DNA of 64,000 nucleotides from Cerioporus squamosus. Lineage: Eukaryota; Basidiomycota; Agaricomycetes; Polyporales; Polyporaceae. This document shows positions 1 through 64,000 of this stretch, piece after piece. Numbering within the stretch: the stretch's first letter is position 1; each line of letters starts with the position of its first letter. The DNA lies in assembly GCA_022592435.1 (NCBI GenBank), contig JABYQS010000186.1:1-64000 (forward strand). The letters are read 5' to 3'. The notes below the pieces were generated by a model. The model was not told where the DNA came from. It saw only the letters and a program-made list of their open reading frames with translations, and did no database searches. Position numbers and translations under genes: made by a program.

Positions 1-768
1 CGGTTGAAGTGCACCGCGGTGACGTAGTCAAGGTGAGCGAGTATCTTCTTCAAGCATTTGCCTATATGTCTTCAGCATGCGCCAGATGCGTCGCAGGGAA
101 TTGGAGCATACCCTTCTCGACGTTCCATATCCTGATTTCTCCATCACACCCTCCGGAAACGAGCAAGTTCGATGCATTGTTGTAGTTCACACAGAAAACG
201 AAGCTCGTATGACCCTTGAGGACCTTCTGCGTCAAACCCTGTGACAGTAGAATCGGCTTCTGCGCATGTGGACAAGACAGGACGTGCGGACGTACCGTAT
301 CAACCTCCCATATACGAATGGTATGGTCGTCGGAAGCAGAAGCAAGGTTCACGCTGTCTGACGACCACGCTATATCCGACAGTCCCTTCGTGTGTCCGTT
401 CAGGTTACGTATAAGCTCCCCAGTAAAGGGCGACCAGATCTTCACGACCTTGTCGTTCGCTATACGGACAAGCACCCGGTGTGAGTGAGTCTCTTCGGTT
501 CAAAGGGCAGGACATCAGAACGCACCGCAAGACGCCAAGAGAGTTCCATCCGGACTGAACTTGACGGCGGATATAGATGATGTATGCCCTCGTAGGGTAT
601 GCCTCAGCTCGTAGTGGGGACGTTCACGAGCTGTGGACGGAGCAGGTGCTGAGGGAGGTGCAGGAGGTGCAGCCGGTGCCTGTCGCTCCGGAACTTCGTC
701 TTCTGTGTTTGCGAGCCTGCCTCATCTTCCGTGGAGGAGTCTCCGTATTTGTTTTCTGGGTGTTCCAT
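1..768 (-). CDS. WDR5/Swd3-like WD40 protein (5' part; gene runs off left edge)
   Basis: WD40 beta-propeller subunit of the COMPASS (Set1 H3K4 methyltransferase) complex, nuclear. Visible exons are 768-526, 459-296, 238-112 and 61 to beyond base 1; introns (50-66 bases) have GT-AG ends. A Pro/Ala-rich N-terminus precedes the first repeat. Repeats carry GH and WD-type dipeptides: LRGHTSSISAVKFSPDGTLL, then HTKGLSDIAWSSDS with SASDDHTIRIW, then LKGHTSFVFC with SGGCDGEIRIW, and the start of a fourth (LAHLDYVTAVHFN). The order and wording follow metazoan WDR5 very closely, which separates it from generic WD40 proteins. The ATG at 768 leads into the WD40 frame only if one base is added near 708-710 (a T run on the plus strand), so a base is probably missing there. 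About half the protein lies left of the window. Confidence 0.87.
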
Positions 769-1133
769 GTAGAGTTCGTGCAGAGAGAGATTGGTCGGTA
801 AGAGCGATAGGTGAGATTACTTTCTGAGGCCGCCCATGATCACTGGCAGAGCATGGATCTTATCTTATCACTCTACACTGAAGAGCAACTCGTCCGATCT
901 GAGCGCCAAAGGCACAACCTCTGCAGTCGACCACTATGTACTTCACCAAGTGGCCTCGGAGACTACGAACTATACTGGCAGACTTTGACAAACTGCACTC
1001 TCAATTTCTTCATGAACTTTGAACCTGGAGAGCCGAACGACGTAATGCTAGCTTGCCTGTGAGGGTGTCTTCGTGGTTCATGAGAACACTCGCGAGGAGC
1101 GAGATCCAAGCCGCATGTACGGTTTACAGGGAA
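769..1133. other. Intergenic, WDR5 5' side / P450 3' side
   Basis: Short gap between the start of the WDR5-like gene and the stop of the first P450, both on the minus strand. It must contain the WDR5 promoter and 5' leader. No convincing coding or RNA gene is visible. Confidence 0.5.
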
Positions 1134-2668
1134 CTAGGTAAGTCTCTTGAAATCCAAATCGACATCATAAGGAAGGCTGAGTGCGAAAGGAGAGAAGGCA
1201 TTCTTGATCTGGCCACGATGAATTGAATCCTCTGGCACCGTCCACTCATACTCTCTTAGCAACATGCTGATCATCACCCTCTGCTCGTACAAGGAGAAGC
1301 TGCGCGCCGGACATTGGCGTGGCCCAAGCCCGAACGGAGTCCAGTTGTTCTCGTCGAACCTGCTCGACTCCATGAAACGCTCCGGGTCGAACTTCTCGGG
1401 ATGCGACCACAAGGCGTCGTTGTGCAGAATAGCGCACATATTCAGGATGATAGGTGTTTGGGGAGGGATGACATAGTTGCCGACCTGCAACGGTATGTCG
1501 GCTAGACGCGGGATGGTGACGTTCGAGGGGTTGTTGAAACGCATTGACTCCCGTATGATCGCGTTCAGGTATGGTGTCCTCGAGTAGTGCTCGATGCGTG
1601 GTTCTTCCTGCCCCATGACGCTGAGCACCTCTTCCCGCGCTCTAGCCTGGATCTCCGGGTATTCACCCAGGACGTAGACAAGGGTGGACAGGGCCCCGGC
1701 TGTCGTATCCTACGGTATGTTCACGGTCAACACATACTCTGATATCGCAACGGATTGAGCTTACATGTCCACCCATGAAGGTCACGATGACGTTGTCCCT
1801 GAACTCCGTCTCCGTCATGTCCGGATTCTCGAACATGTATGTGATCATGTCGTTCCCAGGATCCTCCCTCTTCTTGCCCAGCAGAAGCCTGAACTCTTCA
1901 ACGAAGGCGTCCACCTTCTCCCGGACTTCTTTCCGCGGCAGCCAGCGCTCGAGCGAAGGCAAGAAGATATACGGCGGGTTGGATATCGCGGCCATAACGT
2001 CGTGGTACATCTTCACGAATGGGCCGTCCGGCTTATCGAGCGCCTCGAAGTCGTACCCAATGACCGTGGTCCCAACCGCGTCGAGCGTGAAGCGGTGCGT
2101 GTAGTCGCTCCATCGAACCCGTCCGCCGTCGCCCATCATAGCGAAGGTCTTCCGGGCCAGGTTCGCGAACTGCTCTATCGGAGTGGTGCGGTACAGAGCC
2201 TCGTGGATGATTTTCGAGTGTCGCTTCCACATCTCGCCCTCCGCCGTGAATACATTCTGACGACCAGTCAGTCTCCATAGAAGCATCTCCGGCGGCGGTT
2301 CCTGCTTCCTGACGGCGCGGTTCTCCATGAATTGCTTCCCCGCCTTCGTTCATGCAATGCACATCGTCAGGACTTCGTTCTTACAGAAGAAGGGACCCAC
2401 ACACCTTAGCCTCAACCACGTGAACCATCCACTCCCCCAGGCAAAACACCAGGACGACATTTGTCCTTGCTCTCCGTGCAAAGGGTAGCAATATCCGTTT
2501 GACCCTCTGCTCCTCGACCTCGCCGGACAGGTAACTGTAGAGGAGCGGCAAGATAGGAACCTTCGGAATATGTCGCAGTTCCTGTGGCACGCGAACCCAG
2601 CGGTAGATCGCAACGGCGACCGCTGCCAGCAAGGCAAATAGCACGTCTCGAACGAATGGGAGGGTCAT
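1134..2668 (-). CDS. Cytochrome P450 monooxygenase, copy 1
   Basis: Membrane-anchored haem monooxygenase of the endoplasmic reticulum; substrate unknown. Three exons (2668-2405, 2343-1765, 1709-1134) give 472 residues, normal for a P450. An N-terminal hydrophobic segment (about residues 8-22, VLFALLAAVAVAIY) is the anchor, followed by a basic/proline hinge (RWVRVPQ). The I-helix spans intron 2 and reads GGH-DTTAGAL. The K-helix ExxR is ESMR, the PERF region is FDPERF, and the haem loop is FGLGPRQCPARSF with Cys as the thiolate ligand; the usual Gly two residues after Cys is Ala. Intron 1 follows a Lys codon (GTGTGT donor) and intron 2 sits in the I-helix, the same positions as in the neighbouring copy, so the two genes are tandem duplicates. 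The sequence resembles basidiomycete families such as CYP5150, but I cannot name the family from this alone. Confidence 0.93.
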
Positions 2669-4662
2669 TTCCTGCTCGAGAGTCGACAGTGGTGGCGAGC
2701 AAGGATGCTAAAAGTATCCGCCACGGTCGGCCAGAGACTTTAATGCTCGGCCGTCGCACTGCGCTATCTCGCGGAACAATCCGCGATATGTATACTGGCA
2801 CCGTATATCCTCAGAAAGGTCGGGCGGTGGTGGCATTCGCACATAGCGCTCCGGATGTGCTGGCATGCGGTTGTCGCATGTCATCCGGCTGCACAGGACA
2901 GGACGCATGTGCGCTCCGATATGTGTCCCGGGCGCAAGTGAGATCGCGGGCGGCCTGCCCACGCGATCGAGCCTTCCCACTAATAGCCTTCTCTGCGACC
3001 CCTTCGTCCGCAAATGCCGTGCGGAGAATGAGCATGCTCAGCGCCACAACGGCGCCGTGGCAACGTCTTGTGCAAGATTGGACAGCAGTCCGAGGACGCC
3101 ATGGCGTAACAGGCGCGATTTGATAAGTCCCAAAGGTGCGACCGGTCGAGAAGAGTTGGGAGGTGTTTGTTACCTTCAGCGTGCTTCTAGCTTGCATACC
3201 GCACGCGTTACATAGATATTCTGATTCTCCGCTTGCGCGTCTGATGGGCGTGGTGGTCGGCGATGTGATGTGATACCACTGACTAGTGACCTTACAATAA
3301 CAAACGTACTTACGTTCTGGGCGAAAAAGTTGAACGCACTGACAGAAGTTCCGATTTTTACAGATCTCTGTGCCTGGGGAAGAAGTGGAAGAAGACTTCT
3401 CGCGTGACCGCCTGCGACCGTCACTGAGCGGTCGCCCGCTTTCATCGCATCTCTCCCAGGACACACCGTCATGGACAGCGAAGGACAGCGAACGGTCGCG
3501 CTGGGCTCCGGGACATGAGTGTATCATACTAGCGTGTCCCCAGATATTGAACAAGCGCTCAGCGACCCCAGATGTTGCACAAATGCCTTTAGGCCTCTTG
3601 TTTCTCATAGGTATGATGCACAAGATATATCGTAATAAAGCGCAATGTCTCAAGAGCATGATGCAAAAAGATTGGGCAAGATAGACCCACTCATAGGAAA
3701 GTTATGAACGCATCTTTGTGCCGCTTGCACCTCCTGGGACAGGAAGTGGGCTCATCCCGGGTGCTGCAGTGGCTCCGGGGATGCCGGCTTCCAGGACACT
3801 TATACAGCACTGTATTGCTATAAGTTGTGCATTTTTCCGGGGTTGTACGTGCCGTAGGGGATGTGGGATTGAGGGAAGGATGTGAGGCGTGACAAGAACC
3901 ACACCCGAGTGCATCGGAGTTCGAAATTGACAGTGGTCCACACGTCTCAATCAGGCAGTTGGTTAGCGGAGTTTGAGCACGGCATCAGTCGGCTCAGTGA
4001 CTCTGCGTGACATCCGCTGGGCGGCTGTGTGCAAGTACTGGGGTCAAACGACTGTTCCCCAGATCCTTGCTGTTCTTCTCATCCGTTCACCACCAAATTT
4101 CATACACGGGTATGTGACAGTATCGCAAACCTACCTGTGAAATTGGAAGGCAATCGGAGGAAAGGGGACTGAGATATCGCGAGACCCAGTTTGGCTGTTC
4201 AAGATCTGGGGACACGCTAGTACGTACGTGGTGAGGGTCTGTCAAGCACCTGCCCCCCTATACTTGGCTGACCGTAATTCGGACAGACACAGATCGTGCT
4301 TCCATATGTTTGCTTATCCACGGGACATATTCATCGGTTCTAGGCCTCCGGCGCACCCGTCGAAGAACATCCGTATCACGATGTCGCTCGGCCTTCTTAT
4401 GCCAATCTCCGTCCAGATACCATGGCGCACACAATGCCAATGCGGTATATTCACTCCTGATATGGGGTGACTCTGGTGACAGCGAAGACGAAGCTCGAAA
4501 CCGTATTCTGGTTGTACAGCACTAATGAGGAGGAAGAGATCATGGATTGCAAGGCCAGCGATAGCGAGGTACGCTAAGGTTACAACAAACAACAGCTAAT
4601 GTACATCTGCAGGGGCGTGGAGAAGGCGTGGAGAGGACGTAAAAAGGAATATTCGTGAGTCT
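2669..4662. other. Intergenic region between the two P450 genes
   Basis: Two kilobases between the tandem P450 genes, containing the promoter of copy 1 and the 3' flank of copy 2. Long open frames occur here (for example 2811-3659 minus), but they lack domain similarity and codon bias, apart from the short GATA-finger-like stretch listed separately. Nothing else is recognisable. Confidence 0.5.
3174..3260 (-). other. Possible exon with half of a GATA-type zinc finger
   Basis: Read on the minus strand this stretch gives TTTPIRRASGESEYLCNACG followed by MQARSTLK. TTTP-x-RR and LCNACG are hallmarks of the C-terminal half of a GATA zinc finger (normally C-x2-C, then TP-x-WRR, then CNAC). The Trp before RR is absent, and the first C-x2-C pair is not in the same uninterrupted frame. 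It could lie in an upstream exon; a GTAAGT donor sits near 3313. The stretch ends at a plausible GTAACA donor. It could be an exon of a small GATA-factor gene, a decayed remnant, or chance. Confidence 0.28.
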
Positions 4663-6238
4663 TCAGAGAGGCGTGAAGGTCGTGTCGGCAACGATTCGGA
4701 CGAAGTCAATGTCGACCTTGTCCGGGAGGCTCAGCGCGAAAGCCGAGAAACCGTTTTTGAGGTAGTCATGGTGGATCGAATCCTCGGGAAGCGACCACTT
4801 GTACTCCCGCAGGAGCATGCTGATGAGGACGCGCTGTTCGTACAGCGAGAAGTTGCGCGCAGGGCACCTCCGCGGCCCCAGCCCGAAGGACACCCAGTTG
4901 CCCGCGTCGCACTTTGCCTCGTCGAGCCACCGCTCCGGATTGAAGGCCTCGGGAGCGTTCCACACCGATTCGTTATGGTGTGCCGCGCACATGTTGAACG
5001 CGATGGGGGTGTTGGCGGGGATCATGTACCCACCGACCTGCAGTGGGACGTCGGCGATCCGGGGTACCGTGACGTTCGTGGGGGTGTTATAGCGCATAGA
5101 CTCGCGTATGACCGCGTTGAGATAGGGAGTCCGGGAGTAGTGCTCCGTGCGGGGATCCTCGTCGCCTAACACGGCGAGGACCTCCTCTCGGAGTCTGGCC
5201 TGGATCGCGGGATACCGCGCCAAGAAGTAGATGGCAGAGGAGAGCGCGCCGGCGGTGGTGTCCTAGGCGAGCGGGCGGCCATGCATGTTAGCTAACGAAA
5301 TTGTTTTATCAGGTTCGAGGCGGAGTACTCACATGTCCGCCGATGAAAGTCACGATGGAGTTGTCGCGAAACTCGACCTCGGTCATCTCAGGTTCCTGGA
5401 ACATGTACGTAATGACGTCGTTTCCGGGGTTGAGACGTTTCTCCTGCAGGATCGAGCAGAAGTCCTCGACGAAGCTGTCAATCATCTTCCGGACGCCGCG
5501 ACGGGGCAACCACCGCTCGAGTGAAGGGAGGACGACGTATGGAGGGCTCGCGATGGAGGACATGACTTCGTGGTACCGCTGGACGAAGGACCCGTCCGGC
5601 TTCGTGAGCGCCTCGAAGTCATAGCCAATGACGGTAGTGCCGACTGCGTCCAGGGTGTACCGGTTGGTGAACTCGCTCCATCGAACCCTGCCGCCTTCGC
5701 CAATGAGGGAGAACGTCGTTCGGGCAAGCTGGGTGAAGACGTCGATCGGCGTGGTCTGGCGAAGGGAATCACGCATGATCCTCGACTGCCGCTTCCACAT
5801 CTCGCCATCGGACATGAAGACATTGTTACGGCCGATCAACCGCCATAGAAGCATGTCGGAAGACTGGGGCTGCTTTCTAATGCACGGGTTCTCGAGCACC
5901 TGTTTTCCAAGCTTAGGCGAAGATTAAGCGCGTTGGCAAGTGGCATCCAAACGAGAGCGACATACCTTGGGCTCTAGGATCTGCACCATCCAGTCCCCAA
6001 GACAGAACACGAGGACGACATCCGTCTGCATTCGTTTCGCAAACGGAAGGACCAAACGCTTGACGCGCTGCTCTTCAACTTCTCCCGAGAGGTAGCTTCG
6101 AAGAAGGGGCCATAACGGGACCGTGGGGATATGTCGCAGGTGAGCCGGGACTCTGAGGAGGCGGTATGCAGCAAAGCACAACGCAGCAAGGGAGAGCAGC
6201 GCGACGTCGAGGGCGGAGACTGGGGGACGGACGACCAT
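4663..6238 (-). CDS. Cytochrome P450 monooxygenase, copy 2
   Basis: Paralogue of copy 1, on the same strand. Exons 6238-5966, 5911-5333 and 5262-4663 give 483 residues; exon 2 has exactly the same length (193 codons) as in copy 1 and both introns sit at homologous positions. The ATG at 6238 is preferred over an upstream in-frame ATG at 6274 because it aligns with the start of copy 1 and leads directly into the hydrophobic anchor (LSLAALCFAAY). Motifs seen: I-helix GGH-DTTAGAL across intron 2, ExxR as ESMR, haem loop FGLGPRRCPARNF with the Cys ligand. Most differences from copy 1 are in the N-terminal third and in loops. An ER oxidase acting on a secondary-metabolite or xenobiotic substrate is plausible, but the substrate is not deducible. 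Confidence 0.93.
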
Positions 6239-7525
6239 GGTGGGGCGAGAGGAGCGGTATCCCGAAGTGGGCACGAGGTACAGAGATGACGCACGGCGTG
6301 GCCGTATCCTTATAGAGTGCAGCCATTCAGCGGGCGTTCGGTAGCCTAGCCATCCGCCCGGCCTCGTGGCATGTCAAGGGGGACAATCCGAAGGATGTGA
6401 AAATCTACCGCGCTATCGGGACGTGTGGCTACGAAGACTTCATGGCGGCAACTTACTTAGTCGGGACGCCATTGAGGCAAGGTCGTGTCCTCGGATCATT
6501 GTGAGCTTCAGATCGCTTCACCGTTGACGGTGTGTATCCCCTGCTAATACACGTTCTTGCCATCTACAGCCACCGAAGGACACGCTTTGCCTGCTGAAGA
6601 CTAGTGAGCTGTGGGGCCCAGTCCAGTGGCTGTCCCGCAGCGTGAAGTCCTTCCCGGAACAGGATGGGTGGATGTTCGGCGCCGTGCGGGTAATATACAT
6701 CTTCCCAGCCTCATGGCAAGGAAAGCTTGTGGTTGAGCTGCCTAGCCAGACTGAGATGATGGGATGAGATGGTAGGTCTGTTCGGCGGTCATCAGTGAGT
6801 GATACTGTCTCGAAACTGCTGAGCAGCATTCGATCGGATGGTCCTTACCGCCATATGGGCATCTTCATGCCATGGCCTCTTTGCGTCTGTCAGCCTTTGA
6901 CAGCCTGTCACATTTGTGGCGGCAGTCGCCGCAGTATCGGTGACCTGTGAGGAAGCTTCGGTAGCATCACGATGCTCGCAAAATGCGGTTCTCTGTCTAG
7001 CACTCCGCTAGCGTTCCACGAGTCCTCCAGAGTCCTCTTCCAACAGAATCGCGCAACGGATCGATTTTCACGACGGCTTGGCGGCCCCGTCTTGTAACAC
7101 GAGGTTTAAACCTGGCCAGGTCCCCAGGCGTAAGTGAAGTCCGAACTCCGTGATGTGGTGGTCCAAAATCATGCGTACTGTATGAGTAGTCCGCCTCGAG
7201 TCGGCTGTAGGTTCGATCTGATCAGAAACCTCGTGGCTCGAGGCTCGAGCAATCGAGGACTCCTGAGAGCCAACGTGGCCATGTTCGATGGAGATGCAAT
7301 GATTTGCCGCAATACTGTACCAGGATCCCAGGACTTGAACTTGAACTTGAAGGTTTCAGGCGGCCTCGCGCGCCACCCCGGTCCGCACCCGCCGCGCCAC
7401 AACATAGTTTTCTCCTGTTCTTCTCTCGTATAGAGGCCTCTAGGTAATGCGATCCTGGCCCGTGATCTACGCAGCCGGAGTATCATTATGTACTCCTTGC
7501 GGCATGTCACACGCACCGCAGGGAT
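6239..7525. other. Intergenic region upstream of P450 copy 2
   Basis: Contains the promoter of P450 copy 2 at its left end and ends at the target site of the retrotransposon. No coding sequence, tRNA or repeat could be supported. Confidence 0.5.
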
Positions 7526-7539
7526 AAGATTCTCTCAGT
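7526..7539. repeat. Target-site duplication, 5' copy
   Basis: AAGATTCTCTCAGT directly precedes the retrotransposon and recurs at 15614-15627, right after its poly(A) tail. The first two A bases cannot be told apart from the tail in the 3' copy, so the duplication is 12-14 bp. Confidence 0.88.
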
Positions 7540-8041
7540 GGACGGACTCCTTGGACCCGAACCACCACCATGGGAAACATGGGTGGTTCGGCGGCTCGCC
7601 CAGCACACCTGGGCCAAGGGGGCAGCTTCCAACGAAGCTGTAAAAGAAGTCGTCCTCGGACTACACAGTAGCGAGAGGGAATTGGGGGAGCTGTACGCCG
7701 CCTCCTCGACGATCATCGACGTCGAACCCGGTCCTGGGCACCCACACCGCCCGTACCGTACAACTATCAACTTGATAGCTAAACTACACCTAGCACACCG
7801 CGCTGTACCCTCTAAATATACATACTACACTGAGCAGTTCGCTATACTACGACTGCCCGCGAACGGGGGACACAGTGAGCAGAGGCACCGCGAGTGTAGC
7901 TGGCCGTACAACGAAAATTGCGCACGGACGGGTCGGCCGAAAGCGAGGCGCCCACAAAACTCTTCTCAGTAAGCGCGCACGGGCTACCTCCCGCCTCCCG
8001 CCTCCTACCCACACCCCCAAGGCACACCCCGCCGTCGCACG
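7540..8041 (+). promoter_or_regulatory. LINE 5' untranslated region (internal promoter expected)
   Basis: Non-coding leader of the retrotransposon. Near its start, 7559-7566 and 7582-7589 are perfect 8-bp complements (GAACCACC / GGTGGTTC) and could fold into a stem. LINE 5' UTRs generally carry an internal promoter; no specific promoter element is identifiable here. An open frame at 7538-7972 begins with GTG inside the target duplication, has no ATG, and is not considered a gene. Confidence 0.55.
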
Positions 8042-9651
8042 ATGACCGCACCCGCGAGCGAACCGCGCCGCCGAGAAAACACCACGCCCCGGGCCCCGGA
8101 GGATGGCTCCGAAGGCTCAGACCACGAGATGGCGATTGACAAGGCAACTGATGGGACCGCTGAAAAGGTGCCGGAGCAGGGACGCCAGGTAGCGAAGCGG
8201 GCACGCGTCTCCATGGGCGGGGACTCTACTGTGAGCAGGATTATCCCCCATTCACGCGACACTAGCCCACTTAGGAAGACCGCCCCGCAGTCGGACTGGG
8301 CGCACGACTTCACGCTGCCTGTGCCGATGCCCGACAACGTCCGCGAATGGAATAAGACCTACGCGCACAAGCTCCCATACCACCCCGAGTACGACGAGCT
8401 GATCTATGCGAGGGTCCCGACAGGGCGTCACATGAACCCGCACCTTTGGCTCACCCAGAGGGAGCCGAGGCCGGAGACCCCACTCGCTGGCCATGAGGCG
8501 TTCACACCGGGCCCGTTCCCGTACGTCCACATCAATCACTGGCGTCACCTCGGGAACCTCCAACCGGCTCTGAAGGCGATGCTCGAAAAGGACCTCGGAC
8601 GGTTCCTGGCCATCATCCCCCACGGAGGAGGCCGCGCCGTGAACGAGCAGGCTCAGGCGATATGCACGGCACTCGAGGAGATCTTCTGGACCTTCCGCTT
8701 TGCGGGGTACAACGGCGAAGCGGCGAAGGTGACGGTCATGGCGCCGGACCCGCGCAATGTCGCTGGAGCGAATGGCACAAGCGACTTCGCGCAACCGTGG
8801 CCGATGTTCGCGGACCTCGCCAACGACGAGAAAGGGCTTCTCCGCGCCTTTCTACTCAACCAACAGCACTTCGCCTTCGATCGATCTCGCTCGTTCTCCG
8901 TGCACTCGATGGAGGAGTCCCCACGCGGTCCTGGAAGACCGTCCTGCTGGTGAGCCATCTCATAGCGCCACCCGGGGCGTCCCACGGCAATATCGTCGAT
9001 GCACGGGCAGCGATACGTAGGGAGGTCATCAGAAGGCTCGCGGAGGACGACGACTACCGCGTCCTCATCGCCCAGCTGGCTGCGAACCACATCAGCCACT
9101 CCGGCAATCGCGACCAGATCTTCCAAACGGTCACGGACACCTACCATCTGGAACTCACGACGGTGGACGGCGCTGACGGCATCGCGTCCCCGGCCTTCGT
9201 GCTTCTCGCGCGGCCCATCGTGGACTCGAGACAGGAGCTCGCAGACCTGAAGAGTGCGATCATCGCCGCGCTCTGCGGTGGCAAGTCACCCCGCGACGAC
9301 GACCATTTCTACGTCGGGACGAAGAAGATCCGTGTCGTCGACGACGCCAAACCGCGCCCCCCCTTCTATGTGGACTGTAAGCTGTGCAAGTCGGAGCTCC
9401 ACCGTACGCTCGACTGCCCGCTCCCGAAGTCCCGCGGGTGGCGCGGTGTGCAACCGAAGGACATCGGGTTCACGGCGGAGGCTGAGAAGCCCAAAACGGC
9501 GGTACCGGCGCGCGCGATACTCGAAGGAGTATTCGACCGACTCGGACAGCGAAGCGCGGGCCGGGGTCGAGGCAGAACGGGCGAACAACGTGGCCGAGGC
9601 CGCGGAGGACAGGGAAACAGGGGTCGAGGCAAGGCGCCGCCCCGAGGATAG
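8042..9651 (+). CDS. LINE ORF1 protein (Gag-like, RNA-binding), frame broken once
   Basis: Nucleic-acid-binding ORF1 protein that packages the LINE RNA. The ATG at 8042 opens a frame that ends prematurely at 8953; the rest continues in the -1 frame to 9651. Adding one base in the C run at 8919-8922 joins them smoothly into 536 residues. The C-terminal part has a canonical CCHC knuckle (CKLCKSELHRTLDC, C-x2-C-x4-H-x4-C) and ends in an Arg/Gly-rich tail (GRGRGRTGEQRGRGRGG). The N-terminus is basic and disordered. Alternatives are programmed -1 frameshifting (no classical slippery heptamer seen) or a real inactivating deletion. ORF2 starts 218 bases downstream. Confidence 0.85.
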
Positions 9652-9869
9652 CTACTAGATCGAGTATCCCTGTGTACCACCCAAAACGCTAACGAGAACG
9701 GCAGATGCCCTCGGCGAAATGTAATCTCCCCTCCCCACCTCACCGAGATTAGTCCGTGTGTGTCAACACGATGTATACTGCGACGCTGGCCTTGCGCTCT
9801 TCGGAGCACGAGCCGGCGGACACGGTGTAACCCGCCAGGGCAGGAGGGCCCTCTGGTGGGCCCCAGTTT

Positions 9870-12800
9870 ATGTCTGGTACGTCCGCTCATTTGACTAACC
9901 CCCAACTCTTAGACTATCCCTTCAACATGACAAGTACAACTATATGCAACAACAACTCACTGCGACCGAAAGCGCACGGCACGAACAAGAACAGACACGG
10001 ATTTTGCGCCTCACCCTTCTCCGGAGGGGCGTTGGGCGATCCTGCGGCCCAGCAACCCGAGGACGGAGAGGGTGCGACGGACAGCGGGAGCGACGACGGT
10101 TGTGTCTGTGGTGTACTAGCCCCCGGGCCCTCGTATGCTGCAGAAACGACCTCGTACGCAACGGTCTCAGAACGAGACCGTGCCAGTGCAGACAGCACTG
10201 TGAAGACTGTACACTCAGTCCGACGCTGCCAGGGTGGCAGCGTCTCAGCACTCTGGGGAAACCTAAGTCTGTACAGCGACCCCGAATGGGTTGGCCATAC
10301 CAAAACTGCACGCGATTGCAGTGAGCAGTGTTGTGACAGTCCGACACTGGATGCCGGGCTAGCTACAAGGGACAAGCCACCGGTACCAACCCATGACGAG
10401 ACAAGGGGGAAATCCGATCACGATCGCGAGGACGCCGACCGCTGTCCACTAAGACTGAGAGGTGGCGCAGAGCCGAACCGGGAAGCACGTCGCGCAGCGG
10501 GACGAGCCGCGAACCGCGACTCGATGCGGATTGGAACATTAAACATAAATGGCTATGGGCGCACAGAGCCAGGGCACCCTGATAACAAGTGGGGAAACGT
10601 GCATCGAATGATGCGCAACCACAAACTGGCACTACTGCTGGTGCAGGAAGCGCACCTCACGGATGAAAGGGTACAGCACATCGAGAAGTTCACTGCAAAC
10701 AAACTGAAGATATACCACTCCTCACATCCAGACCAGCCAACACAGAAAAATGGGGTGGCTGTAGTGCTGAACAAACGCCTACTACACACCACGGGCGCGC
10801 ACGCAGAAACGGTCGTACCGGGCAGGGCGATGCAAGTCAGCATACCATGGCAGAAGGACGAGGTGATACGGGTGCTATGTATATACGCGCCGGCAGCGAA
10901 CGATACAGAACGTAAGGAGTTCTTCGACGAGGTCAGGGAGTACTACGAGTCCCACCCAGACTCTCCTACCCCACACCTGATGGCTGGGGATTTCAATAAC
11001 ACAGAGGACGCTTTGGACCGTGTCCCAGCGCATGCAGAACCTGAGGCGTCAGTCGAGAACTTGGACAACCTGAAGAGCCGTCTCGGCCTCATGCTGGTGG
11101 ATGGCTGGAGGGCAACTTTCCCCACCACGAAAGCCTTCACTTTCCAGCGAGCGGCAGCACTGTCACGACTCGACAGGATCTACCTGACTGAAGAGCTCTT
11201 CCGAACAGCACGAGCATGGCAACTAACAGAGGCAGACCTACGAACAGACCATAGCATGGTCTGCGTCGACCTTGTTCGCGAAAAGACACCCGAACTGGGC
11301 AAAGGGAGGCCGGTCTTCCCAGGACACCTGCTAGGGGATAAGAAACTCGCACAAAAAATGAAAGAGCGGGGAATACAAGCACTAGAGGACGTACGAATCA
11401 TGCGAGCGACAAACCTGCGGTCAGAAACGCACAACCCCCAGACAGTCCTTGCCTCTCTCAAGAAGGACTGGATGGCAATGGCAAGGACACGGGAACGACA
11501 GATCGTCCCTAAGCTCTTACGCGAGATCCTCACGCTGGAAGAAGAAGTACGCACCGTATCTAAAAGCCAGGTGATACCGGACGCGGAACGCATAGCGCAT
11601 ACCGCGGCTCTGACCATGCAGATCCGCGAACTGAAACAGAAAAGGGTCAGCCAGCTCAAGTGCAAAGCGCGAGCCCGCCACAGACTGGAAGGAGAACGAC
11701 CCACCAAGTACTGGACCGGTCTGCACCGAGAGGTGAAACCGAGGGATACCATGTACGCGCTTGAGCGCACAAATATCTCGAGCCCCGATGGGGCACCGGT
11801 CTATGTTGAAGACACCCCGGGGATGGTGAACGTAGCAAGACAGCACCATGTTGACCTGCAGCGAGACGATCCCAGGGCGAAGCCCCAGGAGGAGCGCGAA
11901 CGCGATATTGAAGTCGCCCTGGAGGCGATCAATGTAAGCATCTCCGAAGAGGAGCAAGAAGAGATGGGCGCACTGATTACATACGACGAATGCGAGATCG
12001 CCCTACAATATTCCAAGACGGCCTCATCCCCAGGACTAGATGGGATAACATATGAGGTCTGGAAGGAACTGAATAGAAGGTACATAGAGGATGCAAAGCA
12101 CCCGAGCCGGCCGAAGTTCAATGCGCTCGAACTGCTGCATGCAACTTTCAATGATGTACAGAGCCATGGTGTAGCGGAAACGTCTGGCTTCACCGACGGA
12201 TGGATGTGCCCCCTATACAAGCTCAAGGGAGACAAGACAAAGATCGCGAATTATCGCCCCATAACTCTATTGAATACAGACTACAAACTGCTCACAAAAA
12301 TCCTCGCACTGAGGTTGGCAACCGTCGCGCCGGACATTATACACCCGTCGCAGGCAGGGTTTGTACCTGGGCGCAAATTGCGGGACCAAACCCAGTTAGC
12401 GAAACTGATGATAGACTGGGCAGAGACCACAGAAACCAACGGCGCAATCGTCGCACTTGATCAAGAGAAGGCGTATGACAAAATTGCACACGACTATCTA
12501 TGGAGAGTGCTCAGTAAATTTGGAGTGCCGCAGAGCTTTATACGCACAGTCCAGTCCCTGTATGCGCACGCACACACCTCGGTCATGGTGAACGGAGTCC
12601 TCAGCAAACCGTACAGAGTGTACCGCGGAGTCCGACAGGGTGACCCCATGTCATGCCTCCTGTTTGACCTGGCCATCGAACCACTCTCTGCGATGATTCG
12701 TCAGTCGAACCTGAAGGGGTTTGAGGTGCCAGGAAACCTACAGGCACTGAAAGCGACGCTATTTGCGGACGACACCACCGTATATTTGGCCGCGGAGGAC

Positions 12801-15359
12801 GACTTCGCGGGGCTCCAGAACATCCTGGACACTTGGTGTTCGGCTGCGAAGGCGAAATTCAACATCAGTAAAACTGAAATTATCCCCCTCGGAATGCCAG
12901 AATACCGTGAACAGATGGTCTCGACGTACCGGAGCACAGGTTGCTGGCAAAACTACCCTGCGCATGTGAATATCGCAGGTGACGGGGAGCCTGTACGCAT
13001 CCTTGGAGCCTTCGTCGGAAATGGAGTAGAACAGTGCGAGGTTTGGACGCCGACCCTTGCAAAGCTCGAGGGGGTACTCGAACGATGGAAGCAGGGAATC
13101 TCCACCCTAGAAGGTCGGAGACACGTCGTGCAAATGTTTATAGGAGGGATGACGCAGTTCCTTACCGACGTGCAAGCGATGCCGGTACAAGTGCAGAAGC
13201 GACTTGAGCGGATCCTGCGGAAATACTTGTGGAATGACCGCGTGGTGCCCCCTGTAAGCCTTGAACACGCACAAGCCGACTTTGAGCGAGGAGGCTTGCA
13301 GATCCTAGACATTGAGTCACGCAACGAAGCAATAGACCTGATGTGGGTGCGCTCGTACCTGCACTACGGGGAGCACCGCCCGACGTGGGCATACGTAGCG
13401 GATGACATTATGGCACGAACTGTCACGACAGACTGTGTCGTCCGCGCACCCGAGCTCCGAACTAACCCACTTCTGCAACATTGGTGGCCGAAGACCTCGG
13501 CACTACCGAAGTACCTGCAACGTATGCTTAAAACGAGCATGAAGTATGGGCTGCGGCTGGAGGGACTTGCCTTCTCGCGCGAGATACTGCGCGCCATGCC
13601 CATGTGGTTCCATAACCAACTCGACCTCCCAGTGGCGAAGCAACTCGCTCGGACCTCCATGGTGGTGACGTGCCTGACGGAAAGGCATCAGCTGAAAACT
13701 GTCGGGGATTTTGAAGCCTTCGTGCTAAATTTCCATGCACCGGGCCACCTGCGCTACGCGTCGTGTAGGTGTGCAGGGTGCGAGTTTGCCCGGCTCGGAG
13801 CTGGCTGCATGCGACCGCATGCCTGCGCGGCACGCGCACGAGAGTTCTTGGACGCCCTCCCAGATAAATGGGACCCTCGGGGCCTCCATCCTGCTGATTA
13901 CGAGAATGAGCTACACGACGAGCTGAAAGAAATCGGTGCAGACCTGGGAGATGGGCTGGTGCTGTTTGACCGCCGCATCACGACAACCGGCCTACTGGGT
14001 GACGCTTTCCGCACGTTCACCTACGGAGAGGTGTGCAACCGCCTCCCAGACATGACGGCCTCAACGAGACGAGGAAATGTATGCGTGCTGGCGACAGACG
14101 GATCCTGTGTAAACAACGGGCGAGCGGACGCCAAAGCAGGAGCTGGTGTGTTCTGCGCAGCGGACGGTAACCTGAGCAAGTCGATTCGTCTGCCTATGCA
14201 TATGCTGCAGTCAAACCAGACTGGCGAGGCGGTAGCAACACTTACCGCGACACAAACAGCGAGAATAGACGTCCCATTGGTGGAAGTGACGGATTCTAAA
14301 ACTGTGATGAACTCAGTAACAATCTGGAGAAACCGTCATGAGAACCAAGGTTTCCTCCTGCATAAGAATACGTCAATAACCCAAGCGATCATCGGCGCGA
14401 TGCGGTCCAGGAAAGCCGGGACATACCTGAAGTGGGTCAAGGGCCACAACGGGCACCATGGCAACGAGATGGCAGACCAACTCGCAGCGCAGGGTGCAGC
14501 ACGGGACATCGGGGACGCTGTGGACTTATCAGTACCGGTGGAACTTAGAACGACCGGGTGCAAGCTCACCTGGATGTCGCAAAAACTGGCGTATCGGGAG
14601 ATAAGACGACAAAAGCAATGGACCCTAGAACTGAGGACGCGCACTTCGGGGAATATCAGACGAGTCCTGGACGATATGAAGTTAGTGTTTGAACAACCAC
14701 TGATCGAAGCGCAGGTCTGGAGGTCGATACGCACCAAACATGTGTCGCGCGAGTGCCGGCAGTTCCTGTGGATGACCATCCACGACGGCTATATGGTCGG
14801 CCATAAATGGCTACGAGACAAGATGTCTGCAGAAATGCAAGCACGGGCAGTGTGTCAGCGGTGCGCTACAGTTGAGACGATGGAACACATACTGTTCGAG
14901 TGCGGCGCCGTGGGCCAGGAAGCAGTCTGGAAGCTTCTTGCGGAAGTGTGGGCCAGGACGGGAATGCCGAGGCGGGAGATAACCTGGGGTACCGCCCTGG
15001 GCGCGGCGTGTGCCACGTTCGAGCGCGAAGACGGCAGCCGTGCTGTCGCAGCCGAAGCGCTATGGACCATCCTGGTGACCGAGTCGCTATACTTGATCTG
15101 GAAGCTGCGATGTGAGCGAGTAATCCAAAATGATGGAGAAAACACGTCCTTACCGGAAGTGACCAGGCGTTGGTACGCCACCATGGATCGCCGTCTCGAC
15201 CTGGACAGGTGGTCCTGTGCATCGTACTTGGGGCGGAGAGCGCTCAAGGCGAGGACGATAGCGAGTATCTGGGAGCCGATACTCGAAGCGCGGGAAAGCC
15301 TCCCACGCTACTGGGTGACGGACAATGGGGTTTTAGTGGGTATTAAGCGGGGGCGTTGA
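9870..15359 (+). CDS. LINE ORF2: AP endonuclease - reverse transcriptase - RNase H
   Basis: Polyprotein of 1829 residues that nicks the target and performs target-primed reverse transcription. The first ~218 residues are low-complexity and unassigned. The AP-endonuclease domain (~219-470) shows LNING, QEAHL, GDFNN, SRLDRIY and TDHSMV. The RT domain (~690-1000) shows SSPGLDGITYEVWK, NYRPITLLNTDYK, GFVPGR, ALDQEKAYD, RGVRQGDPMS and the catalytic FADD near residue 966. RNase H (~1405-1545) has the acidic set in ATDGSC, GEAVA, VTDSKT and GNEMADQLA. A C-terminal C-x2-C-x8-H-x4-C motif (CQRCATVETMEHILFEC, ~1661) is typical of this LINE group. There are no in-frame stops, so the enzyme appears intact. 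Confidence 0.96.
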   Translation: MSGTSAHLTNPQLLDYPFNMTSTTICNNNSLRPKAHGTNKNRHGFCASPFSGGALGDPAAQQPEDGEGATDSGSDDGCVCGVLAPGPSYAAETTSYATVSERDRASADSTVKTVHSVRRCQGGSVSALWGNLSLYSDPEWVGHTKTARDCSEQCCDSPTLDAGLATRDKPPVPTHDETRGKSDHDREDADRCPLRLRGGAEPNREARRAAGRAANRDSMRIGTLNINGYGRTEPGHPDNKWGNVHRMMRNHKLALLLVQEAHLTDERVQHIEKFTANKLKIYHSSHPDQPTQKNGVAVVLNKRLLHTTGAHAETVVPGRAMQVSIPWQKDEVIRVLCIYAPAANDTERKEFFDEVREYYESHPDSPTPHLMAGDFNNTEDALDRVPAHAEPEASVENLDNLKSRLGLMLVDGWRATFPTTKAFTFQRAAALSRLDRIYLTEELFRTARAWQLTEADLRTDHSMVCVDLVREKTPELGKGRPVFPGHLLGDKKLAQKMKERGIQALEDVRIMRATNLRSETHNPQTVLASLKKDWMAMARTRERQIVPKLLREILTLEEEVRTVSKSQVIPDAERIAHTAALTMQIRELKQKRVSQLKCKARARHRLEGERPTKYWTGLHREVKPRDTMYALERTNISSPDGAPVYVEDTPGMVNVARQHHVDLQRDDPRAKPQEERERDIEVALEAINVSISEEEQEEMGALITYDECEIALQYSKTASSPGLDGITYEVWKELNRRYIEDAKHPSRPKFNALELLHATFNDVQSHGVAETSGFTDGWMCPLYKLKGDKTKIANYRPITLLNTDYKLLTKILALRLATVAPDIIHPSQAGFVPGRKLRDQTQLAKLMIDWAETTETNGAIVALDQEKAYDKIAHDYLWRVLSKFGVPQSFIRTVQSLYAHAHTSVMVNGVLSKPYRVYRGVRQGDPMSCLLFDLAIEPLSAMIRQSNLKGFEVPGNLQALKATLFADDTTVYLAAEDDFAGLQNILDTWCSAAKAKFNISKTEIIPLGMPEYREQMVSTYRSTGCWQNYPAHVNIAGDGEPVRILGAFVGNGVEQCEVWTPTLAKLEGVLERWKQGISTLEGRRHVVQMFIGGMTQFLTDVQAMPVQVQKRLERILRKYLWNDRVVPPVSLEHAQADFERGGLQILDIESRNEAIDLMWVRSYLHYGEHRPTWAYVADDIMARTVTTDCVVRAPELRTNPLLQHWWPKTSALPKYLQRMLKTSMKYGLRLEGLAFSREILRAMPMWFHNQLDLPVAKQLARTSMVVTCLTERHQLKTVGDFEAFVLNFHAPGHLRYASCRCAGCEFARLGAGCMRPHACAARAREFLDALPDKWDPRGLHPADYENELHDELKEIGADLGDGLVLFDRRITTTGLLGDAFRTFTYGEVCNRLPDMTASTRRGNVCVLATDGSCVNNGRADAKAGAGVFCAADGNLSKSIRLPMHMLQSNQTGEAVATLTATQTARIDVPLVEVTDSKTVMNSVTIWRNRHENQGFLLHKNTSITQAIIGAMRSRKAGTYLKWVKGHNGHHGNEMADQLAAQGAARDIGDAVDLSVPVELRTTGCKLTWMSQKLAYREIRRQKQWTLELRTRTSGNIRRVLDDMKLVFEQPLIEAQVWRSIRTKHVSRECRQFLWMTIHDGYMVGHKWLRDKMSAEMQARAVCQRCATVETMEHILFECGAVGQEAVWKLLAEVWARTGMPRREITWGTALGAACATFEREDGSRAVAAEALWTILVTESLYLIWKLRCERVIQNDGENTSLPEVTRRWYATMDRRLDLDRWSCASYLGRRALKARTIASIWEPILEARESLPRYWVTDNGVLVGIKRGR

Positions 15360-15441
15360 TACGGTACCTTCGGGTGCTGTGGATGACGCGCCCCCGCTCT
15401 GAGTCCCACACTTCGTGCGTAAAAGCATTCCCTCATGGCAA

Positions 15442-15541
15442 GGGACCTAGGTCCCTGTCCCGATCCTATAAAAACCTCTAAACTTGTTAGTGACCGGCGC
15501 ACCCGGTCAACCCCAGCGCGCCCGCCCAGCACTCGCTGGGC
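15442..15541 (+). promoter_or_regulatory. Three stem-loops in LINE 3' UTR
   Basis: Within 100 bases lie a 14-base perfect palindrome GGGACCTAGGTCCC (15442-15455), a 7-bp stem TGACCGG/CCGGTCA with a 5-base loop (15491-15509), and a 7-bp stem GCCCAGC/GCTGGGC with a 4-base loop (15524-15541). In LINEs, 3' UTR structure can be the recognition site for the element's own reverse transcriptase; that role is inferred here. Confidence 0.65.
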
Positions 15542-15597
15542 AGAGCAGTCTGATGTGCCTCCGGGACGATGATAGCTCAGGGCATATGTGCTCCGCC

Positions 15598-15615
15598 AAA
15601 AAAAAAAAAAAAAAA
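15598..15615 (+). other. LINE poly(A) tail
   Basis: Eighteen consecutive A bases end the element directly before the second copy of the target-site duplication. The last two may belong to the duplication. Confidence 0.92.
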
Positions 15616-15627
15616 GATTCTCTCAGT
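15614..15627. repeat. Target-site duplication, 3' copy
   Basis: Second copy of AAGATTCTCTCAGT, immediately after the poly(A) tail; matches 7526-7539 without mismatch. Confidence 0.88.
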
Positions 15628-16101
15628 CATGCAAGCGTGCGCAATCTGTAAGCGGGTTTTGGTCAACGGCCCTGCCCCTACTCCCATGGGAAACCGATGA
15701 CCTTGATATGCTTCCGTATGCATGTAGTTATTGTAATCAAGTGTATGGCAACGACTGCGGGCAAAGAGTGTGTGCATAATAGTATGAATGTATGCAAGTC
15801 CTCGACGGAGCTTTCAAGGAGTCGATCATGCCGAAGGTCCACTCCGTATATAGCAAGCTAGACGCTCTTATACTACGTACGCTCTGCTTCTGCTCCGCAT
15901 GGTCATACCGCAGCTCCCGCAAGCTTGCACATCACATTTCCAGCTCTACATCCAACCCGCCCGGGCCGCACTTGAGTATGTCTTTCCAGAGCATTGAAGA
16001 CACACACGGCACGGAGATGACGGCATCAGCGGGGAGTATATGAAGACCCCTGATACCTCTTTTCGGCATTTCCCGGAGCCGCCCTCTTGTCCGGGCGGCG
16101 G
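15628..16101. other. Spacer between LINE and the helicase/DUF6589 unit
   Basis: 474 bases with no recognisable gene. At its right end 16078-16084 (GCCGCCC) and 16093-16099 (GGGCGGC) can form a perfect 7-bp stem with an 8-base loop, ending three bases before the inverted repeat begins. Confidence 0.5.
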
Positions 16102-16178
16102 TTAGGTTCGGAACAAGCCGCCATCTCCGAAACCAATTTCGAGCTCCGCTCGAGCCTTCGGAGAAGGGGCTTGCTGCA
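16102..16178 (+). repeat. Left terminal inverted repeat of the helicase/DUF6589 unit
   Basis: Outer block 16102-16119 (TTAGGTTCGGAACAAGCC) and inner block 16162-16175 (AGAAGGGGCTTGCT), separated by about 42 less conserved bases that also contain a CCTTCG shared with the right end. The first five bases resemble the fungal telomere repeat TTAGGG, possibly by chance. Confidence 0.75.
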
Positions 16179-16550
16179 AAGTCCGGGATTCCTTGAGGAT
16201 CTTCGCGGCGATGTCGCGACCGTCCTCGGTCCCGTCTGTCAAAGAATAATACATGTTTCGATTACTCAGATGCTGGGCTACGTGCCTATGAAGTTTTTGT
16301 GCCGAGAGGGGGGGTGCTGAAGGTGTGAGACATGGTACAAGTTGAGCCATGTCTGTCCTCAGCTCGAGTGCTGCCAAAAAATCCGTCAGATATTCGTATC
16401 TCATTCCACATATTCCATACTCTATAGATACATTGGTAGGCCTCTGTGAGATGTGCCTGCGAGCTTTGATCTCCATCCTGTGAGCCTTGCGATGGTGAGA
16501 GGTCCCGCACGCTCGGTGGCTACGAGGAACATGTCGTGTAGGCGCCCAAA

Positions 16551-16600
16551 ACGCGTCGCGCGCGTTCAGGCGCGTGAGCGCGTCGCGTGCGAGAGCGCGA
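16551..16600. repeat. CG-rich subterminal block, left
   Basis: Alternating CG tract with repeated CGCGTCGCG-like words, including ACGCGTCGCGCGCG at the start. It lies just upstream of the helicase ATG and mirrors, in inverted orientation, a block upstream of the DUF6589 gene. ACGCGT is also the core of the fungal MCB cell-cycle element; regulatory use is unproven. Confidence 0.55.
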
Positions 16601-16632
16601 CTTGCCTCACACTGTCACCGTCTCCCTCCCGC

Positions 16633-19471
16633 ATGGCCTCTGCGGCCCCGGTCACTCCTCCTTCACGCTCAACCACTCTTCCCAGCACACCCTCCCGCGC
16701 GCTTGAGACTCCTCGCCACCGGAAGATCACACAAGATGCTCTCCTGCAAGGCACCAAGCCTCTGACCCCGCCCTCAAGCCAGCCACTCTCGGAGCGCGAC
16801 TGAAGAAGGCCCTCAAGCTCACCTTCGAGCCGGATCCGTGGCAGCTGGAGCTCGTGTCAAGACTTCTACGCGGGTTCGATGGAATCCTGTGCGCAGGGAC
16901 GGGCTATGGCAAGAGCCTGGTGTTTGAGGCGCTGGCGGTACTGGGAGGTCCGGGGTGTGTGGTACTGGTGATCAGCCCTCTCAAGGCCCTTGAGCGAGAC
17001 CAGGTGCGCCTTCTACGTGCTTAAGCTCACTGTGCTCGCTGACAATGATTTCCAGGTGCGCCAGGCCGAAGTGAAGGGCATCAAGGCTGTCATGATCAAT
17101 GAGGACAATGCGCACGAGTCTGGCGTGTGGGAGATGGCCCGCAAGACAGCACAACTCCTCTACTTGTCGCCTGAGATGTCGCTGAGCGACGGGTTCGCAA
17201 AAATATGGCGCGATCATACGTTCCAGGACCGCCTCGGCGCCGTGGTCATCGATGAGGCACACTGTGTCGAGGAGTGGGGTGACACGTCTTTCCGAGGGGA
17301 ATACCGCGAACTTGACGTGCTGAGGCACTACACTGGGCAGGAGAAGCCGTTTCTCGCGTGTACCGCGACTTGCTCCACCCCCACTTTCGACTTCCTCTTC
17401 GACATGCTCGCGTTTGGCTTTCGTCCATTCTGGGGGCTCGATGTCGGGTGCGATCGGCCCAACCTTTTCTATGACATCCGCCCTATCGAGAACCAACGCC
17501 GGCCGGTTCTCGACATTCTCGACATCCTTCCTAGTCATCTTGACGCCACTACCGCACCTCGCGATGTCCCCAAGACCCTCCTGTACTTCAACTCGGAGAT
17601 GGCATGTCGGGAGGCCACAGAGACACTGCGGAAGTGTCTGCCGAGGCACCTGCGTAGTGTGGTGTACGCGTTTTCGTCGTCACTGTCAGAGAAGGCCAAG
17701 CGGCGCGATTGGGACGCGTTCGCACTCGGAGAGGTTCGCATTCTGTGCGCGACGGACGCAGCCGGAATGGGCTGCAACGTTCCTGACATCCGCTATGTCG
17801 TCGTCTTCCATCCACCTCCCAGTCTCTCAGTCCTCGCACAGCGCTGGGGCCGCGCCGGGCGTGATCGCACAACACCTGCAGTGTGCCTACTGCTTGTTCC
17901 CAAGTGGGCTTTCCGGCCAGAGCCCCAGAAGGCCATCGAGAATCCCGCCGTGTCGCGTGTCAAGGGAAAGCGCAAGCAGCCTAAGGGTGAGAACAAACAG
18001 TGGGCTAAGCAGCGTGCCAAGCTACCACGATCTCTGGAGGTGTTCATCAACAGCAAGGCCATTGCCGCAGCGGACAGTTCTGGCAGCAAGACAGGTGCTT
18101 TCGATTCGCTTTCATATCCTTGTCAGGTGACTGACATATTCTCTAGGGTGCCTGCATGCAGCATTGCGCATTGCGTTCCGCCCTGAGACACGCCTGAACT
18201 TGTTTCATTCCCTGGATGGCACTGCACGCCCAAAAATGGGTGCCCGTTCAAGCTCGATCGCCTTTGCATCCGCTTGGACTGAGCTGGACCTCGGGCGCAC
18301 ACCACCGCAGGACCGCTGCTGTTATGTCTGCCATCCGGAGCATCCTGACCGCCTCGTCGCAGCTGGAGCCGACGATCCACGCCTGCACGCGTTTGCGCGC
18401 GACTTCGTCCATCCTTTGGGTGCTACCCCTAGTCGACCTTCTTCATCTCTCTCTGTGAGGTCCTCTGGCTCTGCTGTATCGCGCTCTAGCAGTGTGGATT
18501 TTACGCCACTGGAAGGGGCTCACGTTGTGCCCAAGGCCATCCTAGCAAGCCTTCGCTCTCGTCTTCAAGATTGGCGTCACGCTCAGCAGGAGCGACATCC
18601 TGAGCGCGACTACCTGTACGTGCCTTGCGACGTTGACTTCCCTGACCGTCAGATCGACACTCTCGTCGCCAAAGCGGCCGCGTTCCTCAATCAACCGGAT
18701 GTCAGTGCGCGTGACGTCGCAAAGACAGTGAAGTGGGACTCGGCCAGCCCCACTGAACTGGAGGAGGTAGCAACGATCGTGTCTATGTGGCGTTTTGAAG
18801 CCGCTTTGTTGGCAACACCACAGTCTCAGCGCCGCAAAGAGAAGCGTGCACGCAGGGACATGGAGCCAGACGATAGACTACCTGCTCCCAACTTCACTCA
18901 GGACCACGAGGACGACCTTGACTCGGACTCGGACATGCCAGGCACGCCCCGAGCTGCCGTACCATCTGGCCCTTCAGAGGGCTTCCCTCCCACTTCATTC
19001 CCAGTGCCGCTTCAAGATTTGCTGGTCCCCGCGACTCCTCCTTCCAGCGCCGCTGTGTCGCCTTCTCCATTTGGTTATGGTTATGCCTTCCCAGTCCCGC
19101 ATCCCTTCTTTCGTAGAAGTTACGTCCCCTCACAGTTCAATCCGGCATACAGTGCTCCTGCTCATCAGAGTGCCACGATCTCTCAGCCGCAACATCAGAC
19201 TCCCATGCGTTCCGAGGCCCAACCCTATCAGAGTCCGACAACCTCCCAGTCACAGCATCGAACTCCCTCACACCCTCAGTCGCAAAGCATGTATCAGACA
19301 CCATCATACCCGCGCTCACATGTCATATATCAAACCCCCGTCTACGCTCCGCCCCCGCTGCAGTGGCTGCCTGTACAGCACTCCGTTTTACCATTGTCTT
19401 TCCCCGTGCATCCTCCTGCTACACCTAGCCCTTCATCCAACTCTCCACGCTACGCGTCTGGTTCGCAATAG
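16633..19471 (+). CDS. RecQ-like ATP-dependent DNA helicase (mobile-unit gene)
   Basis: Superfamily 2 helicase, RecQ-like. Exons 16633-17003, 17056-18094 and 18147-19471; with one base added at ~16800 the total is 911 codons. The ATG at 16633 is my choice; an in-frame ATG at 16492 is possible. Motifs in order: PDPWQLELV (motif 0 Gln), AGTGYGKSLVFEAL (Walker A), VISPLKALERDQ, VVIDEAHCVEEWG (DEAH), FLACTATCST, KTLLYFNSE, ILCATDAAGMGCNVPDIRYV and QRWGRAGRD (Arg finger). A C-terminal cysteine pair (CCYVCHPE) follows, then a Pro/Ser/Gln-rich tail. The frame breaks just before the helicase core (SERD, then LKKALKL), consistent with one missing base. It is convergent with the DUF6589 gene. Its likely job is DNA unwinding during movement of the unit, by inference. 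Confidence 0.88.
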
Positions 19472-19534
19472 TCTCCTACTAATTGGGGTCAATCGTACAA
19501 ACCTGCAGCAATCCATTTGCGACTTACTTACGCT

Positions 19535-22434
19535 CTAGAAGGGTTCCATACCCGTGTGGAATTCGCCGCCTCCTCCCAGGGCCCCACAGCCGGAGTCCTC
19601 GTCCTCATCACCATACAGGTCGACATAGTTGTCCGCATCCAAGACATTATGCGCAGTTGTGTTGAAAGCACTGTCACTGTCAAGGCGCGTGTCGCGTGGT
19701 TCCTCCGATTCGTGTTCCTCACCTCTAGCAGGGTAGCCCAGTGCAGGATCGAAAGTTGTCGCTTTCAGCCACTCTGTGAACTTCCCATTCTGCCAGATGT
19801 CGGCCCCAGTAGCGAGAACGTCCACGATTGCAGAGCGGCGTGTGGCTGATCCCTTCTTGGCCTTGGCTTCGAGGACGACATGTTGTCCAATGAGGTGCGC
19901 CTGTCTGTTCCGCATTCCCTCAACCAAGACGCGCATGTCATGCTCGAATGCGATCTCCTTCGAACGCCGACCACGGTCCGGGTCTCCGAAGAAGCCGGCC
20001 ACCAAGTGCGACACCTCGCGGAATGCTTCTACGCAAGCCGATCCTTTTGCCATGATGTACTCGATGGTAACTCCACTCCCGCTGGCGATGAAGACGCGCT
20101 TTGCAATGTCCGTGAGCTTGAGATTTTGCTTGCCATAAGATAATGCTTACCTTGACCCAGAAATTGCATTGTTCTAGATAGAGATCTGCGGCAATCCAAC
20201 GGCGCGGACACCCTGAGCGGTTTACAAACCAAGCCCGCTCGAGTGCACAGCGAAGATCCTCGGTAAGCTCGTACTTCCAGGTGATGAGGATCTCCGCACA
20301 CTCCCGGGCGTAATTGTGCTGACCAGCTCCTCGAAAGGACAGGGCCCAATACTTCAAGACCCGGAGCACAATACCGGCATCCGCGGTACTGACTGCATGT
20401 TCAAACAGGAGGAACAGTAGAGTGTCCCGCATGAAGTATATGTCATGCGCATACCAGTCGTCCCCGGACACCTGAGCTTGGCGGGCCTCGTCCACCCGCG
20501 TGAACTTCTTCTCGATGTGCTCCGAGAGCCGCACAACATCGTCGAATGATGGTTGCCAGTCCCGGAGTTCAGACCAGCCTTTCATTCCCTCGGTAGCCCT
20601 GTTTCCGAGTCAGGTCAGTCTTCTGTCTCTGTGGAATCGCCCAACCAACAACACTTACATTACGCGGTATAGAGTTCGCCCAATGAACCCATGACGGATG
20701 AGAGACTTTGCCGCAGCGTAGTTTGGCTTGTGTGCGTCCCATGTGCGTCGCAGCTTCCCCTTGTCCGATGCCAGCGATGCAGGGTCGCTGATCGCGTTGC
20801 CGAAGTGAGTGCGCATAATCATATGTGTGGCATTCAGCGCGAAATGGAACAGTGCGCTCAGCTCCTTCACGTATTCCAACATTGCATGGAATCCACATCG
20901 TCGACTCGCTCACGCCGTGCTGCTCGAAGGTTGCTCGAGGTAAGCCAATCGCCCTCGATTATGCGCACCTTTGATGCCCATTCTTCCTCTGACAGCGTCG
21001 ACCTCTTCTGCAGCTCTTCAAGCACCTTGATGATGCCCTTCTTGGATCCCTCGTTTACGTTCAATACACCGAATGGTCGCACGTCGGACTTCTCCGGAGG
21101 CAGGGGCCGATCCTTGGGCATACTTCTACTGATCTTCTCAAGCATCTCTCCTCGACTCGCCCAGCTCGCGCTCCCAGGGGTGTACCGCACGATAATTTCC
21201 GCGATGAGGCAACGGAATGCCTGTTGAATGAATGCAGCATCCTCCGCACTAGGGCGAATATCGGCGAACGTCGCACTCGCCCGCTTTCCCCGCAGGTTCA
21301 GCATGGCCTCGAGGTCTTGTGCTTTGTCAGTGTCGCCCGGAATGCCGATGACTGCGGTATTCGTAGCGTGGATCATGGTATGACGGTTAGTGACTCGTTC
21401 TTGGAACTTTCGCAGGTAGATATTGATATTGTCGAAGATGATGAACCAGAGAGATGCACTTGTGATGAGTGCGATGGCTAGTTGGATAGCATCTTCGGAG
21501 AGCCGCTCCTTTGCGCGTTCCACGGTAGTGCTAGACACGCACAGCCCAATATTGCTGAGCATCCCAAGCACACGCTCGCTCGTCCCAGAGATCTTGAAGA
21601 ATATGCCCAACGGCAGTGCAAGCACGTTTGTCGCCCGGTTACGCACAAAGGTGCACATGCATATTGCGACTATGATGGCCTGTCCAACACAGATGTACGT
21701 ACAGTGAGTCTCCAGGGCGCGCATACCGTCAAGGTGCAACTCACGAATGTCGGGTTCCGAGAGAAGCCTGGGTACTCTTCCTTCCATGCAGTTCCACCCA
21801 TTCCTCCGTCGTCGTCCTCGACCGGATCATCATCAGACCGCTCCGACTCCGGCCCACTCCTCTGTGCGCGGCTGCGAGCACCCCCTTGACCAGGCTCCAG
21901 ACCCTCTGCTCGTGCCTTCTTGCGACGATACTCATTCGGGGCCATAGTGAATGCGTACAGGTATCCGTATGTGAACGGGGCCTTCTTCTGGATGATCTTC
22001 AGGATTTCCGTGGGATTCATAAGAGCACGAATGGTCGCCATCGTGAGTGTCTTCATCTGGATGCGGAACCCCGGATGACGAATGATGTGATCGCTCTCCT
22101 GAACCGCGAGCTCCCGTGCACATGGCTCAACAAGAAGGCGATGGAGAAGCTTTCGGCTTTTGGGCCAGCGAGTGTGCCACAACTGGTAGACTGTGGCAGG
22201 CAGGAAGACCTCGTCAGGCTTCTGTGATGTCTTGTTGTGACCGAGAAAGATGCCGGCGCGCGTTTTCACTGATTTGATATCAGAGGAGAAGATGAAGATG
22301 AGAAGGCGACCAATAGGGAGCGTGAGGAAGATGATAAGGGAGACGACGAGATGCAGCCTGTCTTCGAGCTGGGTAGGTACATTAGCTCCAAGTGCAGCTT
22401 GCCAGAATGCGGCGGAGTACTTGAGGTCGGCCAT
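19535..22434 (-). CDS. DUF6589-domain protein, putative transposase of the unit
   Basis: Large protein of the agaricomycete DUF6589 family, function unknown. Exons 22434-21745, 21679-20659, 20598-20151 and 20098-19535; adding one base near 20880 gives 907 residues. Conserved stretches include LGIFFKISGTSERVL, FIIFDNINIYLRKFQERVTN, RPFGVLNVNEGSKKG, EGDWLTSSNLRAARR, FRGAGQHNYARECAE, LYLEQCNFWVKRVFIASGSG and KGSACVEAFREVSH. The N-terminal 230 residues end in a Gly/Arg- and acidic-rich linker (SESERSDDD region). The order Asp (FDNIN, ~313), Asp (GDWLT, ~475) and Glu (LEQCNFW) would suit a DDE/RNase H-fold transposase; this is only a hypothesis. Other than the single missing base there are no stops, so the gene may be functional. 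Confidence 0.85.
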
Positions 22435-22540
22435 GGTAGCAGCTCACAGAGCCGGCCCCTGTCGAAAATGTTTCTGAAAATCCGTTGCATTTGCCTCCGC
22501 GAAGCTCAGAGTGCGGAAGCAAAGTGTACGCTGCTCCGCC

Positions 22541-22581
22541 ACTCACGCGCGCGCGCGCGACGCGACGCGACGCGGACGCGT
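22541..22581. repeat. CG-rich subterminal block, right
   Basis: ACTCACGCG followed by alternating CG and four CGACGCG-like words, ending GGACGCGT. Read on the minus strand it contains GCGTCGCGCGCG, the same word found at the left block, so the two are inverted relative to each other. It lies about 110 bases upstream of the DUF6589 ATG. Confidence 0.55.
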
Positions 22582-22945
22582 CTGTCACAAATGTCACGGA
22601 GACGTTACTACGGTCACCTTCCCGCCAGCCTCTCCGACCTACGCAGTTCACCGCAACACTGGCACATCCATACGGTCTAGAATGTACATGGGTAGTATCT
22701 ACGAGCTTGTGTGCGACTTGGTGCGACTCCGGGAACCAGTCTTGCAAGTCTGTAGAGCCAAAGGTCCTCGAGACCGTGACCTGTGCTCGCAGCTTAGTAT
22801 CTCTGTCATTTGGCCCTCAATAAATCCCACAAAAATACGAGCACGTACCGTATCATCCTGGTTACATGGCTATTTGAACGCGCGTTGACGCGGCGTGGTG
22901 ACGCGTGCATGCGAAGTCGAAGTAGAAGGTGGATGAGCGCCGGCG

Positions 22946-23019
22946 TTTGGAGCAAGCCCCTTCTGGCGAAGGTGCGCTGCGAAGCGAGCGCCGGAGCAAG
23001 GGGCTTGCTCCGAACCTAA
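22946..23019 (-). repeat. Right terminal inverted repeat of the helicase/DUF6589 unit
   Basis: Inverted counterpart of 16102-16178. Inner block 22951-22964 (AGCAAGCCCCTTCT) and outer block 23002-23019 (GGCTTGCTCCGAACCTAA). This copy is itself palindromic: GGAGCAAGCCCCTT and AAGGGGCTTGCTCC form a 14-bp stem, which the left copy only partly retains. Confidence 0.75.
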
Positions 23020-23447
23020 GGAATATTTGTCTCGAGGCTCTGTCAGAGAGAGGACCTTCGCGGTCAGGACTGGTCGGGATCCGGAGCACAAGCCGACACA
23101 TGTCCCCGGGTCGCCAGGGGAGTTTGAAGAGAGCTTGGAGAGTTGTGGTAGACAAGACAAAGGCGCATGCGTACATGTGACCTTCCGCCGACAAAAGTTG
23201 CGTTGACGGGGAATTGCGATGTTGGTTAACCACCTCCGAGCCTGGACCGTGACGAATACTTACCACATACAAACACACTCATGTAGTGCACTATTAGTGA
23301 GCAACATGGCCTCCTTATTCCCAGGTGCCTTCGACACGAGAACGATTCAGAAGCCATGTGTTGCTAGCTATCTATGATGTTACAATTTACCACACAAACT
23401 TCCTCAATCTCATTTCTCCTACATTGTGCACTTAAACCGGCCATCGT
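23020..23447. other. Spacer between mobile unit and ATIC gene
   Basis: 428 bases of 3' flank of the purine gene and mobile-unit border; no gene or RNA seen. Confidence 0.5.
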
Positions 23448-25627
23448 TCAGTGGTGGAAAAGACGAAGCGAGGTGTGCGCGAACACCATATCGTGTTCGT
23501 CCGCCGCCTTGATACACTCTGCATCCATCACGCTCCCGCTCGGCGCAGCCAGGTACTTGACACCGCTCCTGCGTGCCCGGTGCACGTTGTCGGGGAACGG
23601 GAAGAACGCATCGCTCGAGCACGCAACGCCGTCGAGCTGCTTCGCGTGGGCGGCACGCTCCTCCTGCGTGAGGGGCGCCGGGACCTCCTCGAACATGGAC
23701 TCCCACTGGGCCTTCTCCCCGCCCTCGAGCGGCTCCGCGGCAACGAAGAGGTCGATCGCGTTCGCCTTCTCGGCGCGCTTGACGCCCTTCTTGAACGGCA
23801 GGGCGAGCACGCGGGGGTGATGACGAAGCCACCAGAGGTCGGCCTTCGTTCCGGCGAGACGGGTGCAGTGGATGCGCGACTGCTGGCCAGCACCAATGCC
23901 GACAATAGCGCCGCGGTAGGCATAGGCGACGCTGTTCGACTGAGTGTACTTGAGCGCGAGAGTTGCGACGATGAGGTCGGTGAGGGCTTGGTTAGTCAGC
24001 TGTAGACCAACGCGTGCTGGCGTCAGCTACAGTCGTGAAAAGCGCAAGCAAGGTGCCCACCTCCTTGTTCTTCGTTACGATATTGGTGAATAAGTTAGCA
24101 TCAATCTTAGCGTCGTTGCGCTTCTGCTGGAGAGACACCCCGTACACCTGCCGAGTCTCGATCTCGGCGGGCTTGTAAGCAGGGTCGATCTAGGGGACGT
24201 GAAGAGTGCATGAGCAACGACAGTCATCCATGACATCACCACGACTCACCTGAAGGACACAGTACTTGCCGCCCTTCTTTTTGGAAAGAACATCAAGTGC
24301 CTCCGGGGAGTATCCGGGTGCGATGATGCCGTCGGAGACCTCTCGCGAGATGATACGCGCAGTGGCAAGGTCGCAAGGTGCGGAGAGAGCGATGAAGTCG
24401 CCGAAAGAGGACATGCGGTCCGCACCACGGGCGCGAGCGTAGGCAGATGCCAAAGGAGTGAGAGGCTCCTTCAGGTCATCTACGCCGTATACCTTCTTCT
24501 CCACATCGTTGAGCTCGATGCCAACAGCAGCACCTGCTGGGGAGACGTGTTTGAAGGAGGCGGCCGCAGGAAGGTCGAGAGCCTCAGAGAGCTCCTTAAC
24601 AAGCGCATACGAGTTGAGCGCATCGAGGAGGTTGATGTACCCAGGAGAGCCGCAAAGCGCTGTGAATAGAGGTCAACGACTTGGGACTACGGAACCGTGT
24701 AACGGATGGCCACTCACCCTTGAACGGAAGCTCGCCTTCGGTCACGTACGCCTGAGCAGGCTTTTGGTGGGGTTGGCGCCATAGCGCAAAGCCATACGCT
24801 GCACAGGTCCGGCTAGCTTCTCCTTCGGCAACTCGGAGGAGGCGTATTGTTCCCTGAAGTATCCGCTGATAGCGTCATCGTACTTTGCGGTCATCTCAAA
24901 GGCCTTCAATGCGAGCTTGCTCCTGATCGCCTGACCGACATCGCCCTTTCCGGACTTCCATGCCTCGATGAACTCAGTGTAGTCGGCTGGGTCGGACAAG
25001 ACAGAGACCCGCTCGTGGTTCTTTGCCGCGGCGCGGAGCAGAGTGACGCCACCAATGTCGATCTCCTCAACCGCGTCTGCAAGAGTGCACCCGGGTTTTG
25101 CGATCGTGGAGGTGAACGGATAGAGGTTGCAAACTACAATTGAGATGGGAGAGATGCCTTGTGCCTGCAGGTCCTTCTCGTCGGAAGGGATAGAACGCGC
25201 TAGGATGCCTACCATGCATGAGGTCAAAATTGGCCAGATTGTCAACCCGCACGGAGCAGGAAACGATTTCAAGGATTGTGATCTAACCGAAACTCACCTC
25301 CGTGCACAGCTGGGTGCAGCGTCTTCACCCTTCCTCCGAGCATCTCCGGAGCCTTCGTGATGTCCGCAACATCCCTGACGCACGATCTCGTATCCGCAAG
25401 TCCCTGCAAAATACAATATAACGACTCACTCGATAGGAATACCTGCCTCCCGGATTTTCTTCGCAGTGCCGCCCGATCCAAGGAGTCGGACGCCCGCGCC
25501 GTGGAGTCCTGTCGCGAGCTCGAGCAGGTTCGTCTTGTCGTAGACGGATAGCAACGCTTGTGTCGCGTCAGTACGTGATACTATCACGAGTGTATCCGCG
25601 CAAAAGCCCACCGATTGGCGCAGACAT
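23448..25627 (-). CDS. ADE17: Bifunctional AICAR transformylase / IMP cyclohydrolase
   Basis: Catalyses the last two steps of de novo purine synthesis (AICAR to FAICAR to IMP), cytosolic. Seven exons: 25627-25612, 25556-25430, 25374-25298, 25208-24718, 24659-24250, 24189-24061 and 23999-23448. The first exon is only 16 bases (MSAPI plus one base). The MGS-like cyclohydrolase domain has [30 protein letters not shown] and [16 protein letters not shown]. The transformylase domain has [56 protein letters not shown] and the C-terminal SSDAFFPF and LRLFHH. Alignment to human ATIC is nearly continuous. The frame breaks at a GGGG run (24769-24772); one more G restores it and gives 600 residues, matching the family length. 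Purine auxotrophy would follow if the break were real, so a sequence error is likelier. Confidence 0.95.
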
Positions 25628-26425
25628 GGGGGTCAGAAGAGAAAGTGCTGAATGCCTTCCAGCTGGGTGCGGGGTGCAACTCAAAATTCGTCGATCGAGA
25701 TCTGAGATCGTGCCGCGATAGGTCTATCAGCCTGAAATGGTGCATGCATGTACAGCTATGTACTTCGGATCTCGTACGAACTCGTAAGTAGTACCCGTCT
25801 GAAGGACAGCTCAGCAACGCATCACAACAGTACCACAACGTATGGAGTACTTGCAATCGTGCCACGAGATGATGGAATGAATAATCCACCAACATACCCG
25901 CTCCGATGACTAGACCGACCGAGTTCCCACTTGTCTGACGAACCTGAACCTCAACAGAAGCTCAACACACCGAGGGACAAAACGAACACTCACATAGACT
26001 AAGATACTCCCAACAGTACGCGCCGTGGTTGAAGTCAGGCGTCGAATACTGCTTAATGCGAAGCAAGATGCAGGCTGAGGAACGAGTCAGGAGAACGTAC
26101 CGCCACTGCAGTGACATGTTCATCGGGACTGGTGGCTCTAGGGATATGAGACCCGCCAATTCAACGGAGTAGTATACGAACCGGACTAGAGATGCATGAG
26201 CCACGTCCCAGCAATGATGAGAAGGCCTAACTCACCGGCACGGACCATATGTTGCCCACGTCGGAAGGAGACATACCGAGCGGCGAGCACTCTGCACATG
26301 AATTCTGGCATGCATACTATCATAAATAGCACTATGATGATACTGTACAAGTGAGTCGTCTCCGAGGGTGAGCGTGCGATACCAATGTCCAGGGGGGGTG
26401 TACGCGCAAGGATACAATCTAGCGG
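25628..26425. other. Intergenic, ATIC promoter side / TAF10 3' side
   Basis: 800 bases upstream of the purine gene on the minus strand. No open frame with domain similarity, no tRNA-like box pair, no repeats noted. Confidence 0.5.
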
Positions 26426-27144
26426 TTACATATAGAACTCCGGCTTGCGCATGTTGATGCCGTAGTCCGCGAGGGCGGCACCGAGGTCGTCCATAGTCAG
26501 AGTCGTCTTCGTCTTGTCCTGACATAGACGGTCAGCGACGAAATGCCAAGTACACGGGTAAGACAGACACGCACTCTCGCCGATGCAGTGCCGGACGGCT
26601 GGTTTGCCCTGGAACGGCCACCAGTGGCGTTGGCACGTATCCGCGCATGCTGGTACGCGTCCGAAGCGATGTCGGACACGAACTTCTGCGCGGCCAGAGA
26701 CAGGAGACGCTTACTGTACGAGTCCACGACCGAGCCTCTAGCTTGAATACACTCCGTAAGTCGACTCAAAGACAACACTCACAGTCTAACATCCTCGCAC
26801 TCGAATCCAACCCTCTGCAGGTAGTACTCCGTGACCTCGTTGGGTATCTGCGCTCACGAGGGTTAACGTGTGCCACGCGGATATCTTTCCCCCACCCGGC
26901 CTCGTTATACCACACGTACCAGGGGCTCGTATTCATCAAGCATCAACATGAACTCCGCTAAAGTCTTGTCCTTCCGTGCCTCTTCGCTATCCTGGCCTGG
27001 GGCTGGTCGCGACTGTTGTGAGGTACTGGGCCCCGGTTGTGTGAACTCTGGAGTAGACTGCGGGTGTGGTGAAGGTGCGGAGGGAGTCGGAGTCGCTGCA
27101 TAGTAGCCAGTAGACTGTGATGGGTCCTGGTACGGCGTAGACAT
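26426..27144 (-). CDS. TAF10: Transcription initiation factor TFIID/SAGA subunit TAF10
   Basis: Histone-fold protein shared by TFIID and SAGA, nuclear. Exons 27144-26920, 26847-26783, 26713-26575 and 26518-26426 total 174 codons (173 residues) and close in frame. A Pro/Ser/Gln-rich N-terminus leads into the histone fold: TLAEFMLMLDEYEPL, then IPNEVTEYYLQRVGFECEDV, then LLSLAAQKFVSDIASDAYQH, then TKTTLTMDDLGAALADYGIN and KPEFYM at the end. These stretches are almost diagnostic for TAF10. Its usual partners are TAF3/TAF8 in TFIID and SPT7 in SAGA. Another SAGA subunit gene (Hfi1) lies 2.4 kb away on the same strand. Confidence 0.95.
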
Positions 27145-27676
27145 GGTATATGCGTCGCGATTACAAGTATTGGAGGATGGTTGTTGCTGAGAACGATGCG
27201 GTCCGGGTCAGAGTCAAGTACTTACACCTGAGTGACACTGAGGTGTGGCGTGGAGGCGCTCATCCCAGATCCAATCAGGATCTGGCGTCTGTTTGCCGAA
27301 CTCGCCCATAAATTTCGTCGAGGTCCACTTTGTCTTCTGCCTTCGTCCCTCCATCGTGCTCTCCATCGCCCTCAATGCTTTCAGACAGTGAGTAGACGTC
27401 TCTTCCTTGCTTGCACACTCTTGTGTGTCTACGTGATGTTTGAGGCATTTGGCTTTAGCAGGCTTGTCCTGCGGTGCAGAAACCTATCTCAGCTACCTTC
27501 GGGCCGTCGCTTTGGCGATAGGTCCGCTTTGTCTGAACCATTCTTCTCGGAGTGTTGCAAGCACACATGCTGACCCATCTTTGGCTTGCAGGTAGAATCA
27601 ACTTGATGCACAGCGTAGTCGTACATGAGAAGCATTCTCCAATATAATCGCGTGTTTATACCTCTTTGTCGTGTGT
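27145..27676. other. Intergenic, TAF10 promoter
   Basis: 532 bases between the TAF10 ATG and the stop of the oxidoreductase gene, both on the minus strand. No gene seen. Confidence 0.5.
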
Positions 27677-29271
27677 TCACTGTACCCGCCCCACCTTCTC
27701 GACCCCTTGCGGTAAGACGTACTTCCCTTGGTGGCGAACCTGTTGGAACACAAAGAGTTCAACACCATGACTGCACCAAGAGAGTGACACGCACTGACCT
27801 TGTCAAACGTCTCCATCACGATGATGCTCTTCTCATGTCCCCACAACTCGCTCTCAAGTTTCCCGTCCCGGATGCACCTCGCGACCTCATCGGCCTCATA
27901 GTGCCAGCCTCCGCCTGTGTACTTGAACGCCTTCGTCTCCTCTCGCACGACGTCGCCTCGGCTGTCGAAGTACTGGACTGTGAACGACGGGGAGCAGAAG
28001 ATCGGCGGCTTGACGGTGATAGTCCCGTTCTTGTACCGGATAGTCGCTCCGAACGACGCCGTCTGCACCGTCATGCTGCAGCTGAGGATGGCTTGTGCCT
28101 GGAGGTGCTCGGTGAAGTTCACGGTCCAGCTGGTACATGCGTCGACGTCGGTTATCTTCGACTTCACTACGGAGCCCGTCACGCTCGTCGGTCGGGCGTT
28201 CTTGTTCGAGGGGTGCTCGTACAGAGCAAGCATGCACTGAAGCGCACGATGGTTAGAAGTCTGTGCAGGTGTCGTGAAGCCACACTTACCCAGAACATGG
28301 GGTAAGGGCCACTGCGGAGACAATGAGTACTCCGCTTAATACATGGTGAACAGGCAGCGGAACGTACAGGTCTAGGAGAGCACCTCCACCAAGCTGAGGG
28401 TCCAGCATTCGGTGCGTCAGTGGCAAGTCTGGACGAACGCGCGAACGTAAGCTTTGTATTCGTGTTGAGAATGCGGCTTGCAGACGTACTCTCGGTGTGG
28501 AAGTCAGCCGACAGGTCTGCATGCACGACCACTGGGTCCCCAAGGGCACCCTCCTCGGCGATGCGTTTCAGTTCCAGCGTAAGCGGGTGAAACCGCGTCC
28601 ACAGCGCCTCCATGAAGAACAGATTCTTCTCCTTCGCTAGCTTGAGCAAGGCCTTCAGCTCCCCGGCGTTGGACGTCGTCGCCTTCTCGCACAAGACATG
28701 TTTTCCCGCGTTCAATGCATCCAGGGCATTCTCATAATGGAGAGTATGAGGCGTTCCTGCAGCAGTTCAGCAGGCTACCTTCAGTTCAAATTGCCGAGTT
28801 CTCGGAATGGCACTTGCGCACCGATGTACACCGCATCCACGTCCTGATGGTGGAAGAATGTCAGCTATAGGCTCTTGCCGTAGGGAGTTCTGGGTATGAT
28901 ACATGCCTTGTTAGCGTACACCTCGGCATAACTGCCATATGCCTTGACGGACTTGTCGCCATTAATGTAGGCGTCGATGAACTTCTGCGCACTCTCTGTG
29001 CTGCGGGAGCCCACAGCGATGACCTTGTGCGCAACATCGGTGGTACCACGGCTGTCAGGAAGAGAAAGGGTCAGTATACGTTGGCCCGGACTCTCGATGC
29101 GTGAACGCCTACGTGGCTGGATCAACCAAGAGGTCCTGCGTATCAGATCGAGGTTTAGTCTCCAACCGTCGTGTGTATGAGGCGTCAGCACTGTACCTTC
29201 GTGAAGTCCATCGCGATTCTGCCCGTGGAGATGATACCCCATCGCAGCACGTACGGTTGATTCGAAGCCAT
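27677..29271 (-). CDS. Gfo/Idh/MocA-family oxidoreductase (dihydrodiol/xylose dehydrogenase-like)
   Basis: NAD(P)-dependent dehydrogenase resembling mammalian dimeric dihydrodiol dehydrogenase and fungal NADP D-xylose dehydrogenases; cytosolic by default. Nine exons: 29271-29197, 29135-29113, 29051-28907, 28843-28822, 28756-28490, 28428-28368, 28311-28290, 28236-27799 and 27739-27677, total 371 residues, closing in frame. Seen: the Rossmann start LRWGIISTGRIAMDF, HKVIAVGSRS, VYIGTPHTLHYENALDALNA, the family catalytic-Lys signature HVLCEKA, FMEALWTRFHP, LGGGALLDLGPYPM and, near the end, GGWHYEADEVARCI. Three exons are only 22-23 bases. Intron 3 starts with GC rather than GT (28906), because no GT donor preserves the frame. 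The exact substrate cannot be assigned. Confidence 0.9.
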
Positions 29272-29550
29272 TGTGCAGGGACTATAGCAATTCTGTGACG
29301 GGGATGAGAGAAGGGCGACGCGTCGACGCAGCTTATAAATATGCGGAACCGGGGAGAGATACCAGCGAGATACCATGACCAGAGTCTACAGACTATCGAT
29401 GACGACAGTACGGCCCGGAGACGCCGAAGGTCGGTCGAGGAACACCACAGGATGGCAAGAACCCATGGAATGCCACAGAACAAATAACATATGATCTACA
29501 GGAGACAAGACAGGTATCAATCCAGCATACACAAACAGCAGAAAGGCAAA

Positions 29551-30664
29551 CTAATGCAATGTCCGCAGAGCCTCCTTCACCGTACTCCTCTCGCTGAGCA
29601 GCGCGAAGAGCTGCCATCGTTCATCCTTGACCTCCCGATCTTTCACTACATAGTCGTCTTCAGAGGGCTCGTTCTCTCCGACCGCCAGGCGCATAGCTGC
29701 AGCAGACTTGTTCGGCAGGACCGCGGGCGAGACTGTGAACAGGCTGTCGAAGGCGGACGCGGGGAGCACATAGCTATGCGAATGTGGTTCTGCGGTTTGA
29801 ATAGAAGTGATGGCGTGTGAGGCGGACGTTAGGGAGAGAGCTTGCGTGATGAGCTGCTTCAATTTGGCCTGTGGACAGATGTGAGCGTAAGGAGTGGTCC
29901 GAGCACAGGTTCGACGCACCTCGAACGCTAGCATGAGGAGAGACGCGACCTCTTTGGAGGGCGTGCTCAAGTTGTGTTGTGCGGATATCAGGTTTATGCG
30001 TTCCGATATGTGCTGTAGTGTGGGGGCGCGCGTCATGGACGCAAGATTCAGTGGTAACCTGCTTCCAGGTGGGTCTGCGGGGCGATGAGTCCGCGCGTGC
30101 AGACATAACGGAGACGTTGACGCACCTCCTCGTTCCAACAGCAGCTGTACACCCCGCTCTGCAGCAATCTCGTCGGTATATGGCCTAGGTTGCGGCTCTT
30201 CGTTCATAGCCACTGCCTCCAGCGCGCGGATCCGGTCCCGCTCATGTCTGCCCAAGCCCACAGCCCACTTCTTCAGCCGTTCCGATCGCAAGGTTGTCAT
30301 GTCCAAGTCGTCATGTCCCTGGTAAGGCAGAGTGCGTCGCCGCTTGCGAGGAGGAGGTTTGGGTACGTCCGGTGGCGGAGCAATCACCGGCGCGAGGTGC
30401 GCGGACATATCGAACAGGGAGACAATGAGTGCATTATGGAGAAAGACTGCACAAACGGTAAACTGCCGGACAAAGGCCTTTGCGCCAACCATCACTCACG
30501 CAAGTACAGATTGTCTTGTAGGACTTTCTTGAGCACGTCCTCGAATTCATTCCTTGAGATGCGGCCAGAGAGGAACTCCTTCAACACGCTGAAGTAGGCA
30601 GGTGCCTCCGAGCCCAGAGCATTCGTCAGCTGCGCTTGAGCGTAGATGTCGACGAGAGCGACAT
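29551..30664 (-). CDS. HFI1: SAGA complex subunit Hfi1/Ada1
   Basis: Structural adaptor of the SAGA histone acetyltransferase core, nuclear. Exons 30664-30500, 30446-30126, 30074-29920 and 29868-29551; with one base added near 30635 the total is 320 codons. The N-terminal SAGA-Tad1 region reads AQLTNALGSEAPAYFSVLKE, then FLSGRISRNEFEDVLKKVL and LFLHNALIVSLFDMSA. A basic proline-rich patch (PPPRKRRRTLPYQG) follows. The C-terminal part is a histone-fold-like region (HISERINLISAQHNL, then LLMLAFE-AKLKQLITQALSL). Before the break the ATG reads MSLSSTSTLK. An alternative is that the true start lies in an upstream exon and no base is missing. Gene length is shorter than yeast Hfi1 but usual for basidiomycetes. 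Confidence 0.84.
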
Positions 30665-32276
30665 GGAGAACAGAAGAGGCGGAATCACTGGACGACGGTG
30701 TGGCTGAAGCTGAACGGAGGTGGACTCAGCAGTACTGCAGTGGTTGCGCGAAACGGCCCGCTAGTGGCTTACGTAATAGCTATTACTTATAGTACATCTA
30801 CTGGACGCCTTGACGCGGACGCCTCTCACTTGCCTCAGGCTCTCACCTTCACTCTTGCTTCACTTCCGCGATGATTGTTTCAACCACAACGGTGCAAGGT
30901 CGTGTTGCTATACTATTAGTTGCGGAATGACTTGAAGGTAGGCATCAACACTGCATACGTACTGATGCCGCTGACATGCTACGTTGCTAGCGGCGTAAGT
31001 TCTGGCGGAGGAAGATTACTTACAAATGGCAGTCTGTCAGGGTACGCTCGCCAGCTGGATCAAAACACGTACGCACATAGTGGTTATCCCACAAGCTGCG
31101 TATGTCCTGCTCCTGCCCGCCTGTGCACAGTCATCTTCCGAGGCGTATCTTGTTGCGGCTTCCCTGATCTTCCCTCCGTCGTACACTACCAGCACCATTC
31201 AATTCGAATCGTCGAACAGCCGAAACGAAGGACCCGCTCGATTACGCTACGGACAACACACGGATATTCAGTCATACGAATTCGCAAATCTGGCACGCGC
31301 ATAGGAGAGCGGCAGCGCAATAGCAAGGCATTACGCCGACCGCCTCTTCCGCGGCGCCAGAAGCATTATCGTCTTCTGCCGCTGCCTAAGCCGAACCCCG
31401 GTTCGAACTCAACAGGGGGTCAGTTACACGATATCGACCCACCGTATTTACGACATATGGCCGAGGACCTCTCTTCTGGGGTGACAGACCCCTTCCGGGG
31501 GACCTTCGTTGTTGGCACCATCGTCCCATGGCTGCCTGAGCCCCCCCGTTGGCTTCTCCGCGGCGAAGGTGTGCTCGGACGATTCTGAGTGACGACCGTG
31601 GTATTTTGTGGACGATGACTGTTCAGTTTTGTTTGGCAGGCCTGTGCGTCGGCACCCCTCCTAGGTTGAGTGCCTATGACACGCATGGTTTCCGACTCCT
31701 CGGGTTTTGTGTTCTGGGAGAAAAGACCCTCTGTTGTATGTAGTACTTGCAGCGATGCATGAGGTGAATCTATACAAACTTGAGCAGTAAACCTGTGGCC
31801 ATCGGACGATGTATGACGCTTGTGGCGGAAGATGTCCGTCATTCTGCCACTTGACCTTATCCTACCAAGTTGGATATCGCCATCTCCCTCATCTTCCGCC
31901 TCTCTCAACTGCCGTAAAACAACTTCTCCGAGTGTCTTCTCCGCTCCGTCGCTACCTAGACCATCGCCCGTGGGAGTAGCAAGGACATCTATCGGGAAAG
32001 CAGACAACCTGAGCAAGTACCGCCACCACGCTCTCCGTCCGCCACGACCCTCACCTCGCCTCCATCCGTGGTTGGCGAGATCTTCTATCGCCAATCTCAA
32101 GCCACCTCGATTCTTGTATGTAATCATACCGTACTGGAACCTGCGACGCGCCGCTACATATAAACTGCGCTCGTCCCCGCTTGTCGTCTCTCTGTCACCT
32201 CGCTGCTGGATTCGTCTCCTCGCCACATCTTCGCTGAGCTCGCTGCACTTGTCTCAACCGGATCCGCGGGCTTAAC
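30665..32276. other. Long divergent intergenic region, Hfi1 / MAPK
   Basis: 1.6 kb between two divergently transcribed genes. It contains long open frames on both strands (30920-31588 plus, 31420-32226 minus) that overlap each other antisense, lack known domains and have no intron signals. I take the region as promoter and 5' UTR, probably mainly of the MAP kinase. Confidence 0.45.
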
Positions 32277-35134
<2,858 letters not shown>

Positions 35135-35390
35135 GCGAGGAACCGCCGCTTGCGCCGACGGTGCCCCGATAGACGCAGCTCGTGCCACGTAGATGGACAA
35201 TGTACCAGTTTAATCTTGCTTGTATTTGTGCACATAGGGCTTCCATATGCTTAGATAGATACACATACATATCGTACGAAACTGATCTGCAGATAGTGAT
35301 AGAGTGCCACTACGAGCCATTGCATAGAAAGTACACAATCCAATTGCTACACCTTGACGTCCGTGATGATGATACAGAGAGCCCGGGAAT

Positions 35391-36557
35391 CTACGCGTCA
35401 CCCAATATTTCCTTGATTTCTGCGGTACTGCACTTCAGCGCGAGTTCATTGAATTACGTGAGTGAAAGGTACTCACTGTCTATGATGTCCAGGTATGCGA
35501 TGCTGGCAGGGCTGTCCGGATATTCATCCAGGAAGCTCACGCCATAGTCCGCGCTCTTCCCTATTCGGGGATCGAGCGGGACCGCGCCGAGGAACTCCAC
35601 GTTCATGTCCTGCGCCAACCGCCTGCCACCTCCGGTGCTTGGCTTGAAGATTTGCGACTCGTTCTTGCAGTTCGGGCAGACGAAGCCGGACATGTTCTCC
35701 ACGAGCCCGAGGACGCGAATGCCGACCTTCCTGCAGAAGTCGATCTCGCGCCGCACGTCCTGGAGAGCGACCTCCTGCGGTGTGGTGATGACGACGGCGC
35801 CGTCGATGCCGCTCTCCTTGAGGTACTGCACGATGCTCAGGTGCTCGTCGGACGTGCCGGGAGGGGTGTCGATCACGAGGTAGTCCAGGTCTCCCCAGTC
35901 GACGTCCTTCAGGAACTGCGAAATGAGGCCGTTCTTTTTGGGACCTCGCCACATTATTGCGTCCTTGGAGGAGGGAAGCATGAAGCCGACGGACATGACG
36001 CCGAGATTGTCTTGCACATAGACCGGTGACCAGCCGGATGACGACGCGTGCACCTGCTCGGATGCAATGCCGAGGATGGTCGGTATTGAAGGACCGCAGA
36101 TGTCCACATCCATAATCCCGGTCTGACATCGACAGTAGCGGTCAGGCGTCCATTGGTAGGTGAGGTACTCGACGATCCAAACAAACGCACCTGCAGCTGC
36201 TCATCTGCCGCAAATGCCCATCCCAGCTGAGCTGTGAATGTTGACTTCCCGACGCCTCCTTTCCCAGATAGCACGAGGATCTTCCGCTTAACACTGGCCA
36301 TCCGTGCGCGAACAAGTGGGAGGGCGGGGTCCGGTCCCCGGGCCTCACCCGATGCGCAGATTTCCTGGTTGGCACATCCTGCACATGCATCCGCCTTGCC
36401 AGCAAGCTCTGATTCCGTTCCCTGTGGGAGGATTAAGTTATTGGAAAACGCTTCATACAATGTAAGCTGAGCCAGAACATACCGGACAGTGCTCTGGGGC
36501 GTTTGCGGGAACGGACAGTGGGTCCGGAGTAGGTGCCGGCTGCTGTACTGCTATCAT
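35391..36557 (-). CDS. NBP35: Cytosolic Fe-S cluster assembly factor Nbp35
   Basis: P-loop scaffold ATPase of the CIA pathway that builds cytosolic/nuclear 4Fe-4S clusters, working with Cfd1. Exons 36557-36483, 36421-36191, 36122-35477 and 35419-35391 give 326 residues. The N-terminal ferredoxin-like cysteines are in [20 protein letters not shown] and EICASGEA, which mark Nbp35 rather than Cfd1. The deviant Walker A is [13 protein letters not shown], then [31 protein letters not shown] and [12 protein letters not shown] with the C-terminal CxxC. It shares a ~340-base divergent promoter with the PAAF1 gene. Confidence 0.96.
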
Positions 36558-36893
36558 AAAGTATGAAAGCTTGGAAAGAGCGAGATGAGACTACAAGCTC
36601 AGTTAATGAGAGGTGGAAGAGAGAGAAACACGGTCACTCCGAGATGTGCGTCCGTAAGTTGCAGAGCCCCGACTTTTCCGGGGTCGACTTTGTCATCGCA
36701 TGTCGTCAATCTTATCTAATCTGCCGGGATTCCAGCTTCATCTAATCTAATCACTTGAGAGTCGTAAGCCACTGAGGCTTGCGCGACTCACCCTTCCTCC
36801 TCAGACCTACTCTGTGCTTCGCGACACCAGGTACAGTAGGCTATGATCATATGAGAGCTATCACTGCCCGTGAACTGATATCACTGCTCAGAT
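36558..36893. promoter_or_regulatory. Divergent promoter, NBP35 / PAAF1
   Basis: 336 bases between two divergent ATGs; must serve both genes. No specific regulatory motif identified. Confidence 0.5.
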
Positions 36894-38383
36894 ATGACCA
36901 GTTCAGCCATAGTACTCCCCATCTGCACTGTTCAGCATGACTTCCAATCGGTAGTCCGAGATGTACTCGATGGCGTAGTTCCGGACGACAAGTTCTGGGT
37001 GTCGTGTTACAAGCTAGAAGAGCCATCGGTGCACGGCAAAGTTACCGCGACCTTGGACGAACGCGATCGCAACAATGTGCTGTTCAAGGGGCATGACGGA
37101 GTAGCATTGAAGGAATACGGCAAGGTGAGCTACATGGACAATCTCACCTGCTGTCATTGAGCATACAGACGAAGTTCGCACTCTTACGATAGAATGTATA
37201 CGCCGTGTCGTGTCCATCACTGGAGATCCCCGAGACTCGTGTGGCAATTCCAAGTACAACCTTCCCCAACCCGGCAGATGGACGCAAGGTGAGTCTATGC
37301 ATCTTGCGTACTCTGAGAGGACTGCTGACACGAGGTGGGCAGTCAACTCAGATCACTGCCTTCGACGTCGCCCCGGATGGCTCCCAATTCGCAACCGGTT
37401 ACCACGACGGCTCGGTGCATATTAGACCCGCCACCTCTCCGAATGCCATACCATCCGGGACAAGCAAAGCACACGTCAGCACAGTCACATCTCTTCGATT
37501 CTTCCCCTCCTCCAGAGTGGTCCTTACCGCCGGCGCGGACTTCGCGCTTTCAGTACTGTCTGCAGAACCCCCAGAATCCTCACCATACACCACCGCGAAG
37601 ATCACGGCTGCACGGACCTTGCGGGGTCATACGCGTGCCGTGACGTCCACGGGGATCATTGCCCGAGGGCGCAACGTCCTTTCTGGAGCCAAGGACGGGA
37701 CGGTTCGTCTGTGGGACATCCCTACCGGAGCGCAGATCCGCTCTTTCGCCGCCGGAACCAATCACTTCATTCCCGTCCTCGCCCTCAGTACAGGCGAACA
37801 CTGGAAAGAGGCGGATGGAACCACCGACGACAGGCAACATGCGGAAGCGAGCAGCGATCCCCGGGAAGTCGACACATCTGACAAGGTCGTCTTCTGCGCA
37901 TTGCAGGACGGGTCGTTTGAGGTACTCGATCTCCGTACCAAAGGCGCTACATACCGCTCTCCCGGTGGTTCATCAGGAGCGCGTACAGCTATGCAAACCA
38001 TTGCCTACAGCCCAGAGGCGAGCCTGTTGGCTACGGGTTCCGCGTCAGGCTTAGTCTCCCTTCACGATGTTCGGACCCTCGGGAACGGACCCCTGGTCAG
38101 TTTCCGGAGGAACGAGGCACCCATCGAGGACATCGCGTTCGTCAAGCTTGCCGACGCATCCTTCTCCCTAGCATCTTCCGAGACTGTGGAGGCTTCAGAT
38201 GTCGGCCTTGCGATCGCTACGGAGGATGGTCTTCCATACGTTGCGGAAGTGCGTCCCTCGGGTCCCAGGGTTCGTGCCGAGCTTGTCGGCACGGACTGCG
38301 ACGCCGTGCGGTTTGTGCGCGCGGTTGGCCATGATATCTGGAGTGCTGCGGATGACGGGGCAGTTCGACGATACCGAGGTTAA
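36894..38383 (+). CDS. Proteasomal ATPase-associated factor 1 / Rpn14-like WD40 chaperone
   Basis: WD40 assembly chaperone for the 19S proteasome base (binds Rpt ATPases). Exons 36894-37124, 37193-37288 and 37343-38383 give 455 residues; the second intron (54 bases) is in frame without stops and could be mistaken for coding. The N-terminal region (KFWVSCYKLEEPSVHGKVTA) is typical of PAAF1/Rpn14. Repeats include FDVAPDGSQFATGYHDGSVH, SLRFFPSSRVVLTAGADFAL, LRGHTRAVTSTGIIARGRNV with GAKDGTVRLWDIPTG, and IAYSPEASLLATGSASGLVS. The spacing and wording fit Rpn14/PAAF1 better than a generic WD40 protein. Confidence 0.87.
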
Positions 38384-38827
38384 TATGAAGACATGGTGGC
38401 ATTAAACCAGGCCTGCTTCCACACTACTGTGAATGCTATGGAGTGTGTCTCACAACAACCATCCTAGAGCACCGTGAAGATGACTCCTAGTCTCGCTCTC
38501 AGCATCTTCCTGAACCTTTGGACGACGACTCGACAGTGAGTACAGTAGTGGTGAAGGATGTAGCTGTAGTCATGCACTTGTATGATACTTTGCATGCATC
38601 GTTCGCGATCGTATGTGCACGTACTCGAGTTCAACAATATGGTGCCATTCATGCCCGGACGTGTACAGATCTCGTGTGTTCCCAGAAACGCTCTCTCCGC
38701 AGTACAACACTCTACTACTGATCTACAGCTGATGCCAAATGTCCACACATAATTACAGAGTCCCAACGCGCCAATAAACGTGAATGATGAGATGGAACTT
38801 GGAAGTCATGAAGTATTCTCGGTCAAT
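38384..38827. other. Convergent intergenic region, PAAF1 / debranching enzyme
   Basis: 444 bases between two converging stop codons; 3' UTRs only, no gene seen. Confidence 0.5.
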
Positions 38828-41800
38828 CTACGCCGCGCGATTGCTCAACTTGTGCACGTCCTCCAAGAAGTCGAGCATGCAGCTAGCACTCCACGCTTGA
38901 GTGTTGCAAGAGTCGCGGCAGTACTCTCCGTCCTTGTTCGTGAGCTCGGGCAGCCCAGCCCAAGGGTCCTTCTGGATGTGCTCGCGCGACTTGAGGATGC
39001 TTTTGTGGAGGTGATGCAACGTCTCCGTGGGGTCCTAGGCAAAAGTGAGTATCACAGCTCGACAGCGAACACTCCGGAACAAGCGTACCTTCTTGCCTAC
39101 TCCAGCCCTCGTGTCAAAGTAAAGGTATGCGCGCAAGAAGTAGCCCAATGGCCAACCCCACTCGGGACCCTGTAGTATGACCATCGTCAGCGTCCGCACG
39201 AGAACTTACTAGACTTTGCACGAACCTGATGGTAGTTCCAACCCTTGGCAACACTCATGTCGGTACCATCGTTGGCATTATCGTAGTGCGGACGGTATTG
39301 CAAGTCAGCAGGGTCGAGCGTCTTCATACCGAGCGGACCGCGCAAGACCTTGTCGGCAAGCTTGAGAGCACCAAGTGCATGCTGCTCGTCGAAGAGCTCG
39401 GGTGCGACCGTCATGGCGATTGGGAAGTTGGGCCGGAACTGGTAGTCTGCCCACTCCCTGTCCTGGGGAGTGCCGTACACATCCTTGTAGATACCCCTTC
39501 GGTTGACCAAGTTCGTCTTGACGTTGTACTGCGAGTCTTCGCTGGCATCTGTCTGGATGTTAGCCGTGTCTATCAGTCACAGGGTAGTGTGCTCACCTGT
39601 TGGTACGTAGTAGCATTTCTCGAAAGACGCCTGGATGAGATCACTCCATTCCTTGTAGGTAACCGTACGCTTCACTCCGTCAACTATGCAGTGGTGTCAG
39701 CAACACGGAACCTCGCATGTCACTCGAGGGGCGGCTTACTTTGTGCTTCAACACCCTTGAAGGGGAACTTGCCAGCTCTCGACAGCTGGTCCAGCCAACG
39801 GAGAGTGCTCTTCAGAAGGCCCGTGATCTCCACAGGAGCGCCGTCACGAGGAGTACCAGGGAGACCCTTATTGCCTGCACGTTCGGATTCGCCCATCTTG
39901 TCCATCCATGTCCCACAGTTGAAACGGTTGCCGCCGAGGATGAGCCCGGTCTTCCAGTCGACCTTAATGTCGATGTTGAAGCCTTCGTCCTTCATCTGCA
40001 TATCAAGGTTCGGCCCTGCGTTGTACTCGCGGAAGGAGATACCGTCAGCGTGGCGCTGAAGGATCTCCTGGATGATCTCGGCGATGGTACTCGAGTACGC
40101 GTATGCACGAGGGTCGTTCCACGGAACCCATGTGTCGTCCTTCGGGAAGCGACGCTTGACGGATTCCGAGAGGATGGACAGCCCGTCCGGCGCAGTCGTT
40201 GCATAATCCTGAATGTTTTGCAACATCCACCAGGGAGAGTCACGCGAGTTGTACCTGTTGGTCCACACAGGTCAGGAGGCACTTCGAGGTCAGGCAAACA
40301 CCATAGAACATACCTCGGGTTACGCAAGGAGTCAAGGAGGTTGGGAATGAGGCCATGCTTGAGCGTGGAGGCGAAGGCGAGGATATGCGCCTTAGCACCG
40401 TCGAAGTTGCCAGTGGTAAGGAAGAGCCCGCGAAGTGAGATGAAGACGTCGCGACCCCAGCACCGCGCCCACCCGGTAGCGAAGTGAGGTAGACCCGCAG
40501 CCAACGAAGGAGTCGACTTCTCTGGGTCCAGCGACGCAGACTGGACCTGTCCGTACATCTGCACGGAGCACAGGGTGAGGTTGTGCGTGAAGTCGTGACC
40601 ACTCGAGACGAAGTTAGAGCATTGCTCGATTGCGGCGCGCCGTGCCGCCTTGTACGCCTCCGAGATGATGATGGCAAAATACTTGGGACGCAAGAAGGGA
40701 GGAACCGTCTGCTTAACGCGCTCCAGGCGGTTCTTCAACCACTTCGCCGGCCCAGCAAGCTTCGGGAACACGTCAACCTGTCTACGATGAATGTCAGTTG
40801 ACGCACGCACGTAGCCAGGAAAGTGCTCACTTGAACAAGCGGTCGTGGGTGTAGTCGAAGGCCCATGTGCCCTCGCGCAGGTGGCCGCAGACAGGATGCC
40901 CGAGATCGTTGTAACGCATGATATGCCGCAAAGGATGCATCCAGCCCTCCAAACCACAATACACCAGATTGCCATGACCAGGTATGTTGTATGTTCCGAT
41001 CTCGCCGCCGGTAGCATCCCTCTCCTCTCCATCAGCTCGGTGGAGGACAATGTTGAGGTCGACTAGATCGAGGTCTCCGAAGGCAGTCTCCGCCCCTTCT
41101 GAACAGAAGGCATCAAGTCCGCTGTCAATCCCTTGGAGCTGAGTTTGGAAGACCATGAAGCTTCCTGGCGGGAAATACTCCGGAACGACGATCTCTGCGT
41201 AGGGCCCTTCAGCGTCGAGACCTTGAGGTACAACAACCTCCGGCAGGTCGACCAGCTTTCCAGGCAAGCCAGTCAGGGTTTGAGGGTCGTCGGCGATCTC
41301 GTACGATGAGAATTCGATTTGGGCACCGTAGATGAACTTCGCCTTCGTGCTCCGAAGCTTGATGGGTGAGACTTAGAAAGGCTCAGTGGCTGCGTTCCAA
41401 GCAGTAAGGGTTATCGGTGCACTCACTGTACCCACGGTCCTTCGACCCCTTGTGGAAGGCTGTATGCGCCACCAGGATGTAGCCTTTCTGGGTATGGGGC
41501 TGAACCCGGTGGAGGACGATGTACTGCGGAGAGACAGTGAGTGATGTTCAGCAGAAGATGAGTTGGTCAGACTGACATCGTTCTCTTGGTGGACATGACC
41601 CTCTTCGTATCCTTTCAACGCCATCTCCGTGTGCAATGAGTTGAGCAGCCTCTTTGCCCGGGCGATACCGCTACGTTCTCCCTGGCCGGTGAGCTCGTAC
41701 TTACGCTTCTCGGCCACCAGGTTCAATAGCTTCGGGTAGAGATCGTCGAAGCCCTTGACGGAACCGATGGCAGAGAAGGAGAACGTGACAAGAGCGCCGG

Positions 41801-44363
41801 TAGAGAGGGCATCCTCTGCAGAACGCTTGTGAAGATATGACTCATTGTCGTGGGTGAGATCGTAGAAGAGAGCATGTGGCACCGAGCCGTTATGCGGAAT
41901 GACAACGCATTCACGAGTGGGACCCTTCCCTGTGGGGGGAGGAAGCTCGCCCTTACTGGTCATGCACGCGCCATCCATGGAGCCTGCAAGCAGTGCGCGT
42001 GAGCGCACATCTCCATCGACTCTAAGCGGAACGCACCAATGGGCTTTCCTAGACCGTGTCGGTAGAGGAGACGCGAAAACTCCTTAGGATCCCAGGCATT
42101 GCCCGCTTCGCGAATAAGGCTGTTGATGCCGAGGCGGCTCACGAAGATCGTGTCCATCTCCTCACTCCCGGTGAACAGCTCAGCGCACACGTACAGATTG
42201 GGGTTGACTGCACGCGCTGCATCGAGGAGTGCCACACCGACGTGCAACGGGGTCGAGTGACAGTTGTCGATACGGAAACCCTCGAAGCTAGCCGCCAGAG
42301 AGGAGACATACTTCGTCATGTACTCCCACAACCATGGGTTCGAAGATGGCCCGTCCCCGTAGCGCAGCTTCACACAGTCTCCCCATACGATCACCTCTCG
42401 GCGAAGATAAGCCTTTGACGGCCAGAGCGCGAAGTTGGACAGCGGATCTGCGTTCCAAATCCATCCGTTGTTGGCCAGCGAGTAGGTTGCCGCGTCCTCC
42501 TTCTTGAGTCGCGTGAAGTAAGGCTCAACAAGGGGTAGCCTGTACAGTTGGTAAGCTCATCGCCGTGTCAACAGCTGCGAAATTCCCCCACTTTGGTGTG
42601 ATTGGTCCAACCTTGGGACCATGTTCATCAAGACGCGTGTACTTGAGCCGGTTGCGAATGCTATCCAAAGCCGCTCGAGTGTCCTCGTTCCACTCCTCGT
42701 ACAGGGGGACGTTCAGCACGTCGACAACGCGGACCCATGCATCCGCAAGCGCGTCACTACCCTCCCCAAGGTCCACGAAAGCAGCCTTCACGAAGCCAGC
42801 AGCGACCGGGCCAGAGACGTGTGTGCCGAAACGCTTCTCGAGTTTGCGGTAGCCTTCGACGTACCCCGATTCGCGGATAATCGTGGCGAGCTCCACCACT
42901 GTCTTATTCGCGATGTGAGCACCAGACCATGGCACGACGTCGCCCTTGTCTAGTGCGTCCTTGATGGTTGCGCGCTCTCTCTTCACGTCGAGGACGTAGT
43001 ACTGCCACATGTTACGCTCCTTCACGAAGCTGTCGAAGCCTTCCACGAGGCGAGCTATGTCTTGCTCTGATGTGACAACGGTAGGGAGTCCGAGCGATTC
43101 CAGCGTAGAGGAAAACTCGAGCATTGCACTGTCCAGTTCCAACGCAGGCGTCAGGTGCGGAGTATTTGCAGGACTGTAACCTGAACGCGCGAATCAATGG
43201 AACGCTCAGATGCATACGCAGAGAATGAGAGCCTACCTGCCTCCGGATGGTCCAAAAGCCATGGACTGTCGTTAGCCGTGTGGTTGAGGACGACATCCGT
43301 CAAGCTGAGCAGCCCGTATTCCTCCCTCGCGAGTGTTAGCACCTCCTTAAGCTTCGCCGCACCACCGTCCGATCCGATGTTCTTGTCAGGGAACATAGTT
43401 GGTTCGTATACGAGTTGATTGCGGATGGAGTAGGGGCTATCGCTTTCTCCGCGCTCCTGCAGAGGGGTCCAGTGAATCATGTTGTAGCCCCGTGTGCTTG
43501 TCTCGGCGAAGTAGTCTCGCCAAGCAGAGGTAGGGCCCATCCATTTCGAGACGAGCGTCAGTATGGACAGGCCGTCCAGAGGGATGTTGACATAGCCAGG
43601 CGTCACGGAAGGACCGTCGGGAGAAACGGTGCCAGAGGATGTGAGGATGGGAGTCCGTGCCTTCGTACGCAGGATGGGGTCGACATTGAAGTAGCCTTCG
43701 CGGCCCTTGACCCTCGATCCGGGCACGTCTCCGTCGTACTCGACCCAGTAGACGAACGCGCCGGCATGTGAGATGGGCAGGTCGATCTGGATTGGAGAAG
43801 AGAAGTCGGTGGGTAGCCTGGCTTTCCTTTAGCCAGCGTTGCGTGCGATTGACAGATGTGACGTACTTGCGCTCAGCAAAGTGGTCCCGCTGGAATCGAC
43901 CACCGTCCAGGGGAAAGTTGGTCTTAAACACACCGTTACGGGATGCTGGCGTACCCGCGTCTAGGGAGACGCGAACGACATACGGAGTGTACGCCGGAGG
44001 AAGGCGCATATACTGAGCGAACGCGTCAGTATGTCACTGCAGAAGGGCTTGTCTCCCGACGACGCGCCAAAGACGCCACAGAACTCATTGAAGAGCATGT
44101 ATGCGCGGGGAAAGCGACGAAGAGGATGTATACTCAACGGATCTGTCTTTGTTCGGCCCACCATCAGGATCCAACCGCAGCTCGTACACACGAATCGGCT
44201 GCTTGCTGACCACCGATTCGAAGAACTCGATGCCCTCATCGGCGGGAGTCTTCGGGGTCTTCGGTGTCTGTGGCGAGGAGCCGGGGGTGAGGTCTGCAGG
44301 GTTCGTCTTTGGGATCGTGACAGACGCGATGGCCGCCTTCGCTTTCTTCGCGGCCTTGGGCAT
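38828..44363 (-). CDS. GDB1: Glycogen debranching enzyme (4-alpha-glucanotransferase / amylo-1,6-glucosidase)
   Basis: Bifunctional cytosolic enzyme that removes glycogen branch points. It spans 5.5 kb with about a dozen introns, encoding roughly 1,550 residues as expected. The ATG at 44363 begins a Lys/Ala-rich leader. The transferase domain shows [55 protein letters not shown] (nucleophile Asp), [20 protein letters not shown] and [19 protein letters not shown]. The glucosidase half shows [60 protein letters not shown] and a C-terminal [14 protein letters not shown]. Checked junctions (for example 42590 and 42025) close in frame. It ends in TAG at 38828. Divergent from the SCA7 gene. Confidence 0.94.
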
Positions 44364-44717
44364 GATGGGCGGATGAGTGAGCGACGATAGGGAAGGAAGA
44401 GAAGAGGACGCGTCGAGGGACAGATTGGACGAGACGCGTTTTATAGATGTTCTGGACGCGTGCGCACTTCTTCACTGAGCTGCACGCCCAGTCGGGGAGG
44501 AGACGATCCAATCAGCGCACGCAAAAGGCATGCGTCACTCTCCGCATGACGTCACGCACCGTCGCTCCCCCTTTGGGCGGGCCAGTCTGGGGACGCGATC
44601 GGGATGGCGTGTGCGAGACACGTGGGCGCGGCGGGCGTCTGGCTGTTACCACGGGCGCCTGCCGAGGCGGTAGCTCTCCGCGGTCCCGCCACGACCAGCC
44701 ACAGCCCACAGCCCACG
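44364..44717. promoter_or_regulatory. Divergent promoter, GDB1 / SCA7-domain gene
   Basis: 354 bases between divergent ATGs, rich in GACGCGT-like and TGACGTCA words (TGACGTCA is the CRE/ATF consensus, near 44547). Regulatory use is inferred from sequence only. Confidence 0.5.
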
Positions 44718-45866
44718 ATGACTCTCAAACTCAAGCCGAGCCCTTCTCCGCCTGCCTCGCCGTTTACATGGGATCTCGCGCCCCCGTCGCCGCCCACGCA
44801 CGACCTCGAGAGGCCGCCTTCACCGCCCACATCATGGCTGTCGGCGCGCGACATGAAGATGTTCGGCGCGGAGCCACTTGTGCAGGAGGCCGGCATCGTG
44901 AAGTGCAAGGACTGCCAGAAAGCGGTCCTTCGGAGTGCCATTCTCGAGCATGCAGGTATGTCTCCACATGAGTGCTAGTATGCAAGTATTTCATGTGCGT
45001 CAGACAACTGCATCAAGATCCGGAATGGAGGCAAGAAGGGCGCGAAGGGGAAGGCTATTGAGGTCGAGGGTATGTCGCTCCGTATGTCTCTCGTGCCTGA
45101 CCCTTACGCGCCGCACGCTGAAGCAGACAAGAAGGGAAAGAAACGCAAGGCCGAAGATGAAGTTCCCAATCCTGAGGACCCGGGCGCGCCCAAGACCAAG
45201 AAGCAGGCGCGGACTCGCGTCAAGGGCCCCGTCGACTACGACAAGCAGTGCGGAGTCATCAACGACAAAGGCCTTCCGTGTTCGCGCTCACTCACTTGCA
45301 AGTCGCATTCCATGGGTGCGAAGCGCGCTGTCCAAGGCCGCTCGAAGGCATACGACGAGCTGCTGCTCGAGTGGAACCGTGCCAACAACCCCAACTGGGT
45401 CGAGCCGGTCAAGAAGGAGAGCAAGGCGGAGAGGAAGGAGCGGAAGGAGCGCGAGAAGGCCGAGAAGAAGCGGCTTGCGATGGAGGCCGCCGCCGCCGCC
45501 GGGGTCGATGTCAACAAGAAGGCCGCTGTCGCCCTTCCAGGGGGGCCGTCGAAGAAGGGCAAGAAAGCCTCGGCGGCGGCAGCCGCTGCTGCTGCAGTCA
45601 CAGCGGCGGCTCATGTAGGCCCGACAGAAGATCCGTATGAGAACCCCGACGACCTTGACTCTGAGGCGGAGGTCGACGCCCTCGTACGTGCCGTGAAGAT
45701 ATCGAAGAATCGCGGGATCATCGGCACGCCGCTAGCGGTACCATGCGATACAAGTTCGTTGTTCGTCGCCCGGCGTGAACGATTACGGACTTGCAACCAA
45801 CTTCTCGCGAGTGCGCTCATGCCCATGCGAAATGCGGCCGTGCCTGCGGTTAACAGGCTGACTTGA
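44718..45866 (+). CDS. SCA7-domain protein, SAGA deubiquitinase-module subunit Sgf73-like
   Basis: Ataxin-7/Sgf73-type subunit that anchors the SAGA deubiquitinase module, nuclear. Exons 44718-44955, 45004-45069 and 45127-45866 give 347 residues. The second intron (45070-45126) is 57 bases, in frame and stop-free, but has GTATGT/CAG ends and a CTGAC branch point. The N-terminus has a zinc-binding-like [16 protein letters not shown] (C-x2-C...H). The SCA7 domain reads [20 protein letters not shown], then [17 protein letters not shown] and [10 protein letters not shown] Lys/Glu-rich helix ([16 protein letters not shown]) and an Ala run (~[10 protein letters not shown]) follow. The ATG at 44718 is the best-placed start before the proline-rich N-terminus. 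Confidence 0.88.
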
Positions 45867-46473
45867 CGACCAAGAGGAACTCGGTACGTTACTGTCCTTC
45901 GTCAACCTTCTGCGGGTGCGATCTCTGATGATGCCGTTCCCGTCTTCTAGGAGTCTTGTATCATATCTGTACTTAGCCCTGTATAACATTGGATACCCGT
46001 CAGCCATGATGCTAACTCCCCCTCTACGGAGTAATCACTTCCTTACCAAGAGGAGCTCGACCGTAATATGGACATGTATAGTGTTCAAGACACAGTCTGG
46101 AGGGTGGTCCATTCGCGAGGGTTGTGGCAACATTAGCTGCAGTTGGCTTGAGTGTTCCTACCCATGACTATTGAGTAGTAGTTGGCGTGGTCTCCGCCCC
46201 AGACCAGCCGCACGTCTGTAAAGACATAAGGCCAAGATGACAAACCGCCTGCCGCTACAATGCCAGACGACATCAAGGTTGAACTTAGGGCGGCTTTGCC
46301 GTCACATCGTCCAAGTATGAACACTCCATGTAGGCTTCAAGCGGTGTGTGCGATACGCGGCTCTTGCAAATCTCCGGATGCTGTTCAAGTCCATGGCGTC
46401 GCACATCGATCTATTCAATACTCCTGTACATGTCGAGATTTACAGTCTCAACCAGAGTAGAAAATATACATCA
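45867..46473. other. Convergent intergenic region, SCA7 gene / 2OG oxygenase A
   Basis: 607 bases between converging stop codons, larger than most gaps here. No gene, repeat or RNA recognised. Confidence 0.5.
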
Positions 46474-48255
46474 TCACGGACTCGAAGGACCTTTCGGCAG
46501 CACGAGAACGGCATACGAGAGATACACGCTATCCTCTCTCCACGCTTGGGCCTCGTTCCCCGCGTAATTGCAGGTATCCTCTTGCTCCTCGATGCAGGTG
46601 TAGAGGGTCCGTGGTAGTTCAAGGGAGAAGAAGGGCACGTTCTTCACACCTTCCAACCACGGGCACCCGCACTCTGTATGGCTAGGCGAACCGTCCCGCT
46701 CGTCGTCGAACCACTTCTCGAGATGTCCGTGAGTGAGCGGCATAACGGCCGTGTCGCAGAACATCTCGTAGTCCTCCTGCCTGTCCTCTTCGTTGGTTGA
46801 GCCGTAGCTTGAGCACGTCGCAAGCACGACCGGGAGATGCCTGACCTCGACGTCCGGTAGCGCGAGCGCCGCCTTCAGTAGCAACGCATCGAACCCGCTG
46901 AGCTCCGTGGTGCCCATGCAGTACTTGCGCTCGAGCATGATGCCGAAAGGTGCCTGCATCTGGGTCATCAGCTCCGTCGCCTCCTGACGCACTCGAGTGG
47001 TCGTCTCCGTCTCCGCGCCAGCCCCGGCCGTACGGAAGATTTTGAACGCGATTACCGCTCTGTGGCCGCGCCAGATCTTCTCGACGCGATGCGGGACGTC
47101 CGGATAGAAGGCGCACCAGTGGCCTTCATGCGCAGGCATCTTCTTGCCGTCGACCTCCAGGCCGCCGATCCCTTTGGTAGTGTCGCCTAGGCCAAGCAAA
47201 AACGTGCCGATTAGGTCCTTCTGCGGTGTGTCGCGGTGCGCGCCGAAGTGACCTTTCGGACCGTAGAGGTGGATCTTGTAAGGTTCGACACGGATGCCGC
47301 GGTTAGGGTAGAAGTTCTGGTCCCAAAGCGCAGCAATGCGCTCCAGGAGTTCGGGCTCCACGCTGAACTGCGTCGCCGGGATCTCGCGAGCGTTGCGGAC
47401 CTCTTCGTCGACCTTTGTCACTTGCTCCCGCACGTCGCCGTATCCGGACACGTCAGCATTCTCGTACCACCGCTTGAGGCGATCCGCTAGGGTGCTCTTG
47501 TCTTCTGCGGACAAGTCTGGACTCTTGTAGCAGTTGAACCTGGTGATGGGGTTGATAAACTCGTCGAAGTGGCATGCTGCCCTGGTGATCTGCAACTTGA
47601 ACGGCTTGTCGAGGTACCCGGAGGCCTTATTGCGCACATGATGCGTGTATATTTCCGAGAGCTTGGCAATGACCGTCTGGGCATAGCGACGCATATGTCA
47701 GACAAACCACTCGGTTAACAAAAGTTCACGTACTGCGTTGTGCTGCTCTCTCGCTTTCTCTTCCTCGGTCAACTCCAGCGGGATCTCGACATCGCCCTTG
47801 GTTAGACCTTCCGGTCCAAGGTCAAGCATCTTTTCCACCTCGCAATCAAGTTCCGTAACACAGTAGCCGATGGGGGGGATCACTCTTGCGTTCTGGATAG
47901 CTTGGACCAGCTTCAGAGCAACTGGGGGATACTCTTGCGTCACTGGGAATGTGATATCCTCGGAATCGGAGTGGGCAATTGTCATCTAAGAGCGAAGAAA
48001 GAACAATGTTGATCAGGGAACCACCTAGGTTGTGAACGCAGCGGAGACTCGCACGTCGTGAGTAGCTGCCAAAGGGCTCGCTTCGCACTTTGCGGAAGTA
48101 TCAGAGATCGTCTCGGTCAGTCCATGCTGCCGTTTCGGTGGAGGAGCTTGGGGTTCGGCCGAGGATGGTGATGGTGGTCGGACCTCAGAACGCGTACGCT
48201 TCCGTTCTGTTTGCGCACGCAAGGCGTCTTCTGTGGGCTCAGTTGTCTTGGGCAT
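46474..48255 (-). CDS. 2-oxoglutarate/Fe(II) dioxygenase-like protein, copy A
   Basis: Predicted Fe(II)/2OG oxygenase of a large agaricomycete family with prolyl-hydroxylase-like fold; substrate unknown. Exons 48255-48055, 47985-47734 and 47676-46474 give 551 residues. The N-terminal ~65 residues are basic and disordered (KRTRSEVRPPSPSSAEPQ). The catalytic core reads YKIHLYGPKGHFGAHRDTP (HxD), GTFLLGLGD, HWCAFYPDVPHRVEKIWRG (distal His) and HRAVIAFKIF (Arg for 2OG). About 200 further residues (CGCPWLEGVKNVPFFSLELP region) form an uncharacterised C-terminal domain shared with copy B. Intron positions are identical in copy B, 4 kb downstream, so this is a duplicated pair. Confidence 0.88.
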
Positions 48256-48744
48256 GACACTGACAGTACAGTGTAGTACTGGCCGCTGAGAAGAGTGATG
48301 ATAAGGACCGTCCTGACACGGCGACGGCAGGTGACTGTACAAACGTCCACTAAGTCGAACTTGAAGTATCAACAGAACGCAGTACCGCTTGGGTTCAGCT
48401 GTCGCGGAACTCTGCTTCAATAGTGACACTCACATCCTGGTACTAACAGAGATTTGTCGGTGAGGCGGAATATTGAGAGCAGGTGGACTTGATGGCTGCG
48501 GCCTATAAGCGCCATGAGGCGCTTACTACGCCGGCGGAACTCGCTCCAGGCCCTCGTGCTTGGGCGTAACCACCATCATGCATCTTGCATGCATCATCAA
48601 TTGACAGATCTCACGGTTCACCTATGAAGCTATTAAGTGGCCGGAAGAGAAGCATTCTTGAGACGATATAATCATGACATAAACATTCGTGCCGACCAGT
48701 GGGCCCACAGCAGAGAATACAATCTGGGTCCAGACTCAAGACTT
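48256..48744. other. Intergenic, oxygenase A promoter / RBR 3' side
   Basis: 489 bases with the promoter of oxygenase A; no gene seen. Confidence 0.5.
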
Positions 48745-51700
48745 TCACGTACCAAACCCGCCGTGTTCTCTTCGCATATGAGCATATACGCCTCCGCCGC
48801 TGTCAGTGTCCCGGAATGTCTTCATGCAAACCCAACACATGTGAGTGCCACAGTGCGCGCACTTCATATGATTACACCCTCCGTTCTTCTCCAGACCAGC
48901 GCCGCACCCTGGACAAGCTTTGACACCGCGTTCCTCGCGCCACCGTCGGAACGAGTCCTCGCCACCAGACCGATTGTCCTTGAATTCCGCACAGGTCAGT
49001 CCCTCGTGGAACTCAACGTGGCACGTCGAGCATACACGAGCGAGGCACGATGGGCATCGGAGCAGCGTGCCATCCGTGGAAGCGCGGTAGATGGTCTGGC
49101 AGTCCGCCGTAGGACAATACCGGAACACCTGCGCTCGACTGTGGATGTGGGACAGAAACGTGGCCTCGAGGAGATGCGCCTCCTCTCCAGGGGTGAGTAG
49201 GGATCGAATGGTCTCCAGGGGTATCCCATATCCACAAGCCCTGCTCGATCCATCCTCCTGTCTGAGCTCGGCGAGGCACGCAGCCGCGGTTTGGGCAGCG
49301 CCCTGCGTGGGCTGTGCGAGCGATCCCAGGTAGTGCTGCAAGCACGATCGACAGTAGGCATGAGAACAGGGCAAAACCGAGGGATCTGTGATGTCGCAGA
49401 AGCAGACGGGACAAGACGCATCATCGGAGAGCTGCGGGACATCCACGGATTTTCGCGCGCCAGGGCCCTTCGTGACTGCTTCTCGCGCGATACGAGATGC
49501 GGTCTCGTCACCGCGTACCACGAGACGTCTGCTGATGACGTCCAGTTGCACTGTGTCTCCTAGCGCATCCTGCAGCTCCTGGAAACCACCGCGGAGCATA
49601 CGGGTGAACGCTTCTATGTCCAGCTCGAGGACGTGTTCTTGTGCATGGATTCTCTCAAGCAAGGCAAGGATGCGAGCTTTGGCAGCGGTACGAGCCCTAT
49701 GGGATCCGAAGATGTGCAGCGTCCGCATACGAGGGTCGCATTTCACATACGTCCCTGTCTGTGCTGCAACCTCATCCTCCAGTAACCGCAACCCGTCTGC
49801 TGTAGAGAAGTGCTCATGCCATGCGACTTGAGACATTGCATCGTGGACGAGATCGCCTTCGAGCAACTGCTCCAACTCTGTCTTGAGGCGACCTAGCGCT
49901 TTCGCATCGGCTCCGTACGCTCGTAGGCAGACCTTCTCAACGGCCCGTCCGTTTGCATCCTTGTCATAGTAGCGCAACCTGCACGCCTCGGTCATGTCCC
50001 TCAGCATATCGATCTCTGAGCGAAGAGTAGTGAACTGCTGGTATGGCAACATGTACTTGATGGAATGGATGAGTTCGAGGAAGATCTGACTGCCACGGAG
50101 GAAGGTCTGACGGCTAGCCTGGAGGGTCGCAACGGCTTGCTGCGTCGCGTCGGCGTCCGAGAACTGCACGAACGCCACAAGCTTCGCCTTGTTCTTATTC
50201 GGCTCGAGGAAGTCGAAGGACTCGAGAGGTCCAAAGGTGGTGAGGAGTTGACGGAGCTCTCGGAGCGAGTCCTTGACGATAAAGCTCGGCCTTCCCAGTG
50301 TGACGGAAGATGCACGGCAAAACCTCTTGAGATGGATGGAAGAGACGTCGAGAGGAAGCCCCTTCAGCTCCACGGAGAACGACGAGATTTGGTTCCGCGA
50401 CGGCATCTGGAATGCCACACGAAGAGTGGTCCCGTTGAACGACAGTCCATCGAGTCGCGTGGCCTGCACATTTGCCTTGGACAAGGTAGGGTAGTGGGCC
50501 CAAGCTGTGAGGCTTGGCGCAAACCAAGTGAGTTTGGCCTTAGTGCTACGCAAGATCGCCCTCCCGCTTTCAGCGGCGCGGAGATCCAGTCGAGAGGTGG
50601 CGCCCCTGAGCCCGTCAGCTCTTCCGAGCTCCAGTGCAGCTCGAGTGGCATGGGCAGTATCGAGATATTCGACGCGTGCTGATGGACGAGATTGATCGTC
50701 TCGTGCCGGCAGAATGAGGACGCTCTTCAGATCGCCGTAGGGCTCCGCAAGTGCGATCAGTTGGGCATGCGTTACGACGGTAGGGACGTTATGGAGGACC
50801 ACGGAGTGCGACTCGAAAGCAGTGATGATGGTCTGGACGTGAGCGCCCGGTCCATAGGTGATCTTGCTATTCAGCTTCGTAAGAGTGACAGTCGCGGTTT
50901 CGTCCGTGTCCGTGATTTCGCCTTCGTCCTGAGCCTGTATCGGAGACTCAGAAGCGAGAATCTCGTCTCCCGGTCTGCGCTCAGGCTTCAAGTCTCTAGA
51001 TGTGCGCTTGTACGGGAATGGTCAAGCGCGTGCTCATGCATAGAATCTCATGACCTACCACGCTTTGTGCAGATTCAATGACACTGTTACTGACGGCCGG
51101 AGTAGATGGCTTGACCGGGGGATGCCAGAAGGAGCACGTATCACCCTTCGTGCATCGACCTTGGAGATAGAACTTGCACGCTCCGTACGACGATGCGGAA
51201 GACGTATCGGAGAACTTTGTCCGGTCGCAATCTGAGTACAAGATACCGTGTAAATTATCCTCGGTGCAAAGACGCTGTGCGCAAAGGTCTCACCAGTGGT
51301 TGAGAGATTAACTCTCTGAGAACGACGAAATGGAGAATTCGGGGACTGCTTCGGGGCAGGATGGGGGAAAGGACAGGCGCTGCCCTTGCTGCACTTCCCT
51401 TGCGCGTAGAACTTGCACGATCCAAACGCACCAGCGCTCCCGCGCAAGAAGACGCTCTCAACCGGGGTGAACGCTGGTGCCAAAGGTTGAAGAACAGATG
51501 CAGATGGTGGTCGGGGTACGATGGGCGTTCGAGGAGTACGTGGATGCAAGTAGTGACAGCCATCTCCAAACCGGCATGCACCTTGCAGATAGAACTGACA
51601 TGCGGGCGGCGCAGTCGCCTGGGTTGAACCCACTTGAACACGGCCGGACGGGTTGGGAGCCACTGGCAGCCTAGAGGGCGGAACCTCCGGCTGTTGCCCG

Positions 51701-51792
51701 AGCGAGTGCGAGAACTTGCAAGCCGTACCACGATTGCAGCGTCCCTGCTGGAAGTACTGACACTGTTGGCCCGGAGTTGACGAGAATGTCAT
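48745..51792 (-). CDS. CCCH-RRM-RBR E3 ubiquitin ligase
   Basis: RING-between-RING ubiquitin ligase with RNA-binding-type modules. Exon 1 is 51792-51294, exon 2 starts at 51231, and the last exon ends at 48745. The exon 2/3 junction is uncertain: a phase-consistent choice is donor at 51090 and acceptor before 50993, giving 962 residues. Four CCCH fingers: CQYFQQGRCNRGTACKFSH, CQFYLQGACRFGDGCHYLH, CKFYAQGKCSKGSACPFPH and CKFYLQGRCTKGDTCSFWH. RRM-like segments follow (SVVLHNVPTVVTHAQLIALA; ELKGLPLDVSSIHL). The RBR part is RING1 (CPVCFCDITDPSVLPCSHAY, CRSC), IBR (YCPTADC...CPSC...CSTCH) and RING2 (CPGCGAGLEKNGGCNHMKC). The Cys in GGCNHMKC fits the thioester position. Possibly cytoplasmic, RNA-linked ubiquitination; substrate unknown. 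Confidence 0.88.
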
Positions 51793-52355
51793 CGTGAGCC
51801 AGAGTTTACCCAGTGCCAAGTGGCAGAGGAGTGGTACAAGCACAAGGGGTATCGGGCGATGGTGCAGGTCTGGTCGTAAAGCCTAAGGCATCGATGGAAG
51901 AAACGTGGTCTCCTGCCCTCGGCGAAGCTGGAAGTAAACCTTCTTCAGCGTGGCAGAGCCGCCACCACAAATGCGAGTTGATCACCAGACGACACTTGGT
52001 CCTGGACCTCTGTGTCTATTTGGTGCGCTCTCCAGGTTCCTGTTGGGACGGTCATGAGTTCCTGATTTGGAGACGAGATACTGGATACTCTCACAAAGGA
52101 CATGGATGAGATTATGATTCAAGTGTAAGTAGGATGTCCGGGACGCCGCCGCCGTGTTCAAGTCTTGAGCGCTTATGGCGCTGGTTGGGAACGAATGTTC
52201 GCTAGATCATCATCCTTGAACTTGAACAAACATGCTTGAGATTGAAAAAAAAAAACACGAGAGTGACAAACGGGAACGGAGTACTGCTACTGTACGTGTT
52301 TGTCAAGAAAACCATTCCATCCATGCCGCTACGCCGGGCCGCATGCCATCGTTAC
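51793..52355. other. Intergenic, RBR promoter / oxygenase B 3' side
   Basis: 563 bases; includes an A11 run near 52245. No gene recognised. Confidence 0.5.
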
Positions 52356-54158
52356 TTACTTCTTCTTCCCTTTACCCTTCGAGCGACCCTTGGTAGCATC
52401 CTCCTTCTTGCGCAGCACGAGGAGGGCATACGAGAGGTACACGCTATCCTCCCTCCAGGCCTGGGCCTCGTTCCCGGTATAGTTGCACGTTTCCTCTTGG
52501 TCCTCGGAGCAGGTGTACAGGGCGCGGGGCAGCTCAAGGGAGAAGAACGGCACGTTCTTCACACCTTCCAACCACGGACTCCCGCAGTCGGTGTGGTTGA
52601 GCATTCGGTAACGCTCAGACTCGAAGAGCTTCTCGATATGTCCCCGAGTGAACGGCACAACGGTCGTGTCGCAGGACATCTCGAAGCCTTCGTGACAATC
52701 ATATTTGTCGTCTGACCCGAACGTCGCATGCGTTCTCAGCACGACCGGAAGATGCCTGACGTTGACGTCCGGTAGCACGAGCGCCGCCTTCAGTAGCAAC
52801 GCATCGAACCCGCTGAGCTCCGTGGTGCCCAAACAGTACTTGCGCTCGAGCATGATGCCAAAAGGTGCCTGCATCTGGGTCATCAGCTCCGTGGCCTCCT
52901 GACGCACTCGAGTGGTCGTCTCCGTCTCCGCGCCAGCCCCGGCCGTACGAAAGATCTTGAACGCGATCACCGCCCTGTGGCCGTCCCATAGTTTCTCGAC
53001 GCGATGTGGGACGTCCGGATAGAAGGCGCACCAATGGCCTTCATGCGCAGGCATATCCTCCTCGTCGACCACCAGGCCGCCTCCACTGGAGCTGTCGCCT
53101 AGACCGAGCAAGAACGTGCCGATCAGGTCCTTCTGGGGTGTGTCGCGGTGCGCGCCAAAGTGACCTTGTGGACCGTAGAGGTGGATCTTGTAAGGTTCGA
53201 CACGGATCCCGCGGTTAGGATAGAAGTTCTGGTCCCAAAGCGCCGCAATGCGCTCCAGCAGCTCGGGCTCCACGCTGAACTGGGTCGCCGGGATCTCGCG
53301 AGCGTTGCGGACCTTCTCGTCGACCTTCGTCACTTGCTCCCGCACATCGCCGTAACCCGACACGTCAGCATTCTTGTACCACTCTCGTAGGCGTTTTGCG
53401 ATCCTCTTCTCCTCCTTCTCCGTGTATTCTGGAGAACCGCCGTAACCGAACTCGGTCGGAGGGACTAGTTCCCCTTCGAACTTGCATGTCGGCCTGGTGA
53501 TTCGCAGCTTGAACGGCCTGTCGAGGTATCCGGATGCCTTGTTGTGCACATGCTGCGTGTAGATGTCCGAAAGCTTAGCGATGAGTGCCTGTGCATAGCA
53601 AATGAGCCACGGCGTATATATAGTATATAGGAACGGAATTATACACACTGTGTTGTGTATCTCTCTCGTTTTCTCTTCCTCAGTCAATTTCACGTTCGTA
53701 CCGACATCGTCCTTGCTTAGCCCGTCTGGGCCATACTCCATCATGTGCTTGGCCTGCTGATCGAGCTCTGTCGGACTGTAGCCGATGGAGGGAATGCTTC
53801 TGGCCTCTTTCACGGCGTGCATAATCTTCAAAGCTATAGGTGGAAAATCTTGCGACACGGGAACCGAGGCCGCTTCGGAGTCGGAAGGTTGGGTATGCGC
53901 CTATGTGAAGGCAATGTTAATCAAGTGGGCATAGCGTGATTGCACCAAAGAGATTCTCACGTCGTGAGCGACCGTTGAAGGGCCCGCTGTACTATCCTTG
54001 GATATGTCGGAGGTCTGTCCGGTCCGTCCACGGAGCCGTTTGGTCGGGCGAGCTTGGGGTTCGGGGGACGGTGAGGGTGGTTGAGCCTCGGAACGCTTGC
54101 GCCTGGTACTCTTCCGTGTAACCGACATCCCTTGAGTAGCAGCAGTCGACTTGGGCAT
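52356..54158 (-). CDS. 2-oxoglutarate/Fe(II) dioxygenase-like protein, copy B
   Basis: Paralogue of copy A on the same strand. Exons 54158-53961, 53900-53649 and 53588-52356 give 560 residues; exon 2 is exactly 252 bases in both copies. Catalytic residues are intact: GHFGAHRDTP, DVPHRVEKLWDG and HRAVIAFKIF. Long stretches are identical to copy A (for example EPELLERIAALWDQNFYPNR, GIRVEPYKIHLYG, EATELMTQMQAPFGIMLERK), while the N-terminus, the loop after GLGD and the C-terminal quarter differ. It ends in a basic tail (GRSKGKGKKK) missing from copy A. Substrate unknown. It is divergent from the Nim1-type kinase. Confidence 0.88.
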
Positions 54159-54672
54159 GACTGTGGGTGGGGTGAGGGCTGGGGTGAGGGAGGTGGATTG
54201 GGTGGTTGGGCTCGATACAGCCTCGCCGCGACGTCTGGCTTGAGAAAGCAGCCGAACGATGTCCGCTGAGCTTAGCCATGAGCAAATTAATCAGAACCAG
54301 CATGAAGGTGCTCACATTGGGGGTTGGGAGACGTTGATTGTTGGTGGTCGGTGAGCAGAGAGAACAGGGTTCAAATGGCGCCGCCGCCTCTTATTGTACG
54401 TTTTGATAGGCGCCCGCTGTTCTAGCCGAGCCGTAACCACCATGGCGCTGAGTCTAACCTGCACTCACAAGCAACTCAGCACAGCGAGAACTACATCACC
54501 CACCACCGTAATTAGTGCACTCGCCCTGTTCCCCGGTGCCGAACAAGTTTCCGGAGGCTAGCCCCCATGTCAGCCACCCTGGGGAGCCGAGTAATACTGG
54601 ACGGACGTCGAGAAGAGGCCGTCCTCTCGTCCTCACTTCGCACTTCCACCACCGCTCTACTGACAACCCGCC
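54159..54672. promoter_or_regulatory. Divergent promoter, oxygenase B / Nim1-type kinase
   Basis: 514 bases between divergent ATGs. A GGGTGAGG-like tandem motif occurs around 54168-54192. No other signal recognised. Confidence 0.45.
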
Positions 54673-57144
54673 ATGACTGACACCGCCTCGCCGAGCATGT
54701 TTCCTCGCCTCTCGAAGCAGGGCAGCGACCCCAAGATGATCGGATTGTGGAAGGTGGGACGGACGATCGGCAAGGGCAGCTCAGGTGCGTTTCTCCTGCG
54801 CTTGCTCTCACTCCTGGTCCTGAGGCCACTACTAGGGCGCGTGCGGCTCGCCCGCCACTCCAAGACGGGCCAGTACGCCGCAGTCAAGATCGTGTCGAAG
54901 ACCGCGCTCCTCAGCTCCCGCATGTCCCTCCACAGTCTGGGAGATGAGGCGGACCGCATCCTGCACAGCATTGAGCGGGAGATCGTGATCATGAAGCTCA
55001 TCGAGCACCCAAACATCATGCGCCTCTACGATGTCTGGGAGACCTCGACCGAGCTGTATCTCATCCTCGAGTACGTCGAGGGCGGCGAGCTCTTCGACTA
55101 CCTCTGCAGTAAGGGCCGCCTCTCCTCGAAGGAGGCCCTCGGCTACTTCCAGCAGATTATCACCGCCATCGACTACTGCCACCGCTTCAACATCGCACAC
55201 CGCGACCTTAAGCCCGAGAATCTGCTCCTCGACCGCGACAAGAACATCAAGGTCGCCGATTTCGGCATGGCGATCTGGCAGGGCGCGGACAACATGCTCC
55301 TCACCGCCTGCGGCAGCCCGCACTATGCCGCTCCCGAGGTCATCATGGGCAAGGAGTACGACGGCACAGCGTCCGACATCTGGTCCTGTGGCATCATCCT
55401 CTACGCGCTCCTGGCTGGGCGGCTCCCCTTCGACGACGAAGACCTCCCGACTCTCCTCGATAAGGTCAAGGCCGGCAAGTTCACCATGCCCACGGACATC
55501 GACGACCGCGCGAAGGACCTCATCCGCCGTATGCTCGAGAAGAACGTCAAGAAGCGCATCACCATCGCCGAGATCCTCAAGCACCCGTTCTACACGAGCC
55601 AGAAGCCCAAAGCGATGAAGTGCGACGTACCGAAGCTAAGTGACATCGCGCGCCCGCTCACGAGCAAGGACGACATCGATCCGGATATCTTCGCCAACCT
55701 GCGCACGCTCTGGCCGGACGCCGACGACGAGCAGATCAAGGCTCTCCTCATGGATACCAAGCCGTCATGGGAGAAAGGTGTCTATCACTTGCTGGTCCAA
55801 TATCGCACCAGACGCATAGAGAACCATGACGAGGCTGAGGAGAGGCGGTTGGCCGAGGGGCGCGCGAAGCGACGCAAGGCGAAGCGCGAGGCAGAGGTGC
55901 AAGAGAGGAAGCAGCTTATGGCGGACCTTCCTCCGCGCGCGGGCCCACCAACACCGTCTCGAGCTGCTGCGCGAAATGGGGTGTCGCAGAGGTCTCCTTC
56001 GCCGTCTCCCACTCCTGGTCCTAGCCGCCAGCGAAAGGGTCCCTTGCTTGAACCGACTACCACTCCGGTGCCCTCCTCCGCTGCAGGATCGACCTCTTCT
56101 TCGCCGACGCCGCCGTCACTCCGATCTCCCCGCCCTCAGGTGCCGCTACCGCCGATCGAAGTGCCGCATGTCGAGGATGTGCGCGTGCAACAGTTCCTGC
56201 ACCAGATCGCTCAACATCTCCAAGCGCTGCAGGCGCCAGGAGACACGCCTTCGCGCGAGCATGCAGACTATGATGAGCTCTTCTCTCCGTTGATGACGCC
56301 ACTTCGACAATTCGGCGTCCAGATCCAGGCCCAGGACAACCTTGAGGACGATGGAGAGGACCCCTTCTGTATCATCGATATGCCGCGAGAACAGACTAGG
56401 CCGCTCAGCATTCGGAGACGCGCACAGCCGACGGAGGACAAGGAGAACGCGGGCAGTGGCAGGCCGTACCTCATAGTGAACACGGACGGTCCTGACCGCA
56501 AGTCCTCCATGAGGAGCGACACCACCGCTGCGTCCTCTAGCAGTGCATCTTCGAGCAAGCGTGTCCAACTCCTGGAGCCTCCAGCCTACCGAGGTCGTCT
56601 CAGGAAGCGACATGATCGTCAGGTCTCGCCGACCTCGCCCATGTCCGCGTTCTCCGAGGGTTCCTTCGTCCTGCCGTCCACGCCCAAGCAGCGATGGTTC
56701 GGCGCGCTGTTCCGCTTCAAGCCGACGAGCTACCGCCTCCTCTCGACGCAGGACGCGCAGCATACACACGCGACCTGCCGGCGGCTGCTCGAGGACATGG
56801 GAGTGACCATCTCCACCGGCGAGTACGTGGCTGGCTCGGACGCACTCATGCTGTCGTGCGTCCTCGCGGATTCGCGCGAACGCGATAGAGAGAGCGTGAT
56901 GGCGACTGTGCGCGGGTTGCGCTTCCGTGTGGAGATCGGGAGGCCCAGCCCTGCACATGTCGCGGCGGGCTATGCGGTGTTGCTGCAGCTGGTACTGGAG
57001 AAGGGCGCGACGAGCACCATGAAGCAGATCTACAATCGCATGAGGAGGGACTGGGACCTGGACAGCCCACCGGTCCCTTACGAGAGCGTGTCGACTCGGG
57101 AGTTGGAGGATGAAAGGTTCGTTGAGGTGGTTTATGAGAACTGA
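54673..57144 (+). CDS. Nim1/Gin4/Hsl1-type Ser/Thr protein kinase
   Basis: AMPK-related kinase of the Nim1 (Cdr1/Cdr2, Gin4, Kcc4, Hsl1) group that links morphogenesis and septins to mitotic entry. Exons 54673-54784 and 54836-57144; the 51-base intron is in frame and stop-free, but removing it restores the P-loop (IGKGSSGRVRLARH). Total 806 residues. Motifs: YAAVKIVSK (Lys), HRDLKPENLLLD, VADFGMA, ACGSPHYAAPEVI, DIWSCGIILYALLAGRLPF. A UBA-like segment typical of the group follows (ADDEQIKALLMDTKPSWEKG). The middle is basic and Pro/Ser-rich. The C-terminal ~110 residues (from KQRWFGALFRFKPTSYRLL) look like a KA1-type membrane/lipid-binding domain. Confidence 0.92.
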   Translation: MTDTASPSMFPRLSKQGSDPKMIGLWKVGRTIGKGSSGAFLLRLLSLLVLRPLLGRVRLARHSKTGQYAAVKIVSKTALLSSRMSLHSLGDEADRILHSIEREIVIMKLIEHPNIMRLYDVWETSTELYLILEYVEGGELFDYLCSKGRLSSKEALGYFQQIITAIDYCHRFNIAHRDLKPENLLLDRDKNIKVADFGMAIWQGADNMLLTACGSPHYAAPEVIMGKEYDGTASDIWSCGIILYALLAGRLPFDDEDLPTLLDKVKAGKFTMPTDIDDRAKDLIRRMLEKNVKKRITIAEILKHPFYTSQKPKAMKCDVPKLSDIARPLTSKDDIDPDIFANLRTLWPDADDEQIKALLMDTKPSWEKGVYHLLVQYRTRRIENHDEAEERRLAEGRAKRRKAKREAEVQERKQLMADLPPRAGPPTPSRAAARNGVSQRSPSPSPTPGPSRQRKGPLLEPTTTPVPSSAAGSTSSSPTPPSLRSPRPQVPLPPIEVPHVEDVRVQQFLHQIAQHLQALQAPGDTPSREHADYDELFSPLMTPLRQFGVQIQAQDNLEDDGEDPFCIIDMPREQTRPLSIRRRAQPTEDKENAGSGRPYLIVNTDGPDRKSSMRSDTTAASSSSASSSKRVQLLEPPAYRGRLRKRHDRQVSPTSPMSAFSEGSFVLPSTPKQRWFGALFRFKPTSYRLLSTQDAQHTHATCRRLLEDMGVTISTGEYVAGSDALMLSCVLADSRERDRESVMATVRGLRFRVEIGRPSPAHVAAGYAVLLQLVLEKGATSTMKQIYNRMRRDWDLDSPPVPYESVSTRELEDERFVEVVYEN

Positions 57145-57429
57145 TGCTTGTGTCTGTGGAGAATTGCTTGTATAGACTATTTAGCGAACACACACTACCA
57201 ATCTAACTTGACACTTGCTTCACCTGATACACGCGAGGGCATAGATGCGGAGATGACGATGAATGAATTGTGAGCGAGAAAGGTATGTATCGATACATCT
57301 GGGGGCATACATGCACTCGGGTAAGCGACGAAAGGCCATGCGTGTCAATGGTACGTACCTACGTATGCAGCCTGAACGTGAACCATAGCCAATGCCTACG
57401 TCATACGCTATGCGTAGCCTGACCCTGTC

Positions 57430-58191
57430 TCATGCACCATCCATTGTCTGGATAGTGGATGCAAATCTCGAAGGCGGCTCCAGGAGCAAGGGGGCTTCGT
57501 CGGTATCCATCGCCTCCTCTGGGGTCTGAGAAACGGCTTCCTTCTTCTCCTCCTTCAAGAGAGGATGCTGGCCGGGTCGCGCGAGCACAACGGTCTCGGG
57601 AGATGCGCTCGATATCCTGATGAAACGGAGTTGCTGCACGTATGCGGCTTCTTGTTGATCCCACTTGCGGAAGAGCTCGACGTTTGTCGGATGCGTGAGG
57701 TCGACAACCTCTGCGACAACGGCATTCACTTACTGACAGGACGTAGGAAGGGAGAAGGACTCACCCATGCCGGTGCGATACAACTCGCTTTCCCGCAACT
57801 TCTGTTCCTCCAGCTTCTGCTCCCTCATACTTCTTGGCCTCCCTTTGCGCCGTGCAGCCTTCTCCGCTTCAATCTCGCTGTCGAACCGAGTTAACCAGAT
57901 CTCCCGCACAACATAGTGCAGCTCCTCCAGGCTGAGCTCGCCTTCCGGGGGAAGGGCATGGTAGAAGAAGCTGTATATGCTGACTGCATGGGCATAAGCG
58001 ACGCTATCTGAGTGCGCAATGATCTCGACTTCACCTTGAGACCCCTGCTTTTTCGACCGCTCCTTCGAGAGCTCGACGAGCTTCCTTTTCCGTATCTGTG
58101 TCCGGACGAGTTGTCCCGCTTTACGAGACTGCGGGTGGAAGACCTTCTCCTTCTTTCCGCCGGATGTTTTGGTGCCCGAAGTTTTTGCCAT
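57430..58191 (-). CDS. TMA16: Ribosome-associated protein Tma16
   Basis: Small ribosome-biogenesis-associated factor (binds pre-60S in yeast). Exons 58191-57765 and 57728-57430 give 241 residues. The N-terminus has the family pattern VFHPQSRKAGQLVRTQIRKR, followed by KLVELSKERSKKQG, LSLEELHYVVREIWLTRFD and basic KAARRKGRPRSMREQKLEEQ. The second exon has VVDLTHPTNVELFRKWDQQE, conserved in Tma16. The intron is only 36 bases (57764-57729) with GTGAGT/AAG ends, which is short for this window. The gene shares a divergent promoter of 263 bases with the glycosyltransferase. Confidence 0.85.
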
Positions 58192-58454
58192 TTGCTGCGA
58201 CTTATGTAGTTGTAAGCAAGAATGATACTGCCAGTAAGTAGCTGGACGAGCAGGGTTGAATCTAAGTTGAAGGTCCTTGGAGGCCGGTTAGGGAAATTTG
58301 GTGATCGAGACCCACGTGGAAAGCCCAGTGCCCAGTAAGGCAAACGCAGTTGAATCGTAGAGGAGGAGCCTGCCTGCTGCTTGCCCTCATCTTGACCTCT
58401 TACAGACACTACACCTCCTCTCGTATTGCTCTTGTAGTTCGCTAGTCTCGTGGA

Positions 58455-61079
58455 ATGTCTCAGCCAAGCTCCCCGGTCCTCAAGGCTCGGAGGCAAACCC
58501 ACCAGCTCTACTCCAAAATGCTATACAGCATCATGTGTTTCTGCTTTACAGTTTGGCTCATCCGTTCTGCTATCCTCTTTCTTGGCAAGAGCGGCAACTT
58601 CGCAGATCAAGGCAGAGCGGACGACTTTGTGGAAGACGGGCTCCCTGGTCTCGACGAGACTTTCTTGTACCGCATGCCTCGCGCCGACACTATGCGTCTA
58701 CGAGATTCCAACCACAGCATCACATCGCAAAGCTCGTTATCCTTGACGGTCATCCTCCCTGTGACATCCGCCTCGATAGCCGATCTCGAGTTGCACTTGC
58801 ACAGTTTGCTCCGCCCATCTCGCAACCTAGTTGAAGTCGTCCTTCTCAGTCCCCGACAGTACCATCCACAAATCAGAAAGTCGTTGCGCGCGATGTTGTC
58901 AAGAACAGACGACCTTGATCTCGAGTTCTCAGTTGCGCAATGGTTTGAAGGGACTGGCGAAGGCGCGGCGGTCATCGCGACGGCTCAGCGTGCAACGACG
59001 GACTGGGTACTTCTCGCGGACGCGGATGCTTTCAGAGGCTTGGACGCCGCAACCCGCGACTATCTTTTGCTCAACAGTTCTCCTCACATGTCGGTGCCGA
59101 TCGGCTCTCGAGGTATCATCTCCAATCCGGACGGCTCAGCTTGTTTGGTACCATCCTCACTGCCGCAGCAGGCGACATATCTGATACCCCCACTTGTGCT
59201 CCCAACGTCTCTGCTACCCGACACCCTAGACACCAAGTATGCTCGCGAACCTTGGATCGCACTTGGCGAACACGTCTCGCGCCTTACGTCGGGGCCCTCT
59301 GGTGGCACAGTGCTTGGTTCTCCCGATTCGTCTCCCGATTGGTGCCCGCAGCATCGCCATGAGCAACATCCCTCTTCAGGTTCTCCTCCGTTTGTCTCTG
59401 TAGCCGATTCGGGTGCCGAAGACTCTCAGTTCATCCTTGAAGACGGATGTCCTGCGAACGAGAACCTGGGATCCTTCTTGCTGGTTATCAATGGAACGGA
59501 CGTGCGGCATATCGCGTCCATAGCGTGCACCAACGCTCGCCGAGGACATCAAGTCAACGTCGTTGCTTCGTTCGACAGCGACGATGCTGCGCAGAACGGA
59601 CCGTCCACTATGGAGGGATGTTCCTCTCTGGTCACCGTCCACTCTATATCTTCTTCGACACTTGAGCGATCAGGCTATGAACTCCGCCGGCTGTTGCCTC
59701 CAAAGGTGGACGTATTCATATCGGTGGTTGAAGAGGACGTCATGTCTTGGTTCCTCGAGTTCTATGTCCAAGTGCGCCCGGCCTCAGGAGACGCTCCGGT
59801 CCATATTCGTATTCCGAGGGAGGACCTGCCTTATTGCGACTGGATGGCTGCCATAGACATGAACGGTTGGAAGAGTAAGTCAATATCACATGCCCATGTC
59901 TAGCAAGACCTGACGCAGCATGCATCACAGACTGGCATGTCCCAAAGGTCGAGCTGTCTGTCATCACGGACAATCGTCCGCAGTCGTTGCGACGCCTCCT
60001 GTCTTCTCTGAAGAACGCTCGATACTTCGGCGACGGTCTCAACTTGCGCATCAACGTTGAGCGCACTGCTGACGAAGAGACACTCCGGCTTGTCAGCGAG
60101 TACGAGTGGGCTCAAGGAGAGACTTTCCTGCATCATCGTGTCGTGCATGGCGGCCTGATGACTGCCGTGGTGGAGTCCTGGTATCCGAAGGACAATAACT
60201 CCTACGGATTGATCCTCGAGGACGACGTCGAGCTCTCCCCTCTGTTCTACGCATGGGTGAAGATGTCTCTCCTGCAATATCGGTACGTCTCTTTTCTTCG
60301 GATTTATGACCTGTTCGACACGATAGTCTGACTTCCCATCACAGTTATGGCCGGCCAGAAGATCGGAACCCGAACTTGTTCGGCATCAGCCTCTACCAGC
60401 AGAAGAACCTCGAGCTCCGCCCGGAAGGTCGACATCTCTTCGACGCCCGCGCCACCTTCACATCTGCAGGCCTCTCCCACCCCGACACACCCTATCTCTC
60501 CCAGATCCCATGCAGCTGGGGCGCGCTATACTTTCCCGAGCAGTGGCGCGAGTTCCACACCTACCTTGTCACCCGTCTCGCCTCCACGGCGCTCCGCTCT
60601 CCCAGCCCGTCGTACCAGAGGTGCGCTCGAATCGCTGGACCCGCTCCTGGAAGAAGTACTTCATCGAGCTCGTCTACCTTCGTGGCTACGTCATGCTATA
60701 CCCGAACTACGCCGAGTTCGCGTCGCTCTCGACGAACCACCTCGAGGCGGGCTCGCACGTGAAGGACATGCCTGCGGAGGCACACGCCCGGAAGAAGAGA
60801 CTGTTCACTGTCCCGCTCATGTCACTCTCGTCTGCGTCATCCACGAGCGAGATACGCACCGGGCTGCTCGAGCTTCCAGGAGCACGTCTGCCTGGGTGGA
60901 GCGACCTTCCAGTCCTGGATTTACTTGGGACCATCGTGGACGAAGAGACCCTGGCAAGGCGCGGTCGGGAGAGAAGGACCGAACTGACAGGTTGCGATGG
61001 GTTGCCTACTCACGCGAACGACGTCCGCGAGCCTCCTCTGCACACACTAGCCCTCCCGCTCCTTCACGCCATTATTTAG
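58455..61079 (+). CDS. Membrane-anchored glycosyltransferase, GT2-like
   Basis: Probable Golgi/ER type II membrane glycosyltransferase found in basidiomycetes. Exons 58455-59874, 59931-60282 and 60345-61079; adding one C in the run at 60601-60603 gives 835 residues. A single transmembrane helix lies at about residues 23-43 (LYSIMCFCFTVWLIRSAILF). An N-terminal half (~95-470) contains DWVLLADADAFRGL, a DAD metal-binding-like site. The second half shows VELSVITDNRPQSLRRLLSS, VESWYPKDNNSYGLILEDDV (EDD motif) and ISLYQQKNLELRPEG, then WKKYFIELVYLRGYVMLYPN after the break. The sugar and acceptor are unknown. It is convergent with PAT1. Confidence 0.8.
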
Positions 61080-61343
61080 TGATCACGGCAGTATGCACAA
61101 TTGTATTGACCGAACACGACTCTAGCTTGAACTGGACAAACGACAGCATATTGTACGTACGGACAGCGACTAGACTACAGTAAGACTTTCGTAACTCTCG
61201 TAATCCGGCGATATCCCCAAGACACGATACGCGCGCGACACCCACGACCCCCCCATAGCGTACAACAATCAATGTGAATTTTTCAAAACGTTCCGGTACT
61301 TGTCCCGCGTTACATACAGTGGGTAACATCGTACGAATTCGCG

Positions 61344-64000
61344 TCATAGCGTGATCTGCGAACTGTCCAGACCAAGGGCATGCAGGAAGATGTTCACGTT
61401 CGCGAGGCGCAGGCGCCGCCGCTCCTCGCTGTCGTTGCCCCAGCCCTTCGTGGCCGTCGCGACGTTCTCGAGCACGATCTCTCGGAGGCCTGCGACGAGC
61501 GCCTGCTGCTGCTCCTCATTGGCGTGCACGGCAAGCGTGGCTAGGAACTGCCAGACGGGCTGGTCGATGACGTCCGCGTTGGGCACGTTGACGAAACTCG
61601 TGTTGGCCAGGAGGGCGAGGCGGACCGAGGGGAACAACAGTTGGAGATGCGGTCTGATCATGTCAAACAGCAGGTTGTACATCATGTGCCTGTTGAGCAT
61701 AGACTGTAAGACTCGAGGTCGCTCAGGGGATGAGGGTAGGTGGCACGTACCATCGCTGCATCTCATCTGCAGTTGGGAGCTCCTCAACCTCGGACCGGTA
61801 GCGACGTTGTGTCGGAGGACCTCGACTCGGCTCAGGAACAGTGTGAGAAGGGCTATACCAGGCTGGAGCATAGTCAGTTCGCATGTCCGGAGTCCACAAG
61901 ACGGCACGACTCACCCTAGTCATCGCGATCGAATGTACGGTGCATTCGTCCAACAGAATGCCGAATAGCCCGATTACAAGTCTCATCTGCGCCTTTGCAA
62001 TGACGGGCAAGATGCTCTGCACGACGCTGTTCTGAAGGCTTGGGTCTGCGCTTCTAGGTCCTTCACTTCCCGCGTCTCCTCCAGACTATCGAGGAGCGAA
62101 GCTTGGCGGACAACGTCGAGCTGAAGGAAGCATGCGACGATGAGAGTGAGCAGGACCTGCATGCGCTGGAGCTCGAAGATACGGGCAACGCGAGGCAAGA
62201 GTTTCTTCCCCTTGATCGGCGTGATGAGGGAGACGAAAGGATGCGGATTACTGCAACGACGCATCTCAGTGTCAAATCGGGCGAGTAAAGTCATACTGCT
62301 GTCAACCGTACCTCGTCTCGAGAGGAACCGACACCATGAGCTCGTCGAATATCTGGTCGATAATAGCGTTGCACTCAACCGTCCTGAGAGAGGTGGTGAG
62401 CACAACGCAGACAATGACGAAGGGCAGCCTCGGACGAACCATTGCTCAAACTCCTCAACCTCTTCTGGAGGAGGCTGATCACGACGGCGCTGCTCAACAT
62501 CAAGCACGAGGTCGTACAGGTGCTCAAGTTTCACGAGAGCTTCCCGATGCGTCAAGGGGTCTCTTCGAACCAAGCCCTCCGTAGCGGTGGCGAGAGCCTC
62601 ACGGCCCATCTTGGCGGCTTCCCGCGCAGCACCTTCGCCCTCCTGTTTCGTCGAGTCAGCCTTGGAGATGTGCGCGGCTGTGGCATGCGAAGTCGTCGGG
62701 GATGTCGAGGCATTCGAGGTATCGACCTGAAGCAGCTGGCGAGGGGCAGCCTTGTAGCTACGACCAGATGTCCTGCCCAACGCGCCCTGCAAGTTGTTCA
62801 GAGCTGCAGGAAGGGCAACATGTCAGATATGTCCGCATGCCGCAACATAGTAAACTCATACATGTCTTCTCCTTCTCTCGCAACCTAGCGTTGTTGACAA
62901 TGCGCTCGACCTGGGCCTCCATCCGCTGCATCGCACCTTGGCGTCGTCCATGAACTTTCTGAGCAAGGCCAAGACCGACACCGCCACCAGACCCGAACCT
63001 GAGGACGCGATCTTCGGAAGTGGCGATACCCATGCGAGAACGGAGGATAGCACCATAGACCTGCGCGTAAAAGTCATCCGCGTAGGGGTCTTGCGTGACG
63101 AGCTGCGAGACCTGAATCCGTGTGATGAAGTCCTTGTCCGATTGCGTCATGAGGTCGTTGTAGCGCGACTAGAGGAACTGCTGTGACCTCGACTCATCGA
63201 CATACGGCAAGGAAGAGCACATACCATATGGGCGATCTTGTCCAGCTTCCGCTTCCGCTTCTCCTCCATGCGCTCGGCCTCCATGATCTTGCGCATGGCT
63301 TCGAGGCGAAGCATCTCTTGTAACTCTGTACTCACGTGCTTCGCGAAGGTCGCGCTCGGAGTGCCCGGGGCCCTGCATTGTGCTCAAAAACTCGGCCTGA
63401 GCCATCTCCGCTAGAAGACGTTGCTGCATCTGAATGTTTTGAGGGAGATACTGCATGTTCTGCGCGAAAGGGACGTCGACAGGGGCCTGGGCCGACATGA
63501 CTGCGGGAGACTGCCTTCCTAACCGCCGCGCCCGCTCGCCCATAGCTGGACTCATACCGCGATGGTGGAGGTCGCTCAAAGCCGGGCTGATGCCGCGCTG
63601 GTGAAGGAGGTGGTTCTGGATGTACTGCTGCTCCTGCAATTGCTGCTGCTGCAACCGAAGCTGCTGCTGTCTCTCTAGCTCCTCGAGCTTGAGTTGCTCC
63701 TGCAGCTGCAGAAGCTGCTGGCGTTGTTGTCGCTCCCGCTGTTCCTGAAGCTCGAGCAACTGCCGCTGTTGCTGCTGCTGTTGCTGCTGCATCTGAAGGA
63801 GATGGATCTGATGCTGCTGCTGTTGCTGATGGAAGCGCGGCGACTGAGAATGCGGATGCATACGCGGAGGCGGGGTCGCGGTGTTCTGGATACCGACAGC
63901 AGCGGCTGGTGGACGCTGGGCATGAGCGCGGGTGGGGGATTGTAGGAGACCGGAAGTCGGCAGCTGGTGTTGCTGGTGGAGCATCTGCTCTTGAAGCTGC
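61344..64000 (-). CDS. PAT1: mRNA decay factor Pat1 (5' end beyond right edge)
   Basis: Pat1 activates decapping and scaffolds P-bodies with Lsm1-7, Dcp2 and Dhh1. The visible part begins inside a long Gln-rich region, then AMRKIMEAERMEEKRKRKLD, DKDFITRIQVSQLVTQDPYA, EDRVLRFGSGGGVGLGLAQK, GRRQGAMQRMEAQVERIVNN, EHLYDLVLDVEQRRRDQPPP, GKKLLPRVARIFELQRMQVL, KAQMRLVIGLFGILLDECTV and the C-terminus RRRLRLANVNIFLHALGLDS. At least eight exons. Two breaks, each repaired by one base (near 61795 and 62034), interrupt the C-terminal Pat1 domain. The N-terminal region, including the family's short conserved start, is outside the window. Confidence 0.92.
63640..63840 (-). repeat. CAG/CTG-rich polyglutamine tract within PAT1
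   Basis: Imperfect CTG/TTG triplets on the plus strand encode runs of Gln broken by Leu, Arg and Glu on the minus strand. Prone to length polymorphism; in P-body proteins such tracts support condensation (known for the class, not shown here). Confidence 0.8.

Follow-up and report, generated by a model that had tools for sequence, protein, structure and literature searches.

Background

The name AcademH, for Academ transposons that encode a helicase, was reportedly introduced by Kojima in 2020 (Mob DNA 11:15). The hAT and P-element families make 8-bp target duplications and are not known to have a helicase gene, and KDZ transposons are DDE transposons. In the portions of the literature available, the Academ superfamily is described as having a DDD/E transposase (PMC9587614), and its helicase-encoding AcademH members as making duplications of 9 or 10 bp (PMC10045372) and occurring at low copy number in Basidiomycota, Ascomycota, and Mucoromycota (PMC10799480). 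A link between duplication length and the helicase is suggested for AcademH versus AcademX in the available part of PMC10045372. KolobokH, as far as the excerpt goes, is found only in fungi, and its RecQ helicase is encoded downstream of the transposase; Kolobok transposons make 4-bp TTAA duplications and have 5'-RR and YY-3' termini (PMC9587614). An excerpt on KDZ transposons in Agaricomycetes gives 7-bp duplications without terminal inverted repeats for Kyakuja and 8-bp duplications for Zisupton (PMC12730594).

Here, we analyzed a window of 64,000 nucleotides from Cerioporus squamosus (contig JABYQS010000186.1, positions 1 to 64,000), for which an earlier note had proposed a DNA transposon that combines a DUF6589 gene with a RecQ-like helicase. 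The unit is almost certainly a transposon, and very probably one of AcademH type with DUF6589 as its transposase. Its ends recur, its relatives have target duplications, and in two of these, C734 and C246, the pair moved together. The earlier note had also considered the combination undescribed. Helicase-encoding Academ transposons are already in print as AcademH, according to the available parts of two sources (PMC10045372, PMC10799480).

The unit in the window

The unit spans positions 16103 to 23018 (6,916 bp) and contains convergent helicase and DUF6589 genes, with inverted repeats outside them (Table 1). The ends first proposed (16102-23019) are real, but each bound moves inwards by one base: relatives with target duplications run TAG...CTA, so the outermost T/A pair falls outside. 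Both terminal blocks were confirmed in the sequence, the outer 18-bp block being 17/18 identical and the inner 14-bp block 14/14. The spacing of the inner block, given before as the same at both ends, is similar but not identical (60 bp from the left end vs. 55 bp from the right end). Among 40 inverted-repeat pairs in 15800-23400, the first is 16102-16129/22992-23019 (28 nt, 82%) and the second is 16162-16186/22940-22964 (25 nt, 88%). The two stop codons are separated by 63 bases (19472-19534), and not by 64 as counted earlier.

Table 1. Features of the window unit and perfect target duplications of its paired relatives
Feature	Position	Strand	Remarks
Left end	16103..16178	+	outer terminal repeat TAGGTTCGGAACAAGCC; inner block AGAAGGGGCTTGCT at 16162-16175; 11-bp foldback, 1 mismatch
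Right end	22940..23018	-	outer repeat and inner block mutually reverse-complementary, 18 bp, 1 mismatch; can fold back
RecQ-like helicase gene	16633..19471	+	Pfam domains, RecQ models, spliced reading, frames
DUF6589 gene, read as DDE transposase	19535..22434	-	PF20231; candidate triad D, D, E kept; introns present
Perfect 9-bp duplications			C734 ACGGGGGCT; C246 GTGATCATG; C157 ACCCAACCC; C146 TAGTACGAG
Perfect 9-bp duplications			C501 GGGTTATGC; C623 CCGATTAGG; C8 GGGACAGAA

The flanks of the window copy (GGCGGCGGT/AGGAATATT) match at 2 of 9 positions, i.e., there is no target duplication. Each gene presents one frame break that no obvious intron accounts for. Without a duplication and with two broken frames, the window copy is probably degenerate and inactive.

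Regarding the surroundings, a non-LTR retrotransposon lies near the unit; its 1,842-aa frame (9831-15359) is unbroken and encodes an endonuclease, a reverse transcriptase, and an RNase H domain. This LINE had been placed directly beside the unit; its poly-A (15598-15615) ends about 490 bp before the transposon. A frame for AICARFT/IMPCHase, a purine enzyme (PF01808), lies on the minus strand at 23448-24026, about 430 bp past the right end.

On the plus strand, the helicase gene matches the Pfam models DEAD (E 1.8e-6) and Helicase_C (E 2e-14). Its best NCBIfam matches are the RecQ models TIGR01389 (1.4e-32) and TIGR00614 (4.4e-32), both under the curated cut-offs, and the solved structures matched by sequence include RecQ5, RecQ, WRN, and BLM chains. 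Translated from where the 16707 frame starts and across two presumed introns (likely 17004-17055 and 18095-18146), the helicase gives 886 stop-free residues; the frame with the likely start codon closes at 16803, and the helicase resumes in another frame. A protein search with the window helicase listed the best 120 of 6,385 proteins. Among these best 120, the RecQ zinc-binding domain (PF16124) is absent from the first 51, whose named members we take to be from Agaricomycetes, and is present in the rest, which are mostly RecQ proteins of bacterial type, about 28-36% identical.

Relatives in the host genome

The earlier note looked to further copies with the same ends. Related ends and target duplications do exist in relatives, but a second full copy of the window unit was not seen in the genome, where the nearest other helicases are 58% (C410) and 47% (C778) identical. 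Counting the window's own, the left 77 bp have 7 genome matches and the right 80 bp have 14. The window's inverted repeats were found together again at C667, as the proposal had anticipated, bounding a 1,294-bp copy (left end 97% and right end 99% identical). This copy aligns to window positions 16103-16779 (78%), 16809-16935 (87%), and 22554-23018 (86%), with the middle missing, and has a target duplication at 8/9 (CTACAAAGG/CTACGAAGG). Judged by this alignment, it is an internally deleted derivative.

We also considered a miniature element at C327, C246, and C75, where left- and right-type ends lie 173 bp apart, but these have the same orientation. The same-way pairs (C327:19181-19418, C246:18081-18318, and C75:71029-71266) have identical surrounding letters in the three contigs.

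A 3,872-bp relative on C410 has a perfect 9-bp duplication and a helicase match with two internal stops; the genome search with PF20231 gave no DUF6589 match in it. This helicase-only relative interrupts a hAT-like repeat (C410:15303-19744) that ends in TAGTG..CACTA and has its own 8-bp duplication. With the joined C410 flanks as a query, nine other places match straight over the joint at 81-92%, among which C327, C246, and C75 score equally and are probably copies of one event. A tenth match, on C101, has two pieces only, away from the joint. The empty site that the earlier note hoped for was thus seen for this relative: in C57 and C90, the two copies read, the 9-bp target is single. The host repeat has at least nine other copies in the genome, and one of these (C446:19652-20222) separates the two DUF6589 fragments of C446.

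The genome contains 43 PF20231 matches, grouped into 18 DUF6589 loci (genome searches score the best candidates only, and locus counts are lower bounds). Searches with the window helicase and with the Helicase_C model gave 22 and 88 matches, respectively. The proposed neighborhood of DUF6589 and helicase genes holds at 14 of the 18 loci, with a helicase at 3 kb or less: 12 were paired by the window helicase (C8, C126, C501, C623, C146, C734, C246, C412, C88, C51, C157, and C97), and the two C171 loci by Helicase_C only. It does not extend to the other four, without a helicase within 3 kb: C19, C446 (fragments), C743 (contig edge), and C174 (about 9 kb away). On C174 (31320-42518), a contig that stops at 42618, the distance between the two genes may reflect extra cargo or a nested insertion. 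The C171 loci (C171:4500-17856) are inverted and 99.76% identical over 4,505 bp; either they were truly duplicated or the assembly contains a palindrome.

The limits of eleven paired units were established, and seven of them present perfect 9-bp target duplications (Table 1). C97 and C126 have none, nor do C88 and C412 as judged by eye. Outside the eleven are C171a (left end not found), C171b (ends not searched), and C51 (contig end). The terminal motif served to locate the ends of C126 and of C8, which has two candidates on the right-hand side. YAGNYTC starts 16 of 18 ends in nine paired units, and the two remaining ends, the same one in C734 and C246, start with TAATCTC.

In a control covering the six units that were scanned first, we compared exact 9-bp duplications beside matching terminal bases with 30 mismatched flank pairings. 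C734, C246, and C157 combined 12/14 terminal bases with an exact 9-bp duplication, vs. 0/30 mismatched pairings. C146 had 9/14, also reached by 2/30 mismatched pairings, and C88 and C412 had 7 only. C501 (9/14 terminal bases), C623, and C8 were outside this control.

An inverted inner copy of the outer block was found at both ends of the window unit, C734, and C246, with 0/100 single-base shuffles matching each; the left-end foldback of C734 is 18/18. Foldback ends were rejected as a hallmark of the family: they are absent in C157, and those at one end each of C146 (8/100 shuffles) and C410 (7/100) are within chance.

Joint movement is shown by C734 (6,242 bp) and C246 (6,187 bp), which share 6,158 of 6,184 aligned bases (26 differences, 61 gap columns). 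Their similarity ends at the unit ends, the flanks are unrelated, and the duplications differ. Being near-identical in unrelated flanks, they show that the helicase and DUF6589 pair moves as one unit. The explanation that mobility offered for the repetition of DUF6589 in the genome is upheld.

It is highly improbable that the unit is an immobile ancestral gene pair, lying between inverted repeats by chance. Such a pair would agree with the missing duplication of the window copy and with the distance to the nearest helicases. However, it does not agree with the joint recurrence of the ends in the internally deleted C667 copy with its 8/9 duplication, the perfect duplications in 7/11 delimited relatives, or the two near-identical units in unrelated flanks.

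The two genes have also diverged together. Over 11 of the 14 paired loci (leaving out C246, a near-copy of C734, and C171a/b), the DUF6589 and helicase protein distances correlate with r 0.966, a value reached by 0/10,000 permutations, and r is 0.96 without C51. Since the correlation is largely driven by four lineages, it indicates that the same pairing is kept per lineage rather than agreement at a fine scale. Between lineages, DUF6589 pieces are 16-29% identical and helicases 25-36%. Gene orientation varies: ten pairs are convergent and four divergent (C8, C126, C501, and C623), and the divergent ones form one lineage in the protein-distance comparison.

This variable orientation would suit a helicase that a DUF6589 transposon picked up as a passenger, with no part in transposition. 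We consider this unlikely, as the pair is kept at such low DUF6589 identity and the distances of both genes track each other; retention of this kind would be unusual for passengers.

The DUF6589 protein

On the minus strand, PF20231 (DUF6589) matches three separate frames or exons (best E 3.9e-41), and the frame of the window copy breaks near 20890. DUF6589 proteins occur in many mushroom genomes, as seen in the best 120 of 346 matches of a first protein search. A search with the 60-row alignment gave 50 proteins, all with PF20231 and none named from outside fungi. A Ganoderma boninense protein with this domain (P0034) is labelled pre-mRNA-splicing helicase PRP28 in UniRef, probably a misannotation.

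Four DUF6589 proteins were scanned and matched no transposase model in Pfam, KDZ included. Against solved structures, sequence gave a single match (E 0.49), taken as chance, and the viral structure library gave nothing useful (best E 0.053). The predicted fold of the relative P0001 resembles the DDE transposases Hermes and P element (with caveats on Z and rmsd), and presents an RNase H-like core and, ahead of the last E, a large helical insert. A D-D-E triad is conserved across lineages, the window copy included, and the DUF6589 model of Pfam leaves out its first D. We infer that D327, D486, and E743 are the candidate residues that cut. E700 is invariant in the 60-row alignment and was considered as the catalytic E, but it is Y at 3/18 loci of the host genome, so E743 is preferred.

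In the open-licence literature searched, DUF6589 is not mentioned by name and PF20231 appears in an unrelated optics paper only. Within that literature, naming DUF6589 as this transposase may be new.

Classification and mechanism

AcademH shares with this unit a helicase gene, a Basidiomycota host, and the duplication length (9 or 10 bp in AcademH), compared by description only. Here, duplications are 9/9 in 7/11 paired units and in C410, and 8/9 in C667. A transposase of DDD/E type is suggested by the conserved D-D-E and the predicted fold of P0001. Filing the unit as AcademH is thus likely, on feature matches to its descriptions rather than on sequence comparison.

Alternatively, DUF6589 could be the transposase of a new DDE superfamily that is not Academ, paired independently with a RecQ-like helicase and also making 9-bp duplications. 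The lack of Pfam transposase matches among the four proteins scanned and of the DUF6589 name in the open-licence literature searched would fit it, and the comparison with Academ is by description only. We nevertheless find it improbable: the helicase, the 9-bp duplications, and the Basidiomycota host all fit AcademH as described in the available texts, and a second fungal superfamily of this kind would be a coincidence.

Membership in KolobokH, KDZ, or hAT was ruled out by duplication length. KolobokH, the fungal Kolobok lineage with a RecQ helicase downstream of the transposase, resembles the unit in being fungal and in encoding a RecQ helicase (KolobokH in fungi only, according to the excerpt of PMC9587614). 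It retains next to no probability, since duplications here are 9 bp and none is TTAA, and the ends start with a pyrimidine instead of the 5'-RR of Kolobok. Moreover, the putative position of the C/DxxH motif, which falls after the second D and ahead of the last E, reads GLFH, with G518 and H521 invariant in the 60-row alignment; if H521 is the H of the motif, G instead of C or D stands three before it. KDZ transposons (Kyakuja, Zisupton) are likewise of DDE type and found in Agaricomycetes, with duplications of 7 or 8 bp vs. 9 bp here. The fold predicted for P0001, with its helical insert in an RNase H-like core, may resemble that of the hAT and P elements (Hermes, P); the unit differs in its 9-bp duplications, its helicase, and the absence of a Pfam sequence match of DUF6589.

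For the preferred AcademH-type reading, the DUF6589 protein would act as the transposase, binding the paired blocks of the terminal repeats and bringing the two ends together; the inner and outer end blocks would be its putative binding sites. Its RNase H-like D-D-E site would cut, and the ends would be joined to the target with a 9-bp stagger, which would result in the 9-bp target duplication. The duplications and the predicted DDE fold point to cut-and-paste, not copying. The RecQ-like helicase would accompany the transposase as an inherited accessory enzyme; its most likely task would be to open the DNA, either at the ends or at the joint, or else to help in the repair of the 9-nt gaps. Its role in transposition is a guess, guided by its retention.

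Conclusions

We tentatively raise, as a doubtful reading, that DUF6589 is the catalytic core of a widespread DDE transposase, paired with RecQ-like helicases through deep divergence, in which gene order flipped at least once. If DUF6589 were unrelated to Academ transposases, the unit would belong to a distinct DNA transposon superfamily of mushrooms that depends on a helicase. As a transposase, DUF6589 would move out of the domains of unknown function, and "host genes" annotated as DUF6589 or as neighboring helicases could be reassigned to transposons. Finally, C734 and C246 may serve as test material for two questions: the reason for a RecQ-like helicase in a eukaryotic DNA transposon, and a possible dependence of duplication length on this helicase.
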